Origin: Candidatus Mnemosynella biddleae | GTDB taxonomy: Archaea > Halobacteriota > Archaeoglobi > Mnemosynellales > Mnemosynellaceae | Direction: 5' to 3' | NCBI GenBank assembly: GCA_002011165.2 | Contig: MTMI02000003.1 | Coordinates: 1 to 64,000, forward strand | Length of the DNA stretch: 64,000 nucleotides | Part shown: positions 1 to 64,000 of the stretch, piece after piece | Position numbering within the stretch: the first letter of the stretch is position 1 | How the letters are laid out: each line of letters opens with the position of its first letter | Translations under genes and position numbers: made by a program | The notes under the pieces: model-generated | Seen by the model: the letters and a program-made list of their open reading frames with translations, nothing else | The model's database searches: none | Told to the model about the DNA's origin: nothing

Positions 1-336
1 CCTGCTGCGCCCCGTAGGGCCTGGACCCGTGTCTCAGGGTCCATCTCCGGGCTCCCACTCTCATGGCCCGTACGGATCTTCGGCTTGGCGGGCCGTTACC
101 CCGCCAACAACCTAATCCGCCGTAGACCCATCCTCGGGCGCCAGAGCTTTCGGTCACGGGACATTCCAGTACCCGTGACCTATGGGGTATTAGCCCCAGT
201 TTCCCGGGGTTATCCCCCACCCGAGGGTAGGTTGTCCACGTGTTACTGAGCCGTGCGCCGAGGGCCGAACCCTCTCGACTCGCATGGCTTAGTCGGACCC
301 CGATAGCAGTGGCCTCTGGCAGGATCAACCAGGGTC
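1..336 (-). rRNA. 16S rRNA, 5' portion (gene continues beyond window start)
   Basis: Reverse complement contains the universal 16S 5' motif GGTTGATCCTGCCAGAGGCCACTGCTATCGGGGTCCGACTAAGCCATGCGAGTCGAGAGGG and the archaeal core; mature 5' end is approximate. Confidence 0.96.
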
Positions 337-439
337 TAATTGGGGAGTTAAAAGGAATTGGGGTTGAACACCACCAGTCAAATTCACCGACCAACGAGGC
401 ACACGTCGGACGGAAGCTCTCAGGCTTACCGTCCCCACA

Positions 440-516
440 GATGTCTGCAACCAGGGAACCGAACCTTCATCCCGGGGAATTTCTCCCCAATCAGGTTTCT
501 GCCGGCTGGTTGCAGA
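440..516 (-). ncRNA. Candidate box H/ACA-like structured RNA in 16S leader
   Basis: Minus strand TCTGCAACCAG-CCGGCAGA-AACCTGATT-GGGGAGAAATTCCCC-GGGATGAAGGTT-CGGTTCC-CTGGTTGCAGACA: 11-bp basal stem, internal loop, 5-bp stem, CTGA/GATGA K-turn-like motif, apical stem, ACA directly after the basal stem. Confidence 0.35.
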
Positions 517-636
517 TGAGCTTAAACTTATATCTCAGCAAACTTTACTATAGCTTGGAGAGGGTATTTATCTTTTTCCCTCCCATCCCTCTCGGTTCAC
601 ACCGATCATCGGCATCCTGTATTCCATAACTCTTCA

Positions 637-652
637 GAATATAAACCTTTCC
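637..652 (-). promoter_or_regulatory. Candidate rRNA promoter (TATA/BRE-like)
   Basis: Minus strand GGAAAGGTTTATATTC about 300 nt upstream of 16S; further TATA-like sites lie nearer (e.g. GATAAATAC around 565-575). Confidence 0.4.
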
Positions 653-807
653 ATCATTGAGTTGTAATAACAGCGGATATAAGAAGTTCAACTTTGCCGA
701 ATTTGGGCGAAGTGTAGCAGTATCTCAGCATACTATTACACGCAATCGGAGAAAGAATGGTAATATAAATTTTTAAAATTTAAAAAAGCGAGAAGATATG
801 GGATGAT

Positions 808-1429
808 ATGAAGTGGAGAACTCACACCGCTATAGCAAGAGAAATATCTAAGTCGCTAAATTTGCCAAAAGATTTAGAAAAAGCGTTATCTCAAGGCTCG
901 ATTGAACCAGACAAGTATCCTGATAAAGCCTTAAGAATGGGAAGACGAGGGAGAGTTTATACAACCCTAGCATCACACCATGATCCAGAGTTGGGAGTAA
1001 TAATGAAACATATGGAATGCAAGATTAGCCTATTTAAATGGAGATGACTTTCGGACGATGAAAAGCTTGGGGAGAGCCTTACACTATATCCAAGATAAAA
1101 GCGTATCTAAGGGATTTCTTGGTTTATCACATGATTCTAGAGAGAATGATGCATCTTACCAAGCTATTCCAGAAGACGCTATCGAAAAAGGAGTCTCCAT
1201 CGCTATTTGCTCACCTCATTTCGTTAAGAAATGTATTAAAAGTGTAAGGCCGAAGAAGAGTGCAGATGAAATTATTGAGCAAGCATGTATGTACTCGGCT
1301 GCTACAGCAAAAGCAGTAATTGGGAATAAAACACCATCAAATGAGTTGATAGAGAATTTTAAATCCGCTAAAGAAAGATACCATAAAAGAACGGTCCCAA
1401 TAGCTATAGGAACTTTTGGCCAATTCTAA
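808..1429 (+). pseudogene. Frameshifted zinc-dependent phospholipase C/P1-nuclease-like protein
   Basis: ORFs 808-1047 and 1058-1429 join into one reading by a +1 shift near 1019: ...MKHME/ARLAYLNGDDFRTMKSLGRALHYIQDKSV; motifs HTAIAREI, ASHHDPEL, GRALHYIQD. Confidence 0.65.
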
Positions 1430-1443
1430 TCTCATCTCTAATT

Positions 1444-1569
1444 ATGCAAAATTTTTTGTATGCAATATTTGGAATTTTAGTAGGATACATTATCCAAAGA
1501 TTGGATTTTAAAAATACCTTATTTCTTTCTTATTTAAAAGAAGAAGCAAAATGGTTCGGAATTAAGTAG
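1444..1569 (+). CDS. Small putative membrane protein (41 aa)
   Basis: ATG ORF MQNFLYAIFGILVGYIIQRLDFKNTLFLSYLKEEAKWFGIK; one hydrophobic segment, directly downstream of the previous gene. Confidence 0.35.
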   Translation: MQNFLYAIFGILVGYIIQRLDFKNTLFLSYLKEEAKWFGIK

Positions 1570-1641
1570 AACAAAGAGTACTCTGAACCAATCATTATCG
1601 AAGTGCACTCGTCATACCAACAACAAGTTAGCAAAACCCAT

Positions 1642-2367
1642 TCACTGAAGATTGAGAATCTCCCTAAGGATATGAACTGCAGATGTAAAGGTTTCCACGA
1701 GTTCCTTGAAATTTCCTATTCCGATAGTTACTGCATCAACATACTTCATGGAAAACCTTAAGGCTTCCTCAAGAGTGGATTTTCCTGCTGCAAGAATTTT
1801 CATCCCTATAAGGAGCTTCTGAGAGGATAAATAGAGCTCTAACGCTTTTTCTGCATCACCCATATATCTACCAAGAGGATTAATTGGAACCATATAGAAA
1901 TCATTTCCAAAATCTCTCGTTATTTCGAGAGTGATATGAGGTTTGTGAGTGGCTAAACCACTTAAAGCAAATTCGGAAATTCTCTCAAGCCATTTTGAGA
2001 CTTCAGAGGTTCTTCTATCACTCCACTCCGCGTGAATCGCAACTGCAGAGGCTCCCATATCTCTGAGTTTTTCTAAGATTTCTCCATTCCCGACTTCAAC
2101 CGTTGCAGTGATGATGATATCTGCTTTTTTCAAAGCTTTTTCTACCGCTTTAAGAATTGATTCATAAGGAAGAACGTGTACTCCAGGAACTCCAATCTCA
2201 TAAGCCATGAGGAAGGCTTTCTCCATCCTTTCAGGATGATAAAGCCAGTAATTCCGATATTGGAAGGCCTTAACTCCAAATTGAGATGCTCCTATGAAAG
2301 GAGAGGTTCCAATGGAAATCAAAGGAATTTTAAAACCATTTTCCTCAATCACGAGGTTCGAGGTCAT
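1642..2367 (-). CDS. Conserved hypothetical protein, TIM-barrel-like
   Basis: Intact 241-aa ORF, barrel-like alternation (ISIGTSPFIGA... GVPGVHVLP... ITLEITRDFG). Confidence 0.6.
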   Translation of the reverse strand: MTSNLVIEENGFKIPLISIGTSPFIGASQFGVKAFQYRNYWLYHPERMEKAFLMAYEIGVPGVHVLPYESILKAVEKALKKADIIITATVEVGNGEILEKLRDMGASAVAIHAEWSDRRTSEVSKWLERISEFALSGLATHKPHITLEITRDFGNDFYMVPINPLGRYMGDAEKALELYLSSQKLLIGMKILAAGKSTLEEALRFSMKYVDAVTIGIGNFKELVETFTSAVHILREILNLQ

Positions 2368-2396
2368 ACAGTTAACTTTTAAGTTAGGGAGACGAA

Positions 2397-2684
2397 TTGA
2401 ACTTTATGTTCTCGGTAGAGATTCTGGAAAAGGGAATAGGAATAACGATAAAACTCGAGAACTCGACTCTTTTAATTATCAAAGCAAAAAAAGGTATTCT
2501 TGGATGCGGTTTTATATCTTTAGAGACTGCAGAAAAGTTTGGAGAGGCTCTTGCAGTCGTTACAGGAGTTTCTTCAATTGAAGAGATGCTAGAAAAGCCA
2601 GTAGTAGGAGTGTCCAGTAAGGCAAAGAAGCTTGGAGTAAAAGAGGGGATGAAGGGGAGAGAAGCTTTAGCTCAGATGTCATAA
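2397..2684 (+). CDS. DUF1805-like protein
   Basis: KAKKGILGCGFISLETAEKFGEALAVVTGV resembles the DUF1805 core. Confidence 0.6.
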   Translation: MNFMFSVEILEKGIGITIKLENSTLLIIKAKKGILGCGFISLETAEKFGEALAVVTGVSSIEEMLEKPVVGVSSKAKKLGVKEGMKGREALAQMS

Positions 2685-2728
2685 TAGATAGTTTTATATA
2701 GAAGTGCATATAAAAATATTTACCTGAG

Positions 2729-3211
2729 GTGAGGGAAATGAGGAGGAGAAGATTTGATCCCTTTGAGGATTGGTTTGAAGAGATAAGCGATGAAATCAGA
2801 AGAATGCACAGAATGATGGATAGGCTCATGAGTGGTTTTGAAGCATTTCTTCCAGAAAGGACTTTCAGAGGTGAAAAGGATACTCTCTCTCCGCTAGTGG
2901 ATGTAATAGAGAGTGAAAAAGATGTGAAAGTGATTGCTGACATCCCAGGAGTTGAAAAAGACGACATAGAGATTAACATCGTAGACGATGGAATAGAGAT
3001 CTCTGCGGAGAAGAAGGAAGATGTGGAAGAGAAAAAAGAAGGATACATCAGAAGAGAGCGCGGATATCAGAGATTCTACAGATACGTAAAGCTTCCCGAG
3101 AGCCTCGACTTCGAAAAAGCGGAGGCGAGCTTTAGAAATGGAGTGCTCGAAATAACGATTCCCAAGAAAATAGAAGAGAGACCAAAGAAGAAGATAGAAA
3201 TCAAAGGTTAA
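2729..3211 (+). CDS. Hsp20/alpha-crystallin small heat shock protein
   Basis: PLVDVIESEKDVKVIADIPGVEKDDIEINI...RNGVLEITIPKK. Confidence 0.93.
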   Translation: MREMRRRRFDPFEDWFEEISDEIRRMHRMMDRLMSGFEAFLPERTFRGEKDTLSPLVDVIESEKDVKVIADIPGVEKDDIEINIVDDGIEISAEKKEDVEEKKEGYIRRERGYQRFYRYVKLPESLDFEKAEASFRNGVLEITIPKKIEERPKKKIEIKG

Positions 3212-3276
3212 ATCCCTCTACTTAAGAATTTTTAGATCTGAACCTTTATTAATATGCTATTCCATTTTTCGCTTCA

Positions 3277-4536
3277 ATGAACTTAGATGAAGAGGTTCTA
3301 GCAAGAGCGGAAAGAATCATAAGAGAAGGATATATCTGTGATAGATGTCTCGGTAGACAGTTTTCAACGGTGATTGAAGCGAAAAATAACAAACAGAGGG
3401 GTAAAATTATAAAAGATGCTTTGAGAGAGAGGGGAGTTGAAGTCCGAGAAGATGGAACTTGTTGGATATGTTTGGATTTTTTTGAGGAACTTGACAAATG
3501 GATTAAAAAAGTCGGTGAGGAGTTTCGAGAAATAGAATTCTCAACTTTTCTTGTAGGTTCACGACTTCCTCCAGAAATTCTCGAAAGTGAAGAACTTTTA
3601 TGGGAGAAATATGGAGCAGAATGGTCAGAATCAATAAAATTAGAAGTGAATAGAGAAATTGGGAGAGAAATTGCAAGTCTCTTGAAGAAGAAAGTTGATT
3701 TTTCAAGACCTGATGTCGTAGCAATTGTTGATGTTGAAAAAGGAGAAGTTGAGCTTCAGATAAGGTCTCTATATCTCGGAGGAAGATACAGAAAGCTCAT
3801 CAGAGGAATACCACAAACTCATTGGCCATGTGGTAAATGCAAAGGAAGAGGATGTGAAGAGTGTGAGTGGAGTGGAAAGCAGTATAAGGAGAGTGTAGAG
3901 GAGCTTATAGGAGAGCCTCTCCTGAAGCTCACAGAAGGAAAAAAAGCTATCCTTCACGGGGCGGGACGAGAGGATATAGATGCTCGGATGCTCGGCTCTG
4001 GAAGGCCGTTCGTTATCGAAATAAAAGAGCCTCGAAGAAGATTTCTTGACTTAAAAAAACTCGAAGAGGAAATAAACAAATTTGCTGAAGGAAAAATTGA
4101 AGTTGAAGGTCTAACTCAGGTTTCTTTAGATTTTGTCCAGCTGATCAAAGAGATGAGACACGATAAAACTTACAGAGTGAGAGTCAGTTTTGAATCCGAA
4201 GTATCGCATGAGAAATTGAGAGAAGCTCTGGAAAAGCTCAGTGGAGTGGTTGTAAAGCAGAGAACACCAAAAAGAGTGACCCATAGAAGAGCGGATAAAA
4301 TCAGGGAAAGAAAGGTTTATAAAGTCTCACTTCTCTCTTTTGATACAAGAGAGGCGACTCTCGAAATAAAGTGCGAAAGCGGGCTTTATGTAAAAGAGCT
4401 GATTTCCGGAGATGATGGGAGGACTGTTCCTAACCTCTCATCTCTGCTCTCAATTCCCGCTAAAGTATTAGAATTGGATGTAATTGATGCAGGGGGATTG
4501 AAATGGCAAAACATCATGGAGTGCAGAAAAAGGTAA
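3277..4536 (+). CDS. pus10: tRNA pseudouridine synthase Pus10
   Basis: N-terminal CDRCLGR, CGKCKGRGCEEC, and catalytic-domain motif GSGRPFVIEIKEPRRR. Confidence 0.9.
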   Translation: MNLDEEVLARAERIIREGYICDRCLGRQFSTVIEAKNNKQRGKIIKDALRERGVEVREDGTCWICLDFFEELDKWIKKVGEEFREIEFSTFLVGSRLPPEILESEELLWEKYGAEWSESIKLEVNREIGREIASLLKKKVDFSRPDVVAIVDVEKGEVELQIRSLYLGGRYRKLIRGIPQTHWPCGKCKGRGCEECEWSGKQYKESVEELIGEPLLKLTEGKKAILHGAGREDIDARMLGSGRPFVIEIKEPRRRFLDLKKLEEEINKFAEGKIEVEGLTQVSLDFVQLIKEMRHDKTYRVRVSFESEVSHEKLREALEKLSGVVVKQRTPKRVTHRRADKIRERKVYKVSLLSFDTREATLEIKCESGLYVKELISGDDGRTVPNLSSLLSIPAKVLELDVIDAGGLKWQNIMECRKR

Positions 4537-4814
4537 GATACAAATTCAAAAAGAGTGTTCGAGAGAGGGGACTTCGGTCGATAACAAGATACGTGAGAGA
4601 ATTTGAGATAGGAGAGAGAGTACATATAAAAATCGACTCAGCTTCTCAGAAAGGGAGACCACATCCGAGATTCCATGGAAGAACTGGAAAAATAATTGAC
4701 AGAAGAGGGAGAGCGTATATAGTAGAAGTTAGGGATGGTGGCAAATTTAAGAAGTTGATCGTAAATCCTGAACATTTAATGCCTCAGAAACTCATCTCAG
4801 AAGCGGGAGAGTAG
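4503..4814 (+). CDS. rpl21e: 50S ribosomal protein L21e
   Basis: MAKHHGVQKKVRYKFKKSVRERGLRSITRYV...HPRFHGRTGKI. Confidence 0.93.
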   Translation: MAKHHGVQKKVRYKFKKSVRERGLRSITRYVREFEIGERVHIKIDSASQKGRPHPRFHGRTGKIIDRRGRAYIVEVRDGGKFKKLIVNPEHLMPQKLISEAGE

Positions 4815-4817
4815 AGA

Positions 4818-5150
4818 ATGATTAAAAGAATTCTCGAAGAAGAACCTCTAACACTTGCGGAGATTAAAGATTTGCTTCAAAAATTTGAAGGAGATGAAAG
4901 TGCGGGTTATGAGCTGAGAAGAGCTATAGAACATTCCAAAAAATTCGCAAAGCTTTCTATAGAGGATTCGAAAAAGCTTGTTGAAGAGCTTATGCAACTT
5001 GAAAAGATGAGAAAGGATATTGCGGTTAAAATTGCAGACATTCTACCTCTCTCACCAACAGAGATCAGAGCAATATATGCGAAGGAGAGGTATAATTTAA
5101 ATGAAGAGGACATCAAAAGAATATTGGAGATTGTCTCAAAATATGCGTGA
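4818..5150 (+). CDS. rpoF: DNA-directed RNA polymerase subunit F (Rpb4-like)
   Basis: Position after L21e and RpoF pattern ...ADILPLSPTEIRAIYAKERYNLNEEDIKRILEIV. Confidence 0.88.
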   Translation: MIKRILEEEPLTLAEIKDLLQKFEGDESAGYELRRAIEHSKKFAKLSIEDSKKLVEELMQLEKMRKDIAVKIADILPLSPTEIRAIYAKERYNLNEEDIKRILEIVSKYA

Positions 5151-5161
5151 GATGAGATGGT

Positions 5162-5725
5162 ATGAAGAAAGAGGAGAAGAAGGAAGAGTACGTGAGAGTA
5201 TTGGATTATTTGCCTTATGGTTATCCCGAAGATCCCCGACCTATTTATCAGAAGAAACCTGTTGTCCAAGCAATAGGAGAGAGATATTTCACGCTTCTAG
5301 AGCTCATTCCAAAGGAAGGAAAGAGCGTGAATATTCATCAGAGAGTTTACATAGGAGAGGGAGAAAGAGAGCACATAAATCATGTTAAAAGAAGATTGAG
5401 GTGGAATGAACTTACAAATGCTGCAAGATCTGAACTTCCTTATGTCGTTGAGGAGATAGTAAAAGAGAGAGAAAAGGAGTTTGTTGAGTTCTTTAATAAA
5501 GCACAGCCGATAACCCCGAGATTGAATGCTCTTGAACTCCTTCCCGGAGTCGGAAAGAAACTTATGTGGACGATATTGGAGGAGAGGCAGAAGGGGGAGT
5601 TCAAGAGTTTTGGTGACCTCAGTCAAAGAGTTAAAGGACTTCATCATCCAGAAAAACTCATAGCGAAAAGAATTATAGAAGAATTGAAGGATGAGAACAT
5701 AAAATACAGAATTTTTGTGAGATGA
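5162..5725 (+). CDS. DUF655 family protein (HhH nucleic-acid binding)
   Basis: VLDYLPYGYPEDPRP... QAIGERYFTLLELIPKEG; LELLPGVGKKLMWTILEERQ. Confidence 0.88.
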   Translation: MKKEEKKEEYVRVLDYLPYGYPEDPRPIYQKKPVVQAIGERYFTLLELIPKEGKSVNIHQRVYIGEGEREHINHVKRRLRWNELTNAARSELPYVVEEIVKEREKEFVEFFNKAQPITPRLNALELLPGVGKKLMWTILEERQKGEFKSFGDLSQRVKGLHHPEKLIAKRIIEELKDENIKYRIFVR

Positions 5726-6465
5726 GACGTTTAACAAAGGATCAGAGATTTCTGAGAGATGAGAGAATACTTAAGAGGATAGTGGAATATGCAAAACTCA
5801 ATAAGGATGATGTAGTACTCGAAATAGGTGCAGGAACTGGAAATCTCACAATGCTTTTAGCAGAAAGATGCAAAAAAGTCATAGCATATGAAAAGGATAA
5901 AGAGCTTGCTTCAATTATCCCAGAGAGAGAGAACGTGGAGATTTTCACAGAAGATTTCCTAAAGAGTTCTCCTCCAGAATTTACAAAGGTTGTTTCCAAT
6001 CTTCCTTATTCAATTTCTTCTCCAGTAACCTTTAAACTTCTGAACTACGAATTCGAGCTCGGAGTCCTCATGTATCAGAAAGAATTCGCCATGAGAATGA
6101 TGGCTAAACCCAGAACAAAGGATTATTCAAGACTTTCCGTAAATGTTCAGTACTTTTTCGATGTGGAACTTCTCGAGATCGTTCCAAAAACTGCTTTCTA
6201 CCCAAAACCAAAGGTTGATTCTGCAATTCTGAGAATAAAACCAAAAAGAGAGAAGGATCCAATATTCCAAGAAGTTACAAGAGTGCTTTTCAGACACAGA
6301 AGGAAGAGTCTCAAAAACAATCTTAAGAGGACTGAAATATGCGAAATCAAAGGGGAGAAACTGATGAAATTTCTCGAAGAGGACCTTCTGAGGAGGAGAC
6401 CGGAGGAACTGCGTATCGAGGATTTTTTCAGAATTGCAAAACTTGTAAAAACTCTCAGGAGTTGA
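5722..6465 (+). CDS. rsmA: 16S rRNA dimethyladenosine transferase
   Basis: DDVVLEIGAGTGNLT; SNLPYSISSP; FYPKPKVDSAI. Confidence 0.93.
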   Translation: MRRLTKDQRFLRDERILKRIVEYAKLNKDDVVLEIGAGTGNLTMLLAERCKKVIAYEKDKELASIIPERENVEIFTEDFLKSSPPEFTKVVSNLPYSISSPVTFKLLNYEFELGVLMYQKEFAMRMMAKPRTKDYSRLSVNVQYFFDVELLEIVPKTAFYPKPKVDSAILRIKPKREKDPIFQEVTRVLFRHRRKSLKNNLKRTEICEIKGEKLMKFLEEDLLRRRPEELRIEDFFRIAKLVKTLRS

Positions 6466-6469
6466 GAAA

Positions 6470-7021
6470 TTGCACCCAACAGTATACACACCATCTGAAG
6501 ACACTTATCTTTTACTTAGAAACGTCCTGAGAGAAGTTGAAAAGGGTGACAAAGTTCTCGAAGTTGGTGCTGGTTCGGGAGTGATTTCAGAAGAACTTTC
6601 AAAAATAGCTGATCTGGTTGTGGCAACAGAGATTAATCCGTATGCTGCGAGAGTCTGCTCTGAGAGAGGAGTTGAAGTAGTGTTAACCGATATAGCAAGA
6701 GGAATAATGGGGAAATTTGATCTAATTGTCTTCAATCCACCCTATCTTCCAGAAGAAGCTACCGATCTCGAGTCCTTGACCTGGTGTGGTGGAAAAGGAG
6801 GTGTGGAAATTGCGATGAGGTTTCTAAAAGAGGTTTCAAACCTCTTGAGTAGTGATGGAAGGATTTTAATTGTTCTCTCCTCTCTAGGGGATGTGGGAGG
6901 ATTCAAAAAGTTCGCGGAATCTCTAGGTTTTAAAATCGAAATTTTAGATTATGAAAAACTGTTTTTTGAAACGCTTTATGTCTTGAGACTTTCAAGAGAT
7001 GAGAAGAGGAAAAATATTTAA
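6470..7021 (+). CDS. HemK/Mtq2-like protein methyltransferase
   Basis: VYTPSEDTYLLL; DKVLEVGAGSGVIS; VFNPPYLP. Confidence 0.87.
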   Translation: MHPTVYTPSEDTYLLLRNVLREVEKGDKVLEVGAGSGVISEELSKIADLVVATEINPYAARVCSERGVEVVLTDIARGIMGKFDLIVFNPPYLPEEATDLESLTWCGGKGGVEIAMRFLKEVSNLLSSDGRILIVLSSLGDVGGFKKFAESLGFKIEILDYEKLFFETLYVLRLSRDEKRKNI

Positions 7022-7050
7022 CCGAGAAACACCTTTTTTTCTTGGTTACC

Positions 7051-8319
7051 ATGTTCACTATAGTGACTGGTGCTCAATTTGGTGATGAAGGCAAAGGCAA
7101 GATCATAGACCTTCTCTGTGAAGAGTATGACGCAGTGGCGAGATTTCAAGGAGGAGATAATGCAGGACATACAGTTGTTGTAAACGGTGAAAAATTCAAA
7201 CTTCATCTAATTCCCTCAGGAGCAATAAGAAAAAAGAGGCTTCTCATAGGACCCGGGGTTGTTGTGAATCCTCTCTCACTAAAAAGAGAGATGGAAGAAT
7301 TGAAAAAAAGAGGTTTCGAACTGAAAAACAAGGATCTTGGTATTGACCCAAGAGCAGGAGTTATAATGCCCTATCACATACTTCTCGATGAGCTTTGTGA
7401 TAGAAAGAGTGGAATTGGAACAACACATCGAGGAATTGGATTTGCATATCAAGACAAAATCGGAAGAGAAGAGATACAAATGATTGATTTAACAGATGAA
7501 GAGAGTTTCTGGAAAAAGATTGAAAAAATAACCCCACTTAAAGAGGCTCTTGTGGAGAGACTGGGTGGAGATAAAAGACTGGTAAGAGATGAAAAAAGAC
7601 TGAAAGAATACCTCGAAATAGGGAAGAATGTGAAAGACTATCTCACCGACGTGTCAGCAGAGGTGAATGAGAGACTGGAAAGAGGAGAAGGAGTTCTCGC
7701 TGAGGGTGCTCAGGGGACTTTTCTCGATGTGATTCATGGAACTCACAAATATGTGACTTCATCCTCAACTATCTCCTCAAGTGCTTGTGTGAACTTGGGA
7801 GTAAGTCCGAAAAAGGTTGACAGGATAGTTGGAGTTGTGAAGGCATATATAACGAGAGTCGGTTCTGGACCTTTCCCTACAGAGATATCAAGCGAATTGG
7901 GCGAGAAAATTAGAAAGAAAGGTGGGGAGTTTGGAACTACGACCGGAAGACCGAGAAGATGTGGATGGTACGATGCAGTTCTCATGAGAAAAGCGGTTCG
8001 ACTGAATGGATATACCGATATCGCAGTAACAAAACTCGACGTTCTCGGAGGTTTGGAGAAAATAAAGATATGTGTGGCTTATGAGCTTGATGGAAGAGAG
8101 TTGGAATATCCACCGGAGAGAACTGAAGATCTATTCAGATGCATCCCGGTGTATGAAGAACTTGAAGGATGGAAAGAAGATATAAGAAATGTCAGAGAGA
8201 TCTCCCAGCTTCCAAAAAATGCGAAAAGATATTTGGAGAGAATTGAAGAGCTGGCAGGAGTTCCAATAAGCATAGTTTCGGTTGGAGAGGAGAGGGACCA
8301 AACAATTTTGTTGAAATGA
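7051..8319 (+). CDS. purA: Adenylosuccinate synthetase
   Basis: FTIVTGAQFGDEGKGKIIDLL; GDNAGHTVVV; start reassigned to ATG at 7051. Confidence 0.95.
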   Translation: MFTIVTGAQFGDEGKGKIIDLLCEEYDAVARFQGGDNAGHTVVVNGEKFKLHLIPSGAIRKKRLLIGPGVVVNPLSLKREMEELKKRGFELKNKDLGIDPRAGVIMPYHILLDELCDRKSGIGTTHRGIGFAYQDKIGREEIQMIDLTDEESFWKKIEKITPLKEALVERLGGDKRLVRDEKRLKEYLEIGKNVKDYLTDVSAEVNERLERGEGVLAEGAQGTFLDVIHGTHKYVTSSSTISSSACVNLGVSPKKVDRIVGVVKAYITRVGSGPFPTEISSELGEKIRKKGGEFGTTTGRPRRCGWYDAVLMRKAVRLNGYTDIAVTKLDVLGGLEKIKICVAYELDGRELEYPPERTEDLFRCIPVYEELEGWKEDIRNVREISQLPKNAKRYLERIEELAGVPISIVSVGEERDQTILLK

Positions 8320-9320
8320 AGGGAGAATTATTTGAAAAAATAAACGGAGAGATTAAATGTAAACTCTGCGGGCATAACTGCAGAATAAAGCCTGGAGCTG
8401 TTGGTATCTGCGGAGTTCGAGAGAACTCCAGAGGAGAGATTAAACCGCTAAGTTATGGAAAAGTATCCTCAATAAACATAGATCCGATTGAGAAGAAGCC
8501 TCTTTATCATTTCCTTCCTGGAACTTATTCCTATTCTCTCGGATCCGTCGGATGCAACTTCTCCTGTCTTTTTTGCCAAAACTACGTGATTTCCCAAGAA
8601 TGGAGTAGACGGGATATTTTCGAGATGAGTTGTGAAGAGGTTGTAAAGAGAGTTCTAGAAAGCGGATGCCCTTCGGTCTCGTGGACATACAACGAGCCTA
8701 CAATATGGTTTGAGTTTACGAGGGATTGCACAATCCCACTGAAGGAAGCTGGAGTCAAGGGAGTTTATGTAACCAACGGATTTATGAGTGAGGAGGCTCT
8801 TGAAGAAATTGCCAAATTTATAGACGCTTTTAGTCTCGATATAAAATCCTTCTCTGAAAAGTTCTACAGAAAGATTTGTGGAGGAAAATTAGACATTGTG
8901 ATCGAAAATGCAATAAGAGCGAAGAAGCTTGGGATTCATATTGAGATTGTAAATCTGGTAATACCTGGATATAATGATGATGAGCGGGAGATAAGGGAGC
9001 TATCCAGATGGATCTTAGAAAATTTGGGAGAAGAGACCCCAGTTCACTTCACAAGATTTCATCCGGATTACAAGATGATGAACGTACCTTCAACCCCTAT
9101 GAAGATCCTCGAGAGAGCTTATGAAATAGCGAAGAATGAAGGACTTCTTTACGTTTACGTTGGAAATGTTCTCAACGAGGGTTTGAACAGCACTTTCTGT
9201 CCTAACTGTAACGAACTCCTCATCTATAGAAGTGGTTTTTCAGCAAAAATTGTGGGGTTGAAGGGAGATAGATGTGCTAACTGCAATACGAAGATTGAAG
9301 TGGTTTTAAAGGGTGATTGA
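8316..9320 (+). CDS. amrS: AmmeMemoRadiSam-type radical SAM enzyme (AmrS)
   Basis: KCKLCGHNCRIKPGAVGICGVREN; SVGCNFSCLFCQNY; SWTYNEPT. Confidence 0.87.
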   Translation: MKGELFEKINGEIKCKLCGHNCRIKPGAVGICGVRENSRGEIKPLSYGKVSSINIDPIEKKPLYHFLPGTYSYSLGSVGCNFSCLFCQNYVISQEWSRRDIFEMSCEEVVKRVLESGCPSVSWTYNEPTIWFEFTRDCTIPLKEAGVKGVYVTNGFMSEEALEEIAKFIDAFSLDIKSFSEKFYRKICGGKLDIVIENAIRAKKLGIHIEIVNLVIPGYNDDEREIRELSRWILENLGEETPVHFTRFHPDYKMMNVPSTPMKILERAYEIAKNEGLLYVYVGNVLNEGLNSTFCPNCNELLIYRSGFSAKIVGLKGDRCANCNTKIEVVLKGD

Positions 9321-9704
9321 ATGGTAAAATCGATAAGAGAAATGTTAAATAGAGGTGTAAGCTGCAGAGAGCTCGCCAAATGTATATTGGGATTGAAGGA
9401 TCTAGATATAGAGATATACAAAATTCTTCTCAATTCCAGAGAGATGAGAGTCGAAGAACTTGCTGAGAAAATAGGAAGGGACCCAAGTACTACTTACAGA
9501 GCACTTCAAGATTTGATAAGATGCGGAATAGTATTCAGAGAGAGTAGAAGCATACCAGGAGGTGGTTATTACTACGTGTACAAAGCGATTGAAAAAAAGG
9601 AATTTGTGAGAATTATCGAAGAATGCATTAAGGAGTGGGAGGAGAAGATGAGGGAAAAAATTAAGAGAATGGAGAAAGAGTTGTTTGAAGGTCATGGAGA
9701 GTGA
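9321..9704 (+). CDS. HTH transcriptional regulator (TrmB-like)
   Basis: Winged-helix pattern RVEELAEKIGRDPSTTYRALQDLIRCGIVFRE. Confidence 0.75.
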   Translation: MVKSIREMLNRGVSCRELAKCILGLKDLDIEIYKILLNSREMRVEELAEKIGRDPSTTYRALQDLIRCGIVFRESRSIPGGGYYYVYKAIEKKEFVRIIEECIKEWEEKMREKIKRMEKELFEGHGE

Positions 9705-9709
9705 TAGAA

Positions 9710-10627
9710 ATGAAGATTCTCGTATACGAAGGTTTTCATGAAGATGCTCTCGAAGTTCTGAGAGGGAAATATGAGGTGATTTATGATCCAAGAGTCCCAG
9801 AGAAGGAAGAGCTTCTTTCCGCCATAGAAGATTGTGATGTGATTATAGTAAGAACTTACACAACAATTGACAGAGAAGTCATAGACAGAGCAAAGAAACT
9901 CAAGGTCATTGCAAGATACGGAGTGGGGCTTGAGAGAATAGACTGTGAATATGCTAGAAAGAAAGGGATTGAAGTTGTTAACAGTCCTCTTGGTAATGTG
10001 GACAGTGTTGCGGAACTTGTGATTTTCCACATGCTTTCAACTCTCAGGAGACTTGTAGAAGCTGACAGGAGTGTCAGAAGAAGAGAGTGGGATAGAAAGA
10101 AATTTGAATTCTATGAGCTCAAAGGCAAGCTTATCGGGTTCATAGGATTCGGAAACATTCCGAGAGCTATAGTCAGAAAACTCTCAGGTTTTGAAGTCAA
10201 TTTCGTCGCTTACGATCCTTACGTGGATGAAGAGACGATGAAGGCGATGAATGTTAAGAAGGTCGAACTTGATGAGCTACTTTCGACAGCAGACGTCGTT
10301 TCAGTTCATGTTCCTTTAACCCAAGAAACCCATCACATGATTGGAAGAAGAGAGCTTGAGATGATGAAACCAACTGCAGTGCTCATAAATACTGCAAGGG
10401 GAAAAGTTGTTGATGAAGATGCTCTTGTTGAAGCTCTTGAACAGGGAAGAATCTTCGGAGCTGGTCTGGATGTTTACTATGAGGAACCGCCAACCAACAG
10501 AAGGTTGCTCAACCTCCCAAACGTTGTACTTACTCCGCATATAGGAGGAATGACGAAAGAAGCGAACAGAAGAATGGCATTTGAGCTTGTTGAGAAGATA
10601 GAGAAGGTACTGAGCTCAAAGAACTAA
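9710..10627 (+). CDS. D-2-hydroxyacid/phosphoglycerate dehydrogenase-like
   Basis: GKLIGFIGFGNIPRAIVRKL; INTARGKVVDEDALVEALEQGRIFGAGLDVYYEEPP; start taken at ATG 9710. Confidence 0.87.
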   Translation: MKILVYEGFHEDALEVLRGKYEVIYDPRVPEKEELLSAIEDCDVIIVRTYTTIDREVIDRAKKLKVIARYGVGLERIDCEYARKKGIEVVNSPLGNVDSVAELVIFHMLSTLRRLVEADRSVRRREWDRKKFEFYELKGKLIGFIGFGNIPRAIVRKLSGFEVNFVAYDPYVDEETMKAMNVKKVELDELLSTADVVSVHVPLTQETHHMIGRRELEMMKPTAVLINTARGKVVDEDALVEALEQGRIFGAGLDVYYEEPPTNRRLLNLPNVVLTPHIGGMTKEANRRMAFELVEKIEKVLSSKN

Positions 10628-10969
10628 CTTATACAGCATTTCAATCTTTTTTATTAAAGATGGGAGCATGCAGTTCTGAAGAAGAAATTCAAGAAGCTCC
10701 ATACTTTTCTTTTCGTTCTTAGATGCCAAATTAATCCAAACTATAATTTCGTTTATCTCAACATTTATTTTATTCACGAACTCCACAAGATTTTTCCCTC
10801 CAGATTTCTCTACTTCCGCAACCAATATGAGAGTGCTCAAATGTGAAGAGAGTTCTCCCAGATAAAAAGAAAGCATTTTCATCCTCTCAAATTCCTTCCC
10901 TTTCACGAGTTTTTCGTAATTTTCAAGAATCCTTTCGAAGAGATATTTCAGACCTTCGCCCTCGTCCAT
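10616..10969 (-). CDS. Hypothetical helical protein
   Basis: Intact 117-aa ORF convergent to upstream gene; no recognised motif. Confidence 0.5.
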   Translation of the reverse strand: MDEGEGLKYLFERILENYEKLVKGKEFERMKMLSFYLGELSSHLSTLILVAEVEKSGGKNLVEFVNKINVEINEIIVWINLASKNEKKSMELLEFLLQNCMLPSLIKKIEMLYKLVL

Positions 10970-11042
10970 ATCCGGAGATTGGAAAAATGGATACTTAAAT
11001 GAAACGGAAGTTTTTTAAATTATTCTGAATAACGATTGTTAT

Positions 11043-12185
11043 ATGAAGAGAATTTATCTGGATTATGCGGCCACAACCCCAGTGGATGAAGAAGTTATTA
11101 GAGTTATGAATGAAATTCATCGAGACATATTCGGAAATGCTTCGAGCATCCATCTGGATGGAAGGAGAGCAAGAGAGGCAATTGAAAGGGCGAGAGACAA
11201 AATATTGAGAAAATTAAACGCACGAAATCATAAATTGATATTCACCTCGGGAGGGACTGAATCAAATAACACCGCCCTGAAGGGAATTGCCTTTCGAAGA
11301 AAAAGAGGACATATAATCACCTCTAAAATAGAACACGACTGTATTCTAAAAACTTGTGAATGGCTTGAAAAACTTGGTTTTCGCATTACGTATCTTCCAG
11401 TGGATAGTGAGGGATTTGTAGACCTCAAGAAGCTTGAAGAAGAAATAGGAAACGACACAATACTCGTCTCGATAAACCACGGGAATAACGAAATAGGAAC
11501 AATAGAGGACGTAAAAGCCATTGGAGAAATATGTGAAGATAAAGGTGTTTATTTCCACAGTGATGCCTGTCAGAGCTTTTGTAAAACTCCAATTGATTTG
11601 GAAGAGATGAAAATAGATCTTCTCACAATTAATGCACACAAAATTTATGGTCCAAAAGGTGTTGGAGGACTCGTGATAAGAGATGGAGTCGAAATTGAAC
11701 CTCTAATGCATGGGGGAGGACATGAATTCGGTTTAAGGAGTGGCACCGAGAATGTCCCTGGAATTGTAGGATTTTCAAAAGCTGTTGAAATTTTCAAGGA
11801 AGATGACATAAGAAAAATGAAGAAACTTAGAGATATGTTAATTAAAGGAATTTTAGAGCTAGAAGACACTAAATTGAATGGTCCAAAAGGAAATAAAAGG
11901 CTTTGCAACAATGTAAATGCACTCTTCAGGTATGTGGACGGAGAAGCTCTCCTTCTGTATCTCGACTCAAATGGCATATCTGTTTCAACTGGTTCCGCTT
12001 GTTCCTCTTCTTCCTCAGAGCCAAGTCATGTTCTCACAGCAATAGGACTTGACCCAAAAGATGCAAGATGCAGTTTGAGATTTACCCTAGGAAAGTGGAA
12101 CGAAGAGGAGGATGTGAGATTCACGTTGGATGTCCTCGAAGAGGGGGTTAATAAGCTCAGAGAGGTCAGTGCTTTAAAGGGATAA
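11043..12185 (+). CDS. Cysteine desulfurase (NifS/IscS family)
   Basis: MKRIYLDYAATTPVDEEV; FTSGGTESNN; NAHKIYGPKGVGGL; STGSACSSSS. Confidence 0.94.
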   Translation: MKRIYLDYAATTPVDEEVIRVMNEIHRDIFGNASSIHLDGRRAREAIERARDKILRKLNARNHKLIFTSGGTESNNTALKGIAFRRKRGHIITSKIEHDCILKTCEWLEKLGFRITYLPVDSEGFVDLKKLEEEIGNDTILVSINHGNNEIGTIEDVKAIGEICEDKGVYFHSDACQSFCKTPIDLEEMKIDLLTINAHKIYGPKGVGGLVIRDGVEIEPLMHGGGHEFGLRSGTENVPGIVGFSKAVEIFKEDDIRKMKKLRDMLIKGILELEDTKLNGPKGNKRLCNNVNALFRYVDGEALLLYLDSNGISVSTGSACSSSSSEPSHVLTAIGLDPKDARCSLRFTLGKWNEEEDVRFTLDVLEEGVNKLREVSALKG

Positions 12186-12269
12186 AATTATTTTAACCAT
12201 CGTTAAAAGCTGGAATTCAAGGGAAAAAAATATCTATTTAAAGCGGAGATCGTTGAAATAGGTGATAGA

Positions 12270-12704
12270 ATGAAAAAAGTGGTTTTGATTTCACTGATCT
12301 TTCTCGTTATTATCATTGCCTTTGCAGGTTGTCTTGGAGTTGCAACACTGAAATTTGCCGTCTACAACGACTGCGAGAACTACATCACTGATGTAAATAT
12401 TACCGTGAAGGGAGAAGTTGTTAATCATATTACTATAGATAGAGGCTATTGGGCAGATTTTGGGATGACTCATGTCCCGGCAGGAGTAGATATACCGATA
12501 AAGATTCAGGTTGACTACTACGATGCCAAAACTAAAGAATATGTGAAATCTGAAGTTTGGGAGCGTACAGATAGCTTTATAGACTCAATTTACGGAGCAG
12601 GATTTGTAATAAATGAGACGGGGATATGGATTGTCGAATATCCGAATGAGAATGAACTTAAAGAGCCGATGCCAGTCGAAATAAAATCAAAGTTAACTTC
12701 TTGA
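12270..12704 (+). CDS. Putative lipoprotein
   Basis: N-terminal signal with lipobox-like IIIAFAGCLG. Confidence 0.6.
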   Translation: MKKVVLISLIFLVIIIAFAGCLGVATLKFAVYNDCENYITDVNITVKGEVVNHITIDRGYWADFGMTHVPAGVDIPIKIQVDYYDAKTKEYVKSEVWERTDSFIDSIYGAGFVINETGIWIVEYPNENELKEPMPVEIKSKLTS

Positions 12705-12815
12705 TAGCTTTCCGCTTTTTCCACCCTTTTGAGACTGAATTCTTTTTCGAGAGAACCATACTGGTAATTCTCGAAAACCGCCTCAGAGAATTCTTAGAAA
12801 GTGTAGAAAAGAGAT

Positions 12816-12886
12816 GCGCCGACCGGGATTCGAACCCGGGTCTGAGCCTTGGCAAGGCCCGGTGATAACCACTACACTATCGGCGC
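12816..12886 (-). tRNA. tRNA-Gly (anticodon GCC)
   Basis: Minus strand GCGCCGATAGTGTAGTGGTTATCACCGGGCCTTGCCAAGGCTCAGACCCGGGTTCGAATCCCGGTCGGCGC folds as a cloverleaf, loop TTGCCAA. Confidence 0.95.
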
Positions 12887-12892
12887 ATCAAT

Positions 12893-13552
12893 CTATTCAT
12901 GAATGAGATCATCTTTATATAAATTTTGATTTCCCAGTCCATGAACCATTTTCATAACTCCTCTTGCAATTATTCTCGCAACTCTTAGAGGTTCTGGAAC
13001 AGCACCAGAACTCGAAAATTTTTTGAGAATTCCGACTGCATCACTTTTTTTCAATCCAGAAAATCTGATATAAAGCGTGTGATCAAAGATTTCAACTTTT
13101 TCCCGAGCTCCAAGCTTTTTATACGCTTCAAGTCTCTCTGGATCATCAAAATACTCTGAAATATATTTTTCCAAACCTTCTGAAGGCTCATAAGTTACAC
13201 AAATCACTGGAACAGAGGTTTCGTGGAAGATTCTCTCCACATCTATTACGTTGAACCAAGAAATCACACACCCATTTAGAAGAATAACGTTGAGATCTTT
13301 TCTATTCAGGGATTGAAAAATTTTGAGAACCGATTCTGTTGCGTCCATCCCACCCACAGTAGCGGTCGCACAGGCAAATCCATCTACGATCCCATCACTC
13401 CTCATAACAACTCCTGCAAGAACAGAAAGAGGAGGTCCTCTCGTGAAACTCTCTGCAATTCCGAGAGCTCTTATACCCTTCTTTTCAAGACGAACCATCC
13501 TTTTCTTCCCACCAATATCCACAATCAAGACAAACGAAAAACTTTCCCCCAA
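12893..13552 (-). CDS. DUF99 (UPF0215) family protein
   Basis: KKGIRALGIAESF; VIGNG-like VILLNGCVISWFNVID. Confidence 0.85.
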   Translation of the reverse strand: MGESFSFVLIVDIGGKKRMVRLEKKGIRALGIAESFTRGPPLSVLAGVVMRSDGIVDGFACATATVGGMDATESVLKIFQSLNRKDLNVILLNGCVISWFNVIDVERIFHETSVPVICVTYEPSEGLEKYISEYFDDPERLEAYKKLGAREKVEIFDHTLYIRFSGLKKSDAVGILKKFSSSGAVPEPLRVARIIARGVMKMVHGLGNQNLYKDDLIHE

Positions 13553-13608
13553 TTCTCACACTCTTACAGCACATTTTTAGTTCCACTTCAGAACGTTTTT
13601 CAACGTTT

Positions 13609-15615
13609 TTGGATCTGCACTTCTTGCAGAGGTTTCCGCTCATCAAAAAAGATTTTTCTCTCAGGAAATATAAAAATGAGAGTGTGAGAGACTTCCTCAG
13701 ATATTTCCCGAAAAAACCGTATGAACATCAGATGAAAGTTATGGAGAGAATTGAATCCGCTTTAAGAGATGGAAAAATAGTTCTTTTCGAAGGAGGTTGT
13801 GGAACTGGAAAAACCTTGATTTCGCTTGCCACTTCAATTTCAATAGCTAAGGAGATGAACAAAAAAGTTCTCATCGCAACAAATGTCCATCAACAGATGC
13901 TTCAATTCATGGTAGAGCTCCGAGAGATAAAAAAGAGAGAGGGGGATATCAAAGTTTGCGTTCTGAAGGGAAAGATGCACCTATGTCCAGAGAAAAAGAG
14001 TTATGAGGAATGTGAGGAACTAAAGAAGGGAGATGAGAGGAGAGGAGAGATTTGCAAAAGATATCTCAAAAGTTCTGAGGTTAAAATGGAAGAGTTCAAA
14101 AAATGGTATTTCTCTGATGTAAGAGCTCCAGAAGAAGTTGCAGAAAGAGAAAAAGATGTGTGTGCTTATGAACTGATAAAGAGGTGTATGAGCGAATCAG
14201 ATGTTATCCTATGCAATTACCACCACATTCTTAATTTGGAGATTCTCGTAAATCTTTTAAACTGGTGTTCGTGCGACCTCCGAGATCTGATTGTGATATT
14301 CGATGAGGCTCACAACCTTGAGAATTCAGCCAGAGAACATGCTTCTTTATTTCTTCATCGAGATCTCGTGAAGAGAGCTATTGACGAAGCAGAAAAAATG
14401 GAGAGGGAGGATTTCTCTGAGTTCATAAAAAGATTTGACTCTATAATTCTCGAGCTTATTGAAGAGGGTTCAAAAGAGGATATATGGATAGACTCAAGAG
14501 GTAAAGAAGATTTCGAAGAGATGTTTCTTGAGGAGGGAAATGAAATTGCGATGATGATAGAAAAAGATTGCCCCAACGCAATGGAGATTCTTGAAGAAAT
14601 TTATGAAGTTTCTTTTGATGACGGAGAGAATCTAAGAGTCTTTTCAGACTTTCTTATGAACTATCTTCACGTTTCTGTGGATCCTTCATATGCCTTCGCA
14701 ATTCACTGGAGGAGAGGAGAGGAAATGGAGTATTTTTTGGAGATATTTTCATGTATTCCGAAGAATGTAACAAAACCTCTTTTCGATTCAATTTTTGCTT
14801 CAGTTCTCATGTCCGCAACCCTCAGACCTTTTGAGGTTTTGAAGAGAGTTCTCGGTATAGAAAGAGCGACTCTCGAAATCGTCTCTCCTACTCCCTTTCC
14901 GAGAGAGAGAAGAATAACTCTTGTTGTTAAAACGCCTCCTCTCTTCCAGAAGAGAAGAGATAAGGAGAGAATAATTAGGACGATCAGATCTGTTTTGAGA
15001 GATGCAATAAGATTCAGTTCCGGAAATGTCTTGATTTTCTTCCAGAGCTATCAGGAAGCGGAGAAATACTATAAAATGATGGAGATCGAAAACAAGCTTC
15101 TCGACAGAGTGGGAGAGTCTTCAGAAGAGATAAGAAGGAGATTTTTCGAACTAGGAGAGAGAGGAAAAAAAGCAGTTCTTTTCACATATCTCTGGGGAAC
15201 GCTAACTGAAGGTATCGACTATCGGAATGAGAGGGCCAGAACAGTTGTGATTGTTGGTGTTGGATATCCCTCATTGAACAAGAGAATTATGGCAATAAAA
15301 AAAGCCTATGATCATCACTTCGGCAACGGATGGGAATATGCAATTCAGATTCCAACAATCAGAAGAATAAGGCAGTGTATGGGCAGAGTTGTGAGATCCC
15401 CAGAAGACTATGGAGCAAGAATTCTCGTGGACGTGAGATTCTCTTCCGTTGCTCTAAGAACAATTCCGAAATACGAGGTTTATTCAAGATTTCCGGAAGA
15501 CGAGAGAGAGGAGTTCGTGGAGATCTCACCAGAAGAGTTGGCAGAAAAGCTTTCAAAATTCTTTTCAGGATTCTTCCACTCTGCTTCAGAGTTCAGACGA
15601 CTTGATCTAACATGA
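13609..15615 (+). CDS. XPD/Rad3-related ATP-dependent DNA helicase
   Basis: FEGGCGTGKTL; VIFDEAHNLE; SATLRPFE; GYPSLNKR; IRRIRQCMGRVVRSPEDYG. Confidence 0.92.
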   Translation: MDLHFLQRFPLIKKDFSLRKYKNESVRDFLRYFPKKPYEHQMKVMERIESALRDGKIVLFEGGCGTGKTLISLATSISIAKEMNKKVLIATNVHQQMLQFMVELREIKKREGDIKVCVLKGKMHLCPEKKSYEECEELKKGDERRGEICKRYLKSSEVKMEEFKKWYFSDVRAPEEVAEREKDVCAYELIKRCMSESDVILCNYHHILNLEILVNLLNWCSCDLRDLIVIFDEAHNLENSAREHASLFLHRDLVKRAIDEAEKMEREDFSEFIKRFDSIILELIEEGSKEDIWIDSRGKEDFEEMFLEEGNEIAMMIEKDCPNAMEILEEIYEVSFDDGENLRVFSDFLMNYLHVSVDPSYAFAIHWRRGEEMEYFLEIFSCIPKNVTKPLFDSIFASVLMSATLRPFEVLKRVLGIERATLEIVSPTPFPRERRITLVVKTPPLFQKRRDKERIIRTIRSVLRDAIRFSSGNVLIFFQSYQEAEKYYKMMEIENKLLDRVGESSEEIRRRFFELGERGKKAVLFTYLWGTLTEGIDYRNERARTVVIVGVGYPSLNKRIMAIKKAYDHHFGNGWEYAIQIPTIRRIRQCMGRVVRSPEDYGARILVDVRFSSVALRTIPKYEVYSRFPEDEREEFVEISPEELAEKLSKFFSGFFHSASEFRRLDLT

Positions 15616-15712
15616 TTAAAAATCGAGAAATTTATAAATGAAAGATCGTAAATTTTGAGGACGGCATATTCTTTATATAACTAAAACTGCAAGGCACAAA
15701 GAGGGTGCTAAC

Positions 15713-16972
15713 GTGTCGGCAGAGTCCGCTACTTTAATAATCAGCAAATTTATTCTGAATATTGCTATTCTCTTGATTGTAGCAAGGATTGCAGGAGATT
15801 TAACCAATAAGTATCTTCGACAACCACCCGTTCTCGGAGAACTTATAGCGGGAATAATAATAGGACCTTATGCTCTTGGAAGTATCCTCAATGATCCGAT
15901 AATTCTTAATTTCGGTGAAATATCATTCGATGGAACTCAACTAAGTCTTATAGAAGTTCTTTCGATGATTTCGGTCATCATCCTTCTTTTTGTTGCAGGT
16001 GTCGAAACAGATGTAAGAAAATTTGTGAAATATGGAAAGAGTGCTGGATCTGTTGCGATTGGCGGAGTTGTTTTCTCGTTTGCTCTTGGATACTACATAA
16101 CACTCCTCTTCGGCTATTCTCAGGTCTCTGCACTCTTTATGGGAGCTGTCTTAACAGCAACAAGTGTCGGAATAACGGTGAGAGTTCTCTTAGACATAGG
16201 AAAGCTTGATACTCCTGAAGGAGTGACGATTCTCGGGGCTGCGGTGATTGATGATGTTCTTGGAATCATTGTTCTTGCTCTTGTCCTCAGTCTTGAAGTT
16301 GGAGATCGCGTGAGTCTTAGCTATCTCGTTAAACTAGGTCTTATCGCCTTTATTTTCTGGTTTGCAATAGTTGCCATCGGACTAAAGTTTTCAAAAGCAA
16401 TCTCAAAGTACATTCTTGAGCCCTTCAAAGAGCACGGAGGGATGCCTCTTATAGCTCTTTTCGTGGGCTTCATTATAGCTTACTTATCAACTCTTGTACA
16501 CCTTCATCCCGTTATTGGAGCATATGCAGCTGGACTGATGTTCGCAAGCACTGAAGAGAGACACGAAATTCTCCAATATCTACATCCAATCTACTCATTC
16601 TTCGTACCGCTTTTCTTCGTCTCCATGGGAATGCAAGTTGATGTCTTCGTGCTGAAGGATGTTGCAGTCTTTGGAATCGTTCTGATTGTTGTAGCGATAA
16701 TTGCAAAGGTTTTCGGATGCGCAATCTTCGCTAGAGTTTCAGGCTTTAACTGGCTTGGATCCATTAGAATAGGAGCTGGAATGGCTCCCAGAGGAGAGGT
16801 TGGGTTAATAACAGCTGGTGCAGCACTTTTAGAAGGTGCAATTTCTCTTCCGATGTATGCAGCAGCTGTAGCGGTGAGTATGGTGAGTACTTTGATAACT
16901 CCGCCAATGCTGAAACCGCTCTTCGGAAAAGGTGGAAGTGGACTAACAAGTGAAGAGGAATCAGAGACTTGA
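15713..16972 (+). CDS. Cation:proton antiporter (CPA2 / KefB-NapA-like)
   Basis: Multi-TM; LRQPPVLGELIAGIIIGP; AAVIDDVLGIIVLA. Confidence 0.9.
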   Translation: MSAESATLIISKFILNIAILLIVARIAGDLTNKYLRQPPVLGELIAGIIIGPYALGSILNDPIILNFGEISFDGTQLSLIEVLSMISVIILLFVAGVETDVRKFVKYGKSAGSVAIGGVVFSFALGYYITLLFGYSQVSALFMGAVLTATSVGITVRVLLDIGKLDTPEGVTILGAAVIDDVLGIIVLALVLSLEVGDRVSLSYLVKLGLIAFIFWFAIVAIGLKFSKAISKYILEPFKEHGGMPLIALFVGFIIAYLSTLVHLHPVIGAYAAGLMFASTEERHEILQYLHPIYSFFVPLFFVSMGMQVDVFVLKDVAVFGIVLIVVAIIAKVFGCAIFARVSGFNWLGSIRIGAGMAPRGEVGLITAGAALLEGAISLPMYAAAVAVSMVSTLITPPMLKPLFGKGGSGLTSEEESET

Positions 16973-17530
16973 TGAGAAGTGTTTATTAAAAACATCTTTT
17001 ATTTCTTTCACTTCTCTTAGAACGTGAACTCCGTCCATCTCACTTAGCTTCCTTACATTTTCTGCATCTTCCTTTCTAACTCTCAGCTCCATTTTTCTCC
17101 CATTCGGAAGCACAGTGATTGTGATTCCTTCTTCCAGATCACTCGGAAGAATATAAACAGGAACAAATGCCTTTAAAGCCATGATAGTTGAGTTCGAAAC
17201 CAACGAATCCGCAATTCCATAGGCAACCTTTGCAACAGTATTTGAAGTTGCAGGTGCTATGAGGAGAAATTCGAATTTTCTGAGTTGAAGATCCCCAGCC
17301 AAAAAAGGAGAGTTCGGATTCAATTCCACTTTAAATTCTCCAAAAGAGTTTTTAACTCTTTCCAGAAGTCTATAATACTTCAAAACTTGTTCGCCAGCTT
17401 TCGAAAGATAAACTTTGATTTCGACATCTGGATGCTCTCTTTTAACTTCCTCCATTACCTCAATCACATCACTTATTTTATCTCCACTCCCCGTGATGCA
17501 CCAAGCAACCCTCTTAAACACTTCAATCAC
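16961..17530 (-). CDS. afpA: Archaeoflavoprotein AfpA-like flavoprotein
   Basis: Flavoprotein pattern RVAWCITGSGDKISDVIEVMEEV; LLIAPATSNTVAKVAYGIADSLVSNS. Confidence 0.8.
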   Translation of the reverse strand: MIEVFKRVAWCITGSGDKISDVIEVMEEVKREHPDVEIKVYLSKAGEQVLKYYRLLERVKNSFGEFKVELNPNSPFLAGDLQLRKFEFLLIAPATSNTVAKVAYGIADSLVSNSTIMALKAFVPVYILPSDLEEGITITVLPNGRKMELRVRKEDAENVRKLSEMDGVHVLREVKEIKDVFNKHFSSSL

Positions 17531-18101
17531 ACCTCAGGAGTTCTGAGAATCTCTTTACAGTTTTTCTCAAACTTCTGAAACCTTCTTCGTCGTTTATGAC
17601 ACCTTCTAGGGTGTCTTTACTCCAAAAAGTAGCACCCAAATTTGCTCCAAAAGCCCCTCCTGCGACTGTTATCATTCCGTTGAGAATGTAGAATGCGTAA
17701 ATCTGAAGCAGGGCTATTTCCTGTCCGCCCATCCGATCCCCACCTACTGCTATTCCAGTTCCAATCTTTCCTTTGAAGAAATTGAAATCTTTAGCTAGGA
17801 GAGCTCTGCACCTGTCCATCACTGCTTTGAGTTGAGCACTAACTCCGCTGTTGTAAACTGGAGTTGCCATAATGATGCCTTCTGCATCTCCGAAAAGAGA
17901 ATACAGCTCTTCCATATCATCCTTTATTCTGCACTCTCCATGAATTAGACAGTAATCACAATGTTCACAGAATGTAATTTTTTTGTCTCGAACTGTGTAG
18001 AACTCTGTCTCAAATCCAGTGTCTTCAAGCATCTCAAGTGCTCTTTTGAGAACGAACTCAGTTGCTTTATTCCGCGGGCTTCCGCATATTCCGAGTATCA
18101 T
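17523..18101 (-). CDS. Iron-sulfur flavoprotein / NAD(P)H-dependent FMN reductase (Isf-like)
   Basis: MILGICGSPRNKATEFVLKRAL; CEHCDYCLIHGECRIKDDM; TPVYNSGVSAQLKAVMDR. Confidence 0.87.
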   Translation of the reverse strand: MILGICGSPRNKATEFVLKRALEMLEDTGFETEFYTVRDKKITFCEHCDYCLIHGECRIKDDMEELYSLFGDAEGIIMATPVYNSGVSAQLKAVMDRCRALLAKDFNFFKGKIGTGIAVGGDRMGGQEIALLQIYAFYILNGMITVAGGAFGANLGATFWSKDTLEGVINDEEGFRSLRKTVKRFSELLRCD

Positions 18102-18113
18102 AACAAAAAGAGT

Positions 18114-19298
18114 TTAAGATGTTTTGGATGCTCTTTCGCCAAGCCTTACACCAGCTTCGTAAGCCTTCTGAAGTTCTTCTTCCGTTGGTCTATACCGCAG
18201 ACTTAGAGGTTCCAGAACCTCAAACTTCAATTCCTCGAAGACTCTGTTTATCTCCTTAACAGCCCCGCCACCCCATCCATAAGAGCCGAAGGCCATTGCA
18301 ACCTTATTCTTTGGTTTTAGTCCTCTAAGATACGTCAAAAAGCCAGCAACTGGCGGAAAAACTCTATTATGCATTGTTGGAGATCCAATTGCAATTCCAC
18401 CTGCGTCAAGAATTTCCGTCATTATCTCACTCCAGGGATCTTTCCTCAAATGGAAAAGTCTGACTTCTGAATGCTGTGCTGCACCTTCGGCTATTGCTTT
18501 TGCTATTATTGCGGTGCTCTCCCACATCGTATCGTAAATAACCACCACTTTGTTTTCCGCCTTGAACTCAGCCCATCTCGAATAAGCCTCTATGATGACA
18601 GAAGGATTCTTCCAGATGACCCCATGGCTCGGAGCTATCATACTGAACTCCAAATTCAGCTTTCCAATTTCCTCGAGCTTTCTCCTTACGAGTTCTCCTA
18701 ATGGCATTAAAATATTCGCATAGTAAATCTTTGCCCATTTCACGGCTTCCTCTACTCCGATGTCTTCATCAAATCTTTCTTCGCTTGCGAAATGTTGACC
18801 AAAGGCATCATTGGAGAGTAGGAGCTTCTGCTCCTTCACGTAAGTTGCCATGCTATCAGGCCAGTGTAGCATGGGCATTTCCAAGAAAAGAAGGGTTCTT
18901 TCTCCTATCTTAAGTTCATCTCCAGTCTTAACAACTTTGAACTCCCACCCCTCGGTATTGAAATGCTTTTCCAGACCTTCTTTTCCTTTCTTAGTGCAAA
19001 TCACTGTTGCATTTTTCGCTATTTCTTTCATTTTCTCCAAACTTCCAGAATGATCCGTCTCAACGTGATTGGAGATTATGTAATCTATTTCAGAGGGATC
19101 AACGACTTTTTCAATCCTCTGAAGCATTTCATCGAAGAATTTCTCCTTAACAGTATCCACCAAAACAATCTTCTCGTCTTTTATAAGGTATGCATTGTAA
19201 GTTACTCCCCGATGGGTTTCGAAATTGTGGAAGTCCCTTTCTTCCCAGTCAATAGCACCAACCCAATATACTTTATCCATTATCTCCTCTGCATTCAT
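18114..19298 (-). CDS. F420H2 oxidase/flavodiiron protein (FprA-like)
   Basis: ISNHVETDHSGSL; MLHWPDSMATY; flavodoxin domain VVVIYDTMWESTAIIAKAI. Confidence 0.88.
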   Translation of the reverse strand: MNAEEIMDKVYWVGAIDWEERDFHNFETHRGVTYNAYLIKDEKIVLVDTVKEKFFDEMLQRIEKVVDPSEIDYIISNHVETDHSGSLEKMKEIAKNATVICTKKGKEGLEKHFNTEGWEFKVVKTGDELKIGERTLLFLEMPMLHWPDSMATYVKEQKLLLSNDAFGQHFASEERFDEDIGVEEAVKWAKIYYANILMPLGELVRRKLEEIGKLNLEFSMIAPSHGVIWKNPSVIIEAYSRWAEFKAENKVVVIYDTMWESTAIIAKAIAEGAAQHSEVRLFHLRKDPWSEIMTEILDAGGIAIGSPTMHNRVFPPVAGFLTYLRGLKPKNKVAMAFGSYGWGGGAVKEINRVFEELKFEVLEPLSLRYRPTEEELQKAYEAGVRLGERASKTS

Positions 19299-19365
19299 TT
19301 TTCATCACCATACTTTTACTTTTTACAACGAACTTAAAAAATTTTATTTCGAAAATCGAACAATT

Positions 19366-20397
19366 TTAGAATTTTTTCAATCTTACCCGTACACCCCTAT
19401 TTATGGCAATTTCTGATATCGTTCTGAATATTCTGCAAAGTTCTATCAAACTGTGAATAACGAACTGGAGTCTTATATCCTTCCTCTCTGAAATTTCGGT
19501 CTTTGAGTTCTCTTCAAACTTCTTTTTGAGTCTCTCTTCTATTCTTCTTCCCAACTCATAAGATCTGTGTGCATTCTCAAGATCCTCGTTTGTGAATGCA
19601 TCAATTGAACTCTCGAAGCAAGATCTCAGAGCTTCCAGCTCGCTCACTATCATACTCTTCTCCGCAGAATTGAGTCTAATACCACGGAGATGATCTAAAA
19701 CTTTCATTAGCTCGTCGGAGATCTCCTCCACACACTTTGTTATCAGTCTATGACCAAGAAGCATTCGAAGAAAGTCCCAAGAACTCAAACCAGAATCATG
19801 CATCTTTCTCATTCCGATGTTCTCAAGTCTTACACTAAGCAGATAGAAACGATCCACATCCTCTTCCATATCTACAAGACTCGGAATTAAATTCTCGTTT
19901 AAATGTTCAACATAATCGCAGATTCCCTCTATGATCGTGCTTACAAGCTGTTTCATTCTCGTGGTTACACTGTCTATAGAGAGATCCTTTGAAGTAAGAC
20001 AGCTAAGAACGATTTTATCCCTCTCCATGCTCGTGATTTCTATACCTATGAGCGAGCGTGTAATATCATTGAGAATGCTCGTTACCTCGGGAGTTACTCT
20101 ATTCTTCATCTGAATCTCGATCTGATCTATTCCCAAAAGATAATACGCAAAAATTTCCCTCTTGAACCTTTCAGACTCCTTAAAGTCGGGTTCCTCTATG
20201 ATTGCTCTTTCTGGAGGCTCAGTTCTTCCTATGAGAGTGCTCGGTATAATCCTTATCGAGCCCTCCTCTTCAACGCTCACCAGGAGGGTATCCCCCTGTC
20301 TCAAATTGAACTTTTCTACCCAATCCTTCGGAAGACTTACCATGAAACTCGAACCGCCAATAAACTGGAGTTTTCTGTATTCAGCTCTCTTCATCAA
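19366..20397 (-). CDS. PhoU-like regulator with N-terminal AbrB domain
   Basis: RKLQFIGGSSFMVSLPKDWVEKFNLRQGDTLLV then PhoU-like helical repeats. Confidence 0.85.
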   Translation of the reverse strand: MMKRAEYRKLQFIGGSSFMVSLPKDWVEKFNLRQGDTLLVSVEEEGSIRIIPSTLIGRTEPPERAIIEEPDFKESERFKREIFAYYLLGIDQIEIQMKNRVTPEVTSILNDITRSLIGIEITSMERDKIVLSCLTSKDLSIDSVTTRMKQLVSTIIEGICDYVEHLNENLIPSLVDMEEDVDRFYLLSVRLENIGMRKMHDSGLSSWDFLRMLLGHRLITKCVEEISDELMKVLDHLRGIRLNSAEKSMIVSELEALRSCFESSIDAFTNEDLENAHRSYELGRRIEERLKKKFEENSKTEISERKDIRLQFVIHSLIELCRIFRTISEIAINRGVRVRLKKF

Positions 20398-20438
20398 AAA
20401 ATATTTTTGGATACTTCTGGTATTTAATACTTATAATT

Positions 20439-21908
20439 TTATATCGAGTATGTATCCTGGAGATAACTTCTTCCATACTTCAAAGAAAGTTCAGCTTTTG
20501 TAAGTTCACGAGCCAGATAAGAGAGATGTTCCATCATAGAGACTCCCTCGAATTCGAGGAGAGTATCTATTATTGCCTTGGCAGTTTTTCCTTTTATTGT
20601 AAACTCCCTCCCAATCAGAAAGATTTCCCCGCCCTTAACTGCAATTCTGTAACTTCCTTTCGGATCCGGAACCCAATCACTCTTTTCTCTCGCTTCTATT
20701 ACAGGTTCTCTGAGCTCAAAAGTCTCTTCATAACGCCTTTTCTCCTTGATGAACAAAAGATCTATTCCCAGATCTTTTGGAGGTGACTTTCTGTGAGATG
20801 CCAATTGCATCATTTCGGATGCTCTTCTGAGCTCTCTAACAGCGTTGAAACATTTTGGACTGCTTTCGGGGGTGAAGAGAATAGATGCACCAACTTCATG
20901 AGCGATAACAGAAAGAATTGCGTGAACTCCAACTGAATCTGCATCTATTAGTTCAGATACGTTTCCCACACCGAAAAGCAATGGAACTTCCGAATGAGAA
21001 GAATGGAACTCAAAATATTTTAAAAGTGAGCTTGTAAAGCCTAAATTTGGTGGATGAAGAACAGGATCTGCTATTATCTTCTCAATTCCAAGAGTTCTTG
21101 CTCTCTCTAAATTTTCTTCCAAATCTCTCTCTCCTGGAATCACAACAACTGCAATATTTTCTTTCACAATTCTCTTTCCGAGTTCCTCCATATTCCTTTC
21201 GTTGAGACTTAAAACGAGGTCAACATGAGGTATTGCCGAGGAGATGAGAGATGAGGAGAGAGTGTCGACTGAAATTGGAGAGAAGAGAGAGGAAGCGAAT
21301 TTGACAATTCTTCTTACATCTTGCGGTGTTGCCTCAAGAGAGATGCCCAAATCGATTATATCAGCTCCTGAAGAAGAATAATATTCTATTTTTTCCTCCA
21401 GCTGAGACGTGCTCATTTTATCGGCATTCACGATCTCTGCAAGAACTTTCATTCTGGAGTTTCCACCTATTCTTACCCCAGAAATCTCAAAAGAGAAATG
21501 CGAAGACTCTTCAAGAGTTTCAAGAGTTTCTCTAATTTTCTTCGCTTTAAGATCTGATATGAGTTCATCTGCTGACTTCGTAGAAGAAAGTGAGATCGAA
21601 TCGATATTTTCAATAATTAAAGGAATATCAAAAGCTATTTTAGGACCTTTTTTTATCGGAATTCCAACTCTCTCTTCAAGAAACTTAAAATCTCCTGTGC
21701 AGTATCCAGGAACAAGAATAAGATCATATTCACCCTTTATATGCTTGAGGGCTTTCTCAAGAAGTTGAGGTGTTATGAAGGATGCAACTTCGACATCAAG
21801 AACAAGAACGTCCGCTTTTCCGTTAACAGCAGTTCTCACATCTTTTTCAGCAAGTCTTCCTGTCACCACAAGAATTCTCACGTGGAGATTATATACTCCT
21901 TTTTCCAA
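20439..21908 (-). CDS. Dihydropteroate synthase-related protein (archaeal pterin pathway)
   Basis: LAEIVNADKMS...YYSSSGADIIDLGISLEATPQDVRR...SPISVDTLSSS. Confidence 0.85.
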   Translation of the reverse strand: MEKGVYNLHVRILVVTGRLAEKDVRTAVNGKADVLVLDVEVASFITPQLLEKALKHIKGEYDLILVPGYCTGDFKFLEERVGIPIKKGPKIAFDIPLIIENIDSISLSSTKSADELISDLKAKKIRETLETLEESSHFSFEISGVRIGGNSRMKVLAEIVNADKMSTSQLEEKIEYYSSSGADIIDLGISLEATPQDVRRIVKFASSLFSPISVDTLSSSLISSAIPHVDLVLSLNERNMEELGKRIVKENIAVVVIPGERDLEENLERARTLGIEKIIADPVLHPPNLGFTSSLLKYFEFHSSHSEVPLLFGVGNVSELIDADSVGVHAILSVIAHEVGASILFTPESSPKCFNAVRELRRASEMMQLASHRKSPPKDLGIDLLFIKEKRRYEETFELREPVIEAREKSDWVPDPKGSYRIAVKGGEIFLIGREFTIKGKTAKAIIDTLLEFEGVSMMEHLSYLARELTKAELSLKYGRSYLQDTYSI

Positions 21909-21918
21909 ATAAATCCTT

Positions 21919-22554
21919 TTGATGTTCAGATTCGACCTTCACATTCACTCGAAATACTCATACGACTGCACTTCTCAAATTGAAGAGATAATAAAATATG
22001 CTAAGAAAAGAGGGCTTAGTGGAATTGCCATTACAGATCACGATACGATGGAAGGATCTTTGAAAGCGAAGAAAATGGAGAAAGAGCTCAAGATTATTAT
22101 GGGAATGGAGATATCTTCCGATAAAGGTCATATCATAGCTTTGGGAATAGAAGAGCCAATAAAAGCCAGAAAAGTGAATGAAATCGTAGAGGAGGTCCAC
22201 GAAAGAGGAGGTATTTGTGTTGTACCCCACCCATTTTATAAGCTCCATCACGGAATGGGGGAAATTCCAAAAGGAGTTGATGCGATAGAGACTTTTAATT
22301 CGAGATTCCTTATAGGAATAAACAACATAAGAGCTAAAAAAGTGGCAGAAGAGCTTAAAATTGCTCAAACAGGCGGTAGCGATGCACATTCGCCAAACTG
22401 TGTTGGGTTTGGTTTCACGATTTCTCCCTCTGAGGATGTGATAGAGGAGATAAGAAAATCAAGAACAAAATCAGGGGGTGAGAGGACTCCTCTCCTGAGT
22501 TATGCAAAAGCCTCCGTAACGAATATGAAAAAGCGATTGAGATTAATGGTTTGA
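21919..22554 (+). CDS. PHP domain metal-dependent phosphoesterase
   Basis: DLHIHSKYSYDC; AITDHDTMEGS; GSDAHSPNCVG. Confidence 0.9.
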   Translation: MMFRFDLHIHSKYSYDCTSQIEEIIKYAKKRGLSGIAITDHDTMEGSLKAKKMEKELKIIMGMEISSDKGHIIALGIEEPIKARKVNEIVEEVHERGGICVVPHPFYKLHHGMGEIPKGVDAIETFNSRFLIGINNIRAKKVAEELKIAQTGGSDAHSPNCVGFGFTISPSEDVIEEIRKSRTKSGGERTPLLSYAKASVTNMKKRLRLMV

Positions 22555-23163
22555 ATATTCTCTCAGATACTTTTTGAGCTCTTCCATGGCTTCTTTATCT
22601 CTAGGACTTCCACATCTCTCGATTATTCCAAAATGATGCTGAATCCATTCCATATATCTTTCATCCCCGGTTAAAACGAATCTCGTGGCATGCACTGTTG
22701 CCTCCAGAACACTATTAAAACCTCTGTTGATGGGTCTGACTCTCTCCCTCAGGATCTTCCATTTCTTTGGAATGAATGTAACTCTTCTGGGTTCCCCCTC
22801 TTCATCTATTTCAGCTTTTCCCCATATCCAAGCATCTGCATCTCTCAAAAAGACTATCCCATCATCCTCCAGAAAGAGTTCTCGAGGAAGAGAGGAAAAC
22901 GCAGAGCGCACATAAAGCAATGGATCGAAAACGAAGTTAACGCATAGTTCTTCCGTTTCTAAAATGTTCGTAAAAGTTCTCGTATCTGTATAGATCATGA
23001 AGAAAAGAGTAGAGGTATCGGAAATTAAACCCATAGGAGCTGCGTTGTATTCGTTGAAGAGATCTTTTGTGCTAACAATTACTTCGTAAATCCCTTCATC
23101 AATACCAAACTCGGAGATCATATCTCTGCACCCCTCAAAAGAGCAACATAAATTGCACCGCAT
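22543..23163 (-). CDS. DUF447 family protein
   Basis: GIYEVIVSTKDLFNEYNAAPMGLI; RPINRGFNSVLEATVHATRF. Confidence 0.82.
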   Translation of the reverse strand: MRCNLCCSFEGCRDMISEFGIDEGIYEVIVSTKDLFNEYNAAPMGLISDTSTLFFMIYTDTRTFTNILETEELCVNFVFDPLLYVRSAFSSLPRELFLEDDGIVFLRDADAWIWGKAEIDEEGEPRRVTFIPKKWKILRERVRPINRGFNSVLEATVHATRFVLTGDERYMEWIQHHFGIIERCGSPRDKEAMEELKKYLREYSNH

Positions 23164-23951
23164 ATAATATCTGCGGAAGAACCTGGATTCACGCCTCTTG
23201 AAATCAAATGCTCATCAAATTCTAAGAGTTTACTCATAGAAAAATCATCAATAACTTCCCTTGCTCTTCTTCTCACATCCTTTGCAACCTCTTTTCCGTA
23301 TTTATTCACGATGAAAGTGTCCTCTTCATCTGAAAGAAGCCGAAGATAAGTTCGAACGATGGCTTCATTTACTCCAAGATCCCACAGAGATAAAAGGAGC
23401 TCTGAATATCTTTTCACCCTTTCAAAACCACTTACAAGTTCATCTGAGATCATATCGTATTTTGAGGAAATTGAAAGTACATCATACATGGTAATCTTCT
23501 CTTCCCTAAGTTTCCTCACTGATTCATCATCGTAAACAGAGAGAGTATCAGAAGGAGGAATATACGCCCCAGATTCCCGGATAGCCAGATAAAGATCCAC
23601 CGCGTCCTCAAAAGTAGTCTTCTTGACGATCTCATATGCCTTCTGAAAAACGTTTTTCTCATCTGATGCCATCACAAGTGGAGAGATTAAAATGAACGTT
23701 CCCAGATGTGTGTTTCCCCCACCCCTCATAAATTTGCTGGAATTAACTAGCTTTCTGATCCAACTCCCGAGTTCTCTTCTCTTACCGACCATCTGAAGAA
23801 AGACGGGATAAGAGGAGACTGCGGAGACTAGAAAATGTTCATATTTCGTGTCAGTAAAATCGTGATCTCTATCTACATTTCCCGGTTTGGGAGTTGCTGA
23901 GACTTCAAGAATCATAGCCAGAACCGCTTTCATAGCATTAACTTCCTTCAT
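23118..23951 (-). CDS. Triphosphoribosyl-dephospho-CoA synthase (CitG)-like protein
   Basis: EVSATPKPGNVDRDHDF; RGGGNTHLGTFILISPLV; NPGSSADIICGAIYVALL. Confidence 0.85.
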   Translation of the reverse strand: MKEVNAMKAVLAMILEVSATPKPGNVDRDHDFTDTKYEHFLVSAVSSYPVFLQMVGKRRELGSWIRKLVNSSKFMRGGGNTHLGTFILISPLVMASDEKNVFQKAYEIVKKTTFEDAVDLYLAIRESGAYIPPSDTLSVYDDESVRKLREEKITMYDVLSISSKYDMISDELVSGFERVKRYSELLLSLWDLGVNEAIVRTYLRLLSDEEDTFIVNKYGKEVAKDVRRRAREVIDDFSMSKLLEFDEHLISRGVNPGSSADIICGAIYVALLRGAEI

Positions 23952-25057
23952 TCTCTCAACCCTCTAAGAATGAATTCTGAAAGTTCCCTCTTCATTTCCA
24001 TATACTCCTTATAACTCATTCCTTTTTCGGCGAGAGCTCTATCCCTCATGAAGCACGGTTTCGTATTTTTGCAACACCAGACTATGTTCCCGAAGCACGT
24101 AAATGGATCGTCCTTTATTCCATTTCTCTCTGCGAAAAACTTCTTAAGTAAGATATAGGATTTCTCGGACAGACCAATATCCCTTAAAGTCCTCTGAAGA
24201 GGACATTTCCTAAAAGGAGGACAGCAAAAGGCAAGAGACCTGAGGTCTCCCCCTCTACAAAGGTGTTTAGGAGCATTGTACCACCCTAACTTCGCAAGAT
24301 GTTTCTTCCAGCTTTTGTTGAGTTCTGAAAGAACAGAAGGATTTTCAAGAATCGCACGAGCAAGAGATACCATATTCGCACCCCTTCCAAACATTTCTTT
24401 CACATCCACAAAACATCTCACTGAGTTGTTTCCAATGATGAAAAGATGTGTTGCATTCCTAATCCTTCGAATGGCTTCAAGATCAGCACCTTTACTCCCC
24501 ATAGCATCCACGTGAAGAATATCTAGACCTGCTCTTTCCATTCTTTTTGCTAAAGAGACTTCATCCACGACTCCCGACCGTATCTTTAATGATACGGTTG
24601 TGCCTCGTTCCTTCGCACTTTTAATCCAGTCCTCGAGAATTTCTTGTTTTCTTAAAAGAATTTCTCCACTTCCTGCCTCGATAACTTCTTTTTGTCTGCA
24701 ATGTGCATTTATTTCAAGAATTGCTCCTCTTTTCGCACAGATCTCTGAAACGAGCATCAGCTCCTCTTTTCTCGAAGCCCTTACGTTTACACCTGGGACA
24801 TATCCTCTAGCCTTTCTCAACTCTTCAGATATTTTTTCGATGGGATCATCGAAAATGAATTCCTTTCTTCCTCTCAGAGCTATCCTTCTGGATGCTTCAA
24901 TAGTTCTCTCATCTATACTAAAACCACCTAAAAAAATAGCTCCAACAAGATTGGAAAATTTATTTCCGAAAGATGCATCAGTAATTCCAGCAATCGATGA
25001 GATTGCAAAAGGATTTCTGAAAGTTATTTTTCCAACTTTCGGCTCAAAGTTCATCAA
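23948..25057 (-). CDS. DUS/DHOD-like TIM-barrel protein with C-terminal Cys-rich domain (methanogenesis marker 9-like)
   Basis: FMN-barrel motifs (VSLKIRSGV, ADLEAIRRI, VDVKEMFGRGANMVSLARAIL) plus HLCRGGDLRSLAFCCPPFRKCPLQ...FGNIVWCCKNTKPCFMRD. Confidence 0.72.
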   Translation of the reverse strand: MMNFEPKVGKITFRNPFAISSIAGITDASFGNKFSNLVGAIFLGGFSIDERTIEASRRIALRGRKEFIFDDPIEKISEELRKARGYVPGVNVRASRKEELMLVSEICAKRGAILEINAHCRQKEVIEAGSGEILLRKQEILEDWIKSAKERGTTVSLKIRSGVVDEVSLAKRMERAGLDILHVDAMGSKGADLEAIRRIRNATHLFIIGNNSVRCFVDVKEMFGRGANMVSLARAILENPSVLSELNKSWKKHLAKLGWYNAPKHLCRGGDLRSLAFCCPPFRKCPLQRTLRDIGLSEKSYILLKKFFAERNGIKDDPFTCFGNIVWCCKNTKPCFMRDRALAEKGMSYKEYMEMKRELSEFILRGLRE

Positions 25058-25109
25058 CTAGACTAATCACCAAACATTTATAATTTTTAAATTTCGTAAC
25101 TCATAACTA

Positions 25110-25613
25110 ATGTGGCAAGAAATTTTATCTAAATTCTCAAGACATCCCGCTCAGGAAAAAGTTGTTAGACTTTTACTCCAGAAAGGTTTCAGGGTTAATT
25201 CTAGAGGAAGAATAAGTGTTGAAGAATTTGAAATTCCTCACAGCCAAATAGCTGAATATTTGAACGTGGATAGAAGAGTCGTTGATGAAACTGCAAAAAA
25301 GATTATTTCTGATGAATCGCTCAAGATTATTTTTTCGAATCTTAGAGTGGCACCATTTCTCAAAGAAATAGCTCCCCAAATGGGTCTCGGAGTGATAGTG
25401 ATAGAAGCAGAGGATCCTCATGCTCCTGGAATCATTAGCGGAGTTTCGAACATTATAGCCTCTCGAGGAATCAGTATCCGACAAGCAGTTTCAGATGATC
25501 CCTATTTCTCGGAAAATCCTAGACTCACGATAATAACGGATGACAGAATTCCACCAGAAGTTGTTGATGAGATAAAGAAGGTTAAAGGGGTAAAAGGAGT
25601 TACTCTTTATTGA
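25110..25613 (+). CDS. ACT-domain regulator of amino acid metabolism
   Basis: N-terminal HTH (SQIAEYLNVDRRVVDETAKKI) and C-terminal ACT-like DPHAPGIISGVSNIIASRGISIRQAVSDDP. Confidence 0.8.
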   Translation: MWQEILSKFSRHPAQEKVVRLLLQKGFRVNSRGRISVEEFEIPHSQIAEYLNVDRRVVDETAKKIISDESLKIIFSNLRVAPFLKEIAPQMGLGVIVIEAEDPHAPGIISGVSNIIASRGISIRQAVSDDPYFSENPRLTIITDDRIPPEVVDEIKKVKGVKGVTLY

Positions 25614-26121
25614 TGAACTTTTCAAGCTCCTCCACACATTTTCTAAGACCTTCAAGAACTTTTGAGTTGTCGTCGTATTCCATCATCTCTCCACAAACTC
25701 TGCATCTAAACTCATTTTCAGAGGCCTCTTCGAACCTAAGGCGCTCACACCCATGAGGACAAACATAAAACATGTTGCTCTCCTCGTACTTCAGCTTCTC
25801 TTTGAGATTTCTCATAAGTCTTTTCACTTCCTCTCTTAGATGCGAGTCAAACTCCGAGAGATCTATTCTCCAGTAATAAGTCAGCCAACCACTCTCTTCA
25901 TCTCTCTCTCTGCGATAAAAAAGAAGACGCTTTTCATAGAGTTCGTAGAGAATTTTTCTTACGGTATTAAGATGGATACCTGTGTATTCCGAGATCTTCT
26001 CATCGGTGGATTCCCCGAGAACTCTTAAAGCCCTGAAAACCCTCAGAGCATCTTTCCCACCGATTTTTTTAACGTAGTTCTCAGCAACAGACTCCGCAAC
26101 ACTCGCCAAACAGCTCACCAA
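25600..26121 (-). CDS. tfe: Transcription factor E (TFE, TFIIE-alpha)
   Basis: Winged helix ISEYTGIHLNTVRKILYELYEKRLLFYRRERDEESGWLTYYWRID and zinc ribbon YVCPHG..CRVCGEMM. Confidence 0.9.
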   Translation of the reverse strand: MVSCLASVAESVAENYVKKIGGKDALRVFRALRVLGESTDEKISEYTGIHLNTVRKILYELYEKRLLFYRRERDEESGWLTYYWRIDLSEFDSHLREEVKRLMRNLKEKLKYEESNMFYVCPHGCERLRFEEASENEFRCRVCGEMMEYDDNSKVLEGLRKCVEELEKFINKE

Positions 26122-26137
26122 TCAAGAATATATCAAC

Positions 26138-27199
26138 CTACAAACTTTTTAAACTTTCTTTTATTTTCCCAACCTTTCTCCACATCATGCTGATTGCTTC
26201 TTCTCTGCTCCTCCCAACACCGAGAGCGGTTGCAACAGGTCTTCCTTCTTCTATTATCTCTCCAACTTCCGGAATATCTGCAATAAAAGGATGGAAGAGA
26301 TCTCCGCATACTATAGAAGTCTTATCAGCAAAATAAATTCCTTTTGACGCAAATCTCCTGTTTCTGAACTCACGAAGATCTCCCTCAAAAGCTCTTACAT
26401 GGTGTTCGAAAAGATTCTCTTCGGTAGAGAGCTCAATCGTATCCAGACTTCCCTGAAATCTTGGATTAACCTCAAGGACGAAAATCCCTTTCTCGTTCAC
26501 AATCAAATCTATTCCGTTACTCCCGAAAAAGCAGAAATTATCAACTAAAATCTCGCATATTCTCTTAATTTCATCAACATCAGCCTTCAGAAAAGGAGTT
26601 ACATTACCACAGTAGCCAAAAGGATTCTTTTGATTCAGTTTTCTTTCTCCAACCAATATCTCGTTGATTGAAGCTATCACGAAATCACTTCCATCCGAAA
26701 TGAACGAAACGCTAATGGGTTTTCCTCGAGTGATCTCTTGAAAAAAGTAATTATCAGATGATTCAATATCATCATGAGGATGCACGATTCTGATTCCCGA
26801 GCCACCTCCTCCATAACGGGGTTTCAGGAGAGCTTCGCACTCTGGTTGATTCTCCCAAACTTTAGGCACAGGAATTCCGAGAGACTCCATAACCAAGTTA
26901 CTCTTAAATTTATCTGTGAATAACAATCTCGTCTCCTCCGGATCGTTCAGACATTTGAGAGGAATTCTGTATCTCTCAAAGCCGGAATTTAGAACAACTG
27001 CATCGAACTTCACGGAGAAACTCTTTATGATCCTCAAAAGATCTTTTTCATTTGGTTTTTCTTGAAATTTCAAAAAACCCTTGGAGAACCTTCTCAAATC
27101 GACATCACAAAAGGCATCTATAGCATACATCTCGTATCCTGCTCTCCAGCCAGAGGAGACTACGTGTCTTGTGTCATATCCCACTACGAGAATCTTCAT
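26138..27199 (-). CDS. ATP-grasp carboligase-like protein
   Basis: ALLKPRYGGGGSGIRIV; ISVSFISDG; IFVLEVNPRFQGSLDTIE. Confidence 0.83.
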   Translation of the reverse strand: MKILVVGYDTRHVVSSGWRAGYEMYAIDAFCDVDLRRFSKGFLKFQEKPNEKDLLRIIKSFSVKFDAVVLNSGFERYRIPLKCLNDPEETRLLFTDKFKSNLVMESLGIPVPKVWENQPECEALLKPRYGGGGSGIRIVHPHDDIESSDNYFFQEITRGKPISVSFISDGSDFVIASINEILVGERKLNQKNPFGYCGNVTPFLKADVDEIKRICEILVDNFCFFGSNGIDLIVNEKGIFVLEVNPRFQGSLDTIELSTEENLFEHHVRAFEGDLREFRNRRFASKGIYFADKTSIVCGDLFHPFIADIPEVGEIIEEGRPVATALGVGRSREEAISMMWRKVGKIKESLKSL

Positions 27200-27701
27200 C
27201 TCTCACAACCCGTTTACCTCTAGGAGATGGAATTATCCTAATCTTTGCGCCTTTGAAATCTAACTTTTTCCATCTGCCAGATGTAAATCTATCGAGAAAG
27301 AGAGCAAGAGCGGCAACTTCTGAGTGAGGTTGGGTTCCTACCGAAGCGTTGTAATCAACAAGCTCATAAACTTCTGAAGGGACTTTTGAGGCCCCAATAA
27401 TGATTAGAACGTTATTTCCCCTCACTCTCTCAACAACTTCCTCAAAATCCTCTCCATACATTGTCAGATGGACAGTAATGCCATCCCACTCCTTTATAAC
27501 TTTCTTCCAATCATTCACGCAAATAATCCTAAAATCTCCTCCCCAATTCTCGGTAACTTTCTCAATGGTCTCCACAACATTTCTATCCTCTCCCACAAGA
27601 TACATCAGAGAAGCACCCATCGCTCTGGCAACCAAAGCAACATGAGTGGTGATTCTCTTATCTCTCTCAGGTCTATGACCGAGTCGTAGAACAGCAATCA
27701 T
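27174..27701 (-). CDS. tRNA (cytidine(56)-2'-O)-methyltransferase
   Basis: MIAVLRLGHRPERDKRITTHVALVARA; IIIGASKVPSEVYELVDYNASVGTQPHSEVAALALFLDR. Confidence 0.9.
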   Translation of the reverse strand: MIAVLRLGHRPERDKRITTHVALVARAMGASLMYLVGEDRNVVETIEKVTENWGGDFRIICVNDWKKVIKEWDGITVHLTMYGEDFEEVVERVRGNNVLIIIGASKVPSEVYELVDYNASVGTQPHSEVAALALFLDRFTSGRWKKLDFKGAKIRIIPSPRGKRVVRDEDSRSGI

Positions 27702-27763
27702 CAGAAGAAATTTAGTGTGGAGGTTGAAAAATGTTAAGAGTGAGAAAAATGTAATGTTGATTC

Positions 27764-28486
27764 ATGAAGAATTATAAGATAATTCTTCCGGGAGTTCCTG
27801 CTTATCCCTCGAGAGGTTTTCTGGGCTGGTGCACTGTTGCACTGATAGAGAGCGATAAGAGAGTCCTTTTCGACACAGGCTCTTATGGAGATCGATTTCA
27901 GCTTTTGGAGACGCTCGAAAAGAACGGAATTAGAAGAGATGAGATTGATATCGTATTTCTCTCTCATCTCCACTATGACCACTGCATAAATGCCGAGCTT
28001 TTCCCTGACTCAAAAATTCTTCTTTCAGATAGAGAATGGGAATATTTTGAGAGCGAAGAATATAAAGAAGTTGGAGATGAGGTTGTACCAGAAGGTGTTA
28101 TCAGAGAGTTTGAAGATAGAATCGAGACGACCGGGGAGGAGGAGGAGATCGCAGAAGGGGTCGAAGTTGTGGAGTTTCCCGGTCATACGCCGGGTTCTTC
28201 GGCTCTTCTCTTTAACGAGATCTTATTCACTGGAGATGCTGTGAAGAATCTCTGGGACTTCAAGAATCGTTCTCCACCTTATCCAACTTTCTCAGATGAA
28301 GATCTTGCGGTAGAGAACTATGAGCTAGTGAGAGAGATCGCTGAAATAGTTGTCCCAGGACACGATACACCCTTTTCCGTTAACGAAGAGAGATATCTTT
28401 CAGATTTCAATCTGCTTATTGAGATAGAGACACTGAGAGAGGGAATTTTCAGAATAAAGAGGAGATCTGAAGGAAAGAGAATGTAA
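27764..28486 (+). CDS. MBL-fold metallo-hydrolase
   Basis: IDIVFLSHLHYDHCINAELF; FPGHTPGSSALLF; VVPGHDTPF. Confidence 0.88.
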   Translation: MKNYKIILPGVPAYPSRGFLGWCTVALIESDKRVLFDTGSYGDRFQLLETLEKNGIRRDEIDIVFLSHLHYDHCINAELFPDSKILLSDREWEYFESEEYKEVGDEVVPEGVIREFEDRIETTGEEEEIAEGVEVVEFPGHTPGSSALLFNEILFTGDAVKNLWDFKNRSPPYPTFSDEDLAVENYELVREIAEIVVPGHDTPFSVNEERYLSDFNLLIEIETLREGIFRIKRRSEGKRM

Positions 28487-28589
28487 CATTATTAATCATA
28501 GAAATAGGAAAAATGAAACGAAATTACGTGTAAATCTAGGAGGAAAGATTTATAATTTCATCCATCCAAGGAGTTTTTGTGGTGATAAG

Positions 28590-29912
28590 ATGAAAATGAA
28601 GCTGAGCGAAGAGAGGTTGAAAATTCTGAAAGACAAAGAATTGTTGAAGAAAGAAGCTCTTAGATTGCACAGGGATTACAAAGGTAAACTTGCAGTTATA
28701 GGAAAGGTTCCAGCAAAGGACGAACTTGATCTAAGTCTTGCTTATTCTCCAGGTGTTGCAGAGCCATGTTTGGCTATAAAAGACGATCCCGAGTCAATTT
28801 ACGAGTACACAATTAAAGGTAATTGTGTTGCAGTGGTGACAAATGGGACAGCAGTTCTTGGGCTTGGAGACATTGGTGCGGCAGCAGGGGCTCCCGTGAT
28901 GGAAGGGAAGTCATTTCTCTTCAAAACTTTCGCAGATATAGATTCTTTCCCGATCTGTATCGAGACAAAAGATCCTGAGAAGGTTGTAGAAGTAACAAAG
29001 TTGATTGAGCCAATTTTTGGAGGAATTAATTTAGAAGATATAAAAGCTCCTGAATGCTTCTATGTTGAGGAGAGATTGAAGAAGGAAATGAGCATACCCG
29101 TTTTCCACGACGACCAGCATGGAACGGCCATCATCGCACTTGCAGGATTGATAAACGCTCTGAAGATCGTTGGAAAGAAAATGAATGAGATAAAGGTCGT
29201 GACGAATGGGGCTGGTGCATCTGGAATAGCAATCATAAAGCATCTGATAAACGCCGGTGTAAAGCCCGGTAACGTCATAATGTGTGACTCCAGAGGAGTC
29301 ATATACGAAGGAAGAAAAGAAGGAATGAATCCGTATAAAGAGGAGATCGCAAAGATCACGAATGAAGAAGGTGTAACTGGAACTCTGGCAGATGCAATGA
29401 AAGGTGCAGATGTATTCTTAGGACTCTCCGTTGCGGGAGTGGTCTCAAAAGAGATGGTTAAATCAATGGCAGACGATCCAATCGTCTTTGCAATGGCAAA
29501 TCCAGTTCCAGAAATCATGCCAGAGGACGCAAAAGAAGCTGGAGCAAGAATAGTGGCAACTGGAAGATCTGACTACCCCAACCAAGTGAACAACGTTCTC
29601 GGATTCCCGGGAATCTTCAGAGGGGCTCTCGATGTTTATGCAACTGACATAAACGAAGAGATGAAGATGGCAGCTTCAATGGCTCTTGCTGAGCTTATAA
29701 GCGAAGATGAGCTCAATGAAGAGTACATCATTCCAAAGCCATATGACCCGAGAGTTGTGCCTGCAGTTGCATCCTACGTCGCTGAAGCTGCGGTGAAGAG
29801 TGGAGTTGCGAGGAGGAAGATTACAAAAGAGGAAGAGTATCAAGCTGTTGAGGAGAGGCTCAAATACAGAACTGAGAAACACCTCAAATATCTCGCCACT
29901 TGGCTGGCTTGA
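28590..29912 (+). CDS. NAD(P)-dependent malic enzyme
   Basis: LAYSPGVAEPCLAI; VVTNGTAVLGLGDIG; FHDDQHGTAIIALAGL. Confidence 0.94.
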   Translation: MKMKLSEERLKILKDKELLKKEALRLHRDYKGKLAVIGKVPAKDELDLSLAYSPGVAEPCLAIKDDPESIYEYTIKGNCVAVVTNGTAVLGLGDIGAAAGAPVMEGKSFLFKTFADIDSFPICIETKDPEKVVEVTKLIEPIFGGINLEDIKAPECFYVEERLKKEMSIPVFHDDQHGTAIIALAGLINALKIVGKKMNEIKVVTNGAGASGIAIIKHLINAGVKPGNVIMCDSRGVIYEGRKEGMNPYKEEIAKITNEEGVTGTLADAMKGADVFLGLSVAGVVSKEMVKSMADDPIVFAMANPVPEIMPEDAKEAGARIVATGRSDYPNQVNNVLGFPGIFRGALDVYATDINEEMKMAASMALAELISEDELNEEYIIPKPYDPRVVPAVASYVAEAAVKSGVARRKITKEEEYQAVEERLKYRTEKHLKYLATWLA

Positions 29913-29919
29913 GCCAGCC
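29902..29919 (+). terminator. GC-rich hairpin with the malic-enzyme stop codon in its loop, followed by T-rich tract
   Basis: GGCTGGC-TTGA-GCCAGCC followed by CATCACCCTCATTTTTCTTT. Confidence 0.45.
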
Positions 29920-30005
29920 ATCACCCTCATTTTTCTTTATCTTTCAGCAGTAAATTTTTTATCTGGAACTCATTAACATTATTTTGCAGTCCGATTTCTC
30001 TTAAA

Positions 30006-30845
30006 ATGACTTTGGAGAAGGAGGATATGAGAGAGAGCTTGGTTCAGAGTGCACTGGAACTTGCAAGAAGAGAGAATGCAGTTGTGCTCTTAGATCTCAC
30101 TCCAGAAAGAGTCCTAGAGGGTGTGGATGTGGAGATTCCCATAATCTTTTGCGACTCTCATGACACTTTGGATGAGAGAGTTGAAAACATAGAATTCTTA
30201 TTCAACAAAACAATGAGAGGATTGAAAAACTTCAGAAACGTAATTTATAGGAAGGTCTTGAGCGGCGAGCCCATTGAAGGGACTGTTGTTGCAATTCAAG
30301 GTGATGAGAACATGGGATTCATACTAACTTATGATCTATCGAAGAGCTCAATTCTAGAGGATTTCAGAGATGCGGTATCGAGAGTTGACCCTTTCACACT
30401 CCACTCAGTCATAAACATCGCTTTGGAGATAGGAAAGGAGGGAAGAGAAGGACAGAAAATTGGAACAGCATTCATTGTAGGCGATGAGTATGAAGTTCTC
30501 AAGAGATCTCATCAGCTTATTCTGAATCCCTTCGAAGGTCATCCTCTGGAGCTGAGAGATGTGAAAAACAGGGAAAACTGGGAGACGATAAAAGAGTTCT
30601 CTCAGCTTGATGGGGTTTTCGTGATAAGCTCAGACGGATTTGTGCTCTCTGCAGGAAGGTATCTCGATGTGGATGCAAGAGGGGTGAAAGTCAGAGCTGG
30701 TCTTGGAGGAAGACATATAGCAGCAGCTGCGATAACAAGAGAGACAGAAGCGATTGCGATAACAGTTTCTAAAAGTGGAGGAATTGTTAGAATGTATAAA
30801 GATGGAGAAGAGATGATGGAAATAGATCCAAATCTATTTCCATAA
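30006..30845 (+). CDS. dacZ: Diadenylate cyclase (DacZ-like, DisA_N domain)
   Basis: [14 protein letters not shown]... [37 protein letters not shown] matches the DGA/RHR DAC-domain layout. Confidence 0.83.
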
Positions 30846-31850
30846 AATACTCTCACTTGCCTCGTCTAGCTTCTCAATTCCTGTGATCTTCATGGCTCTT
30901 TCAAGCTCTCTCTGGAAAATACTGAGAATCTGGATGACTCCATCTTTACCATCCACAGTGGCCCCCCAGAGAATTGGCCTCCCTATGAGAACTGCCACTG
31001 CTCCGAGAGCTATCGCCTTAAGAACGTCAACTCCTGATCTGAAGCCTCCGTCAATCATCTTAAGGGGGTGGTCGAGCTTGGGAAGAGCCTCAATTGGAGA
31101 TGGTATGTAATCGAGGATTGTTCCACCGTGATTTGAGACAACTATTCCATCGGCTCCAAGCTCAAGAGCAACTTTTAGATCTTCTTCAGAGAGAATTCCC
31201 TTGAGAATGAAAGGCGATGAAGAGTTTTCAATCATTTCTCCAAGTTCTCCGACACTTTGGGGCGAGAACTGATCCTCAAAGAGGACAGTAGAGCCCTCGC
31301 ATATTCCGCAAATCGAATCAATATCCATTCCAATTGCGAGAGTCTCTAAAGAATTCGCAATTTCGAAAAGTTCTCTCATCTTATCTTTACTTCTCATAGG
31401 CTTTATGAACCAGATAAGGGAAGAATAGCTTTCACAGAGTTCTCTCACATAGGAGGGATCCATTGGATATCCAAGAGTCATTGGAATTTTCATCTCTTCG
31501 CAAGCTTCCGCTATGGCTTCGAAGATGTCCCTTCTGATGCTCTGAATCCTCATCCCAAATGGAGCGGGCATGAGAGGAAGAGAGAATTTCCCTCCGAAGA
31601 GCTCGACCGAAGTGTCAACGGAGTCTTTCGCAGAGAGAAATCTTGGTTTGAGTATGATTTCTCTAAGAGCTTCCTTGTTTCTCCTGAAGGTTACTCCACT
31701 TCCAGCACCTCCCCGAATATCACACCATGATTTCGCCATCGAAGGAATTTTCTCCTTCATAATTCGATAGGCTTCAAACCTGAATTCTTCAAGTGACTTC
31801 ATGAAAGATGAGTTTGAGTTTTTAACTTTGAAAAAGTTTCTGCGACGCAA
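30834..31850 (-). CDS. FMN-dependent alpha-hydroxy acid dehydrogenase family
   Basis: [62 protein letters not shown]. Confidence 0.87.
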
Positions 31851-31896
31851 TGCTTTTATCTAAAATACCTCCACTCACTTAAGGGGAGGTAATGAC

Positions 31897-33891
31897 GTGA
31901 AGCTTCCGCTGAAAAGGCCAATATTGGTAACAAGTGGATTGCCCTATGCAAACGGTTTTGCACATATAGGACACCTAAGGACATATATCCCTGCAGACTG
32001 TTTCGTGAGATATCTAAGAAAACTCGGAGAAGAAGTTGTTTTCGTTTGCGGTTCGGACGTTCATGGAACGCCGATCGTTGTTAAAGCGGAAGAGGAGGGA
32101 ATATCACCGAAAGAGCTTGTAAACAAATATCACGAACACTTTAAAGATATTTTCAGAAGAATGAATGTTGAATTCGATAACTACGGAAGGACAGACAGCG
32201 AGTATAACGTGAGAAGAACTCAGGAGATTGTGAGTAAACTAATTGAGAGAGGTTTCGTCTATTCCAAGGAAATAGATCTGGCCTACTGCCCAGTCTGTAA
32301 TCGTTTCCTACCTGACAGATACGTTGAGGGAGAGTGTCCTTATTGCGGTGCTCTTGCAAGAGGAGATGAGTGCGACCAAGGATGTGGAAAGCACCTCGAA
32401 CCCGGTGAAATAAGAAATCCGAGATGTAAAATATGTGGAAGCAATGCAGAGTTTAGAAAACAGGAGCATTATTTCCTCAAACTAACAGAGTTCACATCAT
32501 TCCTTAAAGAATATCTTGAAGGACTCGACGGAACTGAAAATGCGATAAACTATGCAAAAGAGTGGGTGGAAAGTGGTTTGAAAGACTGGTGTATCTCGAG
32601 GAATTTAGAATGGGGTGTGAAGTTCCCAGGAAGAGATGAGCTCGTGGTCTACGTGTGGGTTGATGCCCCAATTGGATACATTTCCTCAACTGAAGAGTGG
32701 AGCGTAAAAAACAACAAAAGCTGGGAGAGATTCTGGCTTGACAAAAAAGGTTTTATAATTCACTTCATTGGTACTGACATAGTTTACCATCACTGTATTC
32801 TCTGGCCAGCAATGCTAAAAGGTGCAGATTACAATCTGCCATCTGCAGTAGTGGCATCTGGAATGGTGAAAATAGAGGATAAAACATTTTCCAAAACCAG
32901 AGGATATGTGGTGTGGGTAAAGGATGACTATTTGGATAGAGGATTTCATCCCGATCTCTTGAGATACTATCTCCTCAGCTACACTTCTCATACGAAAGAT
33001 TTGAACTTTTCTTGGAGAATCTTTCAGCAAAAAGTAAATTCCGAACTTGTTGGAGCTCTTGGAAATTTCATTTACAGAGTTCTTCTTTTCGCAAAAAAGA
33101 ACTTCAAAAATGAGGAGCTGAAAGGTGAAATTTCCGAAGAGGTCCTGCAAGAGATAAAAAAGACGAGAGATTCGATAGTTCAAAATCTTCAGATATTCGA
33201 ATTCAAGAGGATTGTAGATGAGATCATGGCTCTTGTTGACTTTGGAAACACCTACTTCCAGAAGAGTGAGCCTTGGAAAGTGATAAAAGAGGATAGAGAG
33301 AGGTGCAGAAGTATACTCCGAGATGCCATTCAAATCGTTAAAGCGATCTGCATCTTCATGCATCCAGTGATGCCAGAAGCGATGAGAGAAGTATGGAGAC
33401 AACTCGGAGAGAGATCAAATCTCAACTCAGTTTCTTTTGAAGATGCAATAAGACCTTTTGACGGAAGAATCGGAGACGTGAGACCGATCTTCAAAAAGAT
33501 AGAAGATGAAGAAATTGAGAAGATGGAAGATATTTTGAGAAAGAGGATTGAAAGAGCAGAAGGAGGAGATAATCTGATAACAATAGAAGAATTCAAGAAA
33601 ATGGATATAAGAGTTGGAACCATAGTTCAAGCAGAGAAAATTGAAGGATCCAAGAAACTACTGAAACTCTTAATTGACATAGGGGAAGAGAGACCGAGAC
33701 AGATAGTGGCAGGAATTGCAAAAACTCACAAACCTGAGGAACTCATAGGAAAACAAGTTGTTGTGCTCACAAACCTTAAACCGGCGAAACTCATGGGAGT
33801 AACTTCTGAGGGAATGATTTTGGCAGCAGGGGATGAGCCTGTTCTTTTAACTGTTGAGAGGAGAGTTAACAATGGATCAAAAGTTTCATGA
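31897..33891 (+). CDS. metG: Methionyl-tRNA synthetase with C-terminal tRNA-binding domain
   Basis: TSGLPYANGFAHIGHL; VFVCGSDVHGTPI; KTFSKTRG; FKKMDIRVGTIVQAEKIEGSKKLLKL. Confidence 0.95.
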   Translation: MKLPLKRPILVTSGLPYANGFAHIGHLRTYIPADCFVRYLRKLGEEVVFVCGSDVHGTPIVVKAEEEGISPKELVNKYHEHFKDIFRRMNVEFDNYGRTDSEYNVRRTQEIVSKLIERGFVYSKEIDLAYCPVCNRFLPDRYVEGECPYCGALARGDECDQGCGKHLEPGEIRNPRCKICGSNAEFRKQEHYFLKLTEFTSFLKEYLEGLDGTENAINYAKEWVESGLKDWCISRNLEWGVKFPGRDELVVYVWVDAPIGYISSTEEWSVKNNKSWERFWLDKKGFIIHFIGTDIVYHHCILWPAMLKGADYNLPSAVVASGMVKIEDKTFSKTRGYVVWVKDDYLDRGFHPDLLRYYLLSYTSHTKDLNFSWRIFQQKVNSELVGALGNFIYRVLLFAKKNFKNEELKGEISEEVLQEIKKTRDSIVQNLQIFEFKRIVDEIMALVDFGNTYFQKSEPWKVIKEDRERCRSILRDAIQIVKAICIFMHPVMPEAMREVWRQLGERSNLNSVSFEDAIRPFDGRIGDVRPIFKKIEDEEIEKMEDILRKRIERAEGGDNLITIEEFKKMDIRVGTIVQAEKIEGSKKLLKLLIDIGEERPRQIVAGIAKTHKPEELIGKQVVVLTNLKPAKLMGVTSEGMILAAGDEPVLLTVERRVNNGSKVS

Positions 33892-34473
33892 ATCGAGACT
33901 TCCCTTCGTGCTGGGAACTCCTTTTCTTCTCTCCTCCACAGTAGTTGCACAATCTAGGGCGACTCCAAGAGCTTTAAAGAGAGCTTCTGCTTTATGATGA
34001 TCATTTTCACCCGAGAGAGAGACGTGAAGTGTGATACCACCAGAAGTTGCGAATGATCTGAGGAAGTGAGGAATCATTTGAGTGCTCATAGAGCCGATTT
34101 TATAAGAGAGAAATGAGCCCGCGAAGGAGAGATAACTCCTTCCTGAAAGATCAATGGAGACATTTGCAAGAGCGTCGTCCATAGGAATTGAAGCAAATCC
34201 AAATCTCCTTATTGGATTGGAATTCTTCAATGCCTCTTTAAGAGCGCTTCCCAAAGAGATTCCCACATCCTCAATTATGTGGTGATCATCAACTTCCTTA
34301 TCTCCGGTGCACTTCAGAGAAAGATCAAAAAATCCATGAAATGCGAAAGAACATAGAACGTGATTGAAGAAGGGGAGAGGAGTTTCTATCTCAGCTCTTC
34401 CGATTCCATCGAGAGTTAATACAACTTCAATATCCGTTTCTTTCGTCTTCCTTCTGAATCTTCCAACTCTCAT
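33886..34473 (-). CDS. hisB: Imidazoleglycerol-phosphate dehydratase
   Basis: TPLPFFNHVLCSFAFHG; DDHHIIEDVGISLG; NDHHKAEALFKALG. Confidence 0.94.
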   Translation of the reverse strand: MRVGRFRRKTKETDIEVVLTLDGIGRAEIETPLPFFNHVLCSFAFHGFFDLSLKCTGDKEVDDHHIIEDVGISLGSALKEALKNSNPIRRFGFASIPMDDALANVSIDLSGRSYLSFAGSFLSYKIGSMSTQMIPHFLRSFATSGGITLHVSLSGENDHHKAEALFKALGVALDCATTVEERRKGVPSTKGSLDS

Positions 34474-35192
34474 TTCACCACCTCTAAAGCTTCTCTCAAG
34501 CTGAATTTTCCTTTGTAAAGAGCGCTTCCCACAATTACTCCAGATGCTCCTGCATCTTTTATAAGCTTGATGTCCTTAAGCCTGGTTACCCCTCCGGAAT
34601 AAAAGACTGGAAGAGTTGTGAGAGATAGAATTTTTTCGAGAGCTTTAAGATCAACACCAGAAAGTCTTCCCTCAACCCCTACACTTGTGAAAAGAATGCT
34701 CCCAGCACCTCTCTCTTCGCACTCACTTAAAATCCTCTCGAGAGACTTGTCAACCCCTTCTCTCCACCCTTTCACCATGATTGTCTCATCCTTCACTTCA
34801 ATTGCAACCATGATTCTGTCAGAGGGATAAGAATAGATGAGCTGAGAGATGATTTCAGGATTTAAAATTGCGGAAGTTCCGAGAACAACTCTATAAACTC
34901 CAGCTTCAAGAAAGAGAACTGCATCGTCAACAGTTCGGACTCCCCCTCCGTATTCCAAGGGAATTCCAACATTTTCAAGTATCTCGAAAACCAGTTTCTC
35001 GTTCTTCCTTACTCCGCTAAGAGCGCCATCGAGATCTACAACATGAATCATCCTAGCTCCTTCTTTTTCCCACATCTTTGCAATTTCAACAGGATTATCT
35101 GAGGAGAAAAGTAGTTTTGAAGGGTCTCCTCCCACAAGCTGAACACATTTCCCATCCTTCAGATCTACCGCAGGAATCACAAGGAAACTCAT
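34470..35192 (-). CDS. hisA: HisA isomerase
   Basis: VIPAVDLKDGKCVQLVGGD; HVVDLDGAL; GGGVRTVDDAVLFLEAG. Confidence 0.94.
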   Translation of the reverse strand: MSFLVIPAVDLKDGKCVQLVGGDPSKLLFSSDNPVEIAKMWEKEGARMIHVVDLDGALSGVRKNEKLVFEILENVGIPLEYGGGVRTVDDAVLFLEAGVYRVVLGTSAILNPEIISQLIYSYPSDRIMVAIEVKDETIMVKGWREGVDKSLERILSECEERGAGSILFTSVGVEGRLSGVDLKALEKILSLTTLPVFYSGGVTRLKDIKLIKDAGASGVIVGSALYKGKFSLREALEVVK

Positions 35193-36043
35193 GGTATCAT
35201 CCGTTCTATAGGAACGACAAGTATATCTCGTGCTCCTACCTCTTTTAATTTACCTATCACGCGGTAAATTTCGTCTTTGTGAATTACTGCATGCACTGCA
35301 AGCATCGGTTTCTCTGCTTCAACCCTCATCACCGTTGGACCGCTCGCCCCCGGAAGTATCTTTTTCACATCCTCAAGTGACTCCTCTGGTATATTGACCA
35401 TCAAATATCTCATTCCCTGAGCTCTCTGAACGCCTTCAACAGATGCTAGCACTCTTGAGATTACTTCCCTCTTCTCCTCAACGCTTCTCTTATTTCCTAT
35501 GATTACAGCATGAGTTTCCATTATCTTCTCTATGGGCATGAGTTTGTGAACCCTCATAGTGGTTCCCGAACTTGAGAGATCTGCTATAGCATCTGCTATT
35601 CCAATATAAGGTGTCATTTCACAAGCTCCAGATACCTCAACGATTTCTACGCTGATTCCTCTCTCTGAGAAGAATCTTTTCACTATATTTGGAAATTCGG
35701 TTGCAATCTTCTTACCTTTCAGCTCTTCAATACTTCTCACACCCGAATTTTCTGGAACCGCTACAAACATCTCTGCATGACCAAAATTCAAATCAAGAAG
35801 AATCTCAACATTTGCTTCGGTCTCTTTAACCATGTCCAGTCCAGTTATTCCAATGTCTGAAGCCCCTTCTTGAACATATTCTGGGATATCTCTGGCTCTT
35901 GCAAAGAGTATCTCAACCTCAGGATCGTTGGTCTTAGCGACAAGGGCCCCATTTCCGTCTTTCAACTCTATTCCAGCCCTTGTAAGAAGGTTTAGCGACG
36001 GTTTGTGGATGCGTCCCTTGCTCGGAACCGCAATTCTCAACAT
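35189..36043 (-). CDS. hisG: ATP phosphoribosyltransferase (long form)
   Basis: MLRIAVPSKGRIHKPSLNLLTRAGIEL; GITGLDMVKE; EVSGACEMTPYIGIADAIADLSSSGTTMR. Confidence 0.94.
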   Translation of the reverse strand: MLRIAVPSKGRIHKPSLNLLTRAGIELKDGNGALVAKTNDPEVEILFARARDIPEYVQEGASDIGITGLDMVKETEANVEILLDLNFGHAEMFVAVPENSGVRSIEELKGKKIATEFPNIVKRFFSERGISVEIVEVSGACEMTPYIGIADAIADLSSSGTTMRVHKLMPIEKIMETHAVIIGNKRSVEEKREVISRVLASVEGVQRAQGMRYLMVNIPEESLEDVKKILPGASGPTVMRVEAEKPMLAVHAVIHKDEIYRVIGKLKEVGARDILVVPIERMIP

Positions 36044-36156
36044 GTGAGAGAATTTCTCGAAAGAAACTCAAATATTTTTTCCATTATAACCTTGAGGAAT
36101 AGTGATGGAAGGAAAATATTAAAAGTTGGAAAGGATGAACTATTGAGAGGATCGTT

Positions 36157-37356
36157 ATGGCAAGAAAGAATATAGATGTTGAGGAAATTCAGCAAACTCC
36201 TGTTGAAGCCAGAGATGTTGAGCTTGTTGAGAGAAAGGGTATCGGTCATCCCGATAGCGTTGCAGATGGAATCGCTGAGAGTGTCAGCAGAGCTCTTTGT
36301 AAGGAGTATGTGAAGAGATATGGTTGCATTCTTCATCACAACACAGATGAGACTCAAATAGTTGCAGGACGCTCTAATCCCAGATTTGGAGGAGGAGAGG
36401 TAATCTCTCCGATATACATCCTCATCACAGGAAGAGCCACGAAATTCGTAGGCGATGACTATGTTCCAACGGATGTCATAGCAATAAGAGCTGCAAAAGA
36501 GTATCTGAAAAATAACATTCTAAATCTCGACGTTGAAGAGCACGTTGTCATAGAATCAAAACTCGGAGAGGGTTCCTTAGACTTAAAAAATATATTTTCG
36601 AGGATGGAAGAGGTCCCACTTTCCAATGATACCTCTTTTGGAGTTGGTTTTGCACCTCTTTCGGAGGTTGAGAAGATTGTCCTGAATGTAGAAAGAGAGC
36701 TCATGGAGCGCAGAAAAAAGGAGCGTGCGATAGGGGAAGACGTTAAAGTAATGGGGTTGAGAGTTAAAGATAAAATCTCACTTACTATCGCAGGAGCTAT
36801 CGTATCCAAATATGTGAAAGATCTCGAGGAGTATAAAGCGGTTAAGGAAGAAATAAAGAAGTTTGTCGAAGATGTTGCTTCGAAATACACAGAGAAAACT
36901 ATTGAAGTAGAAGTGAACACAGGAGACGATTACTCAATTCCCTCCGTTTATCTGACGGTTACAGGAACCTCCATGGAAATGGGAGATGATGGATCAGTGG
37001 GAAGAGGTAACAGATGCAATGGACTGATAACACCTAACAGACCGATGAGTATGGAAGCGACAAGTGGAAAGAATCCCGTAAATCATATAGGAAAGATCTA
37101 CAATCTTCTCGCTAATCAAATAGCAAACGACATAGTAGAAGCTGTTGATGGAATTGAAGAAGTTTACGTGAGAATTCTTTCTGAAATCGGAAAGCCAATA
37201 AATGAGCCGAAAATCGCAAGTGCTCAGGTGATTATGAAAAAAGGATATGAATTCGAAAAGGTGAAGAGGAAGATAGAAGCAGTAATAGAGGAGTGGCTGG
37301 ATGAAGTTGAAAAGATAACAGAAATGGTTGTTGAAGGAAAGCTAAGAACCTTCTAA
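36157..37356 (+). CDS. Archaeal S-adenosylmethionine synthetase
   Basis: [69 protein letters not shown]. Confidence 0.94.
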
Positions 37357-39297
37357 ACTTTTTCTACTCCTTCTGTACTCTTCGATGATTTCAATGATTT
37401 TCTTCTCCTTCTTTTTTTCTTGTTCAGATTTCCATGTCAAAATCTTCTTCTCAAGCTCTTTCTTTAGAACCAAACCAAAATCACCGAAAACGTGAACTTC
37501 CAGATCTTCAGCGAGAATAACAGGAATTCCTGCATCTTCGAAAACTTTTTCAGCCTGGTGAGAGAGAGTTCCCTCCACTATAATCGCATGAACTTCCTGC
37601 TCTGCAAGAATTCTCGCAGCGTTACGTCCTCCTCCGCCGGGGTTTCTAATGTAGATGATTTCTCCTCTTTTTATTCCATAGCTTCCGTGAATTTTCTGGA
37701 CGTTTTCCTTAGTGAAGCTCTGAATCACTTTCATGGGAACAAAACTATCGGAGAATTTCATTGAAATGAGTTTCTTGAGTTCCTCTATTTCTCTATCTTT
37801 CTCCTCGATTATCTCCTTAAGTCTAATTATGTCTCTTCTCAACCTCGATATCTCTCTGTCTCTGATTGATATCTCCCTTTCCGCTTTCAGCTTTCTATAT
37901 TCCTCGCTTTTAACTCTCTGAAGCTCCTCTTCAAGTTGTTTTATCCTCTTTTCCTTTTGCTCTATAGTCTCCTCAAAGAGGATTAGTTTCTCCTCCAGCT
38001 GCTTGTATTTTGCAACAAGAGAAGAGTAACTTTTCCTTAAGGCTTCATCAGATGTCTGAAGTACTTCCGCACTCTTTTCTTCCTCTTCCTTCAGTGTCAT
38101 TACATCAGAGATTCTAACTCCTTTAAGAACCATTGCTTTCACTTCATCAGCATTCATCCCAATGGGAACTTTCCTCTCTATCTGCTCGAATTTGTTTTTA
38201 TAGAGTTTGAAAGCGCTTAAAGCAGCTGCAATGGCATCTCTTTCGTGAGCATTGGAATGAGGAAAATCTTTTGTAAGCTCCATTTTGGTCTGAACTGAGA
38301 GAGACTCCTTAGGTTCATAGAGAATTGCGTTAAAAGCGCTCTTTACCTTTTTTAACGTATTTGGAACAGGTGTTACGTCTGAAGCAACTATTACCGGTTT
38401 TCCGAAGTTTCTTATGACGTTCACGATATCGGAGATGCTCATCTCCCTTGATGAATATAAGCCTATGAGTTCTCCCCTTAGATTGAGAGCAGCAATGGCT
38501 GTTGTTGTTCCCGGATCTATTCCGACTATGAGATACTCCTTTCCATCACTGAGAGGTTTGAATTCTATTGACTCCTTCTCTACCTGAGAAATCTTTATTT
38601 TGACGTCGCCGCTTTCGAGGTTTGAACGAGAGATGGGGATTTCAGAGGGAGGAGCTTCCACAAGGAAAACACACGAAATATAGCCTCCATAACCCTCTCT
38701 CACTTCCTTCTCGTACTTAAATCCGTTTTTCCTGAGTATCTCCTCTATTATCTCTGACACTCTTTTCACATTACCGTGTATTTTTCTTCTGAACCTATTT
38801 TCGCTCCATCCGCCTCTTCCAGGTCTTCTTCCCCTTCTAACCTCTATTTTCGTTTTATCTTCGAAAAGAACAACTCTATGACCGATACCCATTGAAGCAA
38901 GAATCGCACAGACTTTAGCTTCCTCCGATGGAATGTTCCGATTGAACGATATTCCAAATCTCTTAGCCAAATTGTGTAGAGACTCGCCCTGGGAGGTGAC
39001 TTGAACGAGTTCCGAAGGCTGGAGCTTTTTCACAAGAGATATAAGCCTCTCTCTATCCGTAGCAAGCTCATATATATTATCAACCGCTATGATCTGAGGA
39101 GAGAGCTGATTAACAATTCTTATCATCTTCCTTCTACTAACGCCTTCGTAAACTCTTCCCTCAGGGAGAGAGTACAAAGAGTACTTCGGTGATTTTTTCG
39201 AGCTAGGAGATCCCCAAAAAATGTCAATCCCAACGATCTTTTCTTCTGCTTTCACTTCTTCGCAAACTCCACAATTTTTTCCGCAAATTTTCTGCAC
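37342..39297 (-). CDS. DUF460 family protein (RNase H-like domains and coiled coil)
   Basis: IVGIDPGTTTAIAALNLRGELIGLYSSRE; long coiled coil; 651 aa. Confidence 0.85.
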   Translation of the reverse strand: MQKICGKNCGVCEEVKAEEKIVGIDIFWGSPSSKKSPKYSLYSLPEGRVYEGVSRRKMIRIVNQLSPQIIAVDNIYELATDRERLISLVKKLQPSELVQVTSQGESLHNLAKRFGISFNRNIPSEEAKVCAILASMGIGHRVVLFEDKTKIEVRRGRRPGRGGWSENRFRRKIHGNVKRVSEIIEEILRKNGFKYEKEVREGYGGYISCVFLVEAPPSEIPISRSNLESGDVKIKISQVEKESIEFKPLSDGKEYLIVGIDPGTTTAIAALNLRGELIGLYSSREMSISDIVNVIRNFGKPVIVASDVTPVPNTLKKVKSAFNAILYEPKESLSVQTKMELTKDFPHSNAHERDAIAAALSAFKLYKNKFEQIERKVPIGMNADEVKAMVLKGVRISDVMTLKEEEEKSAEVLQTSDEALRKSYSSLVAKYKQLEEKLILFEETIEQKEKRIKQLEEELQRVKSEEYRKLKAEREISIRDREISRLRRDIIRLKEIIEEKDREIEELKKLISMKFSDSFVPMKVIQSFTKENVQKIHGSYGIKRGEIIYIRNPGGGGRNAARILAEQEVHAIIVEGTLSHQAEKVFEDAGIPVILAEDLEVHVFGDFGLVLKKELEKKILTWKSEQEKKKEKKIIEIIEEYRRSRKSLEGS

Positions 39298-39680
39298 TCT
39301 TCCAAATCCTTTTTCTCAGGCGCTCTCTTAATCCTCAGCGTCTCCTCCATTACCTTCATCCCGAGGATTCTCATCGCATTTCTGAGCAACCAAGGAGCTT
39401 CTCCGCTCCATCCAAAAGATCCAAAAGATGCCCCAAACTTATCCTTAAGATCTATACTCTCCATCTTCTTTAAAAACTGCTTGATTCTGAGTGTTGGACT
39501 TCTGTAGTGCGTTGGAGAACCCAATATTATAACTTCTACTTCTTCTATTTCCCCTTCATTCGCCTCATCAACACACCTCAATAAAACTTCCACTCCAAAA
39601 TGTTTGAGACTGTCAGCAAGAGACTTCGCAATAGCTTCTGTGTTCCCTGAAACCGAATCGTATATGATAAGAGCTTTCAT
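39252..39680 (-). CDS. Flavodoxin domain protein
   Basis: ALIIYDSVSGNTEAIAKSLADSL; GSPTHYRSPTLRIKQFL. Confidence 0.87.
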   Translation of the reverse strand: MKALIIYDSVSGNTEAIAKSLADSLKHFGVEVLLRCVDEANEGEIEEVEVIILGSPTHYRSPTLRIKQFLKKMESIDLKDKFGASFGSFGWSGEAPWLLRNAMRILGMKVMEETLRIKRAPEKKDLEECRKFAEKIVEFAKK

Positions 39681-39799
39681 GTGTTCACCACCGAGAAGAG
39701 CTTAAAAAGATTTACTTTTCTCAAATTATTAATAGCCTTCGATTTCTCCCTTCAGGAGATGATGAAGTCTCTGAAAGTTTTTTCGACGAAAACTTTATA

Positions 39800-39815
39800 T
39801 GTAACAATTGTTACA
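39800..39815. promoter_or_regulatory. 16-bp perfect palindrome adjacent to a TATA box; candidate operator
   Basis: TGTAACAATTGTTACA immediately after CTTTATAT, upstream of the HTH gene at 39852. Confidence 0.6.
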
Positions 39816-39851
39816 GTTATTATTTCCGAGAAGATATGGGGGTGATGTAAG

Positions 39852-40097
39852 ATGGCGGAAGCCACATATGAAGATGTTGAGAAGATTATAGAAGAGTTTC
39901 CTCCAAGTACGAGAAGGATATTTGAAGTTTTACGCTCAAAAGGCCCCATGACCCAGAAAGATCTTATAAATGAGACTTCACTCTCACCCAGAACTGTGAG
40001 ACATGCAATTCAGAAGCTAAAGGAGAAGGGGCTTATAATAGAGAAGTTTTACTTCAAAGACGCAAGACAGAGACTTTACTGCCCTTCAAAGAACTAA
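39852..40097 (+). CDS. Winged-helix (MarR-like) transcriptional regulator
   Basis: LRSKGPMTQKDLINETSLSPRTVRHAIQKLKEKGLI. Confidence 0.85.
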   Translation: MAEATYEDVEKIIEEFPPSTRRIFEVLRSKGPMTQKDLINETSLSPRTVRHAIQKLKEKGLIIEKFYFKDARQRLYCPSKN

Positions 40098-40131
40098 AAC
40101 TTTTTAATTTTTACATTCAACATTCTTTTTC

Positions 40132-41043
40132 ATGCATGAGCTTATCATCATTGGGGCTGGTCCTGCTGGCTTAACTGCCGGAATCTATGCGCAGAGGGCA
40201 AAAATTAAAACACTTCTTCTTGAAAAACTTGCACCCGGGGGTCAAGTTGCTTTAACTGATGTCGTTGAGAACTATCCCGGCTTTCCTGAGATTGAAGGTC
40301 AGGAACTCATCAGAAGATTCGAAGAACATGCGAGGAAGTTCGGATTGAAGATTAAAGTAGGAAGAGAGGTCACAAAAGTTGAAAGTGAAGATGGTGTGAA
40401 AAAGGTTTATTCTGGAGAGGAAATTTATGAGTCTCTTTCACTCATCATAGCTACTGGTGCTCAACCAAGGAAACTTGGGGTGAGAGGAGAGGACGAATTC
40501 ATCGGAAGGGGGGTTTCCTACTGTGCAACATGTGATGGATTCTTTTATCGGGATAAAATTGTGTGCGTTGTTGGAGGAGGAGATACGGCAATCACTGAAG
40601 CTCTTTACCTCTCGAAAATTGCTTCAAAGGTATATGTTATTCACAGGAGAGATAAATTGAGAGCAACAAAGATTCTTCAAGAGAAGGCGATGGAAAAAGA
40701 AAATATTGAATTTATCTGGAATTCTACGGTGGAAGAAATAAGAGGTGAGGAAAAAGTCGATTCTGTTGTTTTGAGGAATATTAAAGAAGGGTCTAAAAGA
40801 GAGCTTCAAGTTGACGGAGTTTTCATCTACGTCGGAATGAGACCAAACACAGAATTCATAGACGTGGAAAAGGATGAAAATGGATTTATAATAACGGATG
40901 AGAATCTGGAGACCTCTGAAAAGGGTATTTTCGCCGCAGGAGACTGTAGGAAGAAGACTTTAAGACAGATTTCTACTGCAATAGGAGATGGAGCGTTAGC
41001 GGTTCATTCAGTTGAGTCATATCTGGAGAGTTTGAAGAAATGA
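40132..41043 (+). CDS. trxB: Thioredoxin-disulfide reductase
   Basis: IIGAGPAGLTAGIYAQRA; YCATCDGFFYRDK; GIFAAGDCRKKTLRQISTAIGDGALA. Confidence 0.93.
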   Translation: MHELIIIGAGPAGLTAGIYAQRAKIKTLLLEKLAPGGQVALTDVVENYPGFPEIEGQELIRRFEEHARKFGLKIKVGREVTKVESEDGVKKVYSGEEIYESLSLIIATGAQPRKLGVRGEDEFIGRGVSYCATCDGFFYRDKIVCVVGGGDTAITEALYLSKIASKVYVIHRRDKLRATKILQEKAMEKENIEFIWNSTVEEIRGEEKVDSVVLRNIKEGSKRELQVDGVFIYVGMRPNTEFIDVEKDENGFIITDENLETSEKGIFAAGDCRKKTLRQISTAIGDGALAVHSVESYLESLKK

Positions 41044-41417
41044 GAAAGAGAGTTTTTGTGGTTCAGAAACATCATGCAAGAACTCTCCACTACGATTTGA
41101 GAATTGAGGTTGAAGGAGTTCTCAAAAGTTGGGCAGTTCCAAAAGGAGTTCCAGAAGAGAGGGGAGTAAAAAGGTTAGCAATTCAGACAGAAGATCATCC
41201 AGTAGAATATGCAGATTTTGAGGGCGAGATTCCTGAAGGCCATTACGGTGCAGGAAAAGTGGAAATATGGGACAAAGGAGAAGTTGATATTGAGGAATTT
41301 GGAGAGAGAAAGATTGTTTTCACGTTAAGAGGCGAGAGGTTGAGAGGAAGATATGCTCTTGTAAGATTTGAGAGGGGAGAAGAGGATTACTGGCTTTTAA
41401 TGAAGACAGGTGATTAG
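41040..41417 (+). CDS. Stand-alone DNA ligase D-type 3'-phosphoesterase domain protein
   Basis: FVVQKHHARTLHYDLRIEVEGVLKSWAVPKG; VEYADFEGEIPEGHYGAGKVEIWD. Confidence 0.92.
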   Translation: MRKRVFVVQKHHARTLHYDLRIEVEGVLKSWAVPKGVPEERGVKRLAIQTEDHPVEYADFEGEIPEGHYGAGKVEIWDKGEVDIEEFGERKIVFTLRGERLRGRYALVRFERGEEDYWLLMKTGD

Positions 41418-41458
41418 ATGAATTAATTTAAATTTTATGAAGGAGAAAACTAGCGACC

Positions 41459-41887
41459 ATGAAGTACGAGCGTTCCGCAGGTGCGGTGATATTCAGAAGA
41501 GATAAAGGGGTAAAATACCTTCTCCTTCATTATCCTGCAGGACACTGGGACTTTGTGAAAGGAAATATAGAGAGCGGAGAAGATGAAATAGAGACCGTCA
41601 TCAGAGAGACAGAAGAGGAGACAGGAATATCGGATTTGAAAATTCTTGAAGGATTTAGAGAGGAAATATCCTATAAATACAAGAGAAATAACGAATTGAT
41701 TCATAAAGAAGTTGTGTTTTATCTTGCGGAAAGTGGAGAGAAGAATGTGAAACTTTCTTATGAACATGTGGACTTCAAATGGCTTCCGTATGATGAGGCT
41801 ATGAAGACTTTAACTTATGAAAATGCGAGAAACGTATTGAGAAGAGCCAAAAAGCTTCTTGTGGAACGAGGAATAGAGGAGGATTAA
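41459..41887 (+). CDS. Nudix hydrolase (Ap4A hydrolase-like)
   Basis: KGNIESGEDEIETVIRETEEETGI Nudix box. Confidence 0.9.
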   Translation: MKYERSAGAVIFRRDKGVKYLLLHYPAGHWDFVKGNIESGEDEIETVIRETEEETGISDLKILEGFREEISYKYKRNNELIHKEVVFYLAESGEKNVKLSYEHVDFKWLPYDEAMKTLTYENARNVLRRAKKLLVERGIEED

Positions 41888-42180
41888 CCGCCACCCTTCA
41901 ACATATAAATTCTCAACTTCTCTCTGATGATTCTCAAAAACTCCTTATCTTCACTCTCAACTCTGAGTCTGAATATTTTAATCTCTTTAAAGAGGTTTCT
42001 CAAAAAACCTGCATTTTGAGATCTTATCTCAACGGTTATTCTGATTCCTCTTTCAGGCACCTCAAAAACTCTGAGACATCCGAGGTCCCTTTTTTCGAAA
42101 CTGATGCCAAGATCTCTAAGGAGATATTCTATAGAGGGAGATGGGTCAACAACCCTATATTCAACTTCAAAAAAAGGCAT
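41884..42180 (-). CDS. Hypothetical protein
   Basis: 98-aa ORF convergent to Nudix gene; no recognised motif. Confidence 0.45.
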   Translation of the reverse strand: MPFFEVEYRVVDPSPSIEYLLRDLGISFEKRDLGCLRVFEVPERGIRITVEIRSQNAGFLRNLFKEIKIFRLRVESEDKEFLRIIREKLRIYMLKGGG

Positions 42181-42201
42181 AAAAAAGAGGAAAATATGGG
42201 T

Positions 42202-43995
42202 TTAGAGCCCAAGTTCTTTCTTCTTTTCCTCTGTCACAACTCCGTCCTTCCAGCCTCTTAGCTGATAATACTCTGGGAGCATCTCACTCAACTTCACAAC
42301 ATGTCCCTTGCTTGGACCTTCCGGCATGGGCTCTTCGAGAACTCTCTTCGGAAGTGTATCATCTTTCGCATCAAACCCCTCTCTGTTAATTATCATCCTT
42401 TCGAGATTGTAAATCCTCTCTCCTGTCTTCATGAACTCCTCGACAGTAAAGTTCCATCCCGTTACAGCATTCAGCATCTCAGTAAGCTCAGGAGCTCCTA
42501 TAGCAAAGGTCACGAACTTACAAACGATCATTGAATCGACCATTGCAAACAGATCCTGAAGCTCTATTAGGGCTTTAGCCTTTCCTTCTGTTGAGAATCT
42601 GTCCAATTGCTGTGGGATTCCAAGAATTTCTGGAGAGATCATGTAAGCTCTGAGATGGCAACCCCCTCTATTTGAAGTTGCATATCCAAGACCATGTCCC
42701 TGAACGCCTCTTGGATCATAAGCTGGAAGTTCAAGACCCTTAGAATGCATCGCAAGTTCGGGAGCCCCATATTTTTCTGCGAGTTTCTTAGCTCCCATTG
42801 CAATCTCTGCTCCGAAACCGTCGAGATATGCAGTCTTCCAAGCAAGCTCCACTATAGCTTGTGGATTTCCAAATTTCAGCTCAAGTCCGTATAATTTCTC
42901 TTTTGGAATAAGTCCTTTTTCATACATCTCCATAGCACATGCAATGGTGCTTCCCAAGGAGATTGGATCCATTCCGAGATCGTCACAGATGTTATGCGCA
43001 TAGGTTATCGCATTGAGATCATCCACACCGCACATAGCTCCGAGACTCCAATCGGTCTCGTATTCTGGGCCCTCTCCATCCACCTGATACGGAGGCTCCG
43101 TTATTTTCGTCTTTCTTCCACAAGCAATTGGACAGCCCCAACACGCAATGTTCTTCTCAAGGATTTTCTCCCTTATTGTCTCTCCACTTATCTTCTCAGC
43201 TCCTTCAAAAACTCCTGTCTGGAAGTTTCTTGTTGGGAAGATTCCCGCTTCATTTATCACATTCACAAGAGTTGCAGTTCCATATGTTGGGAGACCTTGG
43301 CCCGTAACATCATGCTTTCTGAGAATCTCGATCATCTTCTTACTAACTTCCCTGACCTTATCCACATCATGAACTTCAGGTTCTTTATTCCCTCTCACAA
43401 CAATTGCTTTGAGATTCTTGGAACCCATCACAGCTCCAACTCCAGTTCTTCCTGCTGCTCTGTGCTTTCTATTCATAATGGCTGCAAATACAACTTTGTT
43501 CTCTCCCGCAGGTCCAATAGAAGCAATTGATATCTTCTTATCACCAATTTCTTCGACTAGCATGTCCTCAGTATCCCATACTCCTCTCCCCCACAGATGG
43601 GATGCATCTCTTATCTCCACGTTACCTTCATCAATCCAGATGTAAACAGGTTTCTCTGCCCTTCCAGTAATCACAATTCCATCATAACCTGCAAATCTCA
43701 ACTTAGGACCGAAATCCCCACCGCAGTTTGAGTCCCCAATTCCTCCAGTTGCAGGAGATTTCGTCACAACATGAAATCTCCCAGAAGTTGGCATTCTCGT
43801 CCCTTCCAAGGGACCCGTCATGAAAATCAGAATATTCTCTGGAGAGAGCGGATCAACACCGGGCTTTAACTCATCCCAAAGGATCTTCTCCGCAAGACCT
43901 CTTCCACCAATGAACTTTCTGCAAACCTCTTCAGGTATGATTTCGTCCTTAAAACTTCCACTCGATAAGTCAACTCTCAAAATTTTCGCCTGCAT
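42202..43995 (-). CDS. Tungsten-containing aldehyde ferredoxin oxidoreductase
   Basis: ILRVDLSSGSF; GGRGLAEKILWDEL; GDSNCGGDFGPKLRFAGYDGIVI; ACWGCPIACGRKT. Confidence 0.93.
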   Translation of the reverse strand: MQAKILRVDLSSGSFKDEIIPEEVCRKFIGGRGLAEKILWDELKPGVDPLSPENILIFMTGPLEGTRMPTSGRFHVVTKSPATGGIGDSNCGGDFGPKLRFAGYDGIVITGRAEKPVYIWIDEGNVEIRDASHLWGRGVWDTEDMLVEEIGDKKISIASIGPAGENKVVFAAIMNRKHRAAGRTGVGAVMGSKNLKAIVVRGNKEPEVHDVDKVREVSKKMIEILRKHDVTGQGLPTYGTATLVNVINEAGIFPTRNFQTGVFEGAEKISGETIREKILEKNIACWGCPIACGRKTKITEPPYQVDGEGPEYETDWSLGAMCGVDDLNAITYAHNICDDLGMDPISLGSTIACAMEMYEKGLIPKEKLYGLELKFGNPQAIVELAWKTAYLDGFGAEIAMGAKKLAEKYGAPELAMHSKGLELPAYDPRGVQGHGLGYATSNRGGCHLRAYMISPEILGIPQQLDRFSTEGKAKALIELQDLFAMVDSMIVCKFVTFAIGAPELTEMLNAVTGWNFTVEEFMKTGERIYNLERMIINREGFDAKDDTLPKRVLEEPMPEGPSKGHVVKLSEMLPEYYQLRGWKDGVVTEEKKKELGL

Positions 43996-44117
43996 GGTTT
44001 TTATTTTCTCCCCCTCAATTAAAAAACTTCCCTTAAATAATTTGAATTAACTTTTTTGAAAGATTAAACGAAATCATTGAACATAAAAATTAAGAGTTCG
44101 AAAGTTCTTCCTCCAAT

Positions 44118-44975
44118 ATGGAACAGCTAGTTCTCCTTTTAGTTATTCTTTCTGCATTCCTTCATGTTTACTGGAATGGATTGCTGAAAAAGAGTTATGA
44201 CAAGCATGTTTTTACTTGGTGGTTTCTTCTCTTTTCCCTCATTTTCTTTCTTCTCCCAGCTCTCAGCCTCAATGAGGATATTAACACGAGAGCTCTTCAA
44301 TTCGCATTTTTTTCTGGGGTTCTTCACTCAATCTACTTTCTCTTTCTCGGTTATGCATATGAGGAGGGAGAGCTCTCCTTTGTCTATCCAATTGCAAGAT
44401 CTTCTCCAGCAATCGTCCCATTACTGGCTTATTTTCTCTTATGCGAAAGAGTCCCGATAAAAGGGTATTTCGGAATTTTTCTTGTTGTTGCAGGAATATT
44501 CATGCTGAATCTTCACGAGTTCAGCGTTCTGGGAATGCTTGGAGGTTTGAAAATACTGAAATTACGTGCAACAAAAATAGCGATTTTAACAGCACTAACA
44601 ACATCCTTTTACTCTATCGTAGATAAAATGGGAGTTAGTCTAATGGAGCCGATGATCTACATTTACATTATGTTTTTCTTTTCCTTCCTCGGTGTTTCAT
44701 TTTTTGTCCTTTCATTCAGGAAAAACCTGATTCTGTGCGAGTTTATGATGAACAAAAGATATATTCTAATCTCGGGAATTCTCTGCATGCTTTCATATCT
44801 TCTCATCCTTTATGCAATGAGAGAGACATACGTAAGTTACATCGTGGCTTTAAGACAGGTGGGAGTGCTCCTAAGTTTATTTGTTGCGGTGGTTCTTCTG
44901 AGAGAGCGAGTGGGAAAGTGGAGAATTATCGCTTCCTTCACTATTTTCCTCGGACTTGTAATTATTTCGATTTAA
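44118..44975 (+). CDS. EamA/DMT superfamily transporter
   Basis: Multi-TM; FVYPIARSSPAIVPLLAYFLLCERVPIKGYFGIFLVVAGI. Confidence 0.85.
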   Translation: MEQLVLLLVILSAFLHVYWNGLLKKSYDKHVFTWWFLLFSLIFFLLPALSLNEDINTRALQFAFFSGVLHSIYFLFLGYAYEEGELSFVYPIARSSPAIVPLLAYFLLCERVPIKGYFGIFLVVAGIFMLNLHEFSVLGMLGGLKILKLRATKIAILTALTTSFYSIVDKMGVSLMEPMIYIYIMFFFSFLGVSFFVLSFRKNLILCEFMMNKRYILISGILCMLSYLLILYAMRETYVSYIVALRQVGVLLSLFVAVVLLRERVGKWRIIASFTIFLGLVIISI

Positions 44976-45694
44976 AGAAGTTTGAATTCGAGAGTGCCTA
45001 GATTGGAATATCTCGCCTCTATCTCTGAGGGTTCTTCGATGAAGATCGGGGGAATCATAGTGCCCGAAATTACGATATCACCTTTTTTAACTTCTTCACC
45101 CATCCTCTGAATCTTCTCCATCAGCCATAGAAGTGGAGCTATGGGATGTCCAAGAACATTCTTCCCAGAACCCACTCCTACAGATTTTCCGTTTATTAAG
45201 AGTTCGACTTTTTCATGTTCCAGCGGAAAATCACAGCTCCTGAATTCTCCGAAAACAACTCCTGCATGACGAACATTAGAGATAATCAGATGTTGCACTG
45301 AAGGATTTTCCGAAAATACACCATTGATTATCTCGAAAACTGGAGCTACTTTCGAGGATGAGAGGATTCCCTGAAGACTCATCTCCGGTGTTTTGTGAAA
45401 TTTGAATGCAACTTCAACCTCTATTCCTAAAGGAATTATGAAGTTTTCAATCTTCTCCCTCTTCTTCAAAACAGTCTCTCTGAGAAGTCTTCCGATAACC
45501 GGTTCGTTTATTCCTAATCTTCTCTGAACTTCTTCGTTTGATGCTCCAATTTTCCATCCGATCTGCGTGCCTATTCTCTCAACAAAGCTCTTTTGAATTT
45601 CATAAGCTTCATCAATTGATATACTCAGAGACTCGGGTTCAATTTTCTTTCTTTTCTTAAAAGCATCCACGAGCTTCTCTACAAGTTCGTTCAT
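44972..45694 (-). CDS. 2-keto-4-pentenoate hydratase-like protein
   Basis: SIDEAYEIQKSFVERIGTQIGWKIGASN; IPLGIEVEVAFKF; GSGKNVLGHPIAPLLWL. Confidence 0.87.
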   Translation of the reverse strand: MNELVEKLVDAFKKRKKIEPESLSISIDEAYEIQKSFVERIGTQIGWKIGASNEEVQRRLGINEPVIGRLLRETVLKKREKIENFIIPLGIEVEVAFKFHKTPEMSLQGILSSSKVAPVFEIINGVFSENPSVQHLIISNVRHAGVVFGEFRSCDFPLEHEKVELLINGKSVGVGSGKNVLGHPIAPLLWLMEKIQRMGEEVKKGDIVISGTMIPPIFIEEPSEIEARYSNLGTLEFKLL

Positions 45695-45769
45695 AAGTTA
45701 AATTGAGTGGCTCTTAGAAGATAAAACTAACCAAACTCATTTTATATCCTCGAAGAAAAATTAATTTCC

Positions 45770-46444
45770 ATGAAACTGAGATTGGAGAATGAATTGAGAA
45801 AATGTTTTCCGGGATTGAGAGTTATTCTCGTGAGAATTGCAAATGTAGAAATTCAGAAAAGTTCAGAAGAATTGAGAAGATTTAAGAGAGAGGTGATTGA
45901 GGAGATAAAGAGGAGATATAAACTAGAAAATTTGAAGGATGATCAGACTATCAGAGCCTATAGAGATTTTTTCTGGAGAATTGGAGTAGACCCGACGAAA
46001 ATCAGACCTGCATCAGAAGCTCTTATAAGAAGAGCTCTCCAAGGGAAGGATCTCCCAGAAATAAATACTCTTGTAGATACCTATAACTTAGTTTCTCTCT
46101 CGCATAAAATTCCAATAGCAGGTTTCGACGAGGAAAAGATCAGAGGGGATTTAGTAATGAGATTTGCTCAAAAAGGAGAGAGATTCCTCGGAATAAATAT
46201 GGATAAGGAGTTTGAACTCAAAGGAGGGGAGATAGTAATTTCTGACTCTGAAAAACTTGTGGCAATTTATCCCTACAGAGATTCCGAACGCACGAAGATC
46301 CAAGAGAAGACGAAAAACGTTATGTTCTTGATTTGTGGTGTTCCCGGAGTGGAAATTGAAGCTCTGCGAGAAACTGCAAAAGTTCTTGAAAAACACGTGA
46401 GGCTCTTTTGTGGAGGCTCTCTAAAAGAGATGTTTGAACTCTGA
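45770..46444 (+). CDS. tRNA synthetase B3/B4 domain protein
   Basis: AYRDFFWRIGVDPTKIRPASEALIRRALQGKDLPEINTLVDTYNLVSL. Confidence 0.88.
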   Translation: MKLRLENELRKCFPGLRVILVRIANVEIQKSSEELRRFKREVIEEIKRRYKLENLKDDQTIRAYRDFFWRIGVDPTKIRPASEALIRRALQGKDLPEINTLVDTYNLVSLSHKIPIAGFDEEKIRGDLVMRFAQKGERFLGINMDKEFELKGGEIVISDSEKLVAIYPYRDSERTKIQEKTKNVMFLICGVPGVEIEALRETAKVLEKHVRLFCGGSLKEMFEL

Positions 46445-46445
46445 G

Positions 46446-46901
46446 TTACAAACCCATGAATTTATTGCCTTCAATTTGTTCTATGACTACAAAAGATTCC
46501 GTTTTCAGGACTTCAGGTATTGATCCAATTTTCTTTATAGTTCTCTCGAAATGCTTAGGATTTTCACACACTATTTTCGCCATCATATCGAACTGACCTG
46601 TGACTATGCTAACCTCCACAACCTCCTCAATTTCGCTTATCATTTCCGCAACTTCTCTGTGTTTTCCTGGAGAGGCATTGATGAAAACAAGAGCGATTAA
46701 ATTTTTTCCAAGTTTCCAAGGGTCAACATTCACACTGAAAGATGTTATTACTCCTTCTTTCACAAGTTTATCTATTCTCTTTTTAATTGCTGGTTCTGAC
46801 ATTCCAACTTTCTCCGCTATCCTCGTATATGGAGTTCTGGAATTTTCCATTAGCATTTTCAGAATTTTTTTATCAACTTCATCGAGCATTTCGACCACCA
46901 A
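46446..46901 (-). CDS. Lrp/AsnC family transcriptional regulator
   Basis: LDEVDKKILKMLMENSRTPYTRIAEKVGMSEPAIKKRIDKLVKEGVI. Confidence 0.92.
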   Translation of the reverse strand: MVVEMLDEVDKKILKMLMENSRTPYTRIAEKVGMSEPAIKKRIDKLVKEGVITSFSVNVDPWKLGKNLIALVFINASPGKHREVAEMISEIEEVVEVSIVTGQFDMMAKIVCENPKHFERTIKKIGSIPEVLKTESFVVIEQIEGNKFMGL

Positions 46902-47203
46902 GTTTCGAAACTTTTTTAAATGGCTGACTTTTCGTTTTGTGGCACTAACATTTAGTTTAATTTTCTAACAGTTTATTAAAAATTTTCCTGTTATCTTTCA
47001 ACTTCACAATCCCGATCTTCTATGATTTTTCTTAAACTCTTTCCTGTAAAAAATTACTAAATCATAGGGAATTGGTGTGCAAAATTATCAATTCTTTAAA
47101 AATATCGTCAATATAGTTTAAGTTTTTTCAAAGAAACTACATGGTTTCGATAAAATAAAATCGGTAGGATTAAGTATTGGGAAAAAACCAAAGAATGTGA
47201 AAG

Positions 47204-47872
47204 GTGAGTAAAGTGAGCAGAATTCTCACAGAATATGAAGCATCAAAACTTCTCTCAGAATACAGAATTCCAATGATAGGTGGAAGTCTCGTGAATTCTG
47301 TAGAAGAAGTCGCAAGAACTGCATCTGCAATTGGCTATCCGGTAGTCATGAAAGTTATGTCTCCAGATATACTTCACAAAAGTGATGCAGGATGTGTGAA
47401 AGTGGGAATTTCTGACGAGAAAGAGGCTGAGAGGGCTTATGAAGAACTTCTAGAGAATGCAAGAAGATACAAAGCTGATGCCAAAATTCAAGGAATTCTC
47501 ATCCAGAAGATGGCAGAAAAAGGAACAGAGACAATTATCGGAGTTGTAAAGGATGAACAGTTCGGACATGTGTTGATGTTCGGACTTGGAGGCATTTTCG
47601 TAGAAGTTCTTAGGGATGTTTCTTTCAGAGTGACTCCAATAAACAGAAGAGATGCGCTCGAAATGATAAACGAAGTCAAAGCATCTAAGATTCTTTATGG
47701 GGCTCGAGGAAGATCTGCCTCAGATGTGAATTCTATTGTTGAGACCCTTCTAAAGCTCTCTGAACTCGTGGAAGAGCATCCAGAAATCGTTGAGCTTGAT
47801 ATAAATCCCTTTGTTGTTTACGAAGAGGGTAAAGGGGGTATAGGACTTGATGCACTCATCAGAATCGAGTGA
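47204..47872 (+). CDS. ADP-forming acyl/acetyl-CoA synthetase, beta (ATP-grasp) subunit
   Basis: LTEYEASKLLSEYRIPM; GYPVVMKVMSPDILHKSDAG. Confidence 0.9.
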   Translation: MSKVSRILTEYEASKLLSEYRIPMIGGSLVNSVEEVARTASAIGYPVVMKVMSPDILHKSDAGCVKVGISDEKEAERAYEELLENARRYKADAKIQGILIQKMAEKGTETIIGVVKDEQFGHVLMFGLGGIFVEVLRDVSFRVTPINRRDALEMINEVKASKILYGARGRSASDVNSIVETLLKLSELVEEHPEIVELDINPFVVYEEGKGGIGLDALIRIE

Positions 47873-49304
47873 AGTCGAAGTAAAAGATGTGAAAAATGCT
47901 GGAATGCCAAGAAGGGAGCTCCTGAGATATTTCTTTGCACCTAAAGCCATTGCTGTCATAGGCGCATCTGCAACTCCGGGAAAGATAGGATATCAAATCC
48001 TTTATAACCTGAAACGGAGATTTAAGGGAGACCTCTTCCCTGTAAATCCCAAACAAGAGGAGATTCTCGAATTGAAGTGTTATCCCTCGATTGTTGATAT
48101 ACCCGAAGAGGTTGATCTTGCAGTCATCTCAATTCCCGCAAAATTTGTTCCAGAGCAAGTGAGGCTTTGTGGAGAGAAAGGCGTCAAAGCAGTTATAGTA
48201 ATAGCCTCGGGATTCGGAGAGACTGGAGAGGAAGGTAAAAAACTCGAAGAGGAGATGCTTAGATATGCTCTTTACTACAACCTCAGAATTATAGGACCAA
48301 ATTGTCATGGGATATACAATCCAAGAACAGGAGTGGATACTCCTTTCATACCTGAGAGAAGGATGGCAAAACCAGAGCCTGGAAATTTAGTTCTTGTATC
48401 TCAAAGTGGAGCATTTTTAGGAGCTCTCGGTGACTGGGTCAGTCAGGAGAGAATAGGAGTTAGTAACCTCATAGGAATAGGAAACAAAGTCGATGTTGAT
48501 GAGACTGATCTTATAGACTGGTTTAAGGATGAGGAGGAGACCGGAATCATTGCTCTATATCTTGAGAGTGTAAAAAGAGGAAAAGAGTTTATCCGAGTTT
48601 GCAGGGAGACTAGCAAGAAAAAGCCAATAATCATTTTCAAAGCGGGAAGAACAGAATCCGGTGCGAGAGCGGCCACCTCACATACTGGATCCATTGCAGG
48701 TGTGGATGCCATTTATGATGCTGCATTCAAGCAATCAGGAGTTATAAGAGCGGAGAGTCTCGAGCATATGTTCGACGTCATTCGAGCTTTTCAGAGACAA
48801 CCGCTTCCCAAAGGGGATAGAGTTGCAATTGTGAGTAATGGAGGAGGATTTGGAGTAGTATGCGCAGATGCAATTGAACTCAATGGACTGAAAGTTGCTA
48901 GATTTACTGAGGAAACTTACGAATACCTCAGAAATCGTTTTCCACCACATTATGGGATAACCAATCCCATAGATCTTACTGGAGACGGTGATAAAGATGA
49001 TTTTAAAGATGCCATGGAGGCGGTTCTTAAAGATGAGAACGTTGATGCTGTGATTTTGGGTATAATCTGGCAGGGTGTGGTACTTGAAGATGAAGTTGTA
49101 GAGGTTCTCGCGAAAGTTGTGAAGAAATACGACAAACCTGTTTTAGGGAGCTCACCTGGTGGAGAATTTTCATCGATGATGTCTGAAAAATTCAACAGAC
49201 TCGGAATCCCGCATTATCCAATACCTGAAAGAGCTATAAAAGCTCTTTCAGCAATGGTGAGCTATGTCAGGAGGAGGGAGGAGTTCTTCAGAGACGAGGA
49301 GTGA
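47850..49304 (+). CDS. ADP-forming acyl/acetyl-CoA synthetase, alpha subunit
   Basis: FAPKAIAVIGASATPGKIGYQILYNL; GPNCHGIYNP; SQSGAFLGAL; SHTGSIAG. Confidence 0.92.
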   Translation: MHSSESSEVEVKDVKNAGMPRRELLRYFFAPKAIAVIGASATPGKIGYQILYNLKRRFKGDLFPVNPKQEEILELKCYPSIVDIPEEVDLAVISIPAKFVPEQVRLCGEKGVKAVIVIASGFGETGEEGKKLEEEMLRYALYYNLRIIGPNCHGIYNPRTGVDTPFIPERRMAKPEPGNLVLVSQSGAFLGALGDWVSQERIGVSNLIGIGNKVDVDETDLIDWFKDEEETGIIALYLESVKRGKEFIRVCRETSKKKPIIIFKAGRTESGARAATSHTGSIAGVDAIYDAAFKQSGVIRAESLEHMFDVIRAFQRQPLPKGDRVAIVSNGGGFGVVCADAIELNGLKVARFTEETYEYLRNRFPPHYGITNPIDLTGDGDKDDFKDAMEAVLKDENVDAVILGIIWQGVVLEDEVVEVLAKVVKKYDKPVLGSSPGGEFSSMMSEKFNRLGIPHYPIPERAIKALSAMVSYVRRREEFFRDEE

Positions 49305-49339
49305 AACGTTAAAATAATTCCCCCTCCATTTTTATTCCG

Positions 49340-49501
49340 ATGAGTAAATGTGAAATCTGTGAAGAGAATATTGCGATTCATAGATGTGTGATATGTGGTC
49401 TGAAGACCTGTTCTGAACATGGAAAACTCTTGAAGGATAAAATGTATTTCGATAGAGTCTGGGTATGCGAAAAATGTTTGGAGAAGGTCAAAAGAAGATG
49501 A
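49340..49501 (+). CDS. Small zinc-finger protein (53 aa), not in supplied ORF track
   Basis: MSKCEICEENIAIHRCVICGLKTCSEHGKLLKDKMYFDRVWVCEKCLEKVKRR; stop overlaps downstream ATG (ATGA). Confidence 0.75.
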   Translation: MSKCEICEENIAIHRCVICGLKTCSEHGKLLKDKMYFDRVWVCEKCLEKVKRR

Positions 49502-50406
49502 AAGTCAATGAATCTTTTGCAGGAATAGATCATGGTACAACTGGAATACGATTCGCAACAACCGATGGGAGAAGGTTTGAATTCTCCAGAGAAGAGCTCA
49601 GAGAGATGAGTATTTTAGAGATTAGAGGTAAAATAGAAGAGATGTTCTCAGACGTGAAGCTTTTTGCACTTTCATACTCAATGGGAGATGGAATTAAGGG
49701 TTTTGAGAACATAAAATATGTGAAAAACAGAGGTCTTAAGGAGACTGGAGGGGCAGGAGAGTTTAAAGGAGGTGGTACGAAACTTTTTGAGGCCATGAAG
49801 AGTTTTCCCTGTGTATTGATTCCGGGTATTCACAGAGAGAATTTCCTCGATCCGAGGTTCAAAGTTTTTTCCCATGGTGCTTCACCAGAAAAAATCGGTT
49901 TAGCTTTTTACGCCTTGAAACACGGAAAGAATCTCCTGATTTCGGACTGTAGTAGCAATACTGTTACTCTTGCGGTAATTGATGAGAAGCTCATTGGAGC
50001 CATCGACGCCTGTATCTTCTCCCCCGGATGGACTCAGGGGCCTATAGATCTCGAAGCAATCAGGAGAATAGATAGAGGAGAAATTACAGCTGAAAGAGCT
50101 TTTTCAACAGGAGGTGTCACCAAAATATTCTCAAAAGATGAAGCTATTGGAGTGCTTGCGTTCTTCTGTGCGATGGAAATAGAGGCTCTCAAAGTTCTTA
50201 TGAGAGATTATCGAATTGAGGAGTACAGCATCTGCATCGGAGGAGGTCTTTCAGAGAATAAAGAGTTTGTAGATCTGGTTACTTCACTTCTCGGAACAGA
50301 AGTTATTCCCTTAGGAAAGTGGGCTTCTGCAGAGGGTTGTGCTGAAATAGCAGAGAAGATATATCTGGGTGCAAAGGAAATACTTGGATTTCCAGTGAAT
50401 TTTTGA
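49498..50406 (+). CDS. Actin/HSP70-fold kinase-like protein, methanogenesis marker 12-like
   Basis: FAGIDHGTTGIRFATTDG; LISDCSSNTVTLAVIDEK; FSPGWTQGPIDLEAIRRID; start reassigned to ATG 49498. Confidence 0.68.
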   Translation: MKVNESFAGIDHGTTGIRFATTDGRRFEFSREELREMSILEIRGKIEEMFSDVKLFALSYSMGDGIKGFENIKYVKNRGLKETGGAGEFKGGGTKLFEAMKSFPCVLIPGIHRENFLDPRFKVFSHGASPEKIGLAFYALKHGKNLLISDCSSNTVTLAVIDEKLIGAIDACIFSPGWTQGPIDLEAIRRIDRGEITAERAFSTGGVTKIFSKDEAIGVLAFFCAMEIEALKVLMRDYRIEEYSICIGGGLSENKEFVDLVTSLLGTEVIPLGKWASAEGCAEIAEKIYLGAKEILGFPVNF

Positions 50407-51320
50407 GGGATGCTGAAGTGTTTAATGAAATACTTCTTATGGTTGTCTCGATTTTTGCGGGCGCCCTTGGAAAGCATTTAGGAATTTTTAGAGATGAAGA
50501 TGGAGCCCTTCTGAGCAAAATTGTTCTTACAATCTTTCTTCCATCCATGATAATCTTGAGTATGATGAAAGTGGAGATAGAGAAGTTCTACGAAATTGTG
50601 AGTATATTTGTCGCAACTGCTATCGTCCTTTTCACAACTCTTGGGATAACTGCAATTGCCTCAAATCTACTCTTCCGAAGAAGAGACACGATTCCAATCC
50701 TCATATTAAATGGGACTTTTGGTAATAGTGGTTTCATGGGAATTCCAATTGTTTTTGCAGTTTACGGATACGACGGAGTCCAGAGAATTTTGTTCTCCAA
50801 CTTAGGATTTGCTGTGATCTTCTGGACTCTTGGTGTTTATATTTGTGCCTTATACGGGGCAGGTAAATTCTCATTTAATTCAGCTCTTGGAGAACTACTT
50901 AAAAATCCGCCGACACTCTCAACTTTTCTTGGACTTCTGATAGGATTTGGTGGTCTCCAACCTCCTTTACCTTTAATAGAACTCATGGATGTTTTCCAGA
51001 GAGCAACCATACCTCTCTCGATGATTGCTATAGGGATATTCCTGAGGACTTCAAACTTCAGGAGATACCTTGCTCCTTCCTTTTTCAATGGCTTCTTCAA
51101 GTTCCTTATTTCTCCAGCTCTTGCACTTCTTATAGCGGATTTGCTGAAGTTATCTCAAATAAATGCTGAAATACTCTTCCTTGCGTCCATCATGCCTCCT
51201 GCAGTGCTAAACACGATACTGGCTTCGAAATACTCGCTAAATACGGAGCTGTCCTCTGCAATAACGATAATAAATACCCTTATCTCACTTCCGCTAATAT
51301 TCGTTATTCTTCTTATTTGA
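50403..51320 (+). CDS. AEC (auxin efflux carrier) family transporter
   Basis: Multi-TM, FAGALGKHLGIFRDEDGALLSKIVLTIFLPSMI; NGTFGNSGFMGIPI. Confidence 0.85.
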   Translation: MRDAEVFNEILLMVVSIFAGALGKHLGIFRDEDGALLSKIVLTIFLPSMIILSMMKVEIEKFYEIVSIFVATAIVLFTTLGITAIASNLLFRRRDTIPILILNGTFGNSGFMGIPIVFAVYGYDGVQRILFSNLGFAVIFWTLGVYICALYGAGKFSFNSALGELLKNPPTLSTFLGLLIGFGGLQPPLPLIELMDVFQRATIPLSMIAIGIFLRTSNFRRYLAPSFFNGFFKFLISPALALLIADLLKLSQINAEILFLASIMPPAVLNTILASKYSLNTELSSAITIINTLISLPLIFVILLI

Positions 51321-51368
51321 AATTAGAAACTTTTTTATCCGAACAAATTGAGATTGTTAAAGAGGTGA

Positions 51369-51764
51369 ATGCTTATGAAATTAGCGTCTGTTGAAGAATA
51401 TCTGAAACGAGCTCTCGAAGGAGAGGCAATAGCAGCAGTCAAGTACTTTGCTTTTGCTATAAGAGCGGAAGAAGAGGGAAATGCAGAGGCTGCTGAAGCA
51501 TTCAGAACAATCATGATGCAAGAACTCTGGCATGCAAGGAAAATTCTCGAAATGCTTGGAGAAATCGAGGATACTAGAAAAAATCTCGGTAAAGCTATAG
51601 CAGGAGAGAGAGCTGAGAGCACAGACTATTATCCGAATGCAGCTCTTCAAGCAAGAGATGAAGGAAACGAAGAGGCAATTGATCTCTTTGAATATTTGGC
51701 TGCAACTGAGAAGGCACATATGAAGGATTTTGAAATTCTGCTTAAGAAGATGGAGAAACGATAA
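51369..51764 (+). CDS. Rubrerythrin-like ferritin-fold diiron protein (no rubredoxin domain)
   Basis: ALEGEAIAAVKYFAFAIRAEEEG...EKAHMKDFEILLKKME. Confidence 0.83.
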   Translation: MLMKLASVEEYLKRALEGEAIAAVKYFAFAIRAEEEGNAEAAEAFRTIMMQELWHARKILEMLGEIEDTRKNLGKAIAGERAESTDYYPNAALQARDEGNEEAIDLFEYLAATEKAHMKDFEILLKKMEKR

Positions 51765-51859
51765 AAGAATCTTAAAATCTGGAAAACTCAATTACAACCG
51801 CTTTATAACTTTTATAAGAAATCATAACTTTTTTAACGAGGTCCCTCATCTTTCCTTCT

Positions 51860-53272
51860 ATGAGAGAAGAGATTCTAAGAGAGCTTGAAAAAATCGTTGG
51901 TGAAGATGATGTCTCAACAGATCCAGTTGAAATATATGTTCACTCTAGAGATTCTGCCCTTTTTCAGGGATTTGCTGATGTCATAGTGAGACCTGAGAGT
52001 ACTGAAGAAGTTTCTCAGATTCTCAAGCTTGCTAATGATTATAAAATTCCTGTTTATCCGAGAGGATCTGGAACGAGTATCTGCGGTGGCCCAATTCCAG
52101 TTCTTGGCGGAATAGTTCTTGCAATGTACAAGATGAACAGAATAATAGAGTTCGATAGAGAGAATCTCATGGTTACGGTTGAACCTGGAGTCATATGCGA
52201 TGATCTGAATGAGTTTCTTGCTCCTTATGGATATTTCTTCCCACCTGATCCGGGTTCAAGCAATGCTGCGACGATTGGAGGAATGGTTGGGCACAACGCA
52301 GGTGGAATGCTCGCTCTGAAATATGGAACGACGAAAGACTGGATACAGTGGCTTGAGGTTGTTCTTCCTGGAGGAAAAGTGATAAGAACAGGGAGTAACA
52401 CCCTGAAGAGTGTTTCGGATTATGATCTCACAAAACTCTTCTGTGCTTCTGAGGGAACTCTTGGAGTTGTCACGAAGATTGGAATGAGAGTTGCACCGAA
52501 ACCGAAGTATTACAGGACAGTTCTGTTCTACTTCGATGATCTGAGAAAGGCTGGGAATGCTATAGTTAATGTCAGATCTTCTGGAGTTGTGCCCGCTGCA
52601 CTTGAGATAATAGACAGGATTTCTATGAAGACTGCAGGAGAATATACAGGAATGGATCTTCCAGAAGCAGAGGCTATGCTGATAGTTCAAACTGATGGAC
52701 TTGTTGAAGAACAGGTTCAGAGAGAAATTGAGATTTGTTTTGAAGCAGCTAAAAAGGCCGAACCAATTGAGTGGATGATGGCTGAGACTGAGGAGGAGAG
52801 GAATAAGGCATGGGCAATTAGAAAAGCCTGTTTTCCAGCACTTGCGAGAAAAGCCATTACCACAATTATTGAAGACATGTGCGTCCCAATAACAAAGATT
52901 CCGGATGCTCTTGTCGAAATTCAGAAGATTCCAGAAAGAGTGAACAATCTTGTGAGTATTGGAACTTATGGTCATGCTGGAGATGGGAATCTTCATCCAA
53001 CATTTCTCTTCGATGAGAGAGATCCTGAAGAGAGGGAAGCGTTCTTTAAGGCGACAAAGATTCTTTATGATGAAGTCGTTCTTCCTCGAGGTGGTTCGAT
53101 AACGGGAGAGCATGGGATAGGAATTGCAAGAAGCAAATACATTCCGAAACAGCTCGGAAAGGAGACAATAGAGCTCATGAAGGGCATCAAGAAGGTCTTT
53201 GATCCAAACAACATAATGAATCCCATGAAAGGCAAGCCCTATGGGGATGAGGCGATAATTCCAGAAATATAA
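51860..53272 (+). CDS. FAD-linked D-lactate/glycolate dehydrogenase, copy 1
   Basis: VIVRPESTEEVSQILKLANDYKIPVYPRGSGTSICGG; GHAGDGNLHPTFL; TGEHGIGIARSKY. Confidence 0.93.
   Translation: MREEILRELEKIVGEDDVSTDPVEIYVHSRDSALFQGFADVIVRPESTEEVSQILKLANDYKIPVYPRGSGTSICGGPIPVLGGIVLAMYKMNRIIEFDRENLMVTVEPGVICDDLNEFLAPYGYFFPPDPGSSNAATIGGMVGHNAGGMLALKYGTTKDWIQWLEVVLPGGKVIRTGSNTLKSVSDYDLTKLFCASEGTLGVVTKIGMRVAPKPKYYRTVLFYFDDLRKAGNAIVNVRSSGVVPAALEIIDRISMKTAGEYTGMDLPEAEAMLIVQTDGLVEEQVQREIEICFEAAKKAEPIEWMMAETEEERNKAWAIRKACFPALARKAITTIIEDMCVPITKIPDALVEIQKIPERVNNLVSIGTYGHAGDGNLHPTFLFDERDPEEREAFFKATKILYDEVVLPRGGSITGEHGIGIARSKYIPKQLGKETIELMKGIKKVFDPNNIMNPMKGKPYGDEAIIPEI
51968..52816 (+). repeat. 849-bp direct repeat copy 1 inside lactate dehydrogenase gene
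   Basis: No difference seen from 53516-54364 by eye (constant offset 1548). Confidence 0.9.
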
Positions 53273-53398
53273 CTATTTATCATAAATATTCTTTGAGAAT
53301 TGGCGTGAGAACGCTTTCAAATTCGATATTCGGACTAAAAATAAGAAAGATATTTAAACTCGATAACGGGTAAGTTAACTTGGAGAAAAAAAGAAGGG

Positions 53399-54811
53399 AT
53401 GATTTCTATGGACGAGAAAATAATTGAGGAACTTAAGAATATAGTCGGAGAGGAGGATGTCAGTACTGATCCGCTTGAAATCTACGTCCATTCTAGAGAT
53501 TCTGCACCCTTCCAAGGATTTGCTGATGTCATAGTGAGACCTGAGAGTACTGAAGAAGTTTCTCAGATTCTCAAGCTTGCTAATGATTATAAAATTCCTG
53601 TTTATCCGAGAGGATCTGGAACGAGTATCTGCGGTGGCCCAATTCCAGTTCTTGGCGGAATAGTTCTTGCAATGTACAAGATGAACAGAATAATAGAGTT
53701 CGATAGAGAGAATCTCATGGTTACGGTTGAACCTGGAGTCATATGCGATGATCTGAATGAGTTTCTTGCTCCTTATGGATATTTCTTCCCACCTGATCCG
53801 GGTTCAAGCAATGCTGCGACGATTGGAGGAATGGTTGGGCACAACGCAGGTGGAATGCTCGCTCTGAAATATGGAACGACGAAAGACTGGATACAGTGGC
53901 TTGAGGTTGTTCTTCCTGGAGGAAAAGTGATAAGAACAGGGAGTAACACCCTGAAGAGTGTTTCGGATTATGATCTCACAAAACTCTTCTGTGCTTCTGA
54001 GGGAACTCTTGGAGTTGTCACGAAGATTGGAATGAGAGTTGCACCGAAACCGAAGTATTACAGGACAGTTCTGTTCTACTTCGATGATCTGAGAAAGGCT
54101 GGGAATGCTATAGTTAATGTCAGATCTTCTGGAGTTGTGCCCGCTGCACTTGAGATAATAGACAGGATTTCTATGAAGACTGCAGGAGAATATACAGGAA
54201 TGGATCTTCCAGAAGCAGAGGCTATGCTGATAGTTCAAACTGATGGACTTGTTGAAGAACAGGTTCAGAGAGAAATTGAGATTTGTTTTGAAGCAGCTAA
54301 AAAGGCCGAACCAATTGAGTGGATGATGGCTGAGACTGAGGAGGAGAGGAATAAGGCATGGGCAGCAAGAAAGGCTGCTTATCCCGCTCTCGTGAGGACT
54401 TCACCCGCAACAACATGCATGGAGGATATGTCGGTTCCAGTTCCCAAGATCCCTGATGCCCTCGTAAAGCTTCAGAAGATTCCAGAAAGAGTGAACAATC
54501 TTGTGAGTATTGGAATTTTCGGGCACGCTGGAGATGGGAATCTTCATCCAACATTCCAGTATGATGAGAGGGAGCCTGAGCAGAGGGAAGCGTTCTTTAA
54601 GGCGCTTGATATAATGTATAGAGAGATTGCACTTCCAATGGGTGGAACTGTCACTGGAGAGCATGGAATAGGACTCATAAGAGCGAAGTATCTCATAGAT
54701 GAGTATGGAGCCGAAGTTGTCGAGCTCATGAAGGGCATCAAGAAGGTCTTTGATCCAAACAACATAATGAATCCCGATAAAGGAAAGCCATGGGGGGTTA
54801 TCGAAGTTTAA
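53399..54811 (+). CDS. FAD-linked D-lactate/glycolate dehydrogenase, copy 2
   Basis: Paralogue of 51860-53272; identical central region, divergent N- and C-termini. Confidence 0.93.
   Translation: MISMDEKIIEELKNIVGEEDVSTDPLEIYVHSRDSAPFQGFADVIVRPESTEEVSQILKLANDYKIPVYPRGSGTSICGGPIPVLGGIVLAMYKMNRIIEFDRENLMVTVEPGVICDDLNEFLAPYGYFFPPDPGSSNAATIGGMVGHNAGGMLALKYGTTKDWIQWLEVVLPGGKVIRTGSNTLKSVSDYDLTKLFCASEGTLGVVTKIGMRVAPKPKYYRTVLFYFDDLRKAGNAIVNVRSSGVVPAALEIIDRISMKTAGEYTGMDLPEAEAMLIVQTDGLVEEQVQREIEICFEAAKKAEPIEWMMAETEEERNKAWAARKAAYPALVRTSPATTCMEDMSVPVPKIPDALVKLQKIPERVNNLVSIGIFGHAGDGNLHPTFQYDEREPEQREAFFKALDIMYREIALPMGGTVTGEHGIGLIRAKYLIDEYGAEVVELMKGIKKVFDPNNIMNPDKGKPWGVIEV
53516..54364 (+). repeat. 849-bp direct repeat copy 2
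   Basis: See copy 1. Confidence 0.9.
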
Positions 54812-54824
54812 GGGGTGAAATACT

Positions 54825-55271
54825 ATGAGTGAAGTTAAAGAATTTAAAGGATTATCAAAAGAAGAAATAAAGAAATTTGAATTTCTCAGCGATAAATATG
54901 CAGATGATACATTCAAGTGCATTCGATGTAGCTACTGTCAGGCTAAATGCCCAAGCTGGGAGGAATTTGGTTGGGTATCTCATTCAGCCAGAGGAAGAAT
55001 CCAAACTGCGAGAGGGATCGTAGAAGGGAAGTTAAGACCTTCGGAATACATGCTAAGAGCTGTCTTCACCTGCAACATGTGTGATTACTGTCTTCTCAAG
55101 TGTCCTGCTGGACTTCCAACAACTGATATCATCAGAGCTTTGAAGCACGATTTAGCAAAACAGGGGTATTACGTTGGGGTGCACAAAAAGCTCGTTGAGA
55201 GAATTCAGAAATATGGAAATCCCTACGGGGAGGATCCAGCTAAAAGAGCTGACTGGATGAAGGAGGAATAA
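54825..55271 (+). CDS. 4Fe-4S protein (HdrC/GlpC-like electron transfer subunit)
   Basis: CIRCSYCQAKCPSW and CNMCDYCLLKCPAGLPTTDIIRALK. Confidence 0.9.
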   Translation: MSEVKEFKGLSKEEIKKFEFLSDKYADDTFKCIRCSYCQAKCPSWEEFGWVSHSARGRIQTARGIVEGKLRPSEYMLRAVFTCNMCDYCLLKCPAGLPTTDIIRALKHDLAKQGYYVGVHKKLVERIQKYGNPYGEDPAKRADWMKEE

Positions 55272-55273
55272 AA

Positions 55274-56002
55274 ATGGCTGACACAATTTATTTCCCCGGT
55301 TGTACTGCTGCTTACCGACAGCAGGATACTGCAAGAGCAAGTGTGAAGATTTTGAAAGCAGGTGGAGTAGAGTTTGACATTCTCGGAGAAAAGGAGCTCT
55401 GTTGTGGTTCGGTTCTCTTCAACTCTGGATTCTTCGAAGAAGGGATGGAAGTTGCGAAGAAGAACTTGGAGATGTTCAAAGAACTGGGAATAAAGAAAAT
55501 CATCACTGCCTGTGCGGGATGCACCAAGACGTTTAAAGAGACCTACGAACAGATCTTTGGGGAGCTTCCGTATGAGGTTAAGAACATTACAGAAGTTGTT
55601 GATGAACTGATAAGTGAAGGAAAACTGAAGTTCAAGGAAGAAGGAGAGAAGGTGAGGGTCACTTATCACGATCCATGCCATCTGGGAAGATCCCTCGGAA
55701 CCTACGATCCCCCAAGGAGAGTTCTGAGAGCAATTCCTGGAATAGAGTTCGTTGAAATGAAGAGGAACAGAGATAGTTCTCGATGTTGTGGAGCAGGAGG
55801 GGGAGTTAGATCGGCATATCCGGAGACTGCGATATCTCTTGCAAAGAGGAGAATAGGAGATGCGGAAGAGATAAAAGCAGAACTCATTGTAACTCCATGC
55901 CCGTTCTGTGTGCTAAATCTCAGTGACGGTGCAAAGGAGAAGAGCTCAAATATTAAGGTGAAGGATATAACAGTATTCATAGCGGAGAGATTGGAGGTTT
56001 AA
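55274..56002 (+). CDS. CCG-domain Fe-S protein (HdrB/LldE-like)
   Basis: YFPGCTAAYR; ITACAGCTKTFKETY; CHLGRSLGTYDPPR; SRCCGAGGGVRSAYPE. Confidence 0.9.
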   Translation: MADTIYFPGCTAAYRQQDTARASVKILKAGGVEFDILGEKELCCGSVLFNSGFFEEGMEVAKKNLEMFKELGIKKIITACAGCTKTFKETYEQIFGELPYEVKNITEVVDELISEGKLKFKEEGEKVRVTYHDPCHLGRSLGTYDPPRRVLRAIPGIEFVEMKRNRDSSRCCGAGGGVRSAYPETAISLAKRRIGDAEEIKAELIVTPCPFCVLNLSDGAKEKSSNIKVKDITVFIAERLEV

Positions 56003-56005
56003 AGA

Positions 56006-56779
56006 ATGGAGTGGAAAACCGAGATTTCGAAGGTAGAACCAAATAAAATCCTCATAAGAGGTTACAACCTTGGAGATTTGATTGGAAAACTTTCATTCGG
56101 AGGCGTTGCGTATCTTCTTCTTACGGGCGAGTATCCAACAGAGGCTCAACAGAAGATTATGGATGCGATGCTAGTTGCAGGATGCGATCACTCGCTAGCT
56201 GCACCTTCAACTCAAGCTGCAAGACTCGTTGCTTCGAGCGGAGTTCCGCTTCAGGCTGCAGTCGCAGCAGGAATAACATCTCTCGGAGATTATCACGGAG
56301 GAGCAATTGATAAATGTGCGAAAGTTCTTCAGGAAGGTGTTAAAAGAGCCAAAGAAGAAGGTAAGAGTTTTGATGAGATGGCAGAGATCATTGTGAAGGA
56401 GCACAGAGCGAGAAAGGAGAGGATTCAAGGATTTGGACATCCATATCATACGAAGGATCCAAGAGTAATCGCAATGATGAATTTAGCCAAGGAGTTAGGA
56501 ATTTACGGTGATCACTGCGAATTTGCAAAAGCGATCGAGAGGGCTCTGGAGAAGGAGTTTGGAAGACATCTTCCGTTGAATGTTGATGGAGGAATTGCCG
56601 CTCTAATGTCAGAACTCGGACTTGACTGGAGGCTCGGAAAGGGATTCTATGTGATGGCAAGATCTGCTGGTTTGGTCGCTCATGTATATGAAGAGATCAC
56701 AAAAGAGAGACCATTCAGAGTTCTTCCACTCGATCAGATAATCTACAATGGCCCTCCAGAGAGACCTGTGCCAAAATAA
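56006..56779 (+). CDS. Citryl-CoA lyase / citrate synthase-like protein
   Basis: MEWKTEISKVEPNKILIRGYNLGDLIGKLSFG; GDYHGGAIDKC; GFGHPYHTKDPR. Confidence 0.87.
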   Translation: MEWKTEISKVEPNKILIRGYNLGDLIGKLSFGGVAYLLLTGEYPTEAQQKIMDAMLVAGCDHSLAAPSTQAARLVASSGVPLQAAVAAGITSLGDYHGGAIDKCAKVLQEGVKRAKEEGKSFDEMAEIIVKEHRARKERIQGFGHPYHTKDPRVIAMMNLAKELGIYGDHCEFAKAIERALEKEFGRHLPLNVDGGIAALMSELGLDWRLGKGFYVMARSAGLVAHVYEEITKERPFRVLPLDQIIYNGPPERPVPK

Positions 56780-56825
56780 TCCAAAATATTTTTATTTTTT
56801 ACCTTTTTTCAAAATATTTTTTGAG

Positions 56826-57995
56826 GTGTTTTCTCTGAGTCTTGAAATTCTTCAAGTTGAAGTAACTTCGAAGTGCAACTTCAATTGTAAATACTGTCTC
56901 AGACAATTCTGGAGGTCTTCACCAAGAGATCTGAGACTTGAGATTTTTGAAAAAATTCTCGAAAATTTTCCATCAAAAAAAGTTGTGCTTTACGGTTTTG
57001 GAGAACCTTTAGTCCATGAAAATATCAGGAAAATGGCGAAAATTGCATCTGAAAATTCAGAAGTTGTTTTAGTTACAAATGGAAGCTTGGAAGTTGAGAG
57101 AGTCCTCAATTATGTAGACTTTCTTGGAATTTCTTTAGACTCTATAGATCCAGAATTCCTCAAAAGAGTTCGAGTGAATTCAGAATTTGAAGTGATTGCA
57201 GAGAATATAAAGAAAGCTAAAGAGAGGGTTGAAGTTGAGCTCGAGGTTGTGCTCATGCAAGATAACATTAAGGAGCTTACAAACTTTATAAAGTGGGCTG
57301 GAGATCTTGGCGTTGACGTTAGCATTTCAAATCTTGTGCCATACAGCAGGGAGATGTATGAAATGGGTGTTTTTGTTGAATTCAGCAAAAGAACCTTGGA
57401 GATTTACAGAGATGTTATCAAAGAATATCCAAAAAAGGATAGATTTTTGATAGACGTTGCACTGGGGGTTAAAGATGCGGTTGAAATTTACAGAAGAATT
57501 TGGGAGAGGGTTAGAGAAGAAGGATACAGTATAAATATTTTGAGACTTATGGAGAACGAAAGAAGGGTGAAGTTTGCAGAGAGGGCTGAGAAGATTCTAG
57601 AGGAGTGTAAGGAGATTTCTGAGAGCTTTGGAATAAAGCTTCACTTTCCACAAATTTTTGGAGATGATAAGTTGAGAGAGTGCCCTTATGAGGAGGGGAT
57701 CTTTGTCAGAGCAGATGGAAAAGTCGCCCCTTGCATGGAATTCGCATACACACACCCAGCCTATATTAACGGACATGAAAAGAAAGTCGAAGAGGTTATC
57801 ATCGGAAATTCCTCTGAATTTGAGATGGAGTTTCAGAAAAAGAAAAGAAAGTTAAAAGAATTTATGCCGTGGTGTGGAGATTGTTCATATGTGACCTTTT
57901 GTTGGTATGTCGAAGAGTCAAGAGATTGTTATGCAAACAAACCTTCTTGTAGCGAGTGTCTATACAGTGCGAAGATCTCAAGATGCATACTCTGA
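56826..57995 (+). CDS. Radical SAM/SPASM protein
   Basis: EVTSKCNFNCKYC; YGFGEPLVH; C-terminal CGDCSYVTFCWYVEESRDCYANKPSCSEC; start taken at GTG 56826. Confidence 0.87.
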   Translation: MFSLSLEILQVEVTSKCNFNCKYCLRQFWRSSPRDLRLEIFEKILENFPSKKVVLYGFGEPLVHENIRKMAKIASENSEVVLVTNGSLEVERVLNYVDFLGISLDSIDPEFLKRVRVNSEFEVIAENIKKAKERVEVELEVVLMQDNIKELTNFIKWAGDLGVDVSISNLVPYSREMYEMGVFVEFSKRTLEIYRDVIKEYPKKDRFLIDVALGVKDAVEIYRRIWERVREEGYSINILRLMENERRVKFAERAEKILEECKEISESFGIKLHFPQIFGDDKLRECPYEEGIFVRADGKVAPCMEFAYTHPAYINGHEKKVEEVIIGNSSEFEMEFQKKKRKLKEFMPWCGDCSYVTFCWYVEESRDCYANKPSCSECLYSAKISRCIL

Positions 57996-58072
57996 GTTTG
58001 AAATTTCTGATTTTTCCTATTTGTGAGAAAAATCAGAAAATTTAAGAAAATACGATTTAAGATTTTTTCCTT

Positions 58073-58311
58073 ATGCAAACCTGCAAAATTACGAAAATAG
58101 AGGCTGTGCTTACAGTTGATTCCAAAGGAGAGATACTGCTTCCAAAAGATCTTAGAGAAAAAGCGGAGATTAAGCCCAGAGAGAAACTTGTTGCAATGGC
58201 AGGATACGATAAGAAAGAGGCAAGATTTGCTGTTTGATAATCGTGAGAGCAGAGCTTCTAAACGAAGAGATGAGAAAATGTAATTGTTCCGATACTAAAG
58301 GAGGTTTTAGA
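58073..58311 (+). pseudogene. AbrB-type regulator interrupted by a single-base frameshift near 58228
   Basis: MQTCKITKIEAVLTVDSKGEILLPKDLREKAEIKPREKLVAMAGYDKKEARF then, one frame over, CCLIIVRAELLNEEMRKCNC. Confidence 0.65.
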
Positions 58312-59370
58312 GTGACTGGAATTCAAAAGAATCTCACATCTCTCGAAAAATATCTAACTCTCTGGATTTTTCTTGCAATGGCATTTGGAATCGGACTTGG
58401 ATACGTCTATCCCGAAATCTCGGAAATTATAGGATCTCTCAGTATTGGAGCAACTTCGATTCCGATTGCAATAGGATTGATGTGGATGATGTATCCTCCA
58501 TTGGCAAAGGTAAAATACGAAGGGTTAAGGAAAATCGTCAGAGCAACAGAAACAAAGAGGATTATTTCACTCTCAATCCTTCAGAACTGGATTGTTGGTC
58601 CTCTCATCATGTTCATTTTGGCTTGGATTTTTCTATCAGATTATCCTGCCTACAGAAATGGAATTATTCTTGTGGGGTTGGCACGATGCATTGCAATGGT
58701 GATTGTCTGGAACGATCTTGCAGATGGAGACAGAGAATGGGCAGCCATACTCGTTGCTCTGAACTCGATCTTCCAGATAGTCTTCTACTCCCTCTACGCC
58801 TACATCTTCATCACACTCTTCAGCGAATGGATTAGTGGGACTAGTGTTGTCGTGAAAATCTCGCTGAAAGAGATAGCGAGAAGCGTACTGCTCTATCTTG
58901 GAACTCCGTTCTTTGGGGGAATCATCACGAGGTTCTACTTTCTCAGAACAAAGGGTCTTGAATGGTACAACGAGAAATTCATTCCTAAGATCTCACCAAC
59001 CTCTCTGTTTGCACTGCTCTTCACAATCGTGGTGATGTTCTCGCTGAAAGGAGAGTACATAGTGAGTATTCCTATGGATGTGGCAAGAATTGCGACTCCA
59101 CTGATCTTATATTTCCTCATAATGTTCTTCGTCTCATTTGCGATGGGGCATCTCGTGAAACTTGAATACGAGAAAACAACTACCCTAGCTTTCACAGCTG
59201 CGAGTAACAACTTTGAGCTCGCCATAGCAGTTGCGGTCGCAACTTTCGGATTAGCTTCTGGAGAAGCTTTTGCAACAGTTGTTGGCCCACTGATTGAAGT
59301 TCCAGTGATGATAAGCCTTGTGAATGTTGCATGGGCACTCAGAAAAAAGCTTTATGGAGAGAGCTCTTAA
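58312..59370 (+). CDS. arsB: ACR3-family arsenite efflux transporter
   Basis: LTSLEKYLTLWIFLAMAFGIGLGYVYPEI; PIAIGLMWMMYPPLAKVKYE; LARCIAMVIVWNDLADGD; TAASNNFELAIAVAVATFG; GTG start 58312. Confidence 0.93.
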   Translation: MTGIQKNLTSLEKYLTLWIFLAMAFGIGLGYVYPEISEIIGSLSIGATSIPIAIGLMWMMYPPLAKVKYEGLRKIVRATETKRIISLSILQNWIVGPLIMFILAWIFLSDYPAYRNGIILVGLARCIAMVIVWNDLADGDREWAAILVALNSIFQIVFYSLYAYIFITLFSEWISGTSVVVKISLKEIARSVLLYLGTPFFGGIITRFYFLRTKGLEWYNEKFIPKISPTSLFALLFTIVVMFSLKGEYIVSIPMDVARIATPLILYFLIMFFVSFAMGHLVKLEYEKTTTLAFTAASNNFELAIAVAVATFGLASGEAFATVVGPLIEVPVMISLVNVAWALRKKLYGESS

Positions 59371-59396
59371 ATAAGAGAAAAATATAATTTAATTTC

Positions 59397-60593
59397 CTAC
59401 ACAAATTTGCTTGCCAGCAATACTATGAAAATAACTGAGGTCACATCACCTAAAGTTGTAATTGTTGGAACGGTTGTGTTGTCTGGGTCTACTCCGAGTT
59501 TTGTGAAGGCCCTCGCAAGATAATATGCTAAAAGCATATTGAAGAGAAGTAGGAACGGATAGAGGAGAATGAAGGGAAGAAGTATACCTACACTTTTTCC
59601 CAACGTAAGACTCACTACAAAAATTCCAATGAAGTTCATAAGGAGAGCAATTAAAAAGCCCGTGAGAAAATACATGATGATGTCTAGAAGAGTTTCTCCA
59701 TCCATAAAACCTTCAATCTCACCGAGATGAATTCGAGTGGATGTTTTTGCTCCTATTATAGACCCATAATTCCCTGTTGAGTCAGCAATTGGAGGATAGA
59801 GGACGCTAAAGAGAACAGAAGCATATATAACCTTGCTGTAGTGTTCTAACATACCTCCAGAAATGCTTGAAACGATTGAAAGAATTCCTATGATTCCGAT
59901 CACTTCTCTGAAGACTTTCCAATCTTCTTCACCCATTTTTGTCCTTATGAACATCAAAATGAGAATTCCTAAAGCGATGAAAGAAAAGAGATAAAAAAGA
60001 GATGATGAATTTTCGTAAAGGAGAATGAAGAAAATTAAAAAAGGAACTGTTACGAGGTCTCCAACAGACGTCACTAACGGTGCTGCGACAGTATCAGGAT
60101 CCACACCTCGCCTGTAAGGAATAACTGTAGCAAGAACTGTGGAATAACCAAGAAGAAGAGTTGCGAAAATAGTTGAGACAATGACTATGAGAAGAATAAA
60201 AAGTGCGTCAGAAATTCTCCCGACTTTAAGAAGTCCAACTAACCATAGGATGAGAACAGGAAGTAGGGAAAGTATGATGCTCAGAAAAATGTTCTTGAAG
60301 GCTCGCTCATCTCTGATTTTTGGCTCCATTTCTCCAAGATGAAGCATCGTGGTTAATCGAGATGCCATCGCTCCAAAGATGTTTCCTCTGAGACCCATGA
60401 GACCGGGAAGAATGATGAGAATGATGGGGTATGACTCCATTATCTTTTCGAAAAACTTTCCGAGAACGCCTCCTGCCACGAAATCAAGTAGAAGACACAA
60501 AATCAAAGCTGGTAATGTGCCTGAGATCAAATTGTGCATTCTTCCCTTCACTTCCCCCCCAGAAACTACTGGGAGGGTTACCATCGTCTTCAC
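59397..60593 (-). CDS. MgtE-type divalent cation transporter, two integral domains
   Basis: Duplicated LRGNIFGAMASRLTTMLHLGE / TGNYGSIIGAKTSTRIHLGE and DPDTVAAPLVTSVGDL / DPDNTTVPTITTLGDV; start may instead be ATG at 60539. Confidence 0.9.
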   Translation of the reverse strand: MKTMVTLPVVSGGEVKGRMHNLISGTLPALILCLLLDFVAGGVLGKFFEKIMESYPIILIILPGLMGLRGNIFGAMASRLTTMLHLGEMEPKIRDERAFKNIFLSIILSLLPVLILWLVGLLKVGRISDALFILLIVIVSTIFATLLLGYSTVLATVIPYRRGVDPDTVAAPLVTSVGDLVTVPFLIFFILLYENSSSLFYLFSFIALGILILMFIRTKMGEEDWKVFREVIGIIGILSIVSSISGGMLEHYSKVIYASVLFSVLYPPIADSTGNYGSIIGAKTSTRIHLGEIEGFMDGETLLDIIMYFLTGFLIALLMNFIGIFVVSLTLGKSVGILLPFILLYPFLLLFNMLLAYYLARAFTKLGVDPDNTTVPTITTLGDVTSVIFIVLLASKFV

Positions 60594-60612
60594 CCCGCAT
60601 CGCTGACCCTCC
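60554..60612 (-). promoter_or_regulatory. Candidate alternative-structure RNA element at mgtE 5' end
   Basis: GGAGGGT (60606-60612) can pair with ACCCTCC (60572-60578); the same segment as CCCTCCCAG (60569-60577) can pair with CTGGGGGGG (60554-60562). Confidence 0.4.
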
Positions 60613-60754
60613 TAGGAATTTAAAGAAGGACACTACGAGTTTCGAAAGATTATATAAAAATATTATTGTAGAGAGTTTTTTAATAACAATAGTCAACAAC
60701 GATCACTTCATAATCTTCGTGTAATATCAAAGACCATTTTTCCGGTGGAGGAGA

Positions 60755-61090
60755 GATGGAATTGAAGGATGAGCAAAAGACAGTCAAAAAATGTTCAAGA
60801 AAGACGTTTGAATGCTACGAATATGCCGAGGAGGAGTGATGTTCACCCCTTTAGAATATCGCTTTTGCGATTGCGAATAACAGTCACGGACAAATTGCAT
60901 TTGCGCTTGAGATGACTATAAGCTTTCTCAAATCTGTTTGGTTGGGAGAAAAAATCGTTTGCTGAAGCAGAGGAGGAGTATTTCGGCAAAAAGAACCGCA
61001 ATTTACATCATTCGAGTTACAAGCTCAGAATGTGAGAGGATTGTTCTTGCCAAAGGAACCGTTTTTCGTTTAGATTATCCATTTCCCCTG
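60755..61090 (+). pseudogene. PaaI-like hotdog thioesterase pseudogene
   Basis: Frame-jumping reading FAIANNSHGQIAFALEMTISFLKSVWLGEKIV / EAEEEYFGKKNRN / AIYIIRVTSSECERIVLAKGTVFRLDYPF, with internal stops. Confidence 0.75.
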
Positions 61091-61211
61091 AAAGTGTGTA
61101 AAAAGATTATCAAATTGCTATCACCCTCACTGAGATAATAAAGCCAGAAAATAAATATTATAAAGTCTAAAAACTAAATAAATTTTAAAAATCTTGAAAT
61201 AAGAGGTGAAA

Positions 61212-61799
61212 ATGCACGAGATTGAAGGTGTTTTGCCAGAGTTGAATGATTTTCTTCAAAGACCGAGGTTCTCTCTTTCTTAAAGGAGAACCTGGAACTG
61301 GGAAAACGCTTCTGGCTTTGAGGATTGCTGAAGAATTTGAGAATTCTTTTTATGTTTCAACAAGGGTTTCTCCTGAAGATCTGTTTGAGTTTCATCCCTA
61401 TCTCAGAGATGTTTTCTCTGAAGAGAAGATCATTGATGTTGCTGAGAGATCGTTTCTGGTTGATGCAAGAAGATCTGCAATAGAGAGAGGTGGATGAAAT
61501 TTCTTCCATGATTCTTTCGATGAGATATGAGGATAAGCCTTCTTTTCTTAGATCTCTTGTGATGCTCTTGAAGAGGGGGTGTCTTCGTCAGAGAGACGAG
61601 AGGTCTCCTCATCAGACTTGTCAAGCCTGGATTTCCGTTTATGGAAGAGCTTGTGAATTTGAGTGACATTTACATAAAGATGGAGAATGTTTGCAATGTT
61701 CCCGTGATAAAGGGTGAGAAGCCGAAGACTCAATATTATGCGATGATTGTTGATGTTTCGGAAGGATTTCCGAGAGTAGAGTTTGAGAAGATTGAATGA
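61212..61799 (+). pseudogene. KaiC/GvpD-like P-loop ATPase pseudogene
   Basis: SLFLKGEPGTGKTLLALRIAEEF...VDARRSAIER, VDEISSMILSMRYEDKPSFLRSLVMLLKR, VFVRETRGLLIRLVKPGFPFMEELVNLSDIYIKMEN in three frames. Confidence 0.78.
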
Positions 61800-61901
61800 T
61801 TACAAGTTTGACTCAGGATTCCGCAATATTCCACATTGAATTAATGATTTATATTGTTCTACTTAGCGGTAATTCACCTTTTAACGAAATGGGAATAACA
61901 A

Positions 61902-62402
61902 TCAGTTTTTTGTGTTGCAACAATCCCTTAACGAATTGTTCTCACTTTCTACGCCTTTTTCCTCTGATTTTAGAATCTCGAGGACTCTATTTATAAATTC
62001 TACGTAAAATTGCTTGCAGCACCTTCCTGACGGATTCGTTACCACGCAGTAACCACCATTTCCAATTCCTGTCATATCCTCAACTTCTTTAACGCTTCTA
62101 GCTCCTTTTCTTATAGCTTCAATAACATCCTCCTCTGTAACTTGCTTACAGTAACACAACGGCTTTGGAGATCCCTTTTCCTTAAAAAACACCTTTGTCT
62201 TCACTTCTTTAACCGTGAAGGTGACTTTTCCGTTGAAATACACGACATTACATTCCGAGTTCGGACAGAAGTAAAAGTCATCGTCGAGCAAATGCCAGTA
62301 CTCCGGATTAATGTGGCTCCCTATGGTTATTTTCTTAACTTTCCATCCATCCATTTCACAAACACACTTCATTCTTTCACCTCCTAATTCGGATCTCTTC
62401 AT
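61902..62402 (-). CDS. CopZ N-terminal-type [2Fe-2S]/Zn protein without HMA domain
   Basis: FYFCPNSECNVVYFNG; TKVFFKEKGSPKPLCYCKQVTEEDVIEAIRKGA; VTNPSGRCCK. Confidence 0.85.
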   Translation of the reverse strand: MKRSELGGERMKCVCEMDGWKVKKITIGSHINPEYWHLLDDDFYFCPNSECNVVYFNGKVTFTVKEVKTKVFFKEKGSPKPLCYCKQVTEEDVIEAIRKGARSVKEVEDMTGIGNGGYCVVTNPSGRCCKQFYVEFINRVLEILKSEEKGVESENNSLRDCCNTKN

Positions 62403-62408
62403 CTGAAA

Positions 62409-62651
62409 TTAGTGTGGCGGAATATGGCTTAGGGACATTCCTATTATCTCCTGCAGGCTGGTTAGTGCCAGATCATAGATAACTATAGGCTCACCTTTGG
62501 CGAAGCTAACCTTTGCACTAACGACACCCTTTATCTGCAAAAGAGACTCTCTTATAGCCTCTGCACAACTTTCACAAGTCATACCGTCAATCTTCAGCTT
62601 GAGTTCTCGCAGTTCTGAGGTTAAATTGATGTTTAACGTACCATTATTCAT
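62409..62651 (-). CDS. HMA (heavy-metal-associated) domain protein
   Basis: ELKLKIDGMTCESCAEAIRESLLQIKGVVSAKVSFAKGEPIV; start ATG overlaps ArsR stop (ATGA). Confidence 0.88.
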   Translation of the reverse strand: MNNGTLNINLTSELRELKLKIDGMTCESCAEAIRESLLQIKGVVSAKVSFAKGEPIVIYDLALTSLQEIIGMSLSHIPPH

Positions 62652-63001
62652 CGAACAACATCCTCCAGTATCGCATCTTTTTCGCTCCTCTCCTCTCTCA
62701 GAACACCGCAACTAACGAGCCTTTTTTCGTATTCAGCTATATACTCTTCAAGTTCATCGAGAATTCTCTTTACTTCGTCGCTTATTCTGTAAATTCTGTT
62801 TTTACCCCTCTGCTCAACATCCACAAACCCACAGTTGAGGAGGCATTTCAAGTTGTGAGACACCCTGCTCTGCTCGTAACCTAACCTCTTACAAATTTCG
62901 GAAACGTTAAGCTCTCCTTCTTTCCTGAGAAGTGTTACAATGTCGAATCTTGTTTTGTTGGATAGAACATCCGCGAAGAGTTTCCATGATCCATATATCA
63001 T
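62648..63001 (-). CDS. ArsR-family transcriptional regulator
   Basis: LFADVLSNKTRFDIVTLLRKEGELNVSEICKRLGYEQSRVSHNLKCLLNCGFVD. Confidence 0.92.
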   Translation of the reverse strand: MIYGSWKLFADVLSNKTRFDIVTLLRKEGELNVSEICKRLGYEQSRVSHNLKCLLNCGFVDVEQRGKNRIYRISDEVKRILDELEEYIAEYEKRLVSCGVLREERSEKDAILEDVVR

Positions 63002-63017
63002 ATGATGAAACTATCAT
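63002..63017. promoter_or_regulatory. Inverted repeat between TATA box and arsR start; candidate operator
   Basis: ATGAT-GAAACT-ATCAT with minus-strand TTATATAC TATA box just upstream. Confidence 0.5.
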
Positions 63018-63180
63018 TACATGTATATAAGACTTCCGTAAGCTTGAGATCGTAGCGTCAAAATTAGCGCTTACGAATTTGCGGAACGTATCAGAAAAGT
63101 TTGTTATCAGATCAGCTCAAAATTTGAAGCACATTTCAAAAACTTCGCTTACTTTTTGGGTCAGTCACTTGCTGTCGGAA

Positions 63181-63963
63181 CTACTTCTCATGGAGCAAGG
63201 TTATAGGATCCGACAACTCTGCTCCCGCCATGAAAAACACTCCAAGTATCATGCTGAACACCGCAGTAAAGACGGCAAGATACTTGTAAATGGATTTTCC
63301 AGCACTTACGTATCCGTAAGCTCCGAGAACGCCCATTAGCGTATTCGTTATAATGAGGCCCAAAGCGAAAGCTATTACGACGATAGCTGCAATTTCACTG
63401 CTTCTCATTCCTGCTGTAAGTGTTAAAGCAAACATATACATCTGCGACGGTGTTTCAGCTCCGATCCCGTGAATCATTCCTATGGTATAGGCAGATACGT
63501 TTCCGTAATTGAGAACAACCCTTCTCTTTTTTATAGGTCTACCGGTGAGTTTTGCAATCACCCAGTCAAATACTCTCAAAATGCCGTAATAAATAACGGC
63601 CCACCTAGGAAGCAGTCTCAGATGATCACCATGTCGGTGCAAAGCATAGAATACGTAGAGTCCGAGAACGAGTAACGTAAATCCCACAACTCTCGCCATT
63701 AGGGCGTCGAGATTTTTAGGAAATGACAACCCAATGAAAAAGGCGGAAAGGGCTATACCAGTCACCACACTCGCGTGACCTAATGCATACAAGAAACTCT
63801 GAACAATTCCCTTCTTCTTGCTCGTGTTGGTACTGGTGATGTCGAATATAGCTGCTATATGATCCCAATCCACGCCATGTCTCATCCCTACTGCCAAAGC
63901 AAGGAGGACAAGAAAAATTTCATGCTGGAATCTCAAGGTAACACCTCCATAACGTTTATTCAT
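63181..63963 (-). CDS. NicO/NiCoT-like nickel/cobalt transporter
   Basis: Multi-TM with MRHGVDWDHIAAI resembling the HxVDADHI signature. Confidence 0.8.
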   Translation of the reverse strand: MNKRYGGVTLRFQHEIFLVLLALAVGMRHGVDWDHIAAIFDITSTNTSKKKGIVQSFLYALGHASVVTGIALSAFFIGLSFPKNLDALMARVVGFTLLVLGLYVFYALHRHGDHLRLLPRWAVIYYGILRVFDWVIAKLTGRPIKKRRVVLNYGNVSAYTIGMIHGIGAETPSQMYMFALTLTAGMRSSEIAAIVVIAFALGLIITNTLMGVLGAYGYVSAGKSIYKYLAVFTAVFSMILGVFFMAGAELSDPITLLHEK

Positions 63964-64000
63964 CTTTCGTATTAACTAATCAATACTTGATAGCACAGAA

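Follow-up and report, generated by a model that had tools for sequence, protein, structure and literature searches.

Guides for pseudouridylation are known as separate genes or as passengers of introns, and among the archaeal ones HgcG (Pab40) is an established multi-hairpin box H/ACA sRNA. The guide in the archaeal pre-tRNA-Trp intron is of the box C/D class and directs 2′-O-methylation. In yeast, snR35 is the guide for the pseudouridine that becomes m1acp3Psi in helix 31 of the 18S rRNA. The archaeal box H/ACA sRNAs considered here (Pab40/HgcG, RF00064; Af4, Af46, and Af190) share a lower stem of ~9 bp, a pocket, an upper stem with a K-turn, and an A-N-A box 14–15 nt away. The productive archaeal folds, designated ‘10/5/9’ and ‘10/6/9’, combine a 9-bp lower stem, a 3′ guide of 5–6 nt, an A-N-A box at 14–15 nt, and a K-turn in the upper stem (Toffano-Nioche et al., PMC4652768). 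The use of the archaeal pre-tRNA-Trp intron as a box C/D guide has been documented (PMC2584109), and U3-like cis sequences have been described in the 5′ ETS (Dennis et al. 1997, as summarized in PMC3608112).

Here we describe a hairpin in the 16S rRNA 5′ leader that we judge, with good confidence, to be a conserved pseudouridylation guide of the archaeal box H/ACA type. It has the lower stem, K-turn, and A-N-A spacing of the sRNAs named above and a putative pocket, but it is embedded in the 16S leader whereas they are separate genes, and unlike HgcG it belongs to no Rfam family at the gathering threshold. Helix 31 of the 16S rRNA, the target predicted for it, is absent from the A. fulgidus sites listed in PMC4652768. 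Like the pre-tRNA-Trp guide, it is carried by the precursor of its own predicted target, but it is of the H/ACA rather than the C/D class, with a predicted pseudouridine in place of 2′-O-methylation and a pre-rRNA in place of a tRNA intron. To snR35, a separate eukaryotic snoRNA, it can be likened by target alone, the same nucleotide being predicted for it. With the U3-like sequences, as PMC3608112 summarizes them, it has in common a leader segment that pairs with 16S rRNA; theirs is the pairing of the 16S 5′-end pseudoknot, whereas the present element has the H/ACA shape and helix 31 as its predicted target. Our search of the openly accessible literature found no paper describing an H/ACA element in a 16S leader, and the element is apparently a box H/ACA in an unreported genomic position with its predicted target in its own precursor.

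The window (the whole 64-kb stretch of DNA analysed) carries the 5′ part of the 16S rRNA at positions 1–335 of the minus strand (RF01959 match), truncated there because C3, a contig of a 1.5-Mb genome, ends. The 16S 5′ end lies at ~335 (−), and the putative box H/ACA hairpin spans 442–516 (−), ~106 nt 5′ of it; from the lower stem to the ACA box (442–515), the element is defined by the fold, the alignment of relatives, and a model match. The two 11-nt arms, TCTGCAACCAG (516–506) and CTGGTTGCAGA (454–444), CCGGCAGA, AACCT/AGGTT, CTGAT opposite GATGA, GGGGA/TCCCC, and ACA (444–442) are all found on the minus strand, as an earlier note on this DNA had described them.

The lower stem is a perfect 9-bp helix between CTGCAACCA (507–515) and TGGTTGCAG (445–453), with one extra pair on either side, in keeping with the 7–9 bp of archaeal box H/ACA guides; both strands are read directly and covary in relatives. 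The 5′ guide strand GCCGGC (501–506) contains CC[G/A]GC, which is invariant in Archaeoglobi and complementary to GC[C/U]GG of 16S helix 31. The 3′ guide strand GTTCCC (454–459) is placed by comparison with relatives, with TTCCC 14 nt 5′ of the ACA box (442–444), itself both read directly and seen in relatives. In the upper (GA) stem, AACCT (493–497) pairs with AGGTT (462–466), again by direct reading and covariation. The earlier note had taken the opposed CTGA and GATGA as a K-turn. A K-turn is indeed present, but its exact layout is 5′-AACCU-GA-UUGGGG/CCCCGG-GAU-GA-AGGUU, in which tandem G·A pairs adjoin the AACCU/AGGUU stem and GAU forms a 3-nt bulge. The GA of the 5′ strand (491–492) is conserved, as is the (A)UGA within the GAU plus GA of the 3′ strand (467–471), and the apical stem-loop UUGGGGAGAAAUUCCCCGG (472–490; from reading and fold) forms the C stem of the K-turn. 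Archaeal box H/ACA guides have a GA stem of 10 stacked layers; here the lengths are compatible with 9–10 layers, those at the pocket being non-canonical. A box C/D sRNA, with C, D′, C′, and D boxes and an antisense segment upstream of D or D′, was considered and rejected: CUGA and GAUGA lie within one hairpin as an H/ACA K-turn, and neither the lower stem nor the pocket nor A-N-A resembles the C/D class.

The hairpin folds with −36.1 kcal/mol, compared with −22.7 ± 3.4 kcal/mol for 200 dinucleotide shuffles (z = −3.97), none of which folds as low; the entire 16S leader folds moderately better than its shuffles (z = −1.84). Covariance model R1, which was built from leaders of other genera only, the window genus being excluded, has a sole match in the 64-kb window, at 444–513 (−), with 30.6 bits and an E-value of 1.6e-5. 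The covariance search proposed in the earlier note is thus positive with the leader-built model but not with Rfam, as the H/ACA models including HgcG (RF00064) give nothing over the gathering score in the window leader. With an E-value threshold in place of the gathering score, the best Rfam match, to H19_2, is below gathering (23.4 bits) and was judged spurious.

The element is present in all 47 Archaeoglobi leaders read, and a model search of the class finds it in 49 of 59 genomes, the remaining ten likewise being without an assembled 16S 5′ end. The common layout in the class is a 9-bp lower stem, CC[G/A]GC, a GA stem of ~8 nt, GA, an apical hairpin, (A)UGA, 7–8 nt, a 6-nt 3′ pocket (mostly GUUCCC), 9 nt, and A-N-A. 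In an alignment of 37 sequences with the window genus left out, 95.7% of the cells pair, and the compensatory changes envisaged in the earlier note are seen as double changes in 12 of the 17 pairs (55 double-change cells, versus 15.2 ± 2.8 shuffled and 3–10 in slid controls). A wider set of 44 sequences from more families has double changes in 16 of the 17 pairs (116 cells versus 27.8 shuffled), figures biased towards structure by an alignment fitted to the model.

Searched with model R2, the phylum has the element in 88 of its 397 genomes, some second matches being HgcG. Outside Archaeoglobi, it occurs in at least five families (f7, f21, f26, f31, and f34), 82–207 nt 5′ of the 16S rRNA wherever the 16S start is readable, and genome G127 has it ahead of both rRNA operons. 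Three f21 leaders (L183, L187, and L191) have a short K-loop form with an altered 5′ guide (GGCUGCG/GGCUACG), possibly reflecting retargeting or decay. The R2 search of a second phylum gave no match; four of its leaders carry an H/ACA-like hairpin with the 5′ guide GGCGUU, two spotted by eye (L105 and L121) and two by a geometry descriptor (L205 and L206) that missed L105 and L121 and matched 0 of 200 shuffled controls. Two archaeal rRNA contigs filed under Hydrogenophilus and Tissierellaceae labels (L107 and L128) are probably mis-binned MAG contigs.

Conserved across families with covarying stems, the hairpin is genuine. The whole-leader z-score is what a chance inverted repeat in a GC-rich leader would have in its favour, but conservation, covariation across families, and the z-score of the hairpin itself oppose it; the comparative data refute this reading, and we give it practically no weight.

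Both As of the A-N-A box are kept in 47 of 47 Archaeoglobi leaders, a count for which the parse demanded A-N-A and in which the alignment shows the box in the same column. The middle base is U, A, C, or G, so that the 3′ ACA of the earlier note holds for the window, but the conserved box is A-N-A and not strictly ACA. Outside Archaeoglobi, A-N-A is found in 31 of 32 distinct leaders. UUCC(C) is conserved 14–15 nt ahead of the box, and the K-turn consensus, GA opposite a 3-nt bulge plus GA, is seen by sequence in the window and nearly all relatives. In both its UUCC spacing and its 9-bp lower stem, the element agrees with the productive folds ‘10/5/9’ and ‘10/6/9’. The upper stem had earlier been placed ~17 nt from ACA, slightly beyond the usual distance; relatives place the 3′ pocket GUUCCC (459–454) 15 nt, and UUCCC 14 nt, before ACA, and this objection therefore falls away.

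In addition, the leader-only model R1 also matches HgcG (RF00064, Pab40) loci in six Archaeoglobi genomes. The window genome has its own HgcG elsewhere (C3:305185–305451), and it encodes Cbf5. Leader conservation, covariation, A-N-A spacing, the K-turn, and the recovery of HgcG together support the H/ACA architecture originally proposed for this 16S leader. A further R1 match away from 16S, at 304–376 (−) of L098 (G051:C8), is H/ACA-like with no Rfam match and probably represents a divergent HgcG motif 3. A 419-aa ORF at 3277–4536 (+) of the window, with a CxxC motif and a weak match to the Cbf5 model, resembles Pus10, a tRNA pseudouridine synthase.

The guides of the relatives suggest a single uridine at the ribosome decoding site as the target, U966 (E. 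coli numbering; ~925 in A. fulgidus), a hypermodified P-site residue. Outside Archaeoglobi, CCGGCGU is the usual 5′ guide; the 7-mer complementary to it, ACGCCGG of 16S helix 31, has one occurrence in the rRNAs tested (L145 and L117). GGA/UGGA is matched by the 3′ guide UUCC(R), located at −14, and the 14-nt rule therefore points to U966. Among 200 homologous 16S sites, U966 comes out best for 17 non-Archaeoglobi leaders, with 0 of 100 permuted guides as good. In the second phylum, under strictly canonical geometry, U966 ranks first of 1054 (L105) and 713 (L121) uridines; L205 retains the 5′ arm alone for pairing with helix 31. As a positive control, the scoring puts the 23S target of HgcG motif 3 first of 684.

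In Archaeoglobi alone, U966 comes fifth of 200 sites, and 41 of 100 permuted guides are as good as the best site. In the assembly of the window genome, the contig end truncates the 16S rRNA, and the 23S rRNA is represented by its 3′ part alone (C3 and C7), and the organism's own helix 31 is therefore missing; when the window guide is scored against the rRNA of relatives, helix 31 ranks 38th–43rd of ~1,100–1,300 uridines. The pairing of Archaeoglobi guides with helix 31 comprises ~5 bp plus 3 bp, with an A·C mismatch, a U·U at n−1, and extra unpaired target residues, and such features have been reported as unfavourable (PMC4652768). In the unbound RNA, the pocket bases are able to pair together, and this pairing shows covariation. 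In genus g14, CCGGC of the guide and GCCGG of helix 31 have changed together to CCAGC and GCUGG, a single event in which helix 31's own base pair changed at the same step. U966 is a putative target in Archaeoglobi, where the case for it consists of homology and the one g14 co-change and the predicted pairing is weaker than outside the class; we infer it for the window genus.

That a true H/ACA guide of Archaeoglobi, including the window genus, targets another uridine while the relatives use U966 would fit the higher scores of other 16S sites and a pocket unlike the CCGGCGU found elsewhere. However, no alternative site is consistently good over Archaeoglobi, the guide and helix 31 co-changed in g14, and nearly all these genomes have Nep1 or Tsr3, enzymes of position 966; we consider such a switch of target unlikely. 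Sites at 16S ~1472 and ~595 (A. fulgidus numbering) were rejected as less consistent than helix 31 across all lineages. The target form GGAACCG-U-N-UCUGCCGG suggested in the earlier note has no good canonical site with the family pocket in three relatives, and U966 in helix 31 is the better candidate. The weak helix 31 pairing in Archaeoglobi and the degeneration of the 5′ guide in certain f21 genera (L183, L187, and L191) might also be read as decay, the element being a fossil guide retained merely as leader structure. This alternative, raised from the start, is very unlikely, as both structure and guide sequences have been conserved: covariation is strong, and the pocket and A-N-A residues are near-invariant.

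Nep1 methylates pseudouridine 966 and requires the pseudouridine, and this P-site methylation is conserved up to humans. Nep1 is encoded in 62 of the 397 genomes of the phylum, comprising nearly all Archaeoglobi of families f2 and f3 plus eight others. The leader element is present in all eight of these non-Archaeoglobi genomes, which are not independent because they belong to three genera of one family. Tsr3 is encoded in the window genome (C7:278514–278876). Nep1 and Tsr3 are mutually exclusive in Archaeoglobi, the window genus having Tsr3 without Nep1 and the other genera Nep1 without Tsr3. At the position of U966, S. solfataricus has m1acp3Psi930 (PMC11698992), Haloferax has acp3U (PMC2584109), and the archaea listed for Nep1 have m1Psi914 (PMC9508554).

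Between the element and the 16S rRNA lies a processing stem formed by leader and trailer, as seen in A. fulgidus, where it has a clear bulge-helix-bulge, and in two relatives. The hairpin might accordingly be a cis-acting L7Ae/K-turn structure for folding or processing of the pre-rRNA, U3- or snR30-like, that is H/ACA-shaped but guides no modification. Its position adjoining the processing stem, its pocket complementary to helix 31, compatible with a chaperone role, and the precedent of eukaryotic snR30, an H/ACA RNA serving processing (PMC7991803), all speak for this reading. We nevertheless regard it as improbable, since the A-N-A box and its 14–15-nt spacing persist although a site for L7Ae alone could do without them, the fit to a uridine modified in other archaea is fully canonical, and the element is associated with Nep1.

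If the element is a modification guide, its K-turn, early in each rRNA transcript, would be the binding site of L7Ae, and the lower stem and A-N-A box would be occupied by Cbf5 together with Nop10 and Gar1. Base pairing of the pocket to the two strands of 16S helix 31 would position U966 for isomerisation, and further groups would be added later by Nep1 or Tsr3. As the element lies 5′ of the processing stem in relatives, excision of the pre-16S rRNA would leave the guide on the excised leader; before excision it could act in cis on its own transcript, and afterwards, on leader or ligated leader–trailer RNA, in trans. RNP assembly, activity, and action in cis or trans are inferred. We tentatively propose, at somewhat less than even confidence, that the pre-16S 5′ leader contains a built-in H/ACA guide in archaea from two or more phyla, each transcript bringing its own U966 guide, loaded at the start of transcription and acting in cis, which would couple helix 31 pseudouridylation to synthesis and processing. 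A guide in the precursor of its own target, conserved across archaeal families, would make modification stoichiometric and co-transcriptional, it would be a likely source of the P-site pseudouridine methylated by Nep1, and it would supply an entry missing from the list of A. fulgidus guides.

Two other pairings of the leader were rejected. The 3′ arm of the hairpin has CCCUGGUUG in common with the 16S start, and a U3-like pairing to the 5′ end of the 16S rRNA was considered, but the similarity is confined to the window genus (L002 and L003), the lower-stem sequence differing elsewhere. The complementarity of CUGAUUGGGGAG (483–494, −) to CUCCCCAAUUAG (337–348, −) just 5′ of the 16S rRNA, 12 bp with one G·U, is absent even from the sister species L003. 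A second leader hairpin, GGGGACGG...CCGTCC (409–436, −), begins with GG[A/G]GAC and is kept at the same place in most other leaders, 5′ of the processing stem in relatives. On the plus strand, two neighbouring ORFs at 808–1429 of the window (79 and 123 aa) resemble one frameshifted gene.

Follow-up and report, generated by a model that had tools for sequence, protein, structure and literature searches.

The window (the whole 64-kb stretch of DNA analysed here) carries two tandem dehydrogenase genes, called copy A and copy B below, and in the spacer between them a short promoter-like element:

51860..53272, plus strand: copy A, an open reading frame of 470 aa for an FAD-dependent D-2-hydroxyacid dehydrogenase family protein (PF01565, 6e-47; PF02913, 5e-63; below the GlcD equivalog cut-off)
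53399..54811, plus strand: copy B, the tandem paralogue of 470 aa, from the open reading frame, domain profiles and alignment
53345..53358, plus strand: the element GAAAGATATTTAAA, archaeal BRE/TATA-like, in the A-B spacer and also in the spacer of the sister species

The sister species is Ca. Mnemosynella bozhongmuii MAG-16, the one close relative returned by a scan of genome contigs, which belongs to the same genus as the window, Ca. Mnemosynella, within the Archaeoglobi. Copy B has an in-frame alternative start at 53408 that lines up with the start of copy A. The FAD-binding domain PF01565 and the C-terminal domain PF02913 were detected in both copies with E-values of 1e-46 or better, and on these profiles both copies are assigned to the FAD-dependent D-2-hydroxyacid dehydrogenase (VAO/PCMH; GlcD/LDHD) family. 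Their scores against the GlcD (glycolate oxidase) equivalog TIGR00387 were 427 and 419 bits, below the cut-off of 567.9, and the nearest solved sequences were those of glycolate oxidase (9qgz), LctD (7qh2) and LDHD. The alignment showed that the metal ligands His398, His405 and Glu442 of mouse LDHD (mLDHD), the base His443 and Arg347 are all kept in both copies and in the sister, while four pocket positions read Ile/Phe/Ile/Thr in A and Ile/Tyr/Met/Thr in B versus Val/Trp/Ser/Ile in LDHD. An earlier note on this DNA had called the pair lactate dehydrogenases; membership of the GlcD/LDHD family (PF01565, PF02913) stands, but "lactate" was a guess, and the pocket positions differ from those of LDHD. 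Both genes would encode active flavin-dependent D-2-hydroxyacid dehydrogenases. The element GAAAGATATTTAAA is conserved between both species, in a spacer of which the rest is 61% identical, and is a possible archaeal promoter of copy B; its presence upstream of copy B in both species suggests that separate expression of the two genes may occur.

Comparison of the two copies with each other showed one long and several short identical runs, of which the main ones are:

51968..52816, plus strand: homogenised tract of copy A, codons 37-319, identical at 849/849 positions to 53516-54364
53516..54364, plus strand: homogenised tract of copy B, codons 40-322, identical at 849/849 positions to 51968-52816
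52920..52964, plus strand: short identical island in the 3' part (partner 54471-54515), with paralogous site patterns around it
53171..53224, plus strand: short identical island in the 3' part (partner 54722-54775)

An exact scan at offset 1548 returned 51968-52816 (849 nt) as the sole identical run of at least 18 nt, which makes the base-for-base identity over 849 bp described in the earlier note exact. At offset 1551 the identical runs were 52920-52964 (45 nt), 52976-53004 (29 nt), 53031-53053 (23 nt) and 53171-53224 (54 nt); the first and last of these had been recognised as islands and are real, but the middle two had been overlooked, and they suggest small separate conversion patches. The N- and C-terminal regions, said earlier to stay distinct, are indeed so, with an identity between copies A and B of 67% in the 5' part and 72% in the 3' part. 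No other repeated 60-mer and no other converted gene pair were found within the 64-kb window, and when the genome that contains it (1.50 Mb, 11 contigs) was searched at the DNA level, these two were the only close copies, beside three remote paralogues.

The order methanogenesis marker 12, transporter, rubrerythrin, copy A, copy B, Fe-S protein, CCG protein and citryl-CoA lyase was common to both species, and we compared copies A and B of the window species (wA and wB) with those of the sister (sA and sB). The four-gene codon alignment contained 0 orthologous (wA=sA, wB=sB) versus 109 paralogous (wA=wB, sA=sB) sites in the tract, 97 of the 109 at third codon positions, whereas outside the tract there were 59 orthologous versus 23 paralogous sites, 21 of the latter in the 3' part (tract versus outside, Fisher p 1e-30). 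The longest concordant run covered 184 of 404 polymorphic sites, against a permutation maximum of 26 (20,000 permutations; four genes, two species). In the 3' part, paralogous silent sites also lay close to the identical runs 52976-53004 and 53031-53053.

Trees of the 5' part, the tract and the 3' part were rooted on an outgroup, paralogue C, and compared by AU tests. The orthologous tree alone was retained for the 5' part (paralogous tree, p 0.035) and for the 3' part (paralogous tree, p 0.0002), while the paralogous tree alone was retained for the tract (delta logL 178). The comparison with an orthologous pair in a sister species that the earlier note had proposed thus gave orthologous flanks around a paralogous tract. 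Because both flanks are orthologous, the tandem duplication is older than the species split, and because the tract between them is paralogous, each species homogenised the middle of its genes after that split. Cores that are paralogous within each species would likewise be expected if each species had recently and independently duplicated the gene and then replaced, or rapidly changed, the ends of the copies, but this is contradicted by the flank trees, and the flanks, the A-B spacer length of 126 bp, GAAAGATATTTAAA and the downstream genes are all orthologous, which makes independent duplication very improbable. Matches in other Archaeoglobi families had identities of 28-44%, with no adjacent tandem pair among the matches listed.

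Silent sites also bear on the reading of the tract. We found 0 differences between wA and wB at 193 synonymous sites of the tract, which sets dS below about 0.016 (95%, rule of three), while the tract dS was 0.27 between sA and sB and about 1.2-1.33 between species, and that of neighbouring genes ranged from 1.6 to saturated. Between the species the core protein has changed little (dN 0.034), as would be expected if a constraint on the protein or the RNA held the cores identical with no recombination, but the same comparison gave a dS of 1.24 with 117 synonymous changes; silent sites are therefore free to change, and wA and wB nevertheless share all of them, so that we give such a constraint next to no credence. 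The preference of the earlier note for conversion over protein-level selection agrees with the absence of differences at the 193 synonymous sites when between-species dS is about 1.2.

In the sister, homogenised blocks of 98-100% identity occupy the same segment, with unique differences between the blocks, and the two copies are 91% identical. Gene conversion in the window lineage does appear recent, as the earlier note had held, but it was not a single event, since the sister lineage homogenised the same segment separately. From these alignments, in a concerted-evolution test that rests on two species, we hold it to be almost certain that gene conversion took place, and the pattern points to recurrent, domain-limited conversion in both lineages independently. 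If divergence is clock-like, a dS below about 0.016 compared with 1.24-1.33 would make the last event here no older than roughly 1-2% of the age of the split.

The identity of the two tracts in the window could be partly or wholly artificial if a short-read assembler or a contig merger had collapsed two similar cores and reused one. The Juan de Fuca data for Ca. M. biddleae (JdFR-21 lineage) consist of 2x150 reads with inserts near 215 bp, and the original contigs were merged at 98% identity (PMC5369317). If the window derives from these data, a link that we infer, such reads cannot span an 849-bp repeat, the path through the repeat would have been set by graph logic or merging, and a few differences, such as single-base bubbles, could have been smoothed. 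No 16S rRNA match was found in the window genome, the assembly of which is rated 100% complete; this fits a draft MAG, where such an absence is commonly seen. Against an artefact, the sister assembly independently has homogenised 98-100% blocks in the same segment, a search of the window's own genome returned no separate contig bearing a B-type core, and copies as diverged as those of the sister (91%) would not collapse. We therefore consider an assembly artefact improbable; the concern applies to the exact figure of 100%, which comes from one draft assembly, and does not touch homogenisation as such.

The differences that persist inside the sister tract bear on the direction of transfer. Between sA and sB, 24 of 26 amino-acid differences in the tract are grouped into three islands (residues 74-81, 132-157 and 246-265), a clustering beyond chance (p 5e-5) that holds when restricted to family-variable positions. 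The corresponding segments of copy B in the window are:

53627..53650, plus strand: island 1, with a B-specific ASGATVPR in the sister and the copy A version (Ile77) in the window
53801..53878, plus strand: island 2, the Gly159/Ala160 substrate-channel region, B-specific in the sister and A-type here
54143..54202, plus strand: island 3, with a B-specific GAMEFLDGPTMKTVADY in the sister and A-type here

Island 1 contains the pocket position Val101 of LDHD, which is Ile in A and Ala in sister B. At the 26 positions at which the sister copies differ, the window agrees with sister A at 20 and with sister B at 5, while paralogue C sides with B at 10 of them and with A at 5. Since paralogue C favours the B state, the version seen in sister B is probably the older one and copy B of the window was probably overwritten by A, so that the last conversion in this lineage would have run mainly from A to B. 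The few tract sites that match sister B possibly reflect an earlier reverse transfer or change in sister A. Import of the sister B islands from paralogue C was also considered and was rejected as a recent event, the amino-acid sequences being different.

The homogenised range covers codons 37-319 of copy A in the window versus residues 35-315 in the sister. The core had been described as the FAD-binding part; it does take in the whole FAD-binding domain, which in LDHD ends at 243 (Pro215 of copy A), but residues 37-319 of copy A also reach across roughly the first half of the substrate-binding domain. In mLDHD the carboxylate of the substrate is bound by Arg347, and Trp351 belongs to the pocket (PMC10589216). 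Alignment to mouse LDHD placed both just beyond the 3' end of the tract, in the following stretch:

52820..52834, plus strand: copy A just 3' of the tract, from Arg321 to Phe325

Arg347 corresponds to Arg321 in copy A, which a single codon separates from the tract end, and Trp351 to Phe325 in A and Tyr328 in B; a further pocket residue, Ser365 of LDHD, corresponds to Ile337 in A and Met341 in B. These limits might reflect loss of similarity alone, as a recombination barrier, rather than selection on the pocket, with conversion itself being real. The flanks, at 67-72% identity between copies, are too dissimilar for efficient recombination, and the limits could descend from a common ancestor. 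On the other hand, the 21 paralogous sites in the 3' part indicate that recombination seems to reach that part, and the protein-changing islands of the sister persist within DNA that is otherwise 98-100% identical. A barrier acting alone is to us quite conceivable, but it is not the reading that we favour.

The dehydrogenase genes are followed by candidate electron-transfer partners and by a citryl-CoA lyase-like gene, and a methanogenesis marker gene lies beside the locus:

54825..55271, plus strand: a two-[4Fe-4S] protein of 148 aa (PF13183, 6e-10), resembling the C-terminal part of the fused paralogue C
55274..56002, plus strand: a cysteine-rich (CCG, HdrB-like) protein of 242 aa (PF02754, 2e-44; TfrB-like, 1e-61)
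56006..56779, plus strand: a citryl-CoA lyase-like gene of the same cluster (NF004869, 1e-86, above cut-off)
49465-50406: a methanogenesis marker 12 gene beside the locus (TIGR03281, above cut-off)
L037:4964-6862, minus strand, and G000:C7 (G000 being the window genome), about 152.9-154.9 kb: the paralogue C fusion, of similar length in both species

The FAD dehydrogenases adjoin HdrC-like and HdrB-like genes (54825-56002), as in an HdrD-GlcD module. GlcDEF and GlcD-HdrD modules are an established basis for electron transfer from a flavin to partner proteins, and by analogy electrons likely pass from the flavin to the 148-aa and 242-aa proteins. Paralogue C, a third copy in the window genome, is a dehydrogenase fused to an HdrC-like two-[4Fe-4S] protein, and this fusion favours the separate 148-aa protein as the electron partner. 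A gap between malate and oxaloacetate has been reported for Ca. Mnemosynella (PMC9635834), on which the citryl-CoA lyase-like gene together with a 2-hydroxyacid dehydrogenase might bear. The marker 12 locus sits in an Archaeoglobi genus described as having remnant methanogenesis markers.

In the explanation that we propose, an old tandem duplicate, older than the split of the two Ca. Mnemosynella species, would have undergone homologous recombination between neighbours, in which the middle of one gene was time and again overwritten with that of the other, independently in each species. The presumed partners would be common, both dehydrogenases feeding the same neighbouring iron-sulphur and cysteine-rich subunits, so that the shared flavin-side body may tolerate homogenisation or gain from it. 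The side-chain pocket residues differ, and conversions entering the pocket segments would be purged by selection, in addition to there being too little homology there to start them. Taken as a whole, recurrent conversion of an old tandem pair with a common flavin-side body and a pocket kept distinct appears to us very probable, while for our hypothesis on function (a shared body and selection on the pocket segments) the balance is even. Conversion might further act as a specificity switch: selection in the sister would keep the B islands near the pocket and channel, and the replacement of all three here would have made a chimera with B ends and an A core, a partly A-like pocket and a common electron-transfer body. 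We regard this last proposal as tentative and rather doubtful.

The process itself is known, and the pair adds a clean case to a known phenomenon; no earlier report of this gene pair was found in the literature searched. Two species with two copies each, sharp breakpoints beside a residue of known catalytic role and small protected islands make the locus a natural experiment, in which conversion appears to homogenise the shared body of an archaeal enzyme pair while specificity residues stay apart, with hints as to which residues matter. The few archaeal examples are thereby joined by an enzyme pair whose genus is not known to be methanogenic, and the pair warns that trees made from such genes blend two histories.

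With respect to the enzymes, both copies resemble mouse LDHD and E. coli GlcD (PMC10589216) in family, metal ligands and catalytic residues, but the side-chain pocket residues differ, so that the substrate is not transferable. The neighbourhood resembles the GlcD and HdrD-like modules of Ca. Polytropus marinifundus (Archaeoglobi, PMC6474303), in which an FAD dehydrogenase lies beside an HdrD-like iron-sulphur protein, except that in this locus a single split HdrC-like/HdrB-like partner is common to two dehydrogenase genes and the third copy is a GlcD-FeS fusion. As in the set of Wang and Chen 2018 (PMC6053082), the paralogues are closer within than between species, over a long time, and are archaeal energy-metabolism genes, whereas the seven archaeal genes of that prokaryote-wide survey come without exception from methanogens, and no FAD-dependent hydroxyacid dehydrogenase is among them. 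In RF1/RF2 (Ishikawa et al. 2015, PMC4530459), conversion is likewise confined to a functionally interchangeable domain, spares the specificity domain and has a case-dependent direction, but those genes are bacterial, of another protein family, and were converted independently in two cases, whereas the pair here is a tandem one with repeated conversion. Conversion that recurs within one domain of tandem paralogues is known from mtrA-1/mtrA-2 in Methanococcales and Methanomicrobiales (Wang et al. 2015, PMC4632066), which belong to another protein family, owe their distinct end to domain shuffling and fusion, and cover far more species and time. The two systems nevertheless agree in being archaeal tandem duplicates of a single operon, with one domain recurrently converted across species, the other end distinct, and a shared complex as the proposed reason.
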